Below are positions 1 to 64,000 of a stretch of DNA of 64,000 bases, in pieces. The DNA lies in the NCBI GenBank assembly GCA_903842345.1, contig CAIMLR010000002.1, forward strand, positions 248,001 through 312,000, given 5' to 3'. Source of the DNA: an uncultured Myxococcales bacterium. GTDB lineage: Bacteria > Myxococcota_A > UBA9042. The position numbers were made by a program, and so were the translations under genes. The notes below the pieces were generated by a model, which was given only the letters and a program-made list of their open reading frames with translations, had not been told where the DNA came from and ran no database searches. How positions within the stretch are numbered: the stretch's first letter is position 1; every line of letters starts with the position of its first letter.

Positions 1-264
1 TCGCGCTGCACGTCCAACGAGCTGCCAAAGGAAGGCGCGAACGCGTCCAAGCCCAAAGGCAAAGGCGCTGCAGCGTTGAAGAAAGCTGGCGCGGGCGGGG
101 CGGACAAGGCGGACGCTGCGGCGCCGGCCAAGGCCGCGCCTGCCAAGGCGGACTGGGGTGACGATCCCGCGCCCAAGAACGACAGTGCGCCCAAGAACGA
201 CAGTGCGCCCAAGAACGACAGCGCACCCAAGACCGACAATGCCCCGAAAACGGAGAAGCCGTGA
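1..264 (+). CDS. C-terminal part of a Lys/Ala/Pro-rich protein (5' truncated)
   Basis: The reading frame is open from the window edge and ends at TGA 262-264, so the true start lies upstream. The visible 87 residues are low complexity: Lys, Ala, Gly and Pro dominate, and they end in an 18-bp tandem repeat coding PKNDSA-like units. No folded domain is visible. The stop overlaps the start of the next gene by one base (TGATG), so the two are probably translationally coupled and act in the same envelope process. The composition suits a disordered periplasmic linker or tail. The function cannot be assigned from this fragment. Confidence 0.7.
   Translation, partial: SRCTSNELPKEGANASKPKGKGAAALKKAGAGGADKADAAAPAKAAPAKADWGDDPAPKNDSAPKNDSAPKNDSAPKTDNAPKTEKP
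169..258 (+). repeat. 18-bp in-frame tandem repeat
   Basis: Three near-identical 18-bp units (169-186, 187-204, 205-222) are followed by a diverged copy (223-240) and a partial one (241-258). They encode APKNDS, APKNDS, APKNDS, APKTDN, then APKTEK. The unit length is a multiple of three, so copy-number change would keep the frame. Confidence 0.85.
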
Positions 265-3200
265 TGCGCAAGACCTGCTTCCGCCTCATCAGCTTTCTGA
301 TCGCCGGCGTTTTGGCCGTGCCGGCCATGGCTCAAGCGCCCGGCAAGGCGGCCCCAAAAGACGAAGTCACGACGTTCAAGCGCGCGGCTGAGCCCAAGAA
401 AGACGAAGCCAAGCCCGACGACAAGAAGGCGCCCGGTCCCGGCGCGCCTGAACAGCGGCGCTCCAAAGAGAACAAGACCATCCAGGACATCGAAGACGAG
501 CTGGCGATTCTCGGCGAATTGCTGGAAATCGAACGCGGTTCAGACACGGAAGCCGACACGCTGCTGGAGCTGAGCTACGTGCTGTGGGATCGCGCGGAAG
601 CGTACGAGATCGACGCGCACGATGAAGACCTGGAAGTCGGCATCTCCCGCTGCGAGGCCAGTGGCGACAAGGCCGAGTGCCGTCGCCTGAAAGTGCAGCA
701 GGATCAGTGGCTGGAGAAGTCGCGCGCGGCCAAGCTGGACGTGATCAACCACTTGAAGCGCATTGAGCGCAACTTCCCGCGCTACGCCAGCCTGGATGAA
801 GTGCTGTACTCGCTGGGCTTCCACCTGGCGGAAATCGACCGCGCCGGCGAGTCCGTGGACGCGTACATGCGCCTCGTGCGCAAGACGCCGAAGTCGAAAT
901 TCCTGCCGGATGCGTACCTCGGCATCGGCAACTACTACTACGGCAAGAACCAGGGCGACGAAGCGCTCCGCTGGTACAACAAGGTCATCGAATTCCCGGA
1001 TTCCAGCGTCTACGGCTGGGGCCTCTATTACGTTTCCTGGGTGTACTACAACCAGCAGAAGTGGGAGACCGCGGTCAACAAGTTCCTGCGCGTGTTGGAC
1101 TATTCCAAGAAAGAGGCCAACGGCCGCGTGACGTTCACGGAAGACGCGACCCGTTACCTGGTCAAGTCGTGGGCGGAATACGGCAACCCCAAGAACGCCA
1201 ACGCGTTCTTCCACAAGGTCGCGGAAGGCTCGGAAGTCCTGTTGATGGAAGCGCTGGCGCGTCACTACATCGACGTGTCCGAGTTCACGAAGTCCAACGT
1301 TGTCCTCGACGACCTGATCGATCTGGCCAAGGACGACAAGCGTTTGATCACGTTCATGGTCCTGCGCCTGGACAACTCGTACAAGCTGCACGATCTGGAT
1401 GCGACGGTGTTCTCCGCGACGATGGTCGGCAACGCGCTGCGGCAGGGCGCCGAGGCACCGGCGCGGCTGGAACTGCTGATGGCGGAGATCGCGTCCACGC
1501 TTCACTCGGAATACGAGAACACGCTGAACATGCCGACGCTGGAATCCGCCGAGAAGATCTACCGCGTGTACAGCGAGCACTTCAGCAACGGCGAGCACGG
1601 CTACGACATGCTGTACAACCACGCGTTGGCGCTCTTCCAGTTGGCGGACAAGGCTTCGCGCGACACGGAAAAAGCCCGCAAGGGCAACAAGACGGCGGAG
1701 ACGGCGGCGCTGCAGGCGCGCGCGAACGAGTATTGGGAATTGTCGGCTGGCGCCTATGAGAAGGTCATCGACAAGGATGCCAACGGCAAGTATGCGGAAG
1801 CGGCGGCGCACCGCGCGTTCATCGCGTACTACAAGCTGGAGCGGCTGAACGCGGAAGTGCAGTCCAAGAACCTGGACGATGCCGACCTGCGCCCCATCGC
1901 GCTCAACAACAAAGAGCAGCGCGTGGCTGCGGGTTGCGAGCGCTACATCACCATCGCGCTCAAGCACAAGTCGACGGAAGACGTGCCGGAAGCGCTGTTT
2001 GTCGCCGGTCGCCTCTGGTACCAGCACAACTATTTCCAGAAGTCCGGCGACCTGCTGGCGACGATGCTGGATCGCTATCCGGAACACGAGCTGGCTTGCG
2101 ATGCCGCGCGGTTGGCGCTGTCCTCGTTCAACCTGAATCAGGACGGCAAGAAGCTGATCCTGTGGACGGACAAGCTGCTGGCGAGCAAGTGCAATACCGG
2201 CAAGCTCGCGGAAACGTTGACGGAAATCAAGTCCAACGAAGAGTACAACAAGTGCATTGAGTTGAAAGAACAGCCGGTGCAGGCGGCGCAGTGCCTCGTC
2301 AAGTACCAGCAGACGTTCCCGGACGCCAAGCCGGCGCCGCGTGCGCTGATTGGCGCGGCCAAGTTCTACCGGCAGGCCAAGCGCCGCGAGGACGAAATCG
2401 CGACGTACCAGAGCTTTGCCAAGGCGTATCCCAAGGACGAGCGCGCGGGTCAGTCGCAGTTTGAAATTGGCGAAATCTATCGTGAATCCGGGGCGTTTGA
2501 AGACGCGGCGGCGGCCTACGAGGCGTTTGTCAAAGCCTATCCTGAGCACAAAGCCGTGGCGGAAGCGCTGGACAAGTCGCAGGCGATCCACGAGAGCCTC
2601 GGCGCGTACGACAAGGTCGTGGAGAGCGGTGAGCTGTTCCTCGCGCGCTGCGCCAAGGACGCCAAGAACAAAGGCTGCGATGAAGCGTCGCGCGCGGACG
2701 TGGCGTACAAGCTGACCGTGCAGTACCAGCAGAAGGGCGACTACAAGGGCGTGATTCGCGCGTCTGAGAAGTTCCTGAAGCGCGGCTTGAACGTGCCGGA
2801 TCACCTCGCCTTTGCCGCGATGGTGAACACGGGCTCGGCGCAGTACAAGCTGGGCCAGGGCGACCGCGGCAAGAAGCTGTTTGATGAAGTGCTGGCGCGC
2901 GCCAAGGTGCTCGCGGAAGCCAACAAGATGGGCACGCTGGATCCGATCGGCAAGGACGCGGTCGCGCAGGCGGTGTTCATGCTCGGCGAGCTGGAGTTCG
3001 ACAAGGTCAAGGCGATCAAGACCAAGGCGAAGGACGTGAAAGCGGCCGCCGATCTGGTGGCGACCAAGGCGAAGGCGGCGACGATTGCGGACAGCTTCTA
3101 CATTCAGGTGGAAGATTCCAAGAATCCCCGCTGGGTGGCGGCTGCGGCGAGCCGGCGCGGTCGGATCCATCAGGACATCGCAACGTCCATCACGGAGCTG

Positions 3201-4223
3201 CCGGCGCCGCCGCAGTTCGCGAAGAGCGAAGAGCTGAAGTCCGAATGGGCGAGCCAGCTGGCCGAAAAGGCCGCGCCGCAGAAGGTGATTGCCACGGAGC
3301 GCTACCGCGAAGCCTTGAAGAAGGCCGCGGAAGTGTACGCGTTTGACAACTACTGGGCGGAAGCGCGGGACAACCTGAAGACGCTGGACACGAAATTCGC
3401 GGAAGTCTCCGACATCAAGGAGCTGACCGTGGAGCTGACGCCGTACAAATGGACCGACGCGCAGAAGCCGACCGACGCCATCGCGGCGTCCCGGCTGAAG
3501 TTGTACGAGCTGGGCGCGGAAGCGGAGAACGCCAAGGCGTCGATTGCGGTCGAGACGGCGAGCGGCGACGTGGTTGTGGACGCCGCCCCCGCGGGTCCGT
3601 CGGCGTTGGCGCAGGCGTACGAGAAGATGGCGCTCGCGCATCACGCGCTGGGTCAGGAGCGCAACGCGATCCTGGTTGGCGCGGTCGGCATGAACAAGGC
3701 GCCGGAGCTGAAGAATTCGGCGACGTTGCAGAATGCCCTGGGTCTGGCGCACCTGCAGCTCGGTGAGACGCAGAAGGCGCTGGAGCGCTTTGGCAAGGCA
3801 GCGGACGCTGACCCCAAGGCGACGGAGCCGCTGCTGAATGCGGCGTCGGTGACGGTGCGCAACCTCGGCTTTGACAAGACGGTCACGCTGCTGGAAGAAG
3901 TGCGCAAGCGCGATTCCTACAACTACTGGGCGCTGACGACGCTGCCGGTGGCCAAGCGCCGCGTGAGCGACGATCCGGTGGAAGTGAAGAAGTCGCTGGC
4001 CTACTTTGATGAAATCGCGGGTGATCCGGCCAATCCGCCGCGTCCGGAATGGAACTACAACCGCTGCGTGATTGCCCAGGCTGTGCTGATCAGCGGCAAG
4101 CCGGAACTGAAGCAGGCGCTTACGTATTGCGAAGATGCGCAGAAGAATCCGCCCAAGGGCATGGAAAAAGAGCTGAAAAAGCGCGTGGACGGCCTGAAGG
4201 CCACCATCGAATTTGCCCAGTAG
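264..4223 (+). CDS. Large exported tetratricopeptide-repeat protein
   Basis: A 1319-residue protein. It opens with a signal peptide (MRKTCFRLISFLIAGVLAVP, then AMAQA as a plausible signal peptidase I site), a short Lys/Pro-rich linker, then a long run of TPR-like helical repeats to the C-terminus. Typical units sit near residues 170-330 and 690-800, where the Tyr/Ala/Gly spacing and phrases such as YRESGAFEDAAAAYEAFVKA are characteristic. I chose ATG 264, which overlaps the preceding stop, over the in-frame GTG 261 because coupling explains the junction. It is probably a periplasmic scaffold. Large periplasmic TPR proteins of this kind occur in myxobacterial gliding/envelope complexes (GltD/AgnA-type), but that specific link is only an inference from size and export. 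Confidence 0.85.
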   Translation: MRKTCFRLISFLIAGVLAVPAMAQAPGKAAPKDEVTTFKRAAEPKKDEAKPDDKKAPGPGAPEQRRSKENKTIQDIEDELAILGELLEIERGSDTEADTLLELSYVLWDRAEAYEIDAHDEDLEVGISRCEASGDKAECRRLKVQQDQWLEKSRAAKLDVINHLKRIERNFPRYASLDEVLYSLGFHLAEIDRAGESVDAYMRLVRKTPKSKFLPDAYLGIGNYYYGKNQGDEALRWYNKVIEFPDSSVYGWGLYYVSWVYYNQQKWETAVNKFLRVLDYSKKEANGRVTFTEDATRYLVKSWAEYGNPKNANAFFHKVAEGSEVLLMEALARHYIDVSEFTKSNVVLDDLIDLAKDDKRLITFMVLRLDNSYKLHDLDATVFSATMVGNALRQGAEAPARLELLMAEIASTLHSEYENTLNMPTLESAEKIYRVYSEHFSNGEHGYDMLYNHALALFQLADKASRDTEKARKGNKTAETAALQARANEYWELSAGAYEKVIDKDANGKYAEAAAHRAFIAYYKLERLNAEVQSKNLDDADLRPIALNNKEQRVAAGCERYITIALKHKSTEDVPEALFVAGRLWYQHNYFQKSGDLLATMLDRYPEHELACDAARLALSSFNLNQDGKKLILWTDKLLASKCNTGKLAETLTEIKSNEEYNKCIELKEQPVQAAQCLVKYQQTFPDAKPAPRALIGAAKFYRQAKRREDEIATYQSFAKAYPKDERAGQSQFEIGEIYRESGAFEDAAAAYEAFVKAYPEHKAVAEALDKSQAIHESLGAYDKVVESGELFLARCAKDAKNKGCDEASRADVAYKLTVQYQQKGDYKGVIRASEKFLKRGLNVPDHLAFAAMVNTGSAQYKLGQGDRGKKLFDEVLARAKVLAEANKMGTLDPIGKDAVAQAVFMLGELEFDKVKAIKTKAKDVKAAADLVATKAKAATIADSFYIQVEDSKNPRWVAAAASRRGRIHQDIATSITELPAPPQFAKSEELKSEWASQLAEKAAPQKVIATERYREALKKAAEVYAFDNYWAEARDNLKTLDTKFAEVSDIKELTVELTPYKWTDAQKPTDAIAASRLKLYELGAEAENAKASIAVETASGDVVVDAAPAGPSALAQAYEKMALAHHALGQERNAILVGAVGMNKAPELKNSATLQNALGLAHLQLGETQKALERFGKAADADPKATEPLLNAASVTVRNLGFDKTVTLLEEVRKRDSYNYWALTTLPVAKRRVSDDPVEVKKSLAYFDEIAGDPANPPRPEWNYNRCVIAQAVLISGKPELKQALTYCEDAQKNPPKGMEKELKKRVDGLKATIEFAQ

Positions 4224-4450
4224 CCGTCGCAGAATTGCGCGACCGGCCGGGAATTGGCGATTGTGAAGTTCTATAAAGAAGCGCTTGCGATCGCGAGCGG
4301 CGATAGGTACGTTTCCCAAGTGCTGTCGCTTGACGGTGCAAGAATCGCCGACAGTACCGCTGGATTCTCGCGCGCGCGTGGATTCTGGCTTGAGCTGGAT
4401 GGCCGCCAATGGTGCCCCCCAATTTCTCATCCCTTTGCCCCGGAGTCTCC

Positions 4451-5197
4451 ATGTTTCTGCACAAAGCCCCCCTGCTCCTCGCCATGATGGCCGCGGCCCT
4501 GACCGCCGCAGCTTGCGGCTCGACTGACGGCACTGGCGGCACCGGCACCGGTGTGTTCACCGACGCCAGCAACGCTGACGGCACGCTGAACGCCGACGGA
4601 ACGGCTGAAAACGATGCCACGACGGCCAATGACACGACGGCTGGCACCGACGCGGCGATTGGCGTCGACACCGCGGATACGGCCGCGGGCACGGACGCTG
4701 CGGCCGGCACGGATGCCGTGAGCACGGATACGGGCCCGAACATCGACAACCTGCCTTGCCCGTCCGGCCAGACCTACAACGGCGGCACCGGCAATGACAT
4801 GGAGCCCGGCAACACCTGCATCCAGTGCCACGGCCAGCAGGGCGGCCCCACGTACAAGATCGGCGGCACCGTCTTCCGCAACCTGATCACTGAAACCGGC
4901 TGCTACGCCAGCGGCAAGGCCGGCAGCGTTGTGCCGCCCGCGACCTACACCGTGGAAATCACCGACGCCAACGCCAAGGTCTTCAAGACCACGACGTCGT
5001 CGCTCTCGGGCAATTTCCACATGTCCAGCAAGTCGATGTCCGGCTTCACGCCGCCGTACACCGCGCGCGTGCTCGACGCGGCCGGCAACGCCCGCAAGAT
5101 GTCGGGCAAGCAGACCAGCGGCGACTGCAACTCGTGCCACACGGCCGCCGGCGCCCAGGGCGCCCCGGGTCGCATCGTCGCGCCTGACGCGCCGTAG
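4451..5197 (+). CDS. Lipoprotein with two CxxCH (cytochrome c-type) motifs
   Basis: A 248-residue lipoprotein. The start at ATG 4451 gives a clean lipoprotein signal (MFLHKAPLLLAMMAAALTAA, then Cys) and discards an unlikely N-terminal extension. After the Cys comes a ~75-residue Asp/Thr/Ala-rich linker, then CIQCH (about residue 123), a beta-rich segment resembling a small carboxypeptidase-regulatory-like or Ig-like sandwich, and CNSCH (about residue 226) close to the C-terminus. Both CxxCH motifs suit covalent haem c attachment, so a diheme surface lipoprotein is likely. No axial Met or partner redox enzyme is obvious. It stands alone, with a terminator directly downstream. Confidence 0.75.
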   Translation: MFLHKAPLLLAMMAAALTAAACGSTDGTGGTGTGVFTDASNADGTLNADGTAENDATTANDTTAGTDAAIGVDTADTAAGTDAAAGTDAVSTDTGPNIDNLPCPSGQTYNGGTGNDMEPGNTCIQCHGQQGGPTYKIGGTVFRNLITETGCYASGKAGSVVPPATYTVEITDANAKVFKTTTSSLSGNFHMSSKSMSGFTPPYTARVLDAAGNARKMSGKQTSGDCNSCHTAAGAQGAPGRIVAPDAP

Positions 5198-5218
5198 TTC
5201 ATTCGTCTGTTCTCGATC

Positions 5219-5273
5219 GGGACCGGCTTTGCAGCGTGCCACGGCGCGTCGCCAAGCCGGTCCCGGCGTTTTT
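5219..5273 (+). terminator. Intrinsic terminator after the CxxCH lipoprotein gene
   Basis: An 11-bp perfect stem (GGGACCGGCTT at 5219-5229 with AAGCCGGTCCC at 5254-5264) is followed after four bases by TTTTT (5269-5273). This is a standard rho-independent shape 22 bp past the stop. Confidence 0.85.
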
Positions 5274-5370
5274 GCCGCATCGCATGCTGAAGCATTCGCC
5301 GCCGGTTGCGTTCTGCTCACAGGTTCGCTACTCATGGCGACCGCGGCGGCACCGTCGCCAAGGAATCCCG

Positions 5371-6216
5371 ATGCGCAGAATCTTGCCCTCCCTGCTTCTT
5401 CTCGCGCTCGTCGCGCTCCTGCCTTCGTGCGAAATGCTGGCGCAGCTGGAGAAGAATGCCGGCCCGCTCGCGCAGGGCGTCAAGCCGCTGCTGCCCAAGG
5501 TGACGTATCAGGATGCGACGCTCGTGCAGGCGCCGTCGCAGCACCTGATGGCGGCGTATTTCTGCCCGCAAGTCGTACCCGATCCGTTTGGCGTGCCGGG
5601 CGTGGCGCGACTGGCCTGCAGCCAGGCGTTTGGCCCGCAGCCAAGTCCGCAGCAGATGGCGGTGGCGTTTGACCTGCGCTTCATGGTCGACAATCCCAAC
5701 CACTTTCCGATTCCCGTGGCGGAAATGCTCACCGCCGCGACGGTCTTTCCGGCCAACACGAATACCGCGCTGGGCGCTGCGTGCGTCGTGTTCTGCGGCG
5801 CGAATCAACCGGGCTGCACCGGCCATCCGGGGCCGAACTCGTGCAAGGCTTCCAGCCACGACATCCGCTCCGTGCAGGATTTCCAGAACGCCGCGGTCAA
5901 TTTTCTGGTGTCGAGCGGCATCCACGCGCTTGCGGGCCAGAAGCCGTCCTTCCTGATGCCGCAGGTCGTGTCCGATGGCCACATCCAGTTCACCGCGCGG
6001 TTCACTTTCGGCCCGGATGCGCTGTTGACCACGCTGCGCGAAGTCGCCAAGCAGGCGATTGGCCAACTGAAAGCGGGCCAGCCCGTGCAGTTTGAGATTC
6101 CCTACCGGCTGCAGGGTACGGTGTGGTTTGACGTCGGATCGCTGGGGCGCGTCGCGGTCGGCTTTGGTCCGGCCGACGGCAAGTGGGTCATTCCGACGGC
6201 GAGCTTGGTGCCGTAA
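5371..6216 (+). CDS. Lipoprotein with an LEA14/WHy-like domain
   Basis: A 281-residue protein. ATG 5371 is preceded by AGGAAT and gives a short lipoprotein signal (MRRILPSLLLLALVALLPS, then Cys). The stretch around residues 95-120 contains VDNPNHFPIPV, the NPN-F-IPV pattern seen in LEA-2/WHy-like beta-sandwich domains. The rest has several Cys (AACVVFCG, TGHPG, then another Cys) that may form disulfides. It is probably an outer-membrane or periplasmic lipoprotein. No operon partner is obvious: a terminator precedes it and proS follows after 87 bp. The role is unknown. Confidence 0.7.
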   Translation: MRRILPSLLLLALVALLPSCEMLAQLEKNAGPLAQGVKPLLPKVTYQDATLVQAPSQHLMAAYFCPQVVPDPFGVPGVARLACSQAFGPQPSPQQMAVAFDLRFMVDNPNHFPIPVAEMLTAATVFPANTNTALGAACVVFCGANQPGCTGHPGPNSCKASSHDIRSVQDFQNAAVNFLVSSGIHALAGQKPSFLMPQVVSDGHIQFTARFTFGPDALLTTLREVAKQAIGQLKAGQPVQFEIPYRLQGTVWFDVGSLGRVAVGFGPADGKWVIPTASLVP

Positions 6217-6303
6217 TCCAAGGGAAATCGTCCCGAGGCTTGCCAGTAGCAGCCGTCGCCGCTAGCCTCTCGCGCCCGGCACCTGCCGCCGACGAGGCCT
6301 CCC

Positions 6304-8028
6304 ATGCGCGCCAGCCAACTCCATCAGCCCACCTTGCGCGAACCGCCCAAGGACGCAGAAGTCATTTCCCATCAGTACCTTGTGCGCGGCGGCTACATCC
6401 GTCGGGTCGCCGCGGGGATCTACAGTTTCCTGCCGCTCGGCGTGCGGTCGCTGGAGAAGGTCAAGGCGATCGTGCGCCAGGAAATGAACCGCGCGGGTGC
6501 CCAGGAAGTCTTCATGCCGGCGATTGTGCCCGCGGAATTGTGGCAGGAATCCGGCCGCTGGGACTTCTATGGCCCGGAACTGCTGCGCATCAAGGACCGC
6601 AAACAGGCGGACTTCTGCGTCGGGCCGACCCATGAAGAAGTCGTCGTCGACCTGGCGCGCAAGGATCTGCGCAGCTACAAGCAGCTGCCGGTCAATTTCT
6701 ACCAGATCCAGACGAAGTTTCGCGACGAGATGCGGCCGCGCGCCGGCCTGATGCGCGGGCGCGAGTTCATCATGAAGGACGCGTACTCGTTTGACGCGTC
6801 CGTTGAGGGCGCCCACAAGAGCTACAAGGTGATGTACGACGCGTACCAGCGCATCTTCACGCGCTTGGGCCTCGATTTTCGCGCGGTGGAAGCGGACACG
6901 GGCAACATCGGCGGCTCGATGAGCCACGAGTTTCAAGTGCTCGCGGAGTCGGGCGAGGACAACATCGTCTCCTGCGACACCTGCGATTTTGCCGCCAACG
7001 TGGAAAAAGCGCCGCTGCCCGACAACGCGTTCGCCGCGATTGATCCGGCCATTGTGCCCGCGCACGCGATCGAGACGCCTGGCACCAAGACCATCGATTC
7101 ACTGTGCAAGCTGCTGAGCATCCGGCCGCAGGACACGATCAAGGCCGTGCTCTACATGGCGGACGAACAGCCGGCCGTGGCGTTTGTGCGCGGCGATCGC
7201 GAGGTCAATGAGGTCAAGGTCAAAGAGGCGCTCGGGGCCAAGACGCTGTTCCTCGCGGAAGCGGAATGGTTTGCCAAGACGACGGGGCTGCCGCCGGGCT
7301 ACATCGGCGCGATCGGCACGGGCGCGCTCAAGTGCGTCCTGGACAGCGAGATCCGCGCGATGCCCAAGGCGGTGTGCGGCGCCAACGAGAAGCAGAAGCA
7401 CACGGTCGACGTCGTTCCGGCGCGCGATCTGGCGGATGCGACGTACGCGGACCTGCGGATGGCCTTGCCGGGCGATCCGTGCCCCAAGTGCGCGGGCAAG
7501 CTGCGCGCGTTCAAGGGCATTGAAGTCGGCCACGTGTTCTACCTCGGCCAGAAGTACTCCAAGTCGATGAATGCGACGTTCCTGGCGCAAGATGGGACCG
7601 AGAAGCCTTTCGAGATGGGCTGCTATGGCATCGGCGTGAGCCGCATCCTGTCCGCGGCCATCGAGCAGAACAACGACGCGCGCGGCATTCAGTGGCCGGT
7701 CTCGATCGCGCCGTTTGAAGTCGCCGTGCTGGCCGTCGATCCGTCCGATTTGGCGGAGAAGCTCTACGCGGATTTGCTGGCCGCGGGCATCGACGTGGTG
7801 CTCGACGATCGCGAAGAGCGCCCGGGCGTCAAGTTCAACGATGCGGACCTCATCGGCTATCCGCTGCAAATCATCGTCGGTCGCAAGGCTGCCGAGGGCA
7901 TCGTTGAAGTAAAAATCCGCAAGAGCGGCGAGCGGTTGGAGATGAGCACCGCGGATCTGGTGGCCAAAGTCGTGAAAGCGATCGTCGACGCGCGCATGGG
8001 CACAGCGATCCAACTGGGTGCCGCATGA
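6304..8028 (+). CDS. proS: Prolyl-tRNA synthetase, bacterial type
   Basis: A 574-residue class II synthetase that charges tRNA-Pro. The N-terminus (SQLHQPTLREPPKDAEVISH), class II motif 1 in the RRVAAGIYSFLPLG region, motif 2 around the FRDEMRPRAGLMRGREF segment and motif 3 near GCYGIGVSRIL are all present. An editing (INS) domain lies between motifs 2 and 3, about residues 230-400, and a C-terminal anticodon-binding domain follows. The length matches the bacterial long form. The stop overlaps pyrF by four bases (ATGA), so the two genes share a transcript. Confidence 0.97.
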   Translation: MRASQLHQPTLREPPKDAEVISHQYLVRGGYIRRVAAGIYSFLPLGVRSLEKVKAIVRQEMNRAGAQEVFMPAIVPAELWQESGRWDFYGPELLRIKDRKQADFCVGPTHEEVVVDLARKDLRSYKQLPVNFYQIQTKFRDEMRPRAGLMRGREFIMKDAYSFDASVEGAHKSYKVMYDAYQRIFTRLGLDFRAVEADTGNIGGSMSHEFQVLAESGEDNIVSCDTCDFAANVEKAPLPDNAFAAIDPAIVPAHAIETPGTKTIDSLCKLLSIRPQDTIKAVLYMADEQPAVAFVRGDREVNEVKVKEALGAKTLFLAEAEWFAKTTGLPPGYIGAIGTGALKCVLDSEIRAMPKAVCGANEKQKHTVDVVPARDLADATYADLRMALPGDPCPKCAGKLRAFKGIEVGHVFYLGQKYSKSMNATFLAQDGTEKPFEMGCYGIGVSRILSAAIEQNNDARGIQWPVSIAPFEVAVLAVDPSDLAEKLYADLLAAGIDVVLDDREERPGVKFNDADLIGYPLQIIVGRKAAEGIVEVKIRKSGERLEMSTADLVAKVVKAIVDARMGTAIQLGAA

Positions 8029-8738
8029 TGCAACCGCTGCCGCGGCTGGCCATCGCGTTTGACGGCCTGAGCGTCGAGCCGCTGGAGTCGATCCTGGACG
8101 AGCTGCACGGTCTGCCGGTGCTCGCCAAGGTCGGCCTGTCGCTGTACACCGCGGTCGGTCCGTCCATCGTGCACCACATGCGAATGGCCGGTTTCGAGGT
8201 CTTTTTGGACCTGAAGTTCCACGATATTCCGCATCAGGTGGGCCTCGCGGTCGCCGCGGCGGTGAAGCTGGATGTCGCGATGCTGACGGTGCACGCCGCT
8301 GGCGGTCGCGCGATGCTGGAGGCGGCGGCGCAGAGCGCGGGCGGCAAGACCCGCGTCGTGGCCGTGTCGCTCCTGACGAGCCTCAGCGCCGACGACCTGC
8401 CGCAGATCGGCATTGACGGCGATGTGCAAACGACGGTCGCCAAACGCCTGGAACTCGTGCGACAATGCGGCCTTGCCGGTGCGGTGATGTCGCCGCATGA
8501 ACTGCACCTGACGCGGGAGTTTGCGCCCGCGTTCATCCGCGTTGTGCCTGGCATTCGCGCCACGGCTGGCGGGGACGATCAGGCAAGAACGGCGACCGCG
8601 CGTGAAGCGGCCGCAGCGGGCGCGACGGTGCTCGTTGTCGGGCGACCGGTCCTTTCCGCGGCCAATCCGCGCGCTGCCGCTGAACAAATACTAGCAGAAA
8701 TCGCTGCTTCTGGAGTTTCCTATGTCCCCACGCGATGA
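8025..8738 (+). CDS. pyrF: Orotidine 5'-phosphate decarboxylase
   Basis: A 237-residue TIM-barrel enzyme that converts OMP to UMP, the last step of de novo pyrimidine synthesis. The catalytic Asp-x-Lys-x-x-Asp signature is visible as DLKFHDIPHQVG near residue 63. The phosphate-binding end is PGIRATAGGDDQARTAT, with a GRPV motif later (VVGRPVLSAANP). ATG 8025 overlaps the proS stop; a second in-frame ATG at 8028 is an alternative start. The 3' end overlaps the next gene by 17 bp, so proS-pyrF-methyltransferase look like one coupled operon. Confidence 0.95.
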   Translation: MMQPLPRLAIAFDGLSVEPLESILDELHGLPVLAKVGLSLYTAVGPSIVHHMRMAGFEVFLDLKFHDIPHQVGLAVAAAVKLDVAMLTVHAAGGRAMLEAAAQSAGGKTRVVAVSLLTSLSADDLPQIGIDGDVQTTVAKRLELVRQCGLAGAVMSPHELHLTREFAPAFIRVVPGIRATAGGDDQARTATAREAAAAGATVLVVGRPVLSAANPRAAAEQILAEIAASGVSYVPTR

Positions 8739-9849
8739 TCTGCCCCCCGACGATCGCCAGCCCGCTGATGGCCGGTCCCGTTTTGAACGCCCCACGCCGC
8801 GTCCGCCGCAGCGTCCCGCGGGCAACCAGGCGCACCCCGGCACGGTTCGCCGCCGTCCGGAGGACCGTCCGCCGCGTCCGGAAGCGCCCGCCGCCGAGAG
8901 GCCGCGCGAAGAGCGCCCGCGTGATGACCGTCCGTACAGCGATCGCCCGCGCCAGGATCGCCCCCAGGGCGACCGTCCGTACAACGATCGCCCGCGCGGT
9001 GATGGCCCGCCGAACCGCGATCGCCCGCGGTTTGACCGTCCGACGACCATGACGTCCCGCAGTCAGCTGCCGCCGCGGGAAAACCGCCCGCGCCGCGAGG
9101 ATCGCCCGGCGCCGCCGCCGGACGTCGTGAGCGGCCTGCACGCCGTGGAGGCCCTCCTGCGCTGGCAGCCCCAGCGCGTGCAGGCGCTGTACCTGTGGGC
9201 GACCGACGCGCGCGTGCTGGCGCGTCTGCAGCAGCTCGCGCAGGCCGCGAGTGTGCGCGTGGAAAACGAGCCGCCGCGCGGCTTTGAGCACGAACAGGCC
9301 AATCCGCAGGGCGTGGCTGTGCGGGTGACGCCGTTTGAGTACGCCGATTTTGAACGCATCATGCCGCTGACCGGACCGGCGGACGGCACCCTGATTTTGT
9401 GCCTCGACAGCATCACGGATCCGCGCAACTTGGGCGCAATCCTCCGCAGTGCCGCGTTCTTCCGCATCACGGCGGTGATCCTGCCCCAAGATCGATCGGC
9501 GGAAGTGACGCCGCTTGTCGAGCGGATCGCAGAAGGTGGCGCGGCGTCGGTGCCCGTCGTGCAGGTCGTCAACCTGGCGCGGACGCTGGGCACGCTGCGG
9601 GACCGCGGTGTGGAAGTCGTCGGCACCGCGCTGGATGGCGCAACTGGCGATTTGCGCACGTACAAGTGGGCCAAGGCGACGGCGCTCGTGCTCGGCGCAG
9701 AAGGCAGCGGCATCCGTCCGCTGGTGCGCAAGAACTGCGATCAACTCGTGACGCTGCCCGGCCCGGAGCAGATGCCGTCGCTCAACGTCTCGGCCTTTGC
9801 GACGTTGACAATGGCCATGGTTCGGGGGAGTCAACCCGCCCCCGCGTGA
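8722..9849 (+). CDS. TrmH/SpoU family RNA 2'-O-methyltransferase with a disordered Arg/Asp/Pro N-terminus
   Basis: A 375-residue protein; ATG 8722 follows GGAG at a good distance. Residues ~1-125 are an Arg/Asp/Pro-rich repeat (DRPR, DRPY, DRPQ units) with no fold. After that come the SpoU substrate-binding domain (VSGLHAVEALL) and the trefoil-knot catalytic domain with its three motifs: LDSITDPRNLGAILRSA, LVLGAEGSGI and SLNVSAFATL. It resembles RlmB (23S rRNA Gm2251), but the exact target cannot be read from sequence. The basic/acidic extension could bind RNA or ribosomes. It overlaps pyrF by 17 bp. Confidence 0.9.
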   Translation: MSPRDDLPPDDRQPADGRSRFERPTPRPPQRPAGNQAHPGTVRRRPEDRPPRPEAPAAERPREERPRDDRPYSDRPRQDRPQGDRPYNDRPRGDGPPNRDRPRFDRPTTMTSRSQLPPRENRPRREDRPAPPPDVVSGLHAVEALLRWQPQRVQALYLWATDARVLARLQQLAQAASVRVENEPPRGFEHEQANPQGVAVRVTPFEYADFERIMPLTGPADGTLILCLDSITDPRNLGAILRSAAFFRITAVILPQDRSAEVTPLVERIAEGGAASVPVVQVVNLARTLGTLRDRGVEVVGTALDGATGDLRTYKWAKATALVLGAEGSGIRPLVRKNCDQLVTLPGPEQMPSLNVSAFATLTMAMVRGSQPAPA

Positions 9850-9879
9850 CAATTCGGCGTCTGGAACCGGACGAAAGCC

Positions 9880-9908
9880 TTGACACAAAGCGCTCTACAG
9901 GGTATACA
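9880..9908 (+). promoter_or_regulatory. Sigma-70 promoter for the tRNA-tuf cluster
   Basis: A perfect -35 TTGACA (9880-9885) is separated by 17 bp from TATACA (9903-9908), a 5/6 match to TATAAT. It lies 184 bp before the first tRNA and just after a convincing gene end. It is the best promoter match found in the window and probably drives the tRNAs and tuf. Confidence 0.85.
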
Positions 9909-9974
9909 GACGGCCCCCAAAGGGGCCCGTTGTGCACGGTCCACCCCTGAGGAAGTAGCAAAAAGTGGTGTTGA

Positions 9975-10069
9975 AACAGCGACCTGGGAGTCAAATCCCG
10001 CTGTTTTCGACCGATTTAGGTGATCACGCGAAGCAGTTTTGCTGTCGCGCGTGTCGCTGTGGTCGGTCG
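9975..10069 (+). promoter_or_regulatory. Structured leader upstream of the tRNA cluster
   Basis: Three nested or adjacent inverted repeats precede the first tRNA. AAACAGCG (9975-9982) pairs with CGCTGTTT (10000-10007). CGACCGA (10009-10015) pairs with TCGGTCG (10063-10069). Inside that second stem lies a further hairpin at about 10027-10050 around a TTTT loop. They could serve primary-transcript processing or attenuation; this is inferred from base pairing only. Confidence 0.5.
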
Positions 10070-10091
10070 AGAAAGCGAACCTCCCGTTGCC

Positions 10092-10164
10092 GCTGGCGTA
10101 GCTCAATTGGCAGAGCAGCTGATTTGTAATCAGCAGGTTGCGGGTTCAAGTCCCTTCGCCAGCT
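10092..10164 (+). tRNA. tRNA-Thr (TGT)
   Basis: A cloverleaf with acceptor GCTGGCG/CGCCAGC and anticodon TGT at 10125-10127 in a 7-base loop closed by GCTGA/TCAGC. Discriminator T at 10164. No CCA is encoded. It is first in the four-tRNA array and corresponds to thrU of the E. coli tufB locus. Confidence 0.96.
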
Positions 10165-10225
10165 CTGTGGTTGTGGTCCTGCGTGGCTCGGCGCACCCGA
10201 TCGGTCTTTGGCCGACGGTTCATAC

Positions 10226-10308
10226 GGAAGCTTGCCCGAGTGGCTAATGGGGGCAGACTGTAAATCTGCTGGCTTACGCCTACGGTGGTTCGAATCCACC
10301 AGCTTCCA
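10226..10308 (+). tRNA. tRNA-Tyr (GTA)
   Basis: A class II tRNA with a long variable arm. Acceptor GGAAGCT/AGCTTCC, anticodon GTA at 10260-10262, T-arm containing GGTTCGAATCC. CCA is not encoded. It corresponds to tyrU in the E. coli order. Confidence 0.96.
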
Positions 10309-10399
10309 CCCTGTCGTTTGTTTTGGAGGGGGCCAAACGCCCCCCTGCCACCCCCTGGTCCTTCTGCTCCGCTGTGCGCGGGGTCGGCGACAGGGTGAC

Positions 10400-10472
10400 G
10401 CGGGAATAGCTCAGCTGGTAGAGCGTCAGCCTTCCAAGCTGAATGTCGCGGGTTCGAATCCCGTTTCCCGCT
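10400..10472 (+). tRNA. tRNA-Gly (TCC)
   Basis: Acceptor GCGGGAA/TTCCCGC, anticodon TCC at 10433-10435, T-arm GGGTTCGAATCCC. CCA is not encoded. It corresponds to glyT in the E. coli order. Confidence 0.96.
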
Positions 10473-10550
10473 CTGACCGAACGTTCTCTCGCAGGCCTGG
10501 CCTGCACACGGGGCGCACGAGGTCTAAGCAGCTTGGGTAGCGGCAAAAGC

Positions 10551-10623
<73 letters not shown>

Positions 10624-10918
10624 CCGAGCGCTGTGTTGACTCTGCAAGCCGCCTTTACGCTGGTCGTTGACCGGCGACAGGCGGGCGAACCGGAGGCAGA
10701 GGCGCCCAGAGACCGACTTACCGCGACAGTCCGTCATCAAGATGGGCCTGACGCGACCAGACGTACCCGGCAACGGGTGCAAACAGCCAGACGGCAAGCG
10801 CCCGAAGGCAAAGAAGCTGCCGACTTCCGGGTCGGATGGCAACCACGCCGCAAGGCAACCAACAGGCGGGTGCCTGTTTGACGACCAACGCCACACGCAT
10901 GGCGGGAGGACCCTGACA
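10624..10918 (+). promoter_or_regulatory. tuf 5' leader with small hairpins
   Basis: 295 bp between tRNA-Thr and tuf with no convincing gene. It contains hairpins CCGAC/GTCGG at about 10820-10835 and AACAGGC/GCCTGTT (10861-10867 with 10872-10878, loop GGGT), then the strong tuf ribosome site GGAGGA at 10905-10910. The tuf reading frame stays open back into this leader, but the extension has no EF-Tu homology. Confidence 0.45.
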
Positions 10919-12121
10919 ATGGCCAAGGCCAAGTTTGAGCGCACCAAGCCCCACGTGAACGTGGGAACCATCGGCCACGTCGACCACGGCAAGACCACGT
11001 TGACGGCAGCCATTACCAAACACCAGGCAGCCAAAGGCTTCGGTAAGGCCAAGTCGTTCGACGAGATCGACAAGACCCCCGAAGAGAAGGCTCGCGGCAT
11101 CACGATCTCGACCGCTCACGTGGAATACGAGACCGCGAAGCGCCACTACGCGCACGTCGATTGCCCGGGTCACGCCGACTACATCAAGAACATGATCACC
11201 GGCGCCGCCCAGATGGATGGCGCGATCGTGGTTTGCGCGGCGACGGACGGCCCCATGCCCCAGACGAAGGAGCACGTGTTGCTCGCTCGTCAGGTTGGCG
11301 TTCCGTCGATCGTTGTGTACCTGAACAAGTGCGACATCGCCTACTCGGATGATCCCGCGGGCGAGCTCGTTGACCTCGTCGACATGGAGCTGCGCGAGCT
11401 GCTCGACAAGTACGAGTTCAACGGCGACGCCGCGCCGATCATCCGTGGTTCGGCGCTGCAGGCGCTCCAGGGTGAGACCACGCAGTTCGGCACGCCGTCG
11501 ATCGACGCCCTCATGGACGCCCTCGACAACTACATCCCGGACCCGATTCGCGAACTCGACAAGCCGTTCATGATGGCCGTCGAAGACACGATGACGATCT
11601 CGGGCCGTGGTACGGTCGTGACGGGTCGTGTTGACCGCGGCACCGTCAAGGTTGGCGACGAAATCGAAGTGGTGGGCATTCGCCCGACGCAGAAGACGAC
11701 CGTCACCGGCATTGAAATGTTCCACAAAACGGTGGAGCAGGGTCAGGCGGGCGACAACCTCGGCGCGCTGCTCCGCGGTTTGAAGCGCGACGACGTCGAG
11801 CGTGGCCAGACCCTGTGCAAGCCGGGTTCTGTTACGCCGCACACCGAGTTCGTGGCTTCGGTCTACGTGCTCAGCAAAGACGAAGGCGGCCGTACCAAGC
11901 CGTTCTTCAAGGGCTACCGTCCGCAGTTCTACTTCGGTACGGCCGACATCACCGGCGACATTGATCTGCAGCCGGGCGTCGAAATGGTCAAGCCGGGCGA
12001 CCGCGTTGACCTGATCGTCAAGCTCATCGTGCCCGTCGCGATGGAGACCGGTATGCGCTTCGCCATTCGTGAAGGCGGCAAGACCGTCGGCGCGGGCCTG
12101 GTGGCGTCGATCAACAAGTAA
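10919..12121 (+). CDS. tuf: Elongation factor Tu
   Basis: A 400-residue GTPase that delivers aminoacyl-tRNA to the ribosome. ATG 10919 is nine bases after GGAGGA. G-domain motifs are all visible: GHVDHGKTT (G1), RGITI (G2), DCPGHADY (G3), NKCD (G4) and GSAL (G5). Domains II and III follow ([13 protein letters not shown], then [13 protein letters not shown]). The length and ending ([10 protein letters not shown]) are normal. It lies downstream of four tRNAs as in tufB loci, and a large inverted repeat follows the stop. No second tuf copy is present in the window. Confidence 0.99.
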
Positions 12122-12142
12122 GCGCGTCGCGCAAGCGACACA

Positions 12143-12198
12143 GCGATCCGCCGGGGTCACAACGCTCTCATTGCGAGGGTGTGGCCCCGGTGGATCGC
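12143..12198 (+). repeat. Long inverted repeat in the tuf-rpmG spacer
   Basis: An 18-base left arm (12143-12160) pairs with an 18-base right arm (12181-12198) along its full length, with two G-U wobbles and a 20-base loop. No T-tract follows, so it is not a classic terminator. It may be an mRNA stabiliser, a processing site or an attenuator separating tuf from the secE-nusG side. Confidence 0.75.
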
Positions 12199-12320
12199 CT
12201 GCTTGCGAGGCGAGAAAGACCGGAAGGTTGTCAAACCTGAAGGTGTCCCTGGAGGCTCAGTCGCCTCCCCGTTCGCATCCCGACCCTCGAGTTCGGGACA
12301 TTTGCTAGAAGGAGTCCGTG

Positions 12321-12500
12321 ATGGCCGCCAGCAACCGCAGCATCATCCATCTGGAGTGCCAGACCTGCCGTACCGCCGGCATCCCGGGCGTTTCGCGTTA
12401 CACGACCACGAAGAACAAGAAGACCACGCCCGGTCGCTTGATGCTCAAGAAGTACTGCCGCTTTGAGCGGAAGCACACGGAACACAAGGAAACGAAGTAG
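12321..12500 (+). CDS. rpmG: Ribosomal protein bL33
   Basis: A 59-residue protein. ATG 12321 lies 6-7 bases after AAGGAG, so the upstream GTG 12318 is less likely. The core [20 protein letters not shown] is typical of L33. It starts in the Cys-containing style (Cys13-x-x-Cys16), but the second pair is Cys46-Arg-Phe-Glu49, so one of the four zinc ligands usual in this form is replaced by Glu; His52 and His55 are nearby. The position between tuf and tRNA-Trp/secE is standard for bacteria. Confidence 0.95.
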
Positions 12501-12549
12501 CGGTTCGTTCTGCCCACAGCGCGCTTCGTCTTTGGCTTCGGCCGACGAG

Positions 12550-12655
12550 ACGGGTGCAGCTGCAAGGCGGAACAAGGCGGGGCGGCGCAGGCGTACTTGA
12601 GTACGTCAAGCCGACCCGACGCCGTGACAACGCCGCAGATGCGCCTGTATCGGCG
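12550..12655 (+). repeat. Candidate palindromic intergenic repeat element
   Basis: The rpmG to tRNA-Trp spacer carries a ~100-bp imperfect palindrome centred on CGTACTTGAGTACG (12592-12605). It is flanked by GCAAGGCGG-type and ACAACGCCGCAGATGCGCC-type ends. It resembles intergenic palindromes seen in many bacterial genomes, an impression from memory. No second copy was noticed in this window, so dispersal is unproven. Confidence 0.4.
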
Positions 12656-12662
12656 GATCGAA

Positions 12663-12735
12663 AGGCCAGTAGCTCTAACGGTAGAGCGGCAGACTCCAAA
12701 TCTGCGGGTTGTGGGTTCGAATCCCGCCTGGCCTG
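12663..12735 (+). tRNA. tRNA-Trp (CCA)
   Basis: Acceptor AGGCCAG/CTGGCCT, anticodon CCA at 12696-12698, T-arm GGGTTCGAATCCC, discriminator G as expected for tRNA-Trp. The 3' CCA is not encoded. A tRNA-Trp between rpmG and secE is a common bacterial arrangement. Confidence 0.97.
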
Positions 12736-12842
12736 CCCCGCTCGCAACCACCGGTCCTGAGCCGAATGGCGTGTGAGTCCAGTAAGCGCTCCGTGCAGGT
12801 CCCAGAAGACCGCGCGCAGCTGAATCGGAAGGAGAGAGCGAG

Positions 12843-13226
12843 ATGAGCCAAGAGCGCATGGTCAATCTGGCGTTCGTTGCCGCGGCGTTGCTCGTGTGGT
12901 TCCTGAGCGGGCACCTGTTCGCAGGCTTGTTCGATCTGGTTCGGCCGGAGTGGGACGCGGGTATCATCGGCCGTGAATTCCGTCTCTCGAACCTGCTCGG
13001 CGTGTCGGCTGGCATCGTCGGCGGCATCGCGCTGTGGAAGAACGAGAAGCTGTTCCAGTTTGCCCACGAAGTGGCGGGCGAACTGCGCAAAGTGACCTGG
13101 CCGTCCATCGCCGAGACCCGTCTGCTGACGACGGTGGTGATGGTGACGACGGTGCTCGTGTCGCTGTGCCTGTGGGTCTTTGACTCGCTGATCAGCGTGA
13201 TCACGCGGTTCATCTACCGCATCTAG
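12843..13226 (+). CDS. secE: Preprotein translocase subunit SecE
   Basis: A 127-residue membrane subunit of SecYEG. It is a longer form with three predicted transmembrane segments (about residues 7-27, 50-65 and 92-120). The conserved cytosolic motif ELRKVTWPS sits just before the last helix. ATG 12843 follows a GGAGAG-type ribosome site. It is followed by nusG after 88 bp, the universal secE-nusG pairing. Confidence 0.96.
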
Positions 13227-13298
13227 TGCTGCTGACGCGTTCGCGGACGGCCTCGGCTGGCGAACGAACTCGGTACGCGGGAACGACAGGGAAGAAAC

Positions 13299-13322
13299 AT
13301 GGCGGGCAAGAATCATGACTGA
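13299..13322 (+). other. Seven-residue mini-ORF overlapping the nusG start
   Basis: ATG 13299 opens a mini-ORF reading MAGKNHD and stopping at TGA 13320-13322. It has the better ribosome site (AGGGAAG at about 13288-13294), while the nusG ATG at 13315 has a weak one. The frames differ by one. Ribosomes ending here could reinitiate on nusG. There is no evidence of expression beyond position. Confidence 0.35.
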
Positions 13323-13926
13323 GCAGCTCCAAGAAACGATGACGACCGAAGCCCCTGTGGCTGTGGCCCGGAGCCCGCGCAAGCGCTGGTTCATCGTCAA
13401 CACGTATACCGGCTCGGAAAACGTGGCCCGCGCGAGCCTTGTCGAGCGCATCAAGTCGGAAGGCTTGGAGCAGTACTTCGGTGAAGTGCTGGTGCCGACT
13501 GAAAAGGTCGCTGAAGTGCGTGCTGGCGTGCGTCGCGAGTCCAAGCGCAAGTTCTTCCCGGGCTACCTGCTTGTGCAGATGATCCTGACGGACGAGAGCT
13601 GGCACCTGGTCAAGAACACCCAGAAGATCATCGGCTTTCTCGGTACGGAGAAGGACAAGGCCAAGCGCCCGAGTCCCGTTCCGGACTCGGAAATCCAGCG
13701 CATCCTCGGTCAGCTTGAGACAAGCGAAGTCGCCGCCAAGCCGGTCGTCAGCTTTGACGAGGGCACGGAAGTGCGCGTCATCGACGGCCCGTTCGCCAAC
13801 TTCTCCGGCACGGTCGCGGAAGTCAGCGCGGACAAGCAGAAGCTCAAGGTGCTGGTGTCCATCTTTGGCCGCGCGACGCCGGTCGAGCTGGGCTTCATGC
13901 AGGTTGAAAAGATCGCCGGCCAATAG
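13315..13926 (+). CDS. nusG: Transcription elongation/antitermination factor NusG
   Basis: A 203-residue protein that binds RNA polymerase and links it to Rho or the ribosome. After a ~20-residue divergent N-terminus comes the NGN domain ([18 protein letters not shown], then [11 protein letters not shown]) and a C-terminal KOW domain ([16 protein letters not shown]). The end (MQVEKIAG) is normal. The first ATG in this frame is 13315; initiation at the later ATG 13339 is possible. Confidence 0.96.
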
Positions 13927-14046
13927 GTCGATACGGACAATCGCCATCGTGGCGGTTTGAGTGCAAGGCCGAGATTGCCGGCCGTTTGAAGCACGACGCA
14001 GCGTGACAGTCACGCGGCGCACCAACAGGCAATCGGGAAGTGAGTC

Positions 14047-14472
14047 ATGGCAAAGAAGATCACTGGTTACATCAAGTTGCAGTTGCCCGCCGGCAAAGCG
14101 ACACCGTCACCGCCCGTCGGTCCGGCGCTCGGTCAGCACGGCGTCAACATCATGCAGTTCTGCAAGGCCTACAACGCGGAAACGCAGGCCCAGGCTGGCA
14201 TGGTTATCCCGGTGGTGATCACGGTCTATTCCGACCGTTCGTTCACCTTCATCACCAAGACGCCGCCCGCGTCCCGCTTGCTGCTGAAGTACGCGAAGAT
14301 CGAGAAGGGCTCGTCGGTTCCTAACCGGGACAAAGTCGGCAAAGTCACCAAGGCTCTGGTCGAGGAAATCGCCAAGATCAAGATGCCTGACCTCTACGCC
14401 ACCAACTTGGACACCGCACGCAGCACCATCGCCGGCACCGCCCGTTCGATGGGTATTGACGTGATCGGTTAA
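14047..14472 (+). CDS. rplK: Ribosomal protein uL11
   Basis: A 141-residue protein of the GTPase-associated centre, binding the 23S rRNA thiostrepton region. The N-terminal domain ([20 protein letters not shown]) and RNA-binding C-terminal domain ([20 protein letters not shown]) are complete. GGGAAGTGA precedes ATG 14047. rplA follows after 60 bp. Confidence 0.98.
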
Positions 14473-14532
14473 CAACCCCTGACTTTTTCAGGCTGAGCTC
14501 GCACGGCGAGCCGGCCTGTCCCTGAGGACACC

Positions 14533-15243
14533 ATGGCCAAGCATTCGCGCAAATACAACGCCGCGCTCGCCCGTTTCGACCGGCAGAAGCGTTACACCCT
14601 CGACGAAGCGATCCAGATCGCCAAAGACAACTCGTTCGCCAAGTACGACGAAGCGTTTGAAGTCGCCATCAACCTGGGCGTCAACCCCAAGCACGCGGAC
14701 CAGATGGTTCGTGGCGCGGTGGTCCTGCCCAACGGTACGGGCAAAGTCAATCGCGTGCTCGTGTTCGCCAAGGGCGAAAAGGCCGCTGAGGCTCTGGCCG
14801 CTGGCGCCGACTTCGTGGGCGACGACGAGCTGATCGAGAAGGTCAAGGGCGGCTGGTTCGACTTTGACACCTGCATCGCGACCCCGAACATGATGGTCGC
14901 GGTCGGTAAGATCGGTAAGGCCCTCGGTCCGCGCGGCTTGATGCCGAACCCGAAGGTCGGCACCGTGACGTTTGACGTCGGTGCGGCCGTCGCGGCTGCC
15001 AAGGCCGGTAAGATCGAGTTCCGTGCGGAGAAAGCCGGCATCATCCACGCTGCCGTTGGCAAGCGTTCGTTTGAGTCGGGCAAGCTGCGCGAAAACATCG
15101 CCGCCCTGGTCGAAGCGCTGGTGAAAGCCAAGCCGTCTTCCGCCAAGGGCACGTACCTCAAGGCCCTCACCGTGACGACGACGCATGCCCCGGGCGTGCG
15201 CGTGGATCCGGTTCTGATGGCTGCGGAATTCCGTCTGGCGTAA
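14533..15243 (+). CDS. rplA: Ribosomal protein uL1
   Basis: A 236-residue L1-stalk protein. The signature [16 protein letters not shown] is present, together with the two-domain layout ([10 protein letters not shown] start, [17 protein letters not shown] end). L1 is a known autoregulator of the L11 operon in E. coli; no L1 site was resolved here. The gap to rplJ is long (416 bp). Confidence 0.98.
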
Positions 15244-15659
15244 GCCATTCGGTCCCTGCAAAGCTGTGCGCTTTGCGGGAAATCGGTCTGTCGTCGCAGC
15301 TTGCGGCGATGGACGACCAGGTTCCGGCTCCGCGCGGGGAGACTTCCCCTCCAGGTCCGGAACTGCGTCTGAGAAGTCGGCTGCTGAACGCGTGTCCACC
15401 GGGCACAAACGCAGCGTTAAGTCCGACGGAGACGTGTGGTGAGCAGAAAGGGACGGTTCACGGATGGCGACATCCCGCGGACCTGACTCCTGGATGCGAC
15501 GCGGCTTCGGCTGCGTCACGCATTGCCTGGCAACGGTGCCCGGCGTGCACCACGGTGTCTGAAGTGAGGCGGTCAAAGGCCTTGTTTCAGAACTCCACTC
15601 AGGCTGCAAGGTAGTTTGACCCGACACGGTCCATCGCAAGGTGGACACAGGAGATCAGC
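15244..15659 (+). promoter_or_regulatory. rplJ leader (candidate L10-L12 autoregulatory mRNA region)
   Basis: A 416-bp gap without a gene. It holds several hairpins. CCTGCAAAG/CTTTGCGGG lies at about 15254-15279. A UUCG-tetraloop hairpin spans 15494-15523 (ATGCG and ACGCGGC pair with GCTGCGT and CGCAT, with a 2-nt bulge). GTCCA/TGGAC lies just before the ribosome site CAGGAGA. In bacteria this position carries the L10 leader bound by the L10-L12 complex, and often a promoter. Here the assignment is by position and structure; no promoter hexamers were convincing. Confidence 0.5.
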
Positions 15660-16196
15660 ATGAACAAGGCTGAAAAACAGGATCGGGTCGACGCGCTTCG
15701 CCAGCAACTTGCCGGCATCGACGCTGTGATTGTCGCGGAATACCGCGGCATGACCGTGGAACAGATGCAAAGCCTGCGCACTGCGGTGCGTAGTGCCGAA
15801 GGCAAAGTTGTTGTGGTGAAGAACACCCTTGCTCGCTTGTCGGTCAAAGGCACCTCGCTTGAGGCGCTCTCTGACAAGCTGGTGGGGCCTGTGCTGATGA
15901 CCTTCGGTCCCGACGTGGTCGGTCCGGCCAAGGCGATCGTCAAGATTGCCAAGGACGTCCCGAACCTCGTGATTACCGGTGGTGCCCTGTCTGGCAAAGC
16001 GCTCAGCGCCGCGCAAGTCAAGTCACTGTCGGAACTGCCGGGACGCGACGAACTGCGGGCTATGCTGCTCGGCACCTTGAATGCCGTCCCAGCCAAGTTC
16101 GTCGGTACGCTCGCTGCTTCTCCGCGTTCCATCCTCAACGTGTTCAACGCACGTATCGAGCAGCTGGAACCCAAAGTGGAAGCAGAAGCGGCTTAA
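15660..16196 (+). CDS. rplJ: Ribosomal protein uL10
   Basis: A 178-residue P0-type stalk base that anchors L7/L12 dimers. The RNA-binding N-terminal domain (VIVAEYRGMTVEQMQSLR, then VVVKNTLARL) and the helical C-terminal spine that binds L12 (FVGTLAASPRSILNVFNA) are complete. CAGGAGATCAGC precedes ATG 15660. rplL follows after 87 bp. Confidence 0.97.
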   Translation: MNKAEKQDRVDALRQQLAGIDAVIVAEYRGMTVEQMQSLRTAVRSAEGKVVVVKNTLARLSVKGTSLEALSDKLVGPVLMTFGPDVVGPAKAIVKIAKDVPNLVITGGALSGKALSAAQVKSLSELPGRDELRAMLLGTLNAVPAKFVGTLAASPRSILNVFNARIEQLEPKVEAEAA

Positions 16197-16283
16197 GGTT
16201 CAGCAGGTTCTGCGTCGATTGAATTGAGTGAACTAGCGCATCCGGCACAACGCCACGATGCCAAGGCAATCCAGGAGTTTCCC

Positions 16284-16664
16284 ATGTCGATTTCTCGCGA
16301 TGATCTCATCAGTCACCTGTCCGGTCTCACCGTTCTCGAACTCTCCGAGATCGTGAAGGCCCTTGAAGAAAAGTGGGGCGTGTCCGCCGCCGCTCCGGTC
16401 GCGGCTGCTGCTGCTGGCCCGGCTGCTGCCGCCGCCCCGGTTGTGGAAGAGAAGACCGAGTTCGACGTCATCCTCATGGATGCCGGCGCGAACAAGATCA
16501 ACGTCATCAAAGTGATCCGCGAACTGACCAACCTGGGTCTGCGCGAAGCCAAGGAACTGTCCGAGAAGCCGGGCGCCGCGGTCAAAGAAGCGGTCTCCAA
16601 GGCCGATGCTGAAGGTTACAAGAAGAAGCTGGAAGAAGCGGGCGCCAAGGTCGAAATCAAGTAA
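16284..16664 (+). CDS. rplL: Ribosomal protein bL12
   Basis: A 126-residue stalk protein that recruits translational GTPases. ATG 16284 is chosen because AGGAG (16273-16277) precedes it and the product starts [20 protein letters not shown] as usual. N-terminal dimerisation domain, Ala-rich flexible hinge (about residues 37-52), and the conserved C-terminal domain ([20 protein letters not shown]) are all present. Confidence 0.97.
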
Positions 16665-16746
16665 TTTCGCCAAGGCCCTGTTTTTCCCCCGGGCGTCTGA
16701 CGGTCACTGCGCGTGACAAGTTGGGCGGCTGGATGGTTCAGAAGGC

Positions 16747-16787
16747 ACCCCTGAGCGGACGGAATCGATTCCGCCGCTCAGGGGTTT
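16747..16787 (+). terminator. rplL-rpoB intercistronic hairpin (attenuator-like)
   Basis: ACCCCTGAGCGG (16747-16758) pairs perfectly with CCGCTCAGGGGT (16774-16785). Inside it CGGAAT and ATTCCG pair again around CG. Only three T follow, so termination is probably partial. E. coli has an attenuator and an RNase III site at the same place, which would set the ratio of ribosomal protein to polymerase. Confidence 0.75.
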
Positions 16788-16859
16788 GCCAGTTCCCGTC
16801 CTCAGAAGTCCTGCCGCTCCAGATTTCGCTGGAATGAGGCTGGAAGGAGAAGTTATACG

Positions 16860-21755
<4,896 letters not shown>

Positions 21756-21983
21756 CCGGCTTTGCACCCCCGCGAGACTGCGCGTCGAGCGGGAGCGAGC
21801 TGAAAGTGTTTGTGCGCCAGTGCGAAAGGGACCGTTACCCGTATGGGCGGCGACTCGCTTGCGAGGCTCCGGTCCGGCCCTCAGGTCGGACCAGGGCCCG
21901 GTCCCCGCGACAGCGGGGATTCGCCAAAACGGTCAGACCTGACGCCACTGTGCCCCTAGTCCCCATTTTCCCGTGAGGTTTCT

Positions 21984-26522
<4,539 letters not shown>

Positions 26523-26552
26523 GCAGCAAGCGGTTCGCAGGTAGAAGACAGC

Positions 26553-26598
26553 AGGAGGGCCGTTCTCACGCAAGTGGGGGCGGCCCTTCTGGCTTTTT
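26553..26598 (+). terminator. Intrinsic terminator of the rpoBC cluster
   Basis: AGGAGGGCCG (26553-26562) pairs with CGGCCCTTCT (26581-26590). The inner CTCAC/GTGGG helix closes on a GCAA tetraloop. GGCTTTTT follows. It lies 30 bp after the rpoC stop. Confidence 0.92.
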
Positions 26599-26637
26599 GC
26601 CCGTGACTTTTGGCCCCGGCAGGCAGAAGCTGGGGTC

Positions 26638-27510
26638 ATGACACAGAAAAATTGGCCCGCGACAGTTCTGATGTTGGCTGGATTGGCGCTCGGCGCGTGC
26701 GGGGCTACGCCAGCGCCAGCGGGTGAAGGCGCGGCGGACGGCGCGGTGTCCGATACTTATCCCATGCTCTGTCAGTACCCGCTGAGTGCGCTGGCGAAGT
26801 TTCTGCCGACCCTGACCATCGACGAGGCGACTGCCGCTGCGCAGAAGCACTGCCAAATCCAGACGAACAAGAACGTCTTCCGGGCGACGTGCGCGGATGG
26901 TCGAACCTTCGTGACGTGGAGCGGCGGCTACGGCGGCGACACGTGGTGGTTCGACGCGACTGGCAAGCTCGTCGGCTACCGGTATGCCACCGACTGGGTG
27001 CACGACGGCATCTGCCTCGACAACGTCTGGGGCGAGATGTTCACCTGCGACGGACTCATCACGACCGGCGCCATTTGCCCCACGCCGACGGACGCGTCGG
27101 ACACCAGCGACACGGAGCCCGACACCGTTGACGAGGGCTCCGACGCTGCGCCCGACAGCCTCGACGTCGCCGCAGACATCCCCGCCGAAAGCACGGTCTG
27201 CGCCTCCCAAGCGGATTGCGCCGCCGACAAGTGGTGCAACTACACCGGCTGCGGCTTCACGATGGGCCAGTGCGTCGCCAAGCCCACCGACTGCGCCGGG
27301 CAATTCGCGCCCGTCTGCGGCTGCGATACCCACAGCTACGACAGCGCCTGCCACGCGCAAAAAGCCGGCAAGTCGATTGCCGCCTACTCCGCGCCGTGCC
27401 TCGGAAGCGGCTGTGCCCCCGCGTGCGCGAGCGGCTACACGTGCGTGGATTGCGCGTCCGCCGGCGTCCAGTGCCTCGCGCCCGGGCAGCAGTGCGTCGG
27501 CGGAAAGTAA
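26638..27510 (+). CDS. Lipoprotein with a Kazal-like domain
   Basis: A 290-residue protein with a lipoprotein signal ending LALGAC (Cys near residue 21). Residues ~40-150 form an unassigned Cys-containing domain with two Trp-rich strands. An Asp/Thr-rich linker follows, and the C-terminal ~105 residues are Cys-rich. They include PVCGCDTHSYDSACHAQKAG, the pattern of bacterial Kazal-type protease-inhibitor-like domains. It is probably surface exposed. The next gene, 92 bp on, encodes another lipoprotein. Whether it inhibits proteases cannot be read from sequence; the P1 site is not certain. Confidence 0.75.
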   Translation: MTQKNWPATVLMLAGLALGACGATPAPAGEGAADGAVSDTYPMLCQYPLSALAKFLPTLTIDEATAAAQKHCQIQTNKNVFRATCADGRTFVTWSGGYGGDTWWFDATGKLVGYRYATDWVHDGICLDNVWGEMFTCDGLITTGAICPTPTDASDTSDTEPDTVDEGSDAAPDSLDVAADIPAESTVCASQADCAADKWCNYTGCGFTMGQCVAKPTDCAGQFAPVCGCDTHSYDSACHAQKAGKSIAAYSAPCLGSGCAPACASGYTCVDCASAGVQCLAPGQQCVGGK

Positions 27511-27602
27511 CAAAGTTCGCGCGCCGGCAAAAAGTCCCGCGGCAAAAACCGCCAACGCGCGAATACCTTCTTGCGCGGCATTTTCCGCGCCCGGAGGTTG
27601 CC

Positions 27603-28259
27603 ATGGTTCGTTTCCTGACTCCCCTCATGCTCGTGCTTCTGGCGGCGTGTGCGACGGCCCCGCACGCGGATGCTGATGTCGGTTCCGCGGATGCGCCCGC
27701 GCAACTGCCGCTGCCGGTGCACGTCGCAATGCCCGCCAAGCCGCTGTTTATCGCGCCGCAGCCGACGCCGGGCCTCGTTGCGCTCGCCAACCTGAGCCAG
27801 CAGCAGCCGACCGCGGTGGTCAAGGCGGCGCTGGAGAGCGCGGTGCAGGGGCTGCTGTACACGAGCGAGTCGGACTATCCGTTTCAGGTGTTTGTACTGC
27901 CAGGCGCGGGTGCGCCCCACGTGACGGCTTGGAACATCAAGCAGAAGGTGGCGCCGATCTACGTGCCGCGCCCCGAGACGCTGCCGCTGGCCAAGCGCGC
28001 GGTGGAGGCGCGGACGCTGTCGACGCTCTTCAAGAACTACGTGGTCCCGCAAGATTGGTGGGGCGACGACGAGAAGGCGCGCGCGCCCAAGTTCCAGCAG
28101 TTGAAGAAGCTGCTGACGGCGCAGCTCCGCTACGTCCACGTCTACCGCGTCGGGCCCAAGACGCCGTGGGGGCTGTCGCCGGATATCGACGTGTTCATCG
28201 TCGGCACGACGGCGCAGGGCGACCTGGTCGTGCTGTGGACGGTCGCGATCGAGACCTGA
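27603..28259 (+). CDS. NuiA-like (nuclease A inhibitor family) lipoprotein
   Basis: A 218-residue protein. ATG 27603 with CGGAGG upstream gives a lipoprotein signal ending LLAAC (Cys 16), which rules out a longer in-frame reading that crosses the upstream gene. The mature part matches the Anabaena NuiA pattern as I recall it: ALESAVQGLLYTSESDYPF, then VPQDWWGDDEK, KFQQLKKLL, VYRVG and a DVFIVG strand. NuiA binds and inhibits a sugar-non-specific nuclease. Here a lipid anchor would place it in the envelope, so it could restrain a secreted nuclease or protect the cell. The inhibitory residues were not checked. Confidence 0.8.
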   Translation: MVRFLTPLMLVLLAACATAPHADADVGSADAPAQLPLPVHVAMPAKPLFIAPQPTPGLVALANLSQQQPTAVVKAALESAVQGLLYTSESDYPFQVFVLPGAGAPHVTAWNIKQKVAPIYVPRPETLPLAKRAVEARTLSTLFKNYVVPQDWWGDDEKARAPKFQQLKKLLTAQLRYVHVYRVGPKTPWGLSPDIDVFIVGTTAQGDLVVLWTVAIET

Positions 28260-28265
28260 CGCGCG

Positions 28266-29027
28266 CTATAGGCCGACAAGCGCGAACATCGCGCCCTGCG
28301 GATCCTGCATCTGCACGATGCGCGCGCCACCGGGCACGGGCATCGGGCCGTTGAGCAGCTTGCCGCCGGCGTCCTTTGCCCGTTGCAGCGCGGCGTCCAG
28401 ATCCGCGACCATGATGTAGTAGAGCCACGCGGAGACCGGCATCTCCGGCGGCCGGCGGAACATGCCGCCCATCTGCACATCGCCCACGCCAAAGAGGATG
28501 TAGGTCCCCATCGGTCCCATGTCCATCTCGCCCAGCTTCTGCCAGCCGAACAGCGCGGTGTAAAAGGCGAACGCGGCGCTCGGGTCGCTCGTCGCCAGTT
28601 CGTGCCAGTTGAACGCGCCCGGCTGACGCGCATCCCGCGGTGCCGAGGGCTTTTCCGGCTGGTGGATCGCAAACGCCGCGCCTTGCGGATCGGCGACAGC
28701 AGCAAAGCGCCCCGTTCCCGGCAGATCCATCGGGCCAAAATGCACCGCGCCGCCCAGCGCCTGGAGCTTGACGAGCGTTTCGTCCACGTTCGCCACTTCC
28801 ACGTAGCCGACCCAGTACGGTGGCACGCCCATCGCCTTCACGGGTTCCGGAAGCTGCATCAGGCCACCCAGGTGGCCTTGGCCGTCGCGGATGTGCGGGT
28901 ACGCGTGCGGCCCCGTCGTCGCGCCGTCAAACGTCCAACCGACGACTTGACCGTAAAACCGGATCGCGGCGTCCATGTCAGTGGTGTTCAGTTCATACCA
29001 GACAAACTTGCCGGGGCTGGGACTCAT
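28266..29027 (-). CDS. Two-domain VOC (glyoxalase/bleomycin-resistance fold) protein
   Basis: A 253-residue protein of two tandem VOC modules (about residues 5-125 and 137-253). Each begins with a phrase such as FVWYELNTTDMDAAIRFYG or FNWHELATSDPSAAFAFYT and ends with a DPQGAAFA/DPQGAMFA strand. The architecture matches the CFP32-like VOC group. Metal ligands and substrate are not determinable by eye. GGAGGAACCGCT precedes the ATG at 29027. It converges with the NuiA-like gene, leaving 6 bp between stops. Confidence 0.88.
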   Translation of the reverse strand: MSPSPGKFVWYELNTTDMDAAIRFYGQVVGWTFDGATTGPHAYPHIRDGQGHLGGLMQLPEPVKAMGVPPYWVGYVEVANVDETLVKLQALGGAVHFGPMDLPGTGRFAAVADPQGAAFAIHQPEKPSAPRDARQPGAFNWHELATSDPSAAFAFYTALFGWQKLGEMDMGPMGTYILFGVGDVQMGGMFRRPPEMPVSAWLYYIMVADLDAALQRAKDAGGKLLNGPMPVPGGARIVQMQDPQGAMFALVGL

Positions 29028-29153
29028 AGCGGTTCCTCCAATTGCATTTGTGGTTCAATTCGCGCGCGGAATCATGAAGCGCACGCTGCCATCGGGCAAG
29101 TGCAGGCCGACAAATTAAGTCGAGCGCTCGTCTTGGGTGCGCGCCCTGAGCAA

Positions 29154-29681
29154 TTATTTAGCTGCGGCCGCCACGGCAGCCTGCAACGCCTCGCGGGTCT
29201 GCGCCCCTGGCAGGTCGCGCACCACCACGCCCGCGCGCGAAATCGCAAACGTGTGCGGAATGCCCCAGACGTTGAGGGCGCGGTGCGCCACGCCATCCTC
29301 ATCCCAGACCACCGGCAGCGTCAGGTGATGGTCCGTCAGGTACGCAGCCACTTCCGCGCTGTCGTCACCCGCGACGGTCAGTACCGTGAAGTCGCCGCCG
29401 TGCTGCGCGAGTTCTTGCCAAATCGGCAGCTCCTCCCGACACGGCGCGCAGCTCGGCGCCCAGAAATGCAGGAGAAACGGCTTGCCGCGGTGATTGAGCG
29501 GTCCGTCCAGCGTCCCCTCATCCAGCCCCTTGGCGGCGATCCGCGGCAGGGCAAAGTCCGCGACGACTTCGCCCTCCTTGCCGCTCGCCTCGTGCGCCGC
29601 GGGCCGCAGCGCGATCGCCGCCAGCAGCGCGGCCAGCACCGCGCCCGTCAGGCCCACCCACTTGGCACGTTGCCAATTCAC
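29154..29681 (-). CDS. TlpA/ResA-type thioredoxin-like protein
   Basis: A 175-residue membrane-anchored thiol-disulfide protein. A single N-terminal hydrophobic helix (about residues 9-25) is followed by a thioredoxin fold with active site WAPSCAPCREELP (CAPC) and cis-Pro GIPHTF. It likely acts in the periplasm on disulfides or cytochrome c maturation. It begins with GTG at 29681, directly abutting the TAG of the aminopeptidase gene (29684-29682), so translation is almost certainly coupled. Confidence 0.88.
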   Translation of the reverse strand: MNWQRAKWVGLTGAVLAALLAAIALRPAAHEASGKEGEVVADFALPRIAAKGLDEGTLDGPLNHRGKPFLLHFWAPSCAPCREELPIWQELAQHGGDFTVLTVAGDDSAEVAAYLTDHHLTLPVVWDEDGVAHRALNVWGIPHTFAISRAGVVVRDLPGAQTREALQAAVAAAAK

Positions 29682-32213
<2,532 letters not shown>

Positions 32214-32328
32214 TCCAACCTCCGGCGGAGCAGTGTGCAGCCCGGAGGGGCGATTGACAACCGCGCTTTGCGCGCCGGGAGCGTGAGGCAAAACTTGTGC
32301 TCGTGGACGCTTCCAGACGGCGAGCGTC

Positions 32329-32357
32329 TTGACAAATAGCTGGGTCAGCAGCATTCT
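32329..32357 (+). promoter_or_regulatory. Candidate promoter of tRNA-Pro
   Basis: TTGACA (32329-32334) with a 17-bp spacer to CATTCT (32352-32357), a weak -10 (3/6). It lies 57 bp before the tRNA in the divergent region between the aminopeptidase and the tRNA. Confidence 0.45.
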
Positions 32358-32414
32358 ACCGGCCCGCTGGCGGTGCGTCCGTTCAGCCAAGGCAGGCCCG
32401 GCCTGCAACAAGTT

Positions 32415-32491
<77 letters not shown>

Positions 32492-32541
32492 TCATCTGGC
32501 CAAGCAGCCGTCCAACAGGACCCGCTGGCGTCAGGTACCAC

Positions 32542-32580
32542 GGCCCGTGAGTCAGCCGATTCACGGGCCTTGTTGTTTTT
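32542..32580 (+). terminator. Intrinsic terminator after tRNA-Pro
   Basis: GGCCCGTGA (32542-32550) pairs with TCACGGGCC (32561-32569) and is followed by TTGTTGTTTTT. It lies 50 bp past the tRNA. Confidence 0.93.
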
Positions 32581-32642
32581 GTCGCCAGCGATTGCGTGCT
32601 ATTTTCTCTGCCGCAGCCGCCCGGCGCTGCAAGGAATTGGCC

Positions 32643-33515
32643 ATGGCGCTCCAGCCCAAGATTCTCTATCAAGACGACGCGTTGATCGCCCTCGACAAGC
32701 CATCGGGCTTGCTGTCCCACGGCGCGGAAGACGTGCCATCGGCGCTCGTTTGGCTGCAGGCGCACGTCGCCGCCAAGGGCGAGGATCCGGCGCAGATCTA
32801 CCTCGTCCACCGGCTCGACAAGGAAACGTCCGGCGTGCTGCTTTTTGCCCGCAGTGAAGAAGCCGCGCGGCTGGCCAACGAGGCCTTTCGCGAGCGGCGC
32901 GTCCTCAAGGTCTACCTCGCGCTGACTTCTCCCGTCCCCGGCCTGCGCTGGCAGCGCGCGGATTTGCAGCTTCGGCCGCGCAAGATCGGTGGCGGTGAGT
33001 TCATGGTCGTGGTGCCGGAAGAGGGGCTGACGGCGGCGGCGGAAGTGGAAGTGCTGGGGCGCGGTCGGCGCTTTGGCCTTGTCCGCGTCATTCCCGAGCA
33101 GGGGCGCAAGCATCAGGTCCGCGCGACGCTGGCGGCGCTGGGTGCGCCGATTTGCGGCGATTTCCTCTACGGCGGGCCCATCGTCAAGAAGCTTGCGCCG
33201 CGCACGATGCTCCACGCCCGCGCGCTGGAGTTCAAGCATCCCATCACGGGCGAGCACTTTGCCGTGCGCGCCCCGTTGCCGCAGGATTTTCGCACGTTGA
33301 TCGCCGAGGACGGCGGCACGCTGCCTTCCGATCTCGACCGCCGCCACCGCACGGCGCCGCTGACCGACGATCGCGCGCGCAAGCCGCCGAGCCAAGTCGC
33401 CCAGCAACGCCAGAACGATCGCCAACGCGCGCAGGCCGCGCTCGTTGCGGTCCCGCGCGGCGTGCCGGGTTTCCGGCCGACTGTGAAGCCCAAGGCGCCG
33501 CGGCCGCCGCGCTAG
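32643..33515 (+). CDS. RluA-family pseudouridine synthase
   Basis: A 290-residue protein that isomerises uridine in RNA. ATG 32643 gives the start MALQPKILYQDDALIALDKP. The catalytic motif VHRLDKETSGVLLFAR is intact, with Asp near residue 59. Later blocks include GRKHQVRATLAALGAPICGD and HARALEFKHP. No N-terminal S4 domain is present. The last ~50 residues are a basic, Gln/Arg/Pro-rich tail that could bind RNA. The target base is unknown. Confidence 0.9.
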   Translation: MALQPKILYQDDALIALDKPSGLLSHGAEDVPSALVWLQAHVAAKGEDPAQIYLVHRLDKETSGVLLFARSEEAARLANEAFRERRVLKVYLALTSPVPGLRWQRADLQLRPRKIGGGEFMVVVPEEGLTAAAEVEVLGRGRRFGLVRVIPEQGRKHQVRATLAALGAPICGDFLYGGPIVKKLAPRTMLHARALEFKHPITGEHFAVRAPLPQDFRTLIAEDGGTLPSDLDRRHRTAPLTDDRARKPPSQVAQQRQNDRQRAQAALVAVPRGVPGFRPTVKPKAPRPPR

Positions 33516-33527
33516 AGGCGCAATCCG

Positions 33528-35087
33528 CTATTCGAGATAGGCGGCGCGCACTTCCAGCAGCTGGTCGAGGCACTGCTCAAACGCCGCCACGACCTTGGGA
33601 TCGAAGTGCCGACCGCGTTCGCGCTGGATGTGCGCCACGGCGTCGTCGACGCTCCACGCGTCCTTGTACACGCGCGGCGTCGTCAGCGCGTCAAACACGT
33701 CCGCCAGCGACACGATGCGGCCGACCAGCGGAATCATCTCGCCCCGCACCGCGTTCGGATAGCCCGTGCCGTCCCACTTCTCGTGGTGCGCCAGGGCAAT
33801 CTGTTCGGCCATCTGCAGCAGCTTGGATCGCGAACCGGCGAGGATCCGCGCGCCGATGCTCGGATGCTCCTTCATCTGGTGCCATTCGTCGTCGGTCAGT
33901 CGACCCTGCTTGAGCAGTACGGAGTCGCGAATGCCGATCTTGCCCACGTCGTGCATCGGCGCCGCCAGCTTGATCAGCGCCTGATCCTCGACCGTCATGC
34001 CGAGTTGCCGCGCCAGGACTTGCGCGTAGCTGCTCATGCGCTCGACGTGCTCGCCGGTATCGCCATCGCGGTATTCCGCCGCGCGCGCCAGGCGCATCAC
34101 GGTATCGCGGCTCGCCTCGAGCAGTTGGGCATTCACGCCGCGCAGCCGCTCCAGCGCCGCCGTCAGGTCCGCCGTCCGCGCTTCCGCCATTTCCTCCAGC
34201 CGGAGATTGGTCTGGTGCAGCTGGATTTCCGTGGAGATCCGCTCCGCCGCCACCCGCAGCACCCGCAGCCGCGCGCTGGCACCGATCCGGTGGTTCATCG
34301 AGACCTGCGCGTCGTGTCCCCACGCGTGCAGCGCGCCGAGCATCTCGCCGTCTTGACTCTGCAACGGCAAACCGACGTAGGGCAGCGTGGCCGGGTGTTC
34401 GCCTGCGAGGACGCCTTCCGATTCCTCGATGACCAGCATCTCGCCGCGGTTGCACAGCTCTGCGTGGCGGCGATCGACAACGGAACTGCCGCGTCCGCCC
34501 GATTGGCGGTGCACTTCAGCGACCGCGCGCGGCTGGCTGGCCGGACCGAGGGTCACAACGACGTGCGCCATGCCCATCCATTCCGAGACGCGGCGGGCCA
34601 GCGCCTCCAGCACTTCATCGGTCGAGGCGTAGGCCTTGGAGAACGTCGAAAGCTCGAACAGCGCGTTGAGGATGTCGCGATCGCGCATGGCGTGGGCACT
34701 CGAGCGGTGCACCCGCACGGCAGTCCGCACGCAGACTTCCAGATCCAGGGCGTTGAGCGGCTTGTCGAGCACGTCGTCCGCGCGCGTTGAAATGCAAAGC
34801 GTCTCGCGCAGCGTGTCATCGGGCCGGACAATCAGCACCAACTGCGGGCGCGTGCCGTCGCCGCGAATCCGCCCCAGTACGTCGGCCAGCTTCTCCGCGT
34901 CGCGCGCCAGCGGCGCATCGGCGTCAATGACCAGCAGCTCCGGCCGCAACTCACCCAGGCGCTGCGCCAGATCGTCCGCGGTTTGCGCGTGCATCAGCAG
35001 GTGACCCAACGGCGTGGTCACCGCCGCAAGCGATTGCAGCAGCTCTGGACCGTTGGCGACGACGAGAATGCGGGCTTGGGCGGACAA
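33528..35087 (-). CDS. HD-GYP domain protein with receiver-like and GAF-like regions
   Basis: About 519 residues. Layout: an N-terminal CheY-like receiver (ILVVANGPELL, candidate phospho-Asp in LLVIDADAP, a DKPLNALDLEV end), a central GAF-like sensor (about 145-300), a coiled coil, then HD-GYP. HD-GYP motifs HDVGKIGI (near 376) and HHEKWDGTGYP (near 432) are complete, so c-di-GMP hydrolysis is likely. The start is uncertain. I prefer TTG at 35087 (preceded by TGAGG) because it begins the receiver fold; readings further upstream run into the next gene's promoter region and lack homology. Confidence 0.85.
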   Translation of the reverse strand: MSAQARILVVANGPELLQSLAAVTTPLGHLLMHAQTADDLAQRLGELRPELLVIDADAPLARDAEKLADVLGRIRGDGTRPQLVLIVRPDDTLRETLCISTRADDVLDKPLNALDLEVCVRTAVRVHRSSAHAMRDRDILNALFELSTFSKAYASTDEVLEALARRVSEWMGMAHVVVTLGPASQPRAVAEVHRQSGGRGSSVVDRRHAELCNRGEMLVIEESEGVLAGEHPATLPYVGLPLQSQDGEMLGALHAWGHDAQVSMNHRIGASARLRVLRVAAERISTEIQLHQTNLRLEEMAEARTADLTAALERLRGVNAQLLEASRDTVMRLARAAEYRDGDTGEHVERMSSYAQVLARQLGMTVEDQALIKLAAPMHDVGKIGIRDSVLLKQGRLTDDEWHQMKEHPSIGARILAGSRSKLLQMAEQIALAHHEKWDGTGYPNAVRGEMIPLVGRIVSLADVFDALTTPRVYKDAWSVDDAVAHIQRERGRHFDPKVVAAFEQCLDQLLEVRAAYLE

Positions 35088-35295
35088 GGCGACCTCAAAG
35101 CGGAAAGCGCGCCGCCAGCATAGCTGGACTGGGCAGCGACGCAAGCGCTGTCCCGCCATGCCACGGATCTGCGGCAAGAATCGACTTTCACGGCACTTCT
35201 TGGGCAAACCGGACGGCCGCGCGTTTCCCACCGCAGCGCGGTTCGGTATACTGTCCAGGTCGGCGCCAACGCCGGAGCTGTCGCGCGGAGCCAGG

Positions 35296-38200
35296 ATGCC
35301 TTGTCGCAGTCGTAATGCAGCATTTTGGCTGGTCTGTTTGCTGTTGACGCTGGTGCTTGGCTGCGCCAAGGACGTGACGGATTACCCGACGCTGCGGTTG
35401 GTGGTGAGCAGCGAGCCGCCGTTGCAGCCGGGCGCGACAATCGCCGCGCTGCAGCTGTCCCTCCGCTCGCCCGATGGCACGACGCTGAAGTTGCCGGCGC
35501 TGGGCAAGGAATCCGAGCTGACGTTCGCCCTGCCGGCGGGCCGCAACATCGTCACGACGCCGTACACGATCGACGTCGCGCAGCCGCCCGGGAGCGCCGG
35601 GTTCGTGGAATTGCGCGTGCTGGGCGTGGAGAAGAAGCAGGTGTTGACGGCTTGGACCGGCCGGATCGACACCCGCGTCACGGGCGAGCTGGCCGTGACG
35701 TTGCGCGCGCCGCAGCCGAATTGCGACGCGGACGGCGATGGCGTGCTCAACTGCAAAAAGGCGGGGTGCTGCGAGAGCGAGTTCACGCCGACCGACTGCA
35801 ACGACGATCCCGCAACGGGCTATTCCTCCAGCCCGTTCAACTTTGAAGACCCCTGCACGCAGTGCGGCAACGGCTTGGATGAGGACTGCGACGGCACCGA
35901 CATTGCCTGCGTCGACACCGACAAGGACGGCGTGCCGGACTGTCAGGAGACCGCGTGTCCGCCCGGTGCGACGAGCGACCCGGCGATTTACCCCGGCGCG
36001 ACTGAGGTGTGCGACGGCAAGGACAACGACTGCAACCTCGTCGTCGACGACGCGTTGCCGACCGCCAGCGACCCCAGTCCGACCCACAAAGCCGGCGACG
36101 CGTGCGGCGTGGGCGCATGTGCGGGCGGCCAGTGGCAGTGCGACCCCACCGGCGCCAAGAAGCCGATGGTGTGCTCCACGGACAGCCAGAAGGCCGCCAA
36201 GGAAGACTGCGACAACAACATCGACGACGACTGCGACGGCCAGATCAACCAGGGCTGCGCGCTGCTGGACATCGACGGCGACGGCGTGAACAACGACGTT
36301 GAAAAGGCCAAGTGCGCGTACAAGTTTGCCATGTATCACGCGGAGTTCTATCCGCCCAACGCGCCGGAGAAATGCTGTCCGGTGGGCGCCGTGGACCCGA
36401 CGCTCTGCGACACCAATTGCGACGGCAAGACCACGCCGTGCGACCCGACGGACAAGGACGGGGACGGCTGGCCGGCCAAGAAAGACTGTGACGACACCGA
36501 CCCGCTGACCTACTTTGGCGCGCCGGAGAAGTGCGGCGACGGCAAGGTGCAGAGTTGCCAAGGCAGCGATCCGCCGTGCGATGCCAGCGACAAGGACGGC
36601 GACGGCTGGCTGGCGCCCGCGGACTGCGACGATACCGACAAGGCGATCAACCCGGAAGCCAAGGAGTTGTGCAACGGCAAGGACGACAACTGCAACGGCA
36701 TCATCGACGACGGCAACCCGGAAGGCCTGGACGCGGCGTGCGGCAACCTCAACGGCGAGTGCGGCCACGTCGCCGACGCGTACGGCAAGACGACCGGCGT
36801 CTCCGTGTGCAAGCACTACAAGTTCGGCCAGCAGCCCAGCGACGCGCTCGACTGCGCGACGGGTTTTGACGGCAAGTCCGGCACGTGTGTCGGCTGCGAC
36901 GGCGACCAGCGGCCCAAGGCGGAGCTGTGCAACGGGAAAGACGACGACTGCAACGCCAAGACCGACGAGCTGTTCCACTACACCGAAGAAGACGGCAGCA
37001 AGCTGGCGATTGGCGCGTCGTGCGACGGCGTTGGCGCGTGCGGAATGGGCGTCGTCGAGTGCATGAGCAGCGGCGCGGCGGCGTGCTCCAGCGACGCCAA
37101 CGGCTCACAGCCGCAAAATGGCCCGGAGACGTGCAACAACCTCGATGACAACTGCAACGGCAAGACGGACGAGAACCTGAAGACGGTCGCCGACTCGACG
37201 TGCCAGAAAGTCGGTGTGTGCGCCGCGGCGCTCGACAAGATCCAAACGGTCTGCAGCGCCGGCGTGTGGACCTGCGACTACAGCGAAGTGCCCGGCATTG
37301 AAATCTCCGGCACGGCCCAGGACGCCTGCCAGCAGGGCGATCCGGGATGCGCGTGCGGTTCGCCATTTGGCTGCCACAAGATGGTGGAACTGAGCTGCGA
37401 CGGCTTGGACAACGACTGCGACGGCAAGACCGACGAGGACTTTGACTACACCGATTTTGACGGCATCACGCTGCGCAAGATCGGCCAGCCGTGCCTCACC
37501 GGCGTGTGCAACGGCGGCAACGTGGTGTGCACGGGCGATCAGTCGGGCGTGACGTGCTCCACGCTCGGCAACGTCAAGACCGAGCAGTGCAACCTCCTGG
37601 ACGACAACTGCAACGGCAAGACGGATGAAGCCAGCGACTTGCCGGTGACGAAATCGACGTGCAAGCAAGTGGGCGTGTGCGCCGCGCAGAAGCCCGTCGC
37701 GACGTGCAGCGGCGGCGCGTGGTTCTGCGACTACAGCGGTGTGCCGGGCTGGCAGTCGCCGATGGAAGCGACGTGTGACGGCCTGGACAACGATTGCAAC
37801 GGCAAGACAGACGACGGCTGCGACGATGACGCGGACGGCTTCTGCGACGGCGGGATGTTCTGGACTGCGGGCGCCAGCGCGACGTGCGCCAAGTCGACAA
37901 GCGCCGGCTTGCTGGACTGCAACGACGCGGCAGCGGCCGTCGCGCCCAACGCGGTGGAGGTGTGCAACAACATCGACGACAACTGCGACGGCTTCACCGA
38001 TGAAGGCTGCGACAGCGACAAGGACGGCTACTGCGACGCCGCGATGGTCTGGCTGAACGCGCCGACGGCTTGCCCGCTTTCAACGTCGGCGACCGCGCTC
38101 GACTGCGACGACGCGAACGCCGCAGTGCATCCCGGCGCTGTGGAGACCTGCAATGGCGTCGACGACAACTGCATCGCCGGCACCGACGAAGGCTGCGACG

Positions 38201-40392
38201 ACGACGGCGACGCGTTCTGCGACAACGCCATGGTCGTGGTGGACGTTCCGGCGGTCTGCAAGAACGGCGGCGGCGACTGCAACGACGTCGACAGCGCGAT
38301 TCACCCGGGCGCCAGCGAAGCGTGCGACGACGTCGACAACGACTGCAACGGGACGATCGACGACGGCTGCGACGGCGACAGCGACGGCTACTGCGGCGCG
38401 GCAAAGACCACCGTCGGCAAGCCGAAATCGTGCCCGAACGGCGGCGGCGACTGCAATGACGCGATCGCGGCGATTCACCCGAGCGCCAGCGAAGCGTGCG
38501 ACGACATCGACAACGACTGCAACGGCACGACCGACGAGGGCTGCAACGGCGACGGCGACGGCTACTGCGGCGTCAGCAAAGTGACGATCGGCGCGCCGGC
38601 GATCTGCGTGTCTGGCGGCGGCGACTGCAATGACGCCGACGCTACGGTCCATCCCGCCGCGGCGGAGACGTGCAACGGCGTGGACGACAACTGCAACGGC
38701 GCGACCGACGAAGGCGTGAAGACGACGTTCTTCTGGGACGGTGACGCCGACGGCTTTGGCGACAGCAACAACACGACGCTCGCGTGCCAGAAGCCCGCGG
38801 GCTACGCCGTGCTCGGCGGCGATTGCGACGACAGCCAGAGCAGCATCCACCCCGGCGCGATCGAAATCTGCAACGGCCTGGACGACAACTGCAACGGTCA
38901 GAACGACGAAGGCGTGAAGACGACGTTCTATCTGGACGGCGACGGTGACGGTTTTGGCCTCGCGAGCGCGCCCACGGACGCCTGCAGCTTGCCCGTGGGT
39001 TACGCGACAATCGCGCTGGACTGCAACGACGGCAACGCCAAGGTGCACCCCGGCGCACCGGAAGCCTGCAATGGCATCGACGACGACTGCAACGGCGTGA
39101 TGGATGGCCAGGACTCCGTGGGCTGCATCGCCTACTTTGGCGATGGCGACGGCGACGGCTACGGCCCGCTGGGCGGCGCGACGGTCTGCCTCTGCGCTGG
39201 CACTGCGCAAACACCGGTCAAGGTCGGTGGCGACTGCGACGACGGCAACGCCGCTGTCCATCCGGGCGCCGTGGAAAAGTGCAACGGCATCGACGACAAC
39301 TGCGACACCGTCATCGACGAAGGCGTGAAGACGACGTTCTACCGGGACGCCGACAGCGACACGTATGGCAATTCAGCAATCACCAAGCTCGCGTGCAGCG
39401 TCCCGGCCGGCTTTGTGGGCAACCTGACCGACTGCAACGACGCCGACGCCAGCATTCACCCGGGCGTGGCGGAAATCTGCAACGGCGTGGATGACAACTG
39501 CAACGACGCGACCGACGAGGGCAATCCGGGCAGTGGCGCCACGTGCGACACCGGCAAACAGGGCGCTTGCGGCCCGGGCGCGACTTTCTGCAGTGGCGGC
39601 GCGCTCCAATGCCAACAGAACGTGCAGCCGAGCAACGAGACCTGCAATGGCCTGGACGAGAACTGCAACGGCATCGTCGACGAAGGCGATCCGGGCGGCG
39701 GCGGCGGCTGCAACACGGGCCTCCTCGGCAGCTGCGCGGCGGGCGTGAACCATTGCATGGCGAGCGCCATCCAGTGCATCCAGAGCGTCCAGCCTTCGCT
39801 GGAGATCTGTGACGGCGCGGACAACGACTGCGACGGCGCGACGGACTCGGCTGACCCCAGCCTCGTGCGACCCGCCTGCGAGAAGCAGAGCGGCGCGTGC
39901 GCGGGCGCGAGCAAGACCGCATCGCTGTGCGTCTCCGGCGTGTGGCAGGCCTGCACGGACGCGGTCTACACGGGCTACAGCGCCAACTACCACGTCAGTG
40001 AAGTCTGTGACGCCTTGGACAACAACTGCAACGGCGCCATCGACGAGAGCAACCCCGGCGGCGGCGGCTATTGCAGCACCGGCAAGACCGGCGTGTGTTC
40101 CCCCGGCACGGTGGCCTGTGCCGCCGGAGTCCTGGTCTGCAACCAGAACGTCCAGCCCAGCGCGGACATTTGCGACGGCAAGGACAACAACTGCGACGGC
40201 AACATCGACGAAGGCAATCCGGGCGGTGGCGGCGCGTGCACAACGGGCAAGTACGGCATCTGCGCCGCCGGCACCATCGCGTGTGCGACCGGCGTGCTCG
40301 TCTGCAACCAGACCACGGCCGCGATGCCTGAAATCTGCGCCAACGGGCTGGATGACAACTGCGACGGCTTCACCGACGAAGGGTGCCCGTGA
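35296..40392 (+). CDS. Giant MopE-repeat (metal-binding) lipoprotein
   Basis: A 1698-residue protein. ATG 35296 after CGGAGCCAGG gives a lipoprotein signal ending LVLGC (Cys 23). Residues ~25-140 form an Ig-like beta domain; the rest is a long array. I count about 23 copies of the Cys/Asp/Asn motif CNGxDDNCNGxxDEG or a close variant, of the type called the MopE copper-binding motif, mixed with DxDGDG calcium-type loops. The surface lipoprotein probably chelates Ca2+ or Cu, or acts as an adhesive stalk. The DNA is correspondingly repetitive. No C-terminal anchor or enzyme domain is visible. Confidence 0.9.
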   Translation: MPCRSRNAAFWLVCLLLTLVLGCAKDVTDYPTLRLVVSSEPPLQPGATIAALQLSLRSPDGTTLKLPALGKESELTFALPAGRNIVTTPYTIDVAQPPGSAGFVELRVLGVEKKQVLTAWTGRIDTRVTGELAVTLRAPQPNCDADGDGVLNCKKAGCCESEFTPTDCNDDPATGYSSSPFNFEDPCTQCGNGLDEDCDGTDIACVDTDKDGVPDCQETACPPGATSDPAIYPGATEVCDGKDNDCNLVVDDALPTASDPSPTHKAGDACGVGACAGGQWQCDPTGAKKPMVCSTDSQKAAKEDCDNNIDDDCDGQINQGCALLDIDGDGVNNDVEKAKCAYKFAMYHAEFYPPNAPEKCCPVGAVDPTLCDTNCDGKTTPCDPTDKDGDGWPAKKDCDDTDPLTYFGAPEKCGDGKVQSCQGSDPPCDASDKDGDGWLAPADCDDTDKAINPEAKELCNGKDDNCNGIIDDGNPEGLDAACGNLNGECGHVADAYGKTTGVSVCKHYKFGQQPSDALDCATGFDGKSGTCVGCDGDQRPKAELCNGKDDDCNAKTDELFHYTEEDGSKLAIGASCDGVGACGMGVVECMSSGAAACSSDANGSQPQNGPETCNNLDDNCNGKTDENLKTVADSTCQKVGVCAAALDKIQTVCSAGVWTCDYSEVPGIEISGTAQDACQQGDPGCACGSPFGCHKMVELSCDGLDNDCDGKTDEDFDYTDFDGITLRKIGQPCLTGVCNGGNVVCTGDQSGVTCSTLGNVKTEQCNLLDDNCNGKTDEASDLPVTKSTCKQVGVCAAQKPVATCSGGAWFCDYSGVPGWQSPMEATCDGLDNDCNGKTDDGCDDDADGFCDGGMFWTAGASATCAKSTSAGLLDCNDAAAAVAPNAVEVCNNIDDNCDGFTDEGCDSDKDGYCDAAMVWLNAPTACPLSTSATALDCDDANAAVHPGAVETCNGVDDNCIAGTDEGCDDDGDAFCDNAMVVVDVPAVCKNGGGDCNDVDSAIHPGASEACDDVDNDCNGTIDDGCDGDSDGYCGAAKTTVGKPKSCPNGGGDCNDAIAAIHPSASEACDDIDNDCNGTTDEGCNGDGDGYCGVSKVTIGAPAICVSGGGDCNDADATVHPAAAETCNGVDDNCNGATDEGVKTTFFWDGDADGFGDSNNTTLACQKPAGYAVLGGDCDDSQSSIHPGAIEICNGLDDNCNGQNDEGVKTTFYLDGDGDGFGLASAPTDACSLPVGYATIALDCNDGNAKVHPGAPEACNGIDDDCNGVMDGQDSVGCIAYFGDGDGDGYGPLGGATVCLCAGTAQTPVKVGGDCDDGNAAVHPGAVEKCNGIDDNCDTVIDEGVKTTFYRDADSDTYGNSAITKLACSVPAGFVGNLTDCNDADASIHPGVAEICNGVDDNCNDATDEGNPGSGATCDTGKQGACGPGATFCSGGALQCQQNVQPSNETCNGLDENCNGIVDEGDPGGGGGCNTGLLGSCAAGVNHCMASAIQCIQSVQPSLEICDGADNDCDGATDSADPSLVRPACEKQSGACAGASKTASLCVSGVWQACTDAVYTGYSANYHVSEVCDALDNNCNGAIDESNPGGGGYCSTGKTGVCSPGTVACAAGVLVCNQNVQPSADICDGKDNNCDGNIDEGNPGGGGACTTGKYGICAAGTIACATGVLVCNQTTAAMPEICANGLDDNCDGFTDEGCP

Positions 40393-40459
40393 CCGCCCAA
40401 GCCGGCCAAGGCGTGATACACTTCCAGCGGCGGCTGCGGCCGATCGAGGAGCTTGTCTG

Positions 40460-41317
40460 ATGGTTACCCCCACGTCGCCCAAACTGCCCGCTCTCGCCAA
40501 AAAGCGCGCTGCGCCGGCGAAGGCCAAGCCTGCCGCGCCCGGGCGCAAGGCCACGACAAAGCACGTGGAGCTCGGCGTCAGCCCCAAGGACATCTGCACG
40601 GTCATCTACGCCGACGATGCGCTGATCGCCGTGAACAAGGCGCCCGGCTGCCCCGTCGTGCCGACCGGCCCGTATCGCCTGCGCTCCGTCACCGGCGCAC
40701 TCGCGGAATTGGGCTACGGCGTCACGTACCCGATCAGCCTGCTGGACGCCGAGGCGACCGGCCTTGTGCTGCTGACCCGCACGCCCGAGGCGGCCAAGGC
40801 GATGCGCTGGAACTGGCGCAGCGAGCTGTGTCGGCGCGAGTTCGTCGTCGTGGCGCAAGGCGACATCCAGGGCGCGCGCGGCCGCATCACGCTGCCGATC
40901 GGCTCGGTGCGCGAAGGTGCCCAGATTCGCCATCAGGTCATGCCGATCGATCAGGGCGGTAAGCCGGCAGTCACGACCTGGCGACTGATCGCCCGCGGTC
41001 GCATGATGTCCCGCCTGCACATTTCCCTGACCGGTGGACGCACGCACCAGATCCGCATCCACCTGTCCGCGATCGGCTTTCCGGTCGTGGGCGACAAGCG
41101 ATACGGCGCGGAAATGACGTCGGTGCCGCTCCATGCGCTCGTCGACCTGCCGGCCAAATACGCGGATTCAACCGTTGTGCCGCCCCATCAGATCGCGCTG
41201 CATTGCAGCCTGATCCGCATTCCGCATCCGGTCACGGAGCAGATGATGGAGTTCACTGCGCCGGTGCCGCGGGTGCTGATCGGGCTGATGCCGGGCGCTT
41301 GGGTGCTGGACGGTTGA
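40460..41317 (+). CDS. Divergent RluA-family pseudouridine synthase
   Basis: A 285-residue protein; ATG 40460 lies nine bases after GAGGA. An N-terminal ~45-residue Lys/Ala/Pro-rich tail precedes the fold (VIYADDALIAVNKAPGCPVV). The usual HRLDxxTSG block reads ISLLDAEATGLVLL, keeping the catalytic Asp (near residue 96) but losing the His-Arg pair. RNA-binding blocks GRTHQIRIHLSAIGFPVVGD and HCSLIRIPHP are normal. It is probably an active RNA pseudouridine synthase of unknown target. Confidence 0.85.
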   Translation: MVTPTSPKLPALAKKRAAPAKAKPAAPGRKATTKHVELGVSPKDICTVIYADDALIAVNKAPGCPVVPTGPYRLRSVTGALAELGYGVTYPISLLDAEATGLVLLTRTPEAAKAMRWNWRSELCRREFVVVAQGDIQGARGRITLPIGSVREGAQIRHQVMPIDQGGKPAVTTWRLIARGRMMSRLHISLTGGRTHQIRIHLSAIGFPVVGDKRYGAEMTSVPLHALVDLPAKYADSTVVPPHQIALHCSLIRIPHPVTEQMMEFTAPVPRVLIGLMPGAWVLDG

Positions 41318-41380
41318 CACGCAGGCTGCGACAGGGCAAATGAGCGAGCCGGACAGAAGGTCCGACTGCACGAGGGTGAC

Positions 41381-41902
41381 ATGGGTTTGATGTACCGGCA
41401 GAGTGAACTCGGCATTGGCGCGGGCGAGTTGGCCGAACACGGCATGGCGGAAAACGTCCTCACGACCAAGATCGAGGATCTGGTCAACTGGGGCCGCAAG
41501 TTCTCGCTTTTTCAGTATCCGTTCGTGACGGCGTGCTGCGGCATGGAATACATGGCCGTCAACGCCGCGCAGCACGATCTCGCGCGCTTTGGCTGCGAAG
41601 TGCCGCGTTTCACGCCGCGCCAGTCGGACTTGCTGATGGTCGTTGGCACCGTCAACCACAAGAATGCGCCGATCCTGAAGCGCATCTACGATCAGATGGC
41701 CGAGCCGAAATGGGTCGTGGCGTTTGGCGCCTGCGCCTCGACGGGCGGCTTCTACGACAACTACGCGACCGTCCCGGGCATTGACCACATCATTCCGGTG
41801 GACGTCTACATTCCCGGCTGCCCGCCGCGCCCGGAACAGATCATGGACGCGATCCAGCTGCTGATGGACAAGATTTCCAACGGCCGCGCGGAACTGGTCT
41901 AG
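41381..41902 (+). CDS. nuoB: NADH-quinone oxidoreductase subunit B (solitary)
   Basis: A 173-residue complex I subunit holding Fe-S cluster N2. All four ligands are present: Cys52-Cys53 (TACCGMEY), Cys118 (GACASTGG) and Cys147 (IPGCPPRPE). VGTVNHKNAPILKRIYDQM and PKWVVAFGAC are typical. The start has GAGGGTGAC upstream. Neither nuoA nor nuoC or any other nuo gene is next to it, which is unusual; the remaining subunits must be elsewhere. Confidence 0.93.
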   Translation: MGLMYRQSELGIGAGELAEHGMAENVLTTKIEDLVNWGRKFSLFQYPFVTACCGMEYMAVNAAQHDLARFGCEVPRFTPRQSDLLMVVGTVNHKNAPILKRIYDQMAEPKWVVAFGACASTGGFYDNYATVPGIDHIIPVDVYIPGCPPRPEQIMDAIQLLMDKISNGRAELV

Positions 41903-41934
41903 CTCGACACGCTGACCGAATTCCAACGTCACAG

Positions 41935-41963
41935 CCTCCGGCGCCGCGGCGTGCCGCCGGAGG
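41935..41963. terminator. Hairpin between nuoB and the convergent methyltransferase gene
   Basis: CCTCCGGC (41935-41942) pairs with GCCGGAGG (41956-41963) in the 138-bp convergent gap. No T-tract flanks it, so it is only a possible bidirectional terminator. Confidence 0.4.
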
Positions 41964-42040
41964 TGCACGCTGGCGGTCTCAGTCAGAAATGCAACAGGTC
42001 TGACCCGATCAAGTCTGGCATCCAGATGAGGTCAGCATGT

Positions 42041-42784
42041 TTAGACCAGCGCGGCGAGGGCGATTCCCGCTGCGACGCTGACGTTCAGCGACTCGACCGC
42101 GTCGGTCCCGGCAATCCGCAGGCGCAGCGAGCACGCCGCTTCCACCGCGGGGTCGAGGCCCGTCTCTTCCGATCCCAGCACCAACAGCACCGGCTTGCCC
42201 CGGTACTGCCCAAGCTCCGCCAGGGACTTCTCACCGCGCACCGCCAGCGCCAACGCGTGGCCGCCCGCCTGCACGTACGCGCGCACCACCGCCAGCGCGT
42301 TGTGGCACGCCGCGACCGGCAGATACTCCAGCCCGCCTTCCGCCGTCCGGCACGCTGCAGCACTGCGCACGGTCTCCGCGCCTTCCGCCGTCAGCCACAG
42401 CGCCTGCACGCCGAGGAACGCCGCCGTCCGGGCAATCGCGCCGACGTTGTGTGGGTTGCCGACGCCATCCAGGAGCAGCGTCACGCCCGGCTGCCGCGCC
42501 GCATGCTCCACGGCCTCGCGCGCCAGCACCGGCACCTCCGGCGCATCCAGCACGGCGACGAGCCCCTGATGCGCGCGCGAGCCTGCCACGCGGTCGAGTT
42601 CCGCGGCTGGCAGTTCGCGAAAGATCGCCCGCCGCTTGGCCAGCTCCTGCAGGATCGGTTGCAGCGAGCGGCTGTGCTCCGCGCTGAAGAACAGCCGCCG
42701 CACGCGATCGGGCCGCTTCTGGAGCGCTGCCTGCACGGCGCGCAGGCCGCACACAGTCTGTTCACGTGTCCCGGGCGTCGCCAT
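42041..42784 (-). CDS. TrmH/SpoU family RNA 2'-O-methyltransferase
   Basis: 247 residues. The ATG at 42784 overlaps the upstream gene's TGA by one base, which fixes the start. It has the substrate-binding N-domain (VCGLRAVQAALQKRPDRVRR) and knot motifs LLDGVGNPHNVGAIARTA, VLVLGSEETGLDP and SLNVSVAAGIALAALV. Motif 1 has Asn in the NxGAIxR position, as expected. This is the second SpoU enzyme in the window (the other is at 8722-9849), and the two are only distantly alike. The RNA target is unknown. Confidence 0.9.
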   Translation of the reverse strand: MATPGTREQTVCGLRAVQAALQKRPDRVRRLFFSAEHSRSLQPILQELAKRRAIFRELPAAELDRVAGSRAHQGLVAVLDAPEVPVLAREAVEHAARQPGVTLLLDGVGNPHNVGAIARTAAFLGVQALWLTAEGAETVRSAAACRTAEGGLEYLPVAACHNALAVVRAYVQAGGHALALAVRGEKSLAELGQYRGKPVLLVLGSEETGLDPAVEAACSLRLRIAGTDAVESLNVSVAAGIALAALV

Positions 42785-43254
42785 CACAGGTCCCGGTCGT
42801 TGGGCGGTCCCGGGAGGACCCCGCTCTCGTCGCGCCACGCACCCATCTCGGTCAGGCGCAGCCGGGCAAACTCGCGGGTCAGCCGCGCCACGCGCGCGCG
42901 GGCATTGCGCAGCCGTTCGTCGTCCGTCGCGTTGTCCTGCGGCGGCAGCGGCAGCGGTGAACCGAGCATCGCTTCGTGGTACCAGTGGTTGGTCGCTTCA
43001 ATGTGCATCAGCACGCCGGCCAGATCCTCATCCAGAGCGTCGTCGCGGGCATCCACCTGGACAAGTCCATCCAGCAGTCGGAGCTCGGCGGCGTCCGCGT
43101 CCTGCGCCGGGTCCACGCGGGCGAACAGCTCCACCCAGCGCGTCGGCGGCCGACGGTCCAGCTCAAAACGCACGACGATCAGCCGGGCGTACCGCGGGTG
43201 CCGACCAACGACGCGGACGGTAGAAACGAGGATGGGCTGCCAGGGAGTGATCAT
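42784..43254 (-). CDS. Small protein of unknown function
   Basis: 156 residues, not recognised. The N-terminal half is beta-rich (PILVSTVRVVGRHPRYARLI); the middle is acidic and ends in a helix with HIEATNHWYHEAM, a His/Trp-rich patch. The C-terminal third is Arg-rich and helical. No signal peptide or membrane segment. It is coupled (TGATG) to the SpoU methyltransferase gene downstream, which suggests a shared process. The ATG at 43254 has no strong ribosome site; a GTG at 43299 is the alternative. Confidence 0.6.
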   Translation of the reverse strand: MITPWQPILVSTVRVVGRHPRYARLIVVRFELDRRPPTRWVELFARVDPAQDADAAELRLLDGLVQVDARDDALDEDLAGVLMHIEATNHWYHEAMLGSPLPLPPQDNATDDERLRNARARVARLTREFARLRLTEMGAWRDESGVLPGPPNDRDL

Positions 43255-43326
43255 GCGTCGGCAAGGCGCGCAAGTCGCGAGCCGGCTGGAACGTCGCACG
43301 TTCAGCCGCCCGGACGCAAGGCGCGA

Positions 43327-44508
43327 CTAGTGAATTTGTGGGAAGAAGTCCGCGCCAATTGCGAGCGCCGGCACGGCAAAGTTGTGGGCGAGCGTCTGCC
43401 CCAGCGCGGCGAAACTGGCAGTCTGACCAAGGTCCCGCCCGGTGGCGAAACGCCGCGACGCCAGCAGCAACGGCACATACTCGCGCGTGTGGTCGGTGGA
43501 CGCCTGGTAAGTCGGATCGTTGCCGTGGTCTGCCGTCATGCACAGCAGGCCATCGTCGCCCAGCGCGTCCAGCAGCGCCGGAATCGCCGCGTCCACTTCC
43601 ACCAGCGCGTTGGCAAAGCCGCGCGGATTGCGGCGGTGGCCGTAGAGCGCGTCAAAGTCGACAAGGTTGGTGAAAATCAGGCCGCGGTCCAGCGTCGCCA
43701 GCCGTTCCAACGTCAGGCGCAGGCCGTCCGTATTGCCCTCCGAATGGATGGATTCCGGCACGCCGCATTCGGCAAAGATGTCCTGGATCTTGCCCACGCC
43801 CACGACGGGAATCCCCGCCGCGATCAGCTTGTCCAGGAGCGTTCCCGGCGGCGGCGGCATCGCGAAATCCTTGCGGTTGTAGGTACGCTGCCACTTGCCC
43901 GGCGCGCCGACGAACGGGCGGGCGATCACCCGGCCCACGCGGTATTTGTCCAGCAGTTCGCGGGCGATGAGGCAGATGCGGTGCAGCTCAGCGACCGGGA
44001 TGACCGACTCGTGCGCGGCGATTTGGAAGACGCTGTCCGCGGACGTGTAGACGATGGGCTTGCCCGTGCGCAGATGCTCCGGTCCAAGCTCGTCCAGGAT
44101 GGTCGTGCCGCTCGCGACGACGTTGCCCAGGACTTCATAGCCCGTCTTCGCGGTGAACTCAGCGATGATCGCGTCAGGAAAGCGCGGATTGTACACCGCG
44201 AACGGCTCCGTGGTCTCCACGCCCACCATCTCCCAATGGCCCGTCGGCGTGTCCTTGCCGCGGGACAGCTCCGCCATCTTCAGCACAAAGCCGCCCGGCG
44301 TCTCAGTCGGAGGCACACCCGCCATTGGCGTGAAGTTGCCAAGCCCGAGCGCCTGCAGGTTGGGCACCGTCAAGCCGCCCACGGCACGCGCGCAATTGCC
44401 CAGCGTGTTCACGGTCGGCGGATCGCCAAAGGCCGCGCAATCGGGCAGTGCGCCCACGCCTGCGCCGTCGAGGACGAGAATGCACACTTTGTCAAAAGGC
44501 CGGGTCAT
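43327..44508 (-). CDS. deoB: Phosphopentomutase
   Basis: A 393-residue enzyme that interconverts ribose/deoxyribose 1- and 5-phosphates in nucleoside salvage. The ATG at 44508 follows GGAGGATCC. Alkaline-phosphatase-superfamily metal motifs are visible: LVLDGAGVGALPD at the N-terminus, the KDTPTGHWEM block (phospho-Thr region) and TADHGNDPT with DHTREYVPLL at the C-terminus. The length matches the family. No other nucleoside-salvage genes are adjacent. Confidence 0.95.
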   Translation of the reverse strand: MTRPFDKVCILVLDGAGVGALPDCAAFGDPPTVNTLGNCARAVGGLTVPNLQALGLGNFTPMAGVPPTETPGGFVLKMAELSRGKDTPTGHWEMVGVETTEPFAVYNPRFPDAIIAEFTAKTGYEVLGNVVASGTTILDELGPEHLRTGKPIVYTSADSVFQIAAHESVIPVAELHRICLIARELLDKYRVGRVIARPFVGAPGKWQRTYNRKDFAMPPPPGTLLDKLIAAGIPVVGVGKIQDIFAECGVPESIHSEGNTDGLRLTLERLATLDRGLIFTNLVDFDALYGHRRNPRGFANALVEVDAAIPALLDALGDDGLLCMTADHGNDPTYQASTDHTREYVPLLLASRRFATGRDLGQTASFAALGQTLAHNFAVPALAIGADFFPQIH

Positions 44509-44551
44509 GGATCCTCCAGGGCCGGGAACATACCGCGAACGGCGGGTGCCG

Positions 44552-45745
44552 TCAGTTTCCGGGCGCCAATCTGACGACAATCATGAGGTCAATGCCGTCA
44601 AGCGCCGTCGCTTCGGCCGCCTTGAGCGGCGCGAGCACGCAATCCGCCAGCGCGGGGTCGACGTCCTTGGCGAGCAGCGTCACCTCCAGCACGTGGCCGT
44701 CGGCGAAGCGCACCTGAACCACGACGTTGCCCTTGAGCCGCGGATTGGCCCGCAGCGCCCGCTCGTAGGCCTGACGGATGCGCGGACGCACGAGCGCGGT
44801 GAAGCGGTCCACGTTTGCCGGACTCGCTTCGCCCTTGCGCACTTCAGCCTGCAACGTGACGAGCCCGGCCGTGAGTTCCGGTGCCGGCGGTGGCGGTGGT
44901 GGCGGCGGAGATTCGCCAAAGCCGCCGCCTTTGCCGACGGTCCCGATGCGGCCCAGGCCGCCGGTGGCCTTGGCGGTGTCGCGCGGCGCCGTGCGATGCA
45001 GTGCGGACTCCGCCATTTCGCCGATCCTCCCGCCGCCGCTGCCCGATCCGCTGACTCCGATGCCGTTGACGCCGCCGAACGCCTCGTCGTCGATCGCCTT
45101 GGTGTCGCCGAGCGCGTCCTGCAAGTTGGCGTTCTTGTCGTCCTTGGTGCCGATGATCCCGAGCACGCCCTGCTTCTTGACGGCCTCGGCGACCTGGCGC
45201 TTCCGCTCCTCCGCAAGCGCGCGCTTTGCCGCGTCCCGCGCGCCCGTCTGGGTCCCCGCCGGTGCCGCCGCTGGCGCTGCCGGGCGCGTCGCCGCCTCGC
45301 CCGTCTGGGCCGCCTCCTGTTCGCTGTGCCGACCCGCCGATGCCGTCGTTGGTTCCGCCTGCCGGTCGCCCAGCGTCGCCTCCGCCGCCTGTTTGGGCGC
45401 GCGCCACGCCGCCGCCGTATCCACGCGCCGCGATTGCCCGCCCTGCAGCATCCACAGCGCGTTGTTGTGCAGCAGCCGGATCGACACCGCCGCCTGATCC
45501 GCCGTCACAACCGTGTCGTCCGCCCACACGCTGTCGCGCGCACTGAGCGCCCGGGCGATCACCCCCGCGCCCGTGCGCTGCGCAGTCACGCGACCTTCCA
45601 CGGATTCGACCGTTCCAGCGGGCGCGGTCGCCGCCGCCGGTGCCGCCGCCGAATCGCTCGCGGGCTTTTCCGCCTTGCCGCATGCGAGGATCGCCGTGAG
45701 GCCGAGGCCGATCCAGAATCCGCGGCTATTTGCTGTGCTGATCAT
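44552..45745 (-). CDS. Lipoprotein with FecR-like domain and AgmX/PglI-type C-terminal tail
   Basis: 397 residues. The ATG at 45745 (GGAG eight bases upstream) gives a lipoprotein signal ending TAILAC. Residues ~35-115 form a FecR-like sandwich (VESVEGRVTAQRTGAGVI). A Gln/Ala-rich coiled linker, a Gly-rich stretch (GLGRIGTVGKGGG) and a poly-Pro run of eight follow. The C-terminal ~90 residues (VRPRIRQAYERALRANPRLK, then VVVQVRFADG) match the TonB-like tail of myxobacterial AgmX/PglI proteins. The start overlaps the end of the cyclase gene by about 20 bases, so they are co-translated. It is probably an envelope connector for the signalling genes upstream. Confidence 0.8.
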   Translation of the reverse strand: MISTANSRGFWIGLGLTAILACGKAEKPASDSAAAPAAATAPAGTVESVEGRVTAQRTGAGVIARALSARDSVWADDTVVTADQAAVSIRLLHNNALWMLQGGQSRRVDTAAAWRAPKQAAEATLGDRQAEPTTASAGRHSEQEAAQTGEAATRPAAPAAAPAGTQTGARDAAKRALAEERKRQVAEAVKKQGVLGIIGTKDDKNANLQDALGDTKAIDDEAFGGVNGIGVSGSGSGGGRIGEMAESALHRTAPRDTAKATGGLGRIGTVGKGGGFGESPPPPPPPPAPELTAGLVTLQAEVRKGEASPANVDRFTALVRPRIRQAYERALRANPRLKGNVVVQVRFADGHVLEVTLLAKDVDPALADCVLAPLKAAEATALDGIDLMIVVRLAPGN

Positions 45746-48041
45746 AGACTCCATCCCAGCCCGCCGGTGGCGGGTCCGCAGCGAGCACTTCAATCATTCC
45801 GGCCAGACGCTGCGCCGGCCCATCGCCCGGATACGCCGCGAGAAAGTCGGCGATCGCCGCGCGCGCCGTTTCCCAGCGCATCTGCCGATAAGCCGCCAGC
45901 GCCGTCGCATACTGGCCAAGCGCCGCCGCGGTCAGCGGGCAATCCGCCGCCGTCCCGCACAGCTCATGCACCGCCAGCGCGCCGCCGCGACCCTTGACGC
46001 GCACCGCATCCACTTCGCGGAACACGAAAGTCGGCCCGGCCCGCAGCGGCACCGTTGGCCCGCACAGGATGCCGCAGCGCAGCTCCTTGGTCAGCGCCTC
46101 CAGCCGCGACGCGAGGTTCACGGCATCGCCCATCACCGTGTAGTCAAAGCGCATTTCTGAGCCCATGTTGCCCACGGACATCATGCCGGTATTGATGCCG
46201 ACGCCGATGCGCAGCTCCGGCAAGTTCCGCGGCCGCCATGTCTCGTTGAGCGCCGTGAGCGCTTGCTGCATCGCCAGCGCGGAGCGACACGCCGCCGCCG
46301 CGTGGTCCGGTTGCTCCAGCGGCGCGCCGTAGACCGCCATCACCGCGTCGCCGATGTACTTGTCCAACATGCCGCCTTGGGCGAGCACGATGCCGGTCAT
46401 CGGCGTCAGGTATTCATTGAGGAACGCGGAGAGCGCCTCGGGCTCCATCTTTTCTGAGAAGCTGGAGAAGCCGCGGACGTCGCTGAACAGCACGCTGAGT
46501 TCGCGCCGCTCACCGCCGAGGCGCACGCGGCTTGGGTCATCCAGCAGCTTCTCCACCAGATTGCCGGACACGTACTGCGAAAACGTCGCGCGCAGCTGGG
46601 CCTTCTCGCGGCCTTCCGTCGCCAGCGCCGTCGTGGTCGCCGCCAGCGCGATCGCCACAATGCCGCCCAGCGGCCCCACCACATCGACGAGCCAGCGATC
46701 GGCGAAGAGCGCTTGGCTCAAGGCCAGCCAGCCCGCGCCGAGCGCCACCGCCAGCAGCCCCGTCAGCCACGCGCGGCGCTGCCGCACGCGCTGGATTTGC
46801 CCCGCCGTCAACAGCAGTCCCATCACCAGCAGCGCCAGCGCGCTCGACCAGCCGGGCGCCCGCCGCAGCAGCTCATCGTGCAGGGCGTTGTGCGCCAGCG
46901 TCGCGTGGATCTGGACGCCCGGCACGTCGGTGCCAAACGGCGTGGAAACGCGGTCGCGCGCGGCATCCGTGTAGCCCACAAGCACCAGCTTGTCCTTCAG
47001 CGTCTGTGGCGAAAGCGTCCCGGCCAGCACGTCCGCCGCCGAGTAGGTGTGAAAGCCGCCGTCCGGCGCCAGAAAGTTCAGCGTCGCCGTGCCGTTGCGA
47101 TCGACGGGGAGCGCGTGACCGCCCAACTGCACGGTCGCGTCGCCCGTCACGTAGCTCGTCGCCAGATCCGGTCCCGCGCGCTGCGCGAGCGAGAGGCCCA
47201 GCGGCTGGTAGTACCGCCCGCCGTGGTCGATGACCGTCAGCACCCGCCGCACCTTGCCGTCTGCGTCGCGCAGCACGTTCACCGCGCCTGCGCCCGCTGC
47301 CGCATCCGCCAGCATCGGCAGCGAACCGTAGACCCCCGCTTCCGCGCGCGGCGGTCGCTGGCCCACCGGCGCATCGGTCACCACGCCTTCAGTCAGCCGC
47401 GCGCCTTTCAAGCCCGGCGGCTCGGGACTGCCCGCCGGCGGGGGCTCGCGCTCGCCGCGATCGAGGAAAAACAGCAGCGGCAGCAGTACGTTGTGGGAGC
47501 TGCGCAGCGCGGCGGCCAGCGCATCGTCGCCGTGCACGGCATCCTGGACCAGCAACAGCGCCCGCTGGGCCTGCGCGACGGTGGGCGATCGGCTCACTTC
47601 GTCGGCGGTCAGGCCCGTCACCGCCTGCGCGACGGCTTGGGTGACGGCGGCCGGCAGCGGCATTTCCGGCGACGTGAAGAACGCGTCAAGGCCCACCGCG
47701 CGCGGCTGATAGGTCGCCAGTGCGCGCAGGAACGTCGCCCAGCCCGCGCGCCGCTGAAAGACGTCGGGAGAGGTCTGTCGCAGCCGGTCGTCAAAGCCGA
47801 CGATCGCGATCTGATCGTCCACTGGCGGCCGCGGCCCGCGCACCGTGAAGCGCGCGTCGACCGTCGCCAGCTCAGCCTCGTCCAGGCCTGGCAGCGTCCA
47901 TTGCCCGGTGTGATGGCCCAGCAGGCTGCCGGCCGCGAGCAGGGTCGCCAGGAGCGCCGACCCCAGCGGGACATTGGCGCGTCGGCGGGGCTTCCGCGCC
48001 GCAGGCGTGGCCGGACGCGGCGGTAGCGTGGCCTGAGTCAT
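45726..48041 (-). CDS. CHASE2-domain class III adenylate/guanylate cyclase
   Basis: A 771-residue membrane cyclase. Residues ~24-42 form the first TM helix. An extracytoplasmic CHASE2 sensor runs to ~385 (LATVDARFTVRGPRPPVDDQ, then TDAARDRVSTPFGTDVPGVQ), followed by three TM helices (~390-480) and the catalytic domain. Metal Asp residues are in LFSDVRGFSSF and KYIGDAVMAVYG. DYTVMGDAVNLASRLE carries the Asp, Asn and Arg expected of an adenylate cyclase. The C-terminus is a short TPR-like helix pair. It lies 33 bp after the kinase gene on the same strand, and its end overlaps the next gene. Confidence 0.92.
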   Translation of the reverse strand: MTQATLPPRPATPAARKPRRRANVPLGSALLATLLAAGSLLGHHTGQWTLPGLDEAELATVDARFTVRGPRPPVDDQIAIVGFDDRLRQTSPDVFQRRAGWATFLRALATYQPRAVGLDAFFTSPEMPLPAAVTQAVAQAVTGLTADEVSRSPTVAQAQRALLLVQDAVHGDDALAAALRSSHNVLLPLLFFLDRGEREPPPAGSPEPPGLKGARLTEGVVTDAPVGQRPPRAEAGVYGSLPMLADAAAGAGAVNVLRDADGKVRRVLTVIDHGGRYYQPLGLSLAQRAGPDLATSYVTGDATVQLGGHALPVDRNGTATLNFLAPDGGFHTYSAADVLAGTLSPQTLKDKLVLVGYTDAARDRVSTPFGTDVPGVQIHATLAHNALHDELLRRAPGWSSALALLVMGLLLTAGQIQRVRQRRAWLTGLLAVALGAGWLALSQALFADRWLVDVVGPLGGIVAIALAATTTALATEGREKAQLRATFSQYVSGNLVEKLLDDPSRVRLGGERRELSVLFSDVRGFSSFSEKMEPEALSAFLNEYLTPMTGIVLAQGGMLDKYIGDAVMAVYGAPLEQPDHAAAACRSALAMQQALTALNETWRPRNLPELRIGVGINTGMMSVGNMGSEMRFDYTVMGDAVNLASRLEALTKELRCGILCGPTVPLRAGPTFVFREVDAVRVKGRGGALAVHELCGTAADCPLTAAALGQYATALAAYRQMRWETARAAIADFLAAYPGDGPAQRLAGMIEVLAADPPPAGWDGVYDQHSK

Positions 48042-48074
48042 GGGTGCTTGGGTAACACAGCAGCGGGAATTGCG

Positions 48075-51560
<3,486 letters not shown>

Positions 51561-51628
51561 CAAACCTCAAAGCGGTTGCCGGTCGCGAATCTAGGCCATC
51601 GCGCGATGGAGGGCAAGCGGAGGCGGGG

Positions 51629-53452
51629 TTAGCGGATGAAGACGTAGGCCCAGCTCTTGGTATTCTGCTCCTGAGGTGTCGCTCCGCAGTAGGCGATGTT
51701 GCCAGCGCTCGTGTTGGGATTCGTGATGCCAGCAGCCCCAGGACCAGGTGGGCTGCCGCCGCACACGCTCGCCGCTGCCAAGCCGATGCCGATGGCTGCG
51801 TCGGGCGTGGCGCAGTTGTCCTCGTTGTTGGTGAGGATGCCGATGCGGACGCGGAGGTCGGTAGTGTAGGCGTCGACGTAGCTCTGGGTGACAGGCCGGA
51901 CGTTGAGGCCCTCGCGGTTGCAGTAAGTGAGCAGGGAACCGTTGTAAATCAGCCCTTTCCAGTAGGCTTGGCCGTAGTAGGTCGCACGGTACACGTCGTT
52001 GCCGATGACCGACAGCAAGGAGGAGCCGCCCCCTTGCATCACACGCCAATTGGTGGTGCTGCTGAAGGTCATGCCGATGCGCATCGTCGAGAAGGGCATG
52101 CTCGCATAGGCCGCCGATTTGTGCTCCGTGGTATCGAGTCCGGCAGCGTTGGCCGGGTTCAGGGTCGTCCCGTTGCCCCAATATGCGGAATCGTAGCCGA
52201 ACGTCATCTGACTACCGTCAATCTTGAGCACCTGGGTCCATCCGCCGCCGTCATTGAACATGTCGCAGTACGCGGAGAACGGCGCGACCGGTCCCGCGCC
52301 GTCGGGATCCAGCGTGTAGAGTCCCGACGCAGGGCTGCCGCCCGCTTGCAGGATCGCCAAGCACGACGTTCCCTGCACCGCCACGCACGACGTGCCGTTG
52401 CACTGCTGGCCCGCGGTCGTGCACAGCGTCCCGTTGGCGATTCCGCACTTCGCGTTGGTGTCGCCGCAGATGTCGGTCACCGGCTGGCCGCACGTCACCT
52501 TGCTGGCGTCCATGCACTGCTCGCTGCAAAACGCCAGCTTCTTCGCCGTCGAACCGTCGCAGATCGTGAACCGGTTGGCGTTCCAGCCGAACACGCCGTT
52601 GTGCGCCGCGTCGCACGTCAGCCCGCCGGGGCCAAACGCGCCGCCAAAGATGACCGCGTTGGTCAAGTCCAGCACCTTGCCGATGAACAGCGTGTTGTTG
52701 ACCGTGAGGCTGCCCGTGACCGTGCCGCCGCCGATGGGGAGAAACGCGCTGACGGCGTCCTGGGCCATTGCCGCGAGGCTGACGCACGCGGTGCATTTCA
52801 CGTCCTTGGCGACGTCTGCGCTGGCGGCGGTGCTGGCGCTGGCGGCGGTCGTGGCGGACGCGGCGCTGTCCGCGGTGGCGGCGGTTGTGGCGCTGTCGGC
52901 CTTGGTGGCGGTCAACGCGCTCGTCGCCGGACCGCCGGCGCTGGCTGAACCGGCGTAGGGGAAGCTGACCTTGTCCGCAGCGATGGCGCCCGTCGCGATG
53001 TGGTCGGCGCTGATGCAGCCGCTGCAGCTGAGGCTCTGCGCCGTGCCCGCGACGTTGGCCCAGTAGGCGCGCGGCACCCAGCCGATGGCGGTGCGCGGCA
53101 ATTCCGGGTCGCTGCCAACGGCGATGCCGAACCACAGCGGCGTGGCGGTGGTCGTCAGGATGGCCGGCAACGGTGTGACGCCGGCACTGCTGCCGATTTC
53201 AAAGGCAAACAAGCCGCCGACGACCGCGACCGGGCCGTAGGTCTCCTGCCAGATCACCGCGCCGCCAACCGCTTGATCGTACAATGAGACTTTCAGCGTG
53301 TAGGTGCCGTCGGCGACCGCGCCGCCTGCGGTGGTACGCAACACGCCCTGGACCGGCAGACCGCCAACCAGCGTGTCCGCCAACGCCGGAGCCGCCCAAG
53401 CGCCACAGAAACTTGCCAGAAAAACCAGCGCCAATCGCCGCAACTTCGCCAT
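51629..53452 (-). CDS. Secreted fibrinogen-like domain protein
   Basis: 607 residues. The ATG at 53452 gives a signal peptide (MAKLRRLALVFLASFCGAWA). Residues ~30-150 form a beta domain common at the N-terminus of myxobacterial surface proteins (LPVQGVLRTTAGGAVADGTY). Residues ~175-230 are an Ala/Ser/Thr/Asp heptad-like stalk that may trimerise. A Cys-rich segment follows, then from ~355 a fibrinogen C-terminal-like domain (SCLAILQAGG, then YCDMFNDGGGWTQVLK). It is likely a secreted lectin or adhesin. No linked secretion system is seen. Confidence 0.85.
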   Translation of the reverse strand: MAKLRRLALVFLASFCGAWAAPALADTLVGGLPVQGVLRTTAGGAVADGTYTLKVSLYDQAVGGAVIWQETYGPVAVVGGLFAFEIGSSAGVTPLPAILTTTATPLWFGIAVGSDPELPRTAIGWVPRAYWANVAGTAQSLSCSGCISADHIATGAIAADKVSFPYAGSASAGGPATSALTATKADSATTAATADSAASATTAASASTAASADVAKDVKCTACVSLAAMAQDAVSAFLPIGGGTVTGSLTVNNTLFIGKVLDLTNAVIFGGAFGPGGLTCDAAHNGVFGWNANRFTICDGSTAKKLAFCSEQCMDASKVTCGQPVTDICGDTNAKCGIANGTLCTTAGQQCNGTSCVAVQGTSCLAILQAGGSPASGLYTLDPDGAGPVAPFSAYCDMFNDGGGWTQVLKIDGSQMTFGYDSAYWGNGTTLNPANAAGLDTTEHKSAAYASMPFSTMRIGMTFSSTTNWRVMQGGGSSLLSVIGNDVYRATYYGQAYWKGLIYNGSLLTYCNREGLNVRPVTQSYVDAYTTDLRVRIGILTNNEDNCATPDAAIGIGLAAASVCGGSPPGPGAAGITNPNTSAGNIAYCGATPQEQNTKSWAYVFIR

Positions 53453-53509
53453 GCCACACCCCCAACGCAGCATCGTAGCGCTATCGTTGGCAATGTCCAA
53501 CCGGTGCGC

Positions 53510-54262
53510 CTAGGGCTCGGGCGGCATGTCCGGAACGTTGTGCAGCGCCACCGGTTTGTGCTTGCGGGTCCGCAGGTTGAGCAGCTCCACGCCGAAGGAA
53601 AACGCCATGGCAAAGTAGATCATCGCCTTGTCCACGTGCTGGCCCATCGCCTCGGCGCAGAGCAGCACGCCGATGAGCAGCAGAAACGCGAGCGCCAGCA
53701 TCTTCATGGTCGGATGGCGCGTGATGAAGTCGCTGACCGCGCCGGCAAACACCATCATCACGCCCACGGCCACGAACATCGCCGCGACCATCACCTGCAG
53801 GTGCGGCGCCATGCCGACGGCGGTAATCACGGAGTCCAGGGAAAACACCACGTCCAGCAGGGCAATTTGCACGAGCACGACGACGAGCGACGGCGGCTTC
53901 TTGCCCGTCTGGCCCTCGCCGCTCTCCGCCGCGTCCAGCCGACCGTGGATTTCATGCGTCGCCTTGCCGATGAGGAACACGCCGCCGCCGCCGAGGATCA
54001 GATCGCGCCCGGAGAAGCCGCGGCTCATCACGTGCAGCACCGGCGTCGTCAGGCCCATCAGCCAGTTCAGCGCGAAAAGCAGCATCAGCCGCGTCCCCAG
54101 CGCACCGATGAGACCCAGTCGCCGCGCCTTGGGCCGCTGCTTGGCCGGCAGCCGGCTCGTGAGGATCGTCAGGAACACGATGTTGTCGATGCCGAGCACG
54201 ATTTCCATCGCCGCCAGCGTCAGAAGGCTCACCCAAGTCTCTACATGCAGCCACGCGTCCAT
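53510..54262 (-). CDS. TerC family integral membrane protein
   Basis: A 250-residue protein with about seven TM helices. The family hallmark acidic residues are present in EIVLGIDNIVFLTIL and DVVFSLDSVITAVG. The ATG at 54262 is set by GGAG seven bases upstream; another in-frame ATG is at 54268. TerC-type proteins are linked to metal (Mn2+) export at the membrane and to metalation of exoenzymes; there is no tellurite gene cluster here. Confidence 0.93.
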   Translation of the reverse strand: MDAWLHVETWVSLLTLAAMEIVLGIDNIVFLTILTSRLPAKQRPKARRLGLIGALGTRLMLLFALNWLMGLTTPVLHVMSRGFSGRDLILGGGGVFLIGKATHEIHGRLDAAESGEGQTGKKPPSLVVVLVQIALLDVVFSLDSVITAVGMAPHLQVMVAAMFVAVGVMMVFAGAVSDFITRHPTMKMLALAFLLLIGVLLCAEAMGQHVDKAMIYFAMAFSFGVELLNLRTRKHKPVALHNVPDMPPEP

Positions 54263-54364
54263 CTTCATTCTCCGGTGCGAACAGCCAGAATGCCGCAGCA
54301 GGGCGTTTTGTGCCAATACTTGTGTGCGCCGCGGTCGCCGCCGTAGAGTGCGCGCGGAGGGCAC

Positions 54365-55126
54365 ATGCCAAGTTGGACGCTGATAGGTGCGGGCAGGATT
54401 GGCGGGGCGCTGCAGGCCCGCGCGCTGGCGAAGCGGCGGCCGATGCGCGTGTTGGGCCGTCACGAGGACTGGCGCGCGCTGGATGCGCCCGCGGGCGCGC
54501 CGCTGGTTGTGTGCACGCGCAATGACGACTTGCCGGCGGTGCTGGCGCGAATCCCGGCGCATCGCCACGTCGATCTGGTCTTTGTGCAAAACGGGATGTT
54601 GCGGCCGTGGCTGGCGGCCAACGGGCTGCAGGATGCGACCCGCGGCCTGCTGTTTTTTGCCGTGCAAGCGCGCGGTGCGGCGATTGATCCCGGGCCGCCG
54701 AGTCCGTTTTTTGGCCGGCACGCTGCGGCGGTCGTCGCGGAGTTGGCGGCGCTGGACGTGCCCGCAGAGGTCGTGGATGCCCCGCAGTTCGCGGCGTGGG
54801 AGCTGGAGAAGCTGCTGTGGAACTGCATTTTTGGCCTGCTGTGTCAGGCGCACGATTGCCCGGTCGGCGGGGTGCTGACCGCGCACCGGGACGAGATCGC
54901 CGCGCTGAACGCGGAGCTGCTCGCGGTGGGGCAGCAGGCGCTGGGCGTCGAACTGGATAGCGCGGCGGTGCTCCAGCGCCTTGTGGATTACTCCGCGGCG
55001 ATTCCGCAGAACCGCGCGGCGGTGAAGGAATGGCCGTGGCGCAACGGCTGGTTTGTCGCGGAGGCGGCGCGTCAGGGCGTCGCGCTGCCTGTGCATGCGC
55101 GGCTGTGCCAGATGGCGGGCGTATGA
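54365..55126 (+). CDS. Rossmann-fold protein, ketopantoate-reductase-like
   Basis: 253 residues. The N-terminus is a dinucleotide-binding motif (WTLIGAGRIGGALQARAL) and the overall layout (NAD domain, then a helical C-terminal domain with WELEKLLWNCIFGLLC) resembles ketopantoate-reductase/ApbA-like enzymes. The substrate is unclear and the match is weak. It overlaps xdhC by four bases (ATGA) and so belongs to the XdhC-MobA-like operon, which hints at a role in molybdenum-hydroxylase maturation rather than pantothenate synthesis. Confidence 0.65.
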   Translation: MPSWTLIGAGRIGGALQARALAKRRPMRVLGRHEDWRALDAPAGAPLVVCTRNDDLPAVLARIPAHRHVDLVFVQNGMLRPWLAANGLQDATRGLLFFAVQARGAAIDPGPPSPFFGRHAAAVVAELAALDVPAEVVDAPQFAAWELEKLLWNCIFGLLCQAHDCPVGGVLTAHRDEIAALNAELLAVGQQALGVELDSAAVLQRLVDYSAAIPQNRAAVKEWPWRNGWFVAEAARQGVALPVHARLCQMAGV

Positions 55127-56220
55127 GCGCGCTGGCGATGGACGCGGAAGGCCAGCGGCTGTTGACGCGGCTGGCGGATTGGCTGCCCGAGGGCGCGGCG
55201 CCGGCGGTGCTTGTCACGATTTGGTCGGTGCAGGGCTCGACGCCGCGCGGTCCCGGGGCGCGGATGCTGTGTCGCGGCGGGCGGCTGTTGGCGGGGACGA
55301 TCGGCGGCGGGCACCTGGAAGAAGAGGCGCTGCGCGAGGCGGCGCAATGCGAGACGGCGGCGGCGGGCGGCAATGACGCGGAGACCGCGACGCCGACGGC
55401 GACGGAAGTGCGCGAGGAGGCGGATTCCAGCGGGCAGGCGGCGCGGCTGTGCCGTTATCCGCTGGGCGCGCAACTGGGCCAATGCTGTGGCGGCGTCGTG
55501 TGGCTGCACTACCGGCTGGTGACGCCGGCGGATGCGCGCGCGCTGACCCACGCGCTCGGCCAGGCGGTGCAGGCGGGTGAAGCGCTGACGACGCAGTTTG
55601 CCGACGAGACGTTGCGCGAACGCCCGCAGCCGCTCACGACGGTGCTGATCTTTGGCGCGGGCCACGTGGGCGCGGCGCTGGCGCGGGTGCTGCAGCCGCT
55701 GCCGTGGCGGGTGCTCGTTGTCGATCACCGGCCGGAATGGGCGGACCGCGTGCGGTTTCCGCCGGGCGTGGACGTTGTGTGCACGGAGCCGCTGCGGCTG
55801 CTGGCGGCGTGGGGCTGGCTGGGTGCGCAGGCGCAGGGCAGCCAGGCCGCGCAACGGCTGACCGCGCAGGGGCGGCCGCTGCCGGTCGTGCCCGCGCCGG
55901 CGGCGACGCGCGCGCTGGTGATGACGCACGATCACGCGCTCGATCGCGATTTGACTGAAGCGTTGCTGCGCGTGCCGGAATCCACGGGCGACCCGCAGCA
56001 GGCGCTGCGTTTCGTCGGCCTGATCGGTTCAGCGTCCAAGATCGCGGTGACCCAGCAGCGTCTGCGCCAGCGCGGCGTGGCGGATGCGGCGCTGGCGCGG
56101 TTGCGCGCGCCGATTGGCCTGCGGCTCAGCGACGGCCAGATGCTGGGGAACAAGCTGCCGGGACAGATCGCCATCAGCGTCGCTGCGGAAATGCTGGCCG
56201 ACGATCAGGGCGCGCTGTGA
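55123..56220 (+). CDS. xdhC: XdhC/CoxI family molybdenum-enzyme maturation factor
   Basis: A 365-residue protein that inserts or sulfurates molybdenum cofactor in xanthine-dehydrogenase-type enzymes. The N-domain has GSTPRGPGARML and GTIGGGHLEEEAL. The C-terminal Rossmann domain has VLIFGAGHVGAALARVL, DHRPEWADRVRFP, MTHDHALD and GLIGSASK, all typical. A low-complexity Ala/Thr/Glu insert sits near residues 80-105. ATG 55123 overlaps the previous stop. The hydroxylase it serves is not in this window. Confidence 0.88.
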   Translation: MSALAMDAEGQRLLTRLADWLPEGAAPAVLVTIWSVQGSTPRGPGARMLCRGGRLLAGTIGGGHLEEEALREAAQCETAAAGGNDAETATPTATEVREEADSSGQAARLCRYPLGAQLGQCCGGVVWLHYRLVTPADARALTHALGQAVQAGEALTTQFADETLRERPQPLTTVLIFGAGHVGAALARVLQPLPWRVLVVDHRPEWADRVRFPPGVDVVCTEPLRLLAAWGWLGAQAQGSQAAQRLTAQGRPLPVVPAPAATRALVMTHDHALDRDLTEALLRVPESTGDPQQALRFVGLIGSASKIAVTQQRLRQRGVADAALARLRAPIGLRLSDGQMLGNKLPGQIAISVAAEMLADDQGAL

Positions 56221-57101
56221 CCGATTTGGCCCTGCTAGTCGAGGCGGGCGGCGCGGCCTGGGAGGAGGCGGATGCCTTTGCCGCCCATGAATGGTGGGAG
56301 GCCGCGTGGCTGCGGCAGCCCGATGGTCCGCTGCGCGAGGGCTTGCGCGCGTTGACGCAGTGGGCGGCGGCGGCGCACCTCGACGTGCTGGGTCGCTGCG
56401 AGGCGGCGCTGACGATCCGTGCCCGTGCCCGCCAGCGCTTTCGCCGCACGGAGAACCGCCTCGCGCTGGCGCCGTTCGCGCTGGATTTGCCGTCGGACGA
56501 ACACGACAACCTCGTGCTGCGCGACAAGAACGACGCGTTTGCGGTGACGGCGGTGCTGCTCGCGGCGGGGCATGGACGGCGCGCGGGTGGTCCCAAGGCG
56601 TTGATCGCCGTGGATGGCCAGCCGCTGTGGCAGCGGCAAGTGCAGCGCCTGCGGTTGGTGGGCTTGACCCGCGCGATCGCGGTGCTGCCCCCGAGCGCGC
56701 GGTTGGCGGCGGCGCCTCCGCTCCGCATTTGCCACGGTGATCCTGATGGAACGCCGCTTCACAGCCTGCAACGGGCGCTGGCGCTGACGCCCGGACCGGT
56801 CCTGCTGCTGCCGGTGGATTGCCCTGCGCCCGCGCGCGGCGTGGTTGTGCGGCTGCTGGCGGCGGGCGTGCGCGATCCCAAGCTGCTGGCGGTGCGGCCG
56901 ATTGTGGCGACGCCGACGGGGCCGCGCGGCGGTCATCCGCTGTGGCTGGCGGCAGCGACCTGTCAGCAGTTGCTGGCGCTGGACGCGAACGCCCAGCGGC
57001 TGGATCGCTTTCTGCACACGCTCGGCGCGGCGTACGGGAGCGTCGCGGTCGCGGATTCGGCGGTGCTTGGGAATTTCAATCAGGACGGCGTCGCGCGCTG
57101 A
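56217..57101 (+). CDS. Fusion of DUF309-like and MobA-like nucleotidyltransferase domains
   Basis: 294 residues, starting with GTG 56217 overlapping the xdhC stop (GTGA). Residues ~1-70 resemble DUF309 (FAAHEWWEAAWLRQPDG, then GLRALTQWAAAAHL). Residues ~107-290 form a MobA/MocA-type NTP transferase (VTAVLLAAGHGRRAGGPKAL, then a VLLLPVDCPAP strand and a GGHPLWLA block). The second domain probably transfers CMP or GMP to molybdopterin next to XdhC. DUF309 in this place is unexpected; its function is unknown. Confidence 0.75.
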   Translation: MTDLALLVEAGGAAWEEADAFAAHEWWEAAWLRQPDGPLREGLRALTQWAAAAHLDVLGRCEAALTIRARARQRFRRTENRLALAPFALDLPSDEHDNLVLRDKNDAFAVTAVLLAAGHGRRAGGPKALIAVDGQPLWQRQVQRLRLVGLTRAIAVLPPSARLAAAPPLRICHGDPDGTPLHSLQRALALTPGPVLLLPVDCPAPARGVVVRLLAAGVRDPKLLAVRPIVATPTGPRGGHPLWLAAATCQQLLALDANAQRLDRFLHTLGAAYGSVAVADSAVLGNFNQDGVAR

Positions 57102-57162
57102 ACGAGGCGGTCCTGACGGACAGGACTCTTGCCTCTGCCGCGATTCGTGCCAAAGTCACACC

Positions 57163-57738
57163 ATGCGCGCAATGACAGACGACGCCTACTCCATCCGTCC
57201 CGCCGGCCTCGCTGACGCCGAAGCGCTCTGCGCATTCAAGCGGCAAGTCTTTGGTGAAACGGAATTCTTGCTGCAAGGCTTGGAAGATTTTGACGATCAG
57301 GTCGACGTCGAGCGCGACCTGATCGGCCGCTTTCACCACCAGTCCAACAGCGTGCTCGTGCTGGCCGTGGACGACGACGGCCGCGTGATCGGCCTGTGCA
57401 GCATCGTCGGCGGCCATTTGTGGCGCACGCGCCATGTCGGCACCATGAGCATCGGCGTCCTGCGCGCGTGGTGGCGGCGCGGCGTGGGCAAGCGCTTGAT
57501 GCTGCAGACGATGCGCTGGGCCGAGGAGAATCCGCTGCTGGAGAAGCTGGCGCTGCAGGTCCACGCGACCAACACGGCGGCGCGGGCGATGTACGCGCTC
57601 CTGGGTTTTGAAGAGGAAGGCCTGCTGCGGCGGGAAGCGAAGCTCGCGGGCGGCGAGGACGACCTCGTGCCGATGGGGCGGTTGCTGCCGCGGCGATCGG
57701 CGATCGTGACCCACGCACTTGTGCGCAACTGGGACTGA
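57163..57738 (+). CDS. GNAT family N-acetyltransferase
   Basis: 191 residues. It has the acetyl-CoA-binding block MSIGVLRAWWRRGVGKRLML and a C-terminal strand (LEKLALQVHATNTAARAMYA, then LLGFEEEG) with the Asn-Ala-Tyr pattern of RimI/RimJ-like GNATs. The substrate is unknown. ATG 57163 or 57172 may be the start; neither has a clear ribosome site. It is followed after 13 bp by a lipoprotein gene. Confidence 0.85.
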   Translation: MRAMTDDAYSIRPAGLADAEALCAFKRQVFGETEFLLQGLEDFDDQVDVERDLIGRFHHQSNSVLVLAVDDDGRVIGLCSIVGGHLWRTRHVGTMSIGVLRAWWRRGVGKRLMLQTMRWAEENPLLEKLALQVHATNTAARAMYALLGFEEEGLLRREAKLAGGEDDLVPMGRLLPRRSAIVTHALVRNWD

Positions 57739-57751
57739 GGAAAGCAATCCG

Positions 57752-59005
57752 ATGAAACAAATGGCTCAAAAGGCCGCGGCGATCGCGGCGGTGTTGGCGC
57801 TTGGCGCCTGTGGGTCCAAGCCGGCGCCGCCACCTCAAGCGCAGGAAGCGCCCGCTGTTGCGCCCGCAGCTCCCGTCGCTCCGCCACCCGCTGCGCCTGC
57901 GAGCGAGCCGCCGCTGGCGTTGCCCGCAGGCCAGACGCTGGGGGATGCGCTGCCGCACGTGCCGTCGCTGCCGCGTCGGCTGGCCTCAGGTGCTGCGGCG
58001 GGCGCGTTGGTGCCGCAGACGAGCTGCGCCGACCTGTTGCCGGCGGATTGCGCGCTGGGCAAGCGTCTGGAAATCACGATGCCGGCGGAGAAGCCCGGCG
58101 AGCCGCCGACGATTGGCGAAGTGTGCCTGTGCACCCAAGCCGTGGAGCGCGCAGAGAGCGATCGCGCCCGGGCGACGGGCAAGCGGCTGGTTGTGGTGGC
58201 CGCGTGGCCGGGCGAGCGGAAGGCGGAAGCTGCGTTTGCTGAGGCGCGCCACGAGCCGACCAGCCTGCCGGCGGATCGGCAGAAATCGGGTCACGACGGC
58301 GCGGCGTGGGGCACGCTTGTGGCGACGGGCTGGCCGCAAATGCCGGTGATCGCAGTGGCGAGCGCGCGGTTTGCTGATGGCGCGTTTGGCGAGATCGTCC
58401 AGTGGCAGCGCAGCGCCCAGGCGTTGCACCTGGATGGCGGCAAGCTGACCTGGCAGCCGCTGGCGGAGCGGGCGTTCACGTCGCTGGACGTCAACCAGCT
58501 TCAGGCGCTGTGCGAGGGCAAGGCGGATGCCACGCCGGTTGATCGCGCGGGCGCCAATCCGGCGGCGTGCCAGCTGGCCGAGCAGTCGGCGCAGACGCAG
58601 GCGGCTGGGGCGGCGGCGCGGCTGGCGCTGCGGCAGAAACGCCTCAAAGGCCAGGGGAGCGAGCTTGCGGAGAAAGACGCGGATCCGCAGTCGATCTGGC
58701 TGCGCGAAGCCCGCAAGCAGTTGAAGGCCGGCGCGTGGCAAGCGGCGATCGGGACGGCGCTGCGCGTGGACATGATCTGCGGCGATGCGGTTCAGGACGC
58801 GCACGCCATTGTGATGGATGCGCTGGCGGAAGGGCACGTGGCGATCGCCAAGGTCGCGCCGAACCAGCCGTTGACGGAGCTGTGCGAGCCGCTGCCGGAC
58901 AAGCCCGCGCCCAAGCGTCAGCGCGTGGATGCGGAGAAGCCGGTCAAGGCCGAAAAGCCGGTCAAGGGCGCCAAGAATCCGCGCGCGGAAGACGTCCGTC
59001 CGTGA
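57752..59005 (+). CDS. Lipoprotein of unknown function
   Basis: A 417-residue protein with a lipoprotein signal ending LALGAC (Cys near residue 20), then a Pro/Ala-rich linker of about 45 residues. The main body (about 75-400) has several Cys (TSCADLLPADCALG, EVCLCTQ, ICGDA, LCEPL) and a helical C-terminal part. A Lys/Pro/Glu-rich tail ends it. I recognise no family. GAGGAAAG lies before ATG 57752. Its stop overlaps the next gene (GTGA), which encodes a polytopic membrane protein, so the two may form an envelope pair. Confidence 0.75.
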   Translation: MKQMAQKAAAIAAVLALGACGSKPAPPPQAQEAPAVAPAAPVAPPPAAPASEPPLALPAGQTLGDALPHVPSLPRRLASGAAAGALVPQTSCADLLPADCALGKRLEITMPAEKPGEPPTIGEVCLCTQAVERAESDRARATGKRLVVVAAWPGERKAEAAFAEARHEPTSLPADRQKSGHDGAAWGTLVATGWPQMPVIAVASARFADGAFGEIVQWQRSAQALHLDGGKLTWQPLAERAFTSLDVNQLQALCEGKADATPVDRAGANPAACQLAEQSAQTQAAGAAARLALRQKRLKGQGSELAEKDADPQSIWLREARKQLKAGAWQAAIGTALRVDMICGDAVQDAHAIVMDALAEGHVAIAKVAPNQPLTELCEPLPDKPAPKRQRVDAEKPVKAEKPVKGAKNPRAEDVRP

Positions 59006-60738
59006 CGACAACACGCGCGCGTGCTTGGCAAGCGCTGGCGATCGCCGTCGTCGCGCTGGCGATCTATGCCCGTGCGCTCGGCTACGGCTTTGTGCTGTGG
59101 GACGACCCGCAGTACATCCGCGACAATCCGCTGGTGAATCCGCAGGTGCCGTGGCCTGCCGATGGCTTCCTCACGCCAGCCCTCGGCTATCCCATTCCCG
59201 TGACGATGGCGCTCTATCGGCTGACCGCGCTGGTGCTGGGCGTGACGCCGGCGGCTTTTCACGGCCTCAACCTGCTGCTGCACGCGCTGAACGCGGCGCT
59301 GCTGTTCCTGCTGCTGCGGCGCACGTCGTCCCAGGCGGTTGCGTGGCTCGGCACGGCGCTCTGGGCGCTGCATCCGCTCGTCGTCGAGCCGGTGACCTGG
59401 TGTACCGGCACCAAGGATCTGCTGTACGCGACGGGTTTCCTGCTGACCCTGCACGCGGCCGTGTCGCGCCCGCGGGTGCCGCCGTGGCTGCTGCTCGTCG
59501 GTCTCGCGGCGATGCTGGCCAAGCCGACGGCGATTATGCTGCCCGCGTGCCTGCTGTGGACGGTCGTGGCGCTGGACGGCAAGCCCGGTCTGCGTCGTCC
59601 GGGGCTCGCTCTCTCCGGTGTGCTGCTCAGCCTCCTCGCCGCGGTGGTGCTGGGAGCGGGGCTGCTGCTGTCGCGCCACGCTTCCCAGGATGGCTACACG
59701 ACGGTGGACGATTCCCCGGCCGGGGCGATGGAGCGTCTCGCCGCCGTCCTCCAGGCGCTGGACCTGCAACTCCGCCACGCGCTCTGGCCGCACGGCCTGC
59801 TGCCGCAGTATTTTCGCACGACGGACCTCGCGCTCGCCGATCCGCCGTTTCTCCGCGGTCTGGCAGCGCTGCTGCTCCTGGGGGCGGTGGCTGTCGCCGT
59901 GCTGCGCGCCGCCGATCGCCGCCTGCGCTGGTGGCTCGGTCTCGCCGTGATTACCTACGCGCCGGTTTCCATGCTGCTGCCGATCAACCGCTTTACGTGC
60001 GACACCTACGCCTACGTGCCGCTGGCTTGTCTCGCCGCGCTGGTTGCCACCGCGCTGGAGCCGCACCTGCGCAAGCGGTCGATCCAGGGCGCGTTCGTCG
60101 CGCTGTCGGGAACTTTGCTGGTGCTGAGTCTGATGCAACAGCCGCTGTGGCGCGATTCCCTGACGCTGTGGGGCACCTCCGTCGCCGCCGAGCCGCACCG
60201 CGCGCTGCTGATCAAGCGCTACGCGGAGTCGCTGGACGTGGCGGGTCGGCGCGACGAGGCCTACGCGTTCCTGCGCCGGAATCTGGGCGACGTGCAGCGG
60301 GAGCGCCGCGTGGACGGCATGGTTCTGGCGCTGTACGGCGATCGCGCGCCTGAGGCGGATGCCCGCGCGCTGTATGCGTGGGCGTATGCGCACCAGCCCA
60401 ACGTGCGGCCTGACGCCCATCGCAACTTCTGTACGTTCGTGGTGCAGCGCGGGCTCAAACTGACCGGCCCGGAGCGCCAGAATCTGGCACAAGCGCTCGA
60501 CGCATTGCGGCGCTATCACGCCCGCCGCGGCGAGCTCCCGGCGTTGCAGGCGCTGGGCGTGCTGGCGGCGGAGCAGCGGCTCTGGCCGGAGGCCGGCGCG
60601 CTGTTTGAGCACGCGTTCCTGCTCGGCCACGATCGCACTTTTGCCGAGGCCGCGCTGCAGGCCTATCAGAACGCCAAGTTGCCCGACGCCGTCGCGCGGG
60701 TGCAGGCGACACTGGTCAGCATGCCGGCGGTGCGCTAA
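59002..60738 (+). CDS. TMTC/PMT-like polytopic membrane protein with a TPR-like C-terminus
   Basis: 578 residues. GTG 59002 overlaps the upstream TGA. About nine to ten TM helices fill residues ~8-390. An acidic loop motif after TM1 (LWDDPQYIRDNPLV) and a second block (WALHPLVVEPVTWCTGTKDL) match the layout of TMTC-type O-mannosyltransferases of the GT-C superfamily. The C-terminal ~180 residues are TPR-like helices. It could glycosylate envelope proteins with a polyprenyl-linked sugar; this is inferred from motifs only. Confidence 0.75.
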   Translation: MTTTRARAWQALAIAVVALAIYARALGYGFVLWDDPQYIRDNPLVNPQVPWPADGFLTPALGYPIPVTMALYRLTALVLGVTPAAFHGLNLLLHALNAALLFLLLRRTSSQAVAWLGTALWALHPLVVEPVTWCTGTKDLLYATGFLLTLHAAVSRPRVPPWLLLVGLAAMLAKPTAIMLPACLLWTVVALDGKPGLRRPGLALSGVLLSLLAAVVLGAGLLLSRHASQDGYTTVDDSPAGAMERLAAVLQALDLQLRHALWPHGLLPQYFRTTDLALADPPFLRGLAALLLLGAVAVAVLRAADRRLRWWLGLAVITYAPVSMLLPINRFTCDTYAYVPLACLAALVATALEPHLRKRSIQGAFVALSGTLLVLSLMQQPLWRDSLTLWGTSVAAEPHRALLIKRYAESLDVAGRRDEAYAFLRRNLGDVQRERRVDGMVLALYGDRAPEADARALYAWAYAHQPNVRPDAHRNFCTFVVQRGLKLTGPERQNLAQALDALRRYHARRGELPALQALGVLAAEQRLWPEAGALFEHAFLLGHDRTFAEAALQAYQNAKLPDAVARVQATLVSMPAVR

Positions 60739-60786
60739 CCTCGCTCGCCCCGCGGTGCCGTCACGGACCGCATCACGAGTGAGACC

Positions 60787-63489
60787 ATGGACAAGACGCC
60801 GCATTCTGTCGCCGAAATTCGCAAGGCATTCCTCGACTTTTTTGGCCAACACGGTCACGCCGTCGTTGCCTCGCATTCGCTGTTGCCGCCGGCTGACCCG
60901 ACGCTGCTGTTCATCAACGCCGGCATGGTCCAGTTCAAGGACTACTTTACCGGCGCGCGACAGGCGCCGTACAAGACCGCGACTTCTACGCAGAAATGCC
61001 TGCGCGTCAGCGGCAAGCACAACGATCTGGAGAACGTCGGACGGACGCGGCGGCACCACACGCTGTTTGAGATGCTCGGCAATTTCTCGTTTGGCGATTA
61101 CTTCAAGGAAGGCGCGATCACGTACGCGTGGCAGTTCCTGACGGAAGTGCTCAAGCTGGACAAGAGCCGCTTGGTCACGACCTACTTTGCCGGCAACGCG
61201 CAGGTTCCAGCCGACGTGGAAGCGCGCGATTTGTGGTTGAAGATCGCCGGACTGCCGGCGGATCGCATCGTGCCGCTGGGTGAAAAAGACAACTTCTGGG
61301 CGATGGGCGATACCGGGCCGTGTGGGCCGTGCACGGAGATCTACTGGGATCTGGACCCGAGCCAGGGGCCGGAATGCACGCTGGCCAAAGACGACGGCCG
61401 CTACATTGAGATCTGGAACTGCGTGTTCATGCAGTACGATCGCCAGGACGGCAAGCTGACGCCGCTGCCGGCGCCCAGCGTCGACACGGGCATGGGTCTG
61501 GAGCGCGTGGCGTCGGTCACGCAGGGCGCCCAGAGCAACTACGACACGGATCTGTTCCTCGGCCTCATCGCCACGACGGAGCGGCTCTCTGACGTGAAGT
61601 ACGGCGGCCTGTTTGACCCGGAAAACGTCATCAGCCACACGCCGGACATCGAGCGCGACGCGGCGTTTCGCGTCATCGCCGACCACGCGCGCGCGACCGC
61701 GTTCCTCATCGCCGAGGGCATCTATCCCGACAGCGAAGGCCGCGGCTACGTGCTGCGCCGCATCATGCGCCGGGCGATCCGCTTTGGCCGCAAGTTGGGC
61801 ATGACGCAGCTGTTCTTCCATGAAGTGACGAGCCAGGTGGCGGACATGCTGGGCGACGTCTTCCCGGAGCTGGCGACGGCGCGGCCGATCATCGAGCGCG
61901 TGACGCGGACGGAAGAGGAGCGGTTTGGCCAGACGCTGGAGTCCGGTTTGCGCCTGATGGAGGCGGAGATGGCGCGGATCGACGCGACGGGTGGCGCCAA
62001 AGTGCTGCCGGGCGCCGTTGTGTTCCTGCTGCACGACACGCACGGCTTCCCGACGGACTTGACGGCGCTGATCGCGGCGGAGCGCGGCTATACGGTCGAT
62101 ATCGCCGAATTCGAGGCGGCGATGCAGGCGCAGCGCGCGCGCGGCAAGGCCTCGTGGAAGAAGGGTGCGGCGGACTGGCAGGCGGCGGCGAAGCTGGTGG
62201 CGGACGCGGGCTACGTGACGAAGTTCGTCGGCTACGACGCGGAGAGCGTGTCGGCCAAGGTGCTGGCGATCCTCGGCGACGAAGCCAAGCTGGAAGATGC
62301 GCCGATGGGAACGGAAGCGTGGCTGATCCTCGACCAGACGCCATTCTACGGCGAAGGCGGCGGTCAGGTGGGCGATCACGGTCGGCTGCGCTGGAGTGAA
62401 GGTGGACGCGCGGCCGTGCTGGACACGCAGAAGACGGCGACGGGCCTGTTCCTGCACAAGATCCTCGTGGAAGTGGGCACGCTCTGGCCGGGCGAAACGG
62501 TGCAGGCGGAGGTCGACAGCGAGCGGCGCGCGAGCGTGCGGGCGCACCACTCGGCGACGCACCTGCTGCACAAGGCGCTGCGGGATGTGCTCGGCAATCA
62601 CGTGAAGCAGCGTGGTTCGCTGGTGCAGGCGGGGCGGCTGCGGTTTGACTTCAGCCACTACGCGGCGCTGACGGACGAGGAGATCCGCGCGGTCGAGGCG
62701 CACGCCAACGCGCGCGTGTTCCGCAATGAAGCAGCCGACGTGGCGCAGACGAGCATGGACGATGCGGTCGCACGCGGGGCGCTGGCGTTCTTTGGCGACA
62801 AGTACGGCGAAGTCGTGCGGGTCATGAAGCTGGCCGACTCGGTGGAGCTGTGCGGCGGCACGCACGTGGCGCGGACGGGCGACATCGGCCTGATCAAGAT
62901 CGTCAGCGAGGCGGCGGTGTCCGCGGGCGTGCGGCGCGTGGAAGGCGTGTGCCGTGAGGCGGCGCTGCAGTACGTGCAGGACGGCCTGGGCGCGCTGGAG
63001 CAAGTCTCGCGCCGGCTGAACACGACGGCGGAGCAGCTGCCGGAGCGGATTGAGAAGCTGTCAGAACAGGTCAAGAGCGCGCGGGACGAGGCCGAGAAGT
63101 GGAAGCACAAGGCGCTTTCCGGGCAGACGACCGGCGGGCAGAACCAGGAGCAGAAGTTCGGCACGCACACCGCGGTGTTCCGCGTTGTCGATGGCGCCGA
63201 GGGCGCGGGCTTGCGTGCGCTCGCGGATCAGGCGCGCGACCAGTTGGGCTCCGGCGTGGTTTGCCTGCTGTCGACGCTGGGCGACGGCAAGGCGCTGCTG
63301 CTAGTGGCGGTGACGGCCGATTTGACCGGGAAGCTGCCGGCCGGGCAGACCGTGGCGGCGCTGGCGCCCCTGCTTGGCGGCCGCGGTGGCGGTCGGCCCG
63401 ACTTTGCCCAAGCGGGCGGCAAGGCGCCGGAAAACGTCGCGACCGTTGCGGCGGCGTTCTTTGCCAAGGTCGCTGAAGCGTTGGCGTAA
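60787..63489 (+). CDS. alaS: Alanyl-tRNA synthetase
   Basis: A 900-residue class II synthetase. The catalytic core opens with AEIRKAFLDFFGQHGHAVVA and has the RHHTLFEMLGNFSFGDYFK and DTGPCGPCTEIYWD blocks. The editing domain has HHSATHLLHKAL (near 587) and the zinc Cys/His of CGGTH (near 689). The C-terminal DHHA1-type domain ends with GGRGGGRPDFAQAGG. The length is slightly above E. coli AlaRS. It is 48 bp after the TMTC-like gene. Confidence 0.97.
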   Translation: MDKTPHSVAEIRKAFLDFFGQHGHAVVASHSLLPPADPTLLFINAGMVQFKDYFTGARQAPYKTATSTQKCLRVSGKHNDLENVGRTRRHHTLFEMLGNFSFGDYFKEGAITYAWQFLTEVLKLDKSRLVTTYFAGNAQVPADVEARDLWLKIAGLPADRIVPLGEKDNFWAMGDTGPCGPCTEIYWDLDPSQGPECTLAKDDGRYIEIWNCVFMQYDRQDGKLTPLPAPSVDTGMGLERVASVTQGAQSNYDTDLFLGLIATTERLSDVKYGGLFDPENVISHTPDIERDAAFRVIADHARATAFLIAEGIYPDSEGRGYVLRRIMRRAIRFGRKLGMTQLFFHEVTSQVADMLGDVFPELATARPIIERVTRTEEERFGQTLESGLRLMEAEMARIDATGGAKVLPGAVVFLLHDTHGFPTDLTALIAAERGYTVDIAEFEAAMQAQRARGKASWKKGAADWQAAAKLVADAGYVTKFVGYDAESVSAKVLAILGDEAKLEDAPMGTEAWLILDQTPFYGEGGGQVGDHGRLRWSEGGRAAVLDTQKTATGLFLHKILVEVGTLWPGETVQAEVDSERRASVRAHHSATHLLHKALRDVLGNHVKQRGSLVQAGRLRFDFSHYAALTDEEIRAVEAHANARVFRNEAADVAQTSMDDAVARGALAFFGDKYGEVVRVMKLADSVELCGGTHVARTGDIGLIKIVSEAAVSAGVRRVEGVCREAALQYVQDGLGALEQVSRRLNTTAEQLPERIEKLSEQVKSARDEAEKWKHKALSGQTTGGQNQEQKFGTHTAVFRVVDGAEGAGLRALADQARDQLGSGVVCLLSTLGDGKALLLVAVTADLTGKLPAGQTVAALAPLLGGRGGGRPDFAQAGGKAPENVATVAAAFFAKVAEALA

Positions 63490-63500
63490 GGCCGCGCGCG

Positions 63501-64000
63501 CTACACGGCGGCAAAAACCACAAGGCGCGGAAACGCGCTGCTGGCACCCAGATCGCCCAATGTCAGCTGGACCTGTGTCCCGTCGGCCAGCGTCGCGATC
63601 ACGCCGCCCGGGCCGTCAAAGCCGTGGCTGGGCGCAAGCGCGGTGGCCTGGGCCAACTGTCCAGCAAGCGCGTCATACGCGCGCTGGGCGATGCGGCCGC
63701 GCGGCGTGTTGCTGTCCCACTCGGCGGCGACGACCGGATGCAGCAAGCTGCCGTCGGCCTGCCACTCACCGCGCAGCGGAAGATGCGCGCTGTCGGCGAA
63801 GATCAGGGCCGCATCTACCCGCAGCGCCAGCTTGGTTGCCAGCCGCTCCGGCGCGATGCGCGTCATCTCCGCTTCCAGCTCAGCGACTTGCGCCAGCGAG
63901 GCCGCGCAGTCAAACGAACACGGCACGTGGCGGACAAAACAGGCGTCGTCAATTGGCGAGCCAAAATTCAGCCGCCGATCGAACTGCTGACTGCCGCGAC
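63501..64000 (-). CDS. Unknown protein, 5' truncated at the window edge
   Basis: The minus-strand frame is open from base 64000 to a stop at 63501-63503, so the true start lies beyond the window and the visible 165 residues are the C-terminal part. Notable features are FGSPIDDACFVRH and VPCSFDCAASL, a DDAC/CxxxC-type cluster that could bind a metal or Fe-S cluster, then a helix and a beta-rich end. I do not recognise the family. It converges with alaS, with 11 bp between stops. Confidence 0.65.
   Translation of the reverse strand, partial: RGSQQFDRRLNFGSPIDDACFVRHVPCSFDCAASLAQVAELEAEMTRIAPERLATKLALRVDAALIFADSAHLPLRGEWQADGSLLHPVVAAEWDSNTPRGRIAQRAYDALAGQLAQATALAPSHGFDGPGGVIATLADGTQVQLTLGDLGASSAFPRLVVFAAV

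Follow-up and report, generated by a model that had tools for sequence, protein, structure and literature searches.

NuiA is a known cytoplasmic inhibitor that forms a pair with the nuclease NucA. The C-terminal Thr135 of NuiA reportedly binds the catalytic metal of NucA, whilst Glu24, Asp75 and Trp76 are said to touch the active site of the enzyme. In PMC5758888 NuiA is described as a competitive inhibitor whose binding site overlaps the DNA site. For NucA-NuiA the pKd stated in PMC5374557 is 11.49, and NuiA is there called intracellular; the residue labels in that source appear to be swapped between the NucA and NuiA chains.

Two genes resembling inhibitors, here called gene A and gene B, are found in the window, which is the whole stretch of 64,000 nucleotides that was analysed from an uncultured Myxococcales bacterium. 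A sequence-only reading of these genes had proposed that they form a self-protection pair, with a Kazal-like lipoprotein acting on proteases and a NuiA-like lipoprotein acting on a non-specific nuclease, thereby protecting a producer of lytic enzymes from itself.

Organisation of the locus

Gene A (26638 to 27510) encodes a predicted lipoprotein of 290 amino acids with an N-terminal domain containing Cys and Trp and a C-terminal Kazal-like Cys-rich module, and gene B (27603 to 28259) a predicted lipoprotein of 218 amino acids with a C-terminal NuiA domain. Both start with ATG, are adjacent on the forward strand with 92 bases between them and lie downstream of rpoC. A strong stem of 18 pairs that resembles a rho-independent terminator is found after rpoC (26552 to 26591, forward strand), and as it stands between rpoC and the two genes, A and B probably form a separate transcription unit. 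At the start of each product there is a signal sequence followed by a Cys in a lipobox-like setting, LALGAC in A and VLLAAC in B, and the quoted motifs are all present, PVCGCDTHSYDSAC in gene A and SESDYPF and VPQDWW in gene B, thus the description of two real, neighbouring lipoprotein genes on the same strand was accurate.

For comparison within the genus the host genome (G000, 95.7% complete) was set beside four congeners (G001 to G004), the draft genomes compared being 88-96% complete. From the isolate names we take the genomes of this genus to be assembled from lake samples.

Gene B and the NuiA family

By family match and modelled fold gene B is a clear predicted nuclease inhibitor of the NuiA family. 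The domain (residues 74 to 218; 27822 to 28256, forward strand) scores 91.6 bits on the Pfam NuiA profile (PF07924), far above the cut-off of 22.1 (E 6.6e-26), and phmmer matches gene B to PDB chain 2o3b_B, which is NuiA in the NucA-NuiA complex, at 5.4e-15. The structure model, in which the mean pLDDT per ten-residue block is above 80 from residue 71 on and mostly above 90, superposes on this chain with a Z of 18.9 and an rmsd of 1.9 Å over 135 of 135 residues (66 to 218 of the model on 1 to 135 of the chain), with Foldseek giving an E of 4.1e-12 and a TM of 0.87 by target.

In the alignment the positions of Glu24, Asp75, Trp76 and Thr135 of NuiA are taken in gene B by Glu89, Asp151, Trp152 and Thr218, and for the C-terminal Thr this is also confirmed by the superposition, which runs across all 135 residues of NuiA so that Thr218 falls on Thr135. 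Glu89 lies within SESD (residues 88 to 91; 27864 to 27875), Asp151 and Trp152 within PQDWW (residues 149 to 153; 28047 to 28061) and Thr218 in the terminal Glu-Thr (residues 217 and 218; 28251 to 28256), all on the forward strand. Family, fold and contact residues are therefore all in place, and the NuiA half of the sequence-only reading stands. Within the genus the NuiA domain is under purifying selection (dN 0.09-0.19, dS 0.5-1.5).

The structural comparison of gene B also returned Maf1 and phage Dip at a Z of 5-6, which is taken as a common arrangement only, and no viral fold matched at an E of 0.001 or better. A viral or plasmid origin was rejected, as no relative was found in viral contigs or phages and the plasmid matches, 22 records, were all cyanobacterial.

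An inhibitor without its nuclease

NuiA is found in all five genomes of the genus and in 30 of the 282 genomes of the phylum. A profile search for the NucA family, PF01223, found it in 18 of the 282 but in no genome of the genus; if the five are independent, the probability that incompleteness hid it in every one is about 1e-6. Three further endogenous nuclease families were considered as the target and rejected, since they too are absent from the five genomes: PF13930, PF14040 and PF04231, which occur in 8, 2 and 87 of the 282 phylum genomes respectively. The absence of all four families contradicts self-protection of the producer as far as NucA-type enzymes are concerned.

In the phylum as a whole PF01223 is missing from 26 of the 30 genomes with NuiA, the four that have it being G084, G091, G154 and G203; when only NuiA matches with an E below 1e-15 are counted it is present in 4 of 22. 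Co-occurrence of the two families across the phylum is weak, with PF01223 in 4 of 30 genomes with NuiA and in 14 of 252 without (p 0.11). NuiA without PF01223 is found in two named strains, Nannocystis pusilla DSM 53165 and N. bainbridge BB15-2, as well as in the genomes of L127 and L138, and it may be that Nannocystis and the host genus have recently lost their nuclease. Among the families listed (25 of 103) for 92 proteins at 30 loci, no nuclease turns up repeatedly next to orphan NuiA genes, with PF01223 occurring in two members (G084 and G203, in the latter 1.7 kb from NuiA) and the other families in at most three. The proteins scanned were 91 of 112 listed neighbours together with the G084 nuclease, the 21 omitted being mostly small or distant open reading frames.

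Both genes are present in the cyanobacterial MAG of L133, whose phylum, with 194 genomes, served as a control. NuiA was found in 18 of these, 14 of which also have PF01223; the four that do not are among the weak NuiA matches, and one of the nucleases (G479) has internal stops. The proportion of NuiA genomes with PF01223 is thus 14 of 18 in cyanobacteria against 4 of 30 in Myxococcota, a difference with a p of 1e-5 uncorrected for relatedness. The nuclease is the next gene in eight of nine cyanobacterial plasmid NuiA loci inspected, which were chosen from the 22 records as top matches and a hand-picked spread, the exception being Nodularia.

Within Myxococcota a cognate pair is found in G084, a genome of the same class (MAG CAINDP01, L112/L126), where a lipoprotein NuiA (L112:7873-8394) has as its immediate upstream neighbour, on the same strand, a PF01223 nuclease with a signal peptide (L112:8476-9339, E 3.5e-38). 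This NuiA is 46% identical to gene B over the domain. The arrangement indicates that an anchored NuiA and a secreted NucA can occur as a pair, and on gene order and family matches it ties the anchored form to putative NucA-type enzymes. It is the best evidence for self-protection somewhere in the class, not in the host.

Export and the active-site plug across the phylum

Of the NuiA open reading frames of Myxococcota, 27 of 31 have a signal sequence and lipobox-like Cys, called by rule of thumb and not by SignalP, against none of eight from cyanobacteria. Of the four without a called signal (G203, G260, G231, G210), that of G260 has a plausible WAGC lipobox missed by the rule and that of G210 has its 5' part absent from the frame.

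The C-terminal ET is exact in 28 of the 30 frames with an intact 3' end, the final T is kept in 29 and one ends ER; of the 30 that hold the SE.D part, 29 retain its SE. These counts come from the 31 frames found by profile search, for which strong divergence at the motif sites could be missed, and relatives found by the TSESD pattern were excluded from them. A PQDW-like motif is kept only in a subset of the family, which suggests that the interface varies.

The genome G091 (L108) has two NuiA genes, one keeping SESD and ET, the other having SQTD and LER in their place, so that both contact motifs have been lost naturally. NuiA lipoproteins of L102, L113, L088 and L127 have N-terminal segments resembling a helix-hairpin-helix (HHH_3, below the Pfam cut-off), which judging by this likeness might bind DNA, and in that of L106 DUF6748 takes the place of this segment. 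The L106 gene belongs to G237, where the NuiA lipoprotein (L106:7231-8313) is convergent to a lipoprotein-like true serpin (L106:8506-10293) scoring 273.8 bits in Pfam. Serpins are found in 20 of the 30 NuiA genomes against 93 of the 252 others, with a p of 0.0026 that is uncorrected, including for phylogeny and genome size (282 genomes); the host itself has no serpin.

Gene A and its Kazal-like module

The module of gene A (residues 188 to 254; 27199 to 27399, forward strand) matches the Kazal profiles (PF00050, PF07648) weakly, with 19.6 bits against a cut-off of 21 and 19.3 against 22.8, and the matched part of the profiles is limited to positions 3-29 of 49 and 4-31 of 48. One orthologue, that of G003, is above the Kazal_1 cut-off with 22.9 bits. 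By comparison with ovomucoid domains P1 was assigned to Gly221 and the spacer to Ser236 in gene A, with P1 being Gly and the spacer Asn being replaced by Ser in all four orthologues. Among 80 distinct Kazal-like CG(C) stretches (121 sources compared) the spacer Asn is found in 71, whilst a range of residues stands at P1 (Lys 18, Asp 11, Ala 9, Gly 7, others). The module is common in the class, as 30 of 36 relatives match gene A somehow, mostly by way of it, and the last 103 codons of gene A are under purifying selection in the genus (dN 0.12-0.20, dS 0.5-0.8). The structure model of gene A, with a pLDDT of 41, is unusable for the Kazal fold.

As the match is below cut-off, P1 is Gly and the spacer Asn is lost, protease inhibition by gene A seems unlikely, and the sequence-only reading of it as a Kazal-like protease inhibitor is not upheld; the module, common in the phylum, probably serves structure or binding rather than the inhibition of serine proteases. 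The N-terminal domain of gene A (residues 45 to 147; 26770 to 27078, forward strand) has no Pfam match; it has weaker copies elsewhere in G001, G002 and G004, and represents a small uncharacterised lipoprotein family.

Conservation of the pair

The two genes are adjacent in three of the five genus genomes (the host, G003 and G004), among which a VOC gene is found on differing sides of the block, which means that one of them, block or VOC, has moved. In G001 gene A is by rpoC on one contig and gene B by TlpA and M1 peptidase genes on another, neither of them close to a contig end, and in G002 gene B is present with gene A absent beside it. TlpA, M1 peptidase and VOC were named from a reading of the open reading frames and not by family search. 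The pair is therefore conserved in part, standing in three genomes and being split or incomplete in two, and the inhibitory contacts have likewise fared differently, being lost in A and kept in B. A functional Kazal-NuiA pair was rejected as a candidate, weakened by the P1 and spacer loss in gene A and by this incomplete conservation.

In G002 two small genes on the reverse strand (L098:9144-9897) are found between rpoC and nuiA, HEPN/MNT toxin-antitoxin-like by eye, and occupy the place of gene A in other congeners.

Possible function of the two genes

It is about an even call that gene B is an exported, anchored NuiA that plugs foreign NucA-type nucleases, with gene A being a separate Cys-rich lipoprotein that probably does not inhibit serine proteases. 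The product of gene B would be exported and lipid-anchored, and with its C-terminal Thr and the Glu of SESD it would block NucA-type (DRGH) DNA/RNA endonucleases at their metal-containing active site, in the manner of NuiA on NucA. The nuclease would be one released or delivered by neighbouring microbes and encountered in the periplasm or at the surface. Since neither the producer nor any other genome of its genus has a NucA-family nuclease, a foreign origin of the target is most likely, and with plug residues under purifying selection, predicted export and no enzyme at home, a foreign target is the simplest explanation. The target could also be a nuclease of a non-NucA family.

It might be assumed instead that gene B restrains a secreted nuclease of the producer itself, belonging to another family than those searched, much as the operon-like order of G084 and the nearby nuclease gene of G203 would suggest. 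This seems rather unlikely, as all four searched families are absent in the genus, PF04231 is not associated with NuiA (10 of 30 against 77 of 252 genomes, p 0.83) and, among the listed neighbour families, no nuclease recurs by NuiA apart from those of these two genomes. That 26 NuiA genomes have no PF01223, and that some homologues carry HHH_3-like or DUF6748 segments, would also fit a recruitment of the NuiA fold in this phylum for a role other than inhibition, for example binding of DNA or envelope proteins. There is a small chance that this is so, however the active-site residues, and above all the exact C-terminal ET in nearly every complete frame, are hard to explain without a target that has a metal site.

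Least probable, and in our view very unlikely, is that A and B act jointly as a shield against proteases and nucleases. The block is kept in three genomes despite the differing position of VOC, and both the serpin beside NuiA in G237 and the excess of serpins in NuiA genomes are in keeping with such a shield, but the Kazal score of A and the changes at its P1 and spacer positions, the separation of the genes in G001 and the missing A in G002 all speak against it, whilst the serpin association takes no account of phylogeny or genome size and does not extend to the host.

Extending the reading of gene B as an anchored inhibitor of foreign nucleases to the phylum, it is tentatively proposed, as a possibility somewhat short of probable, that the widespread exported, lipid-anchored orphan NuiA proteins of Myxococcota are broad immunity proteins against the DRGH-type nucleases of other organisms. 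They would have been cut loose from a cognate nuclease and kept for the active-site plug, in some lineages being joined to DNA-binding-like segments or placed beside serpins, and would there help to shield a cell surrounded by lytic enzymes against hydrolases in general. If anchored, nuclease-free NuiA is common in Myxococcota, it would be a case of a dedicated inhibitor serving as defence against extracellular nucleases, of which no description was found in the literature searched. As cultured Nannocystis strains carry orphan NuiA genes, the idea is directly testable.

Comparison with known systems

With Kazal-type serine protease inhibitors gene A shares the C-x7-CG pattern, a conserved Tyr and a partial Pfam match. 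It differs from them in falling below the cut-off, in its P1 residue, which is Gly, in the replacement of the spacer Asn by Ser, and in an extra Cys after CG, with the C-terminal 17-20 profile positions unmatched.

Gene B belongs to the same Pfam family as NuiA of Nostoc/Anabaena PCC 7120 (PDB 2o3b, 1j57, 1ktu), with the same fold and contact positions. Whereas that NuiA is cytoplasmic and inhibits the sugar-nonspecific NucA, gene B encodes a predicted exported lipoprotein in a genome with no NucA-family nuclease; it thus departs from the pair of nuclease and intracellular inhibitor on both sides, by the missing enzyme and by the signal sequence with its lipobox-like VLLAAC. Closer to gene B is the NuiA of G084, which likewise has a lipobox, the NuiA domain, SESD and the C-terminal ET, but which has a nuclease as its upstream neighbour on the same strand.
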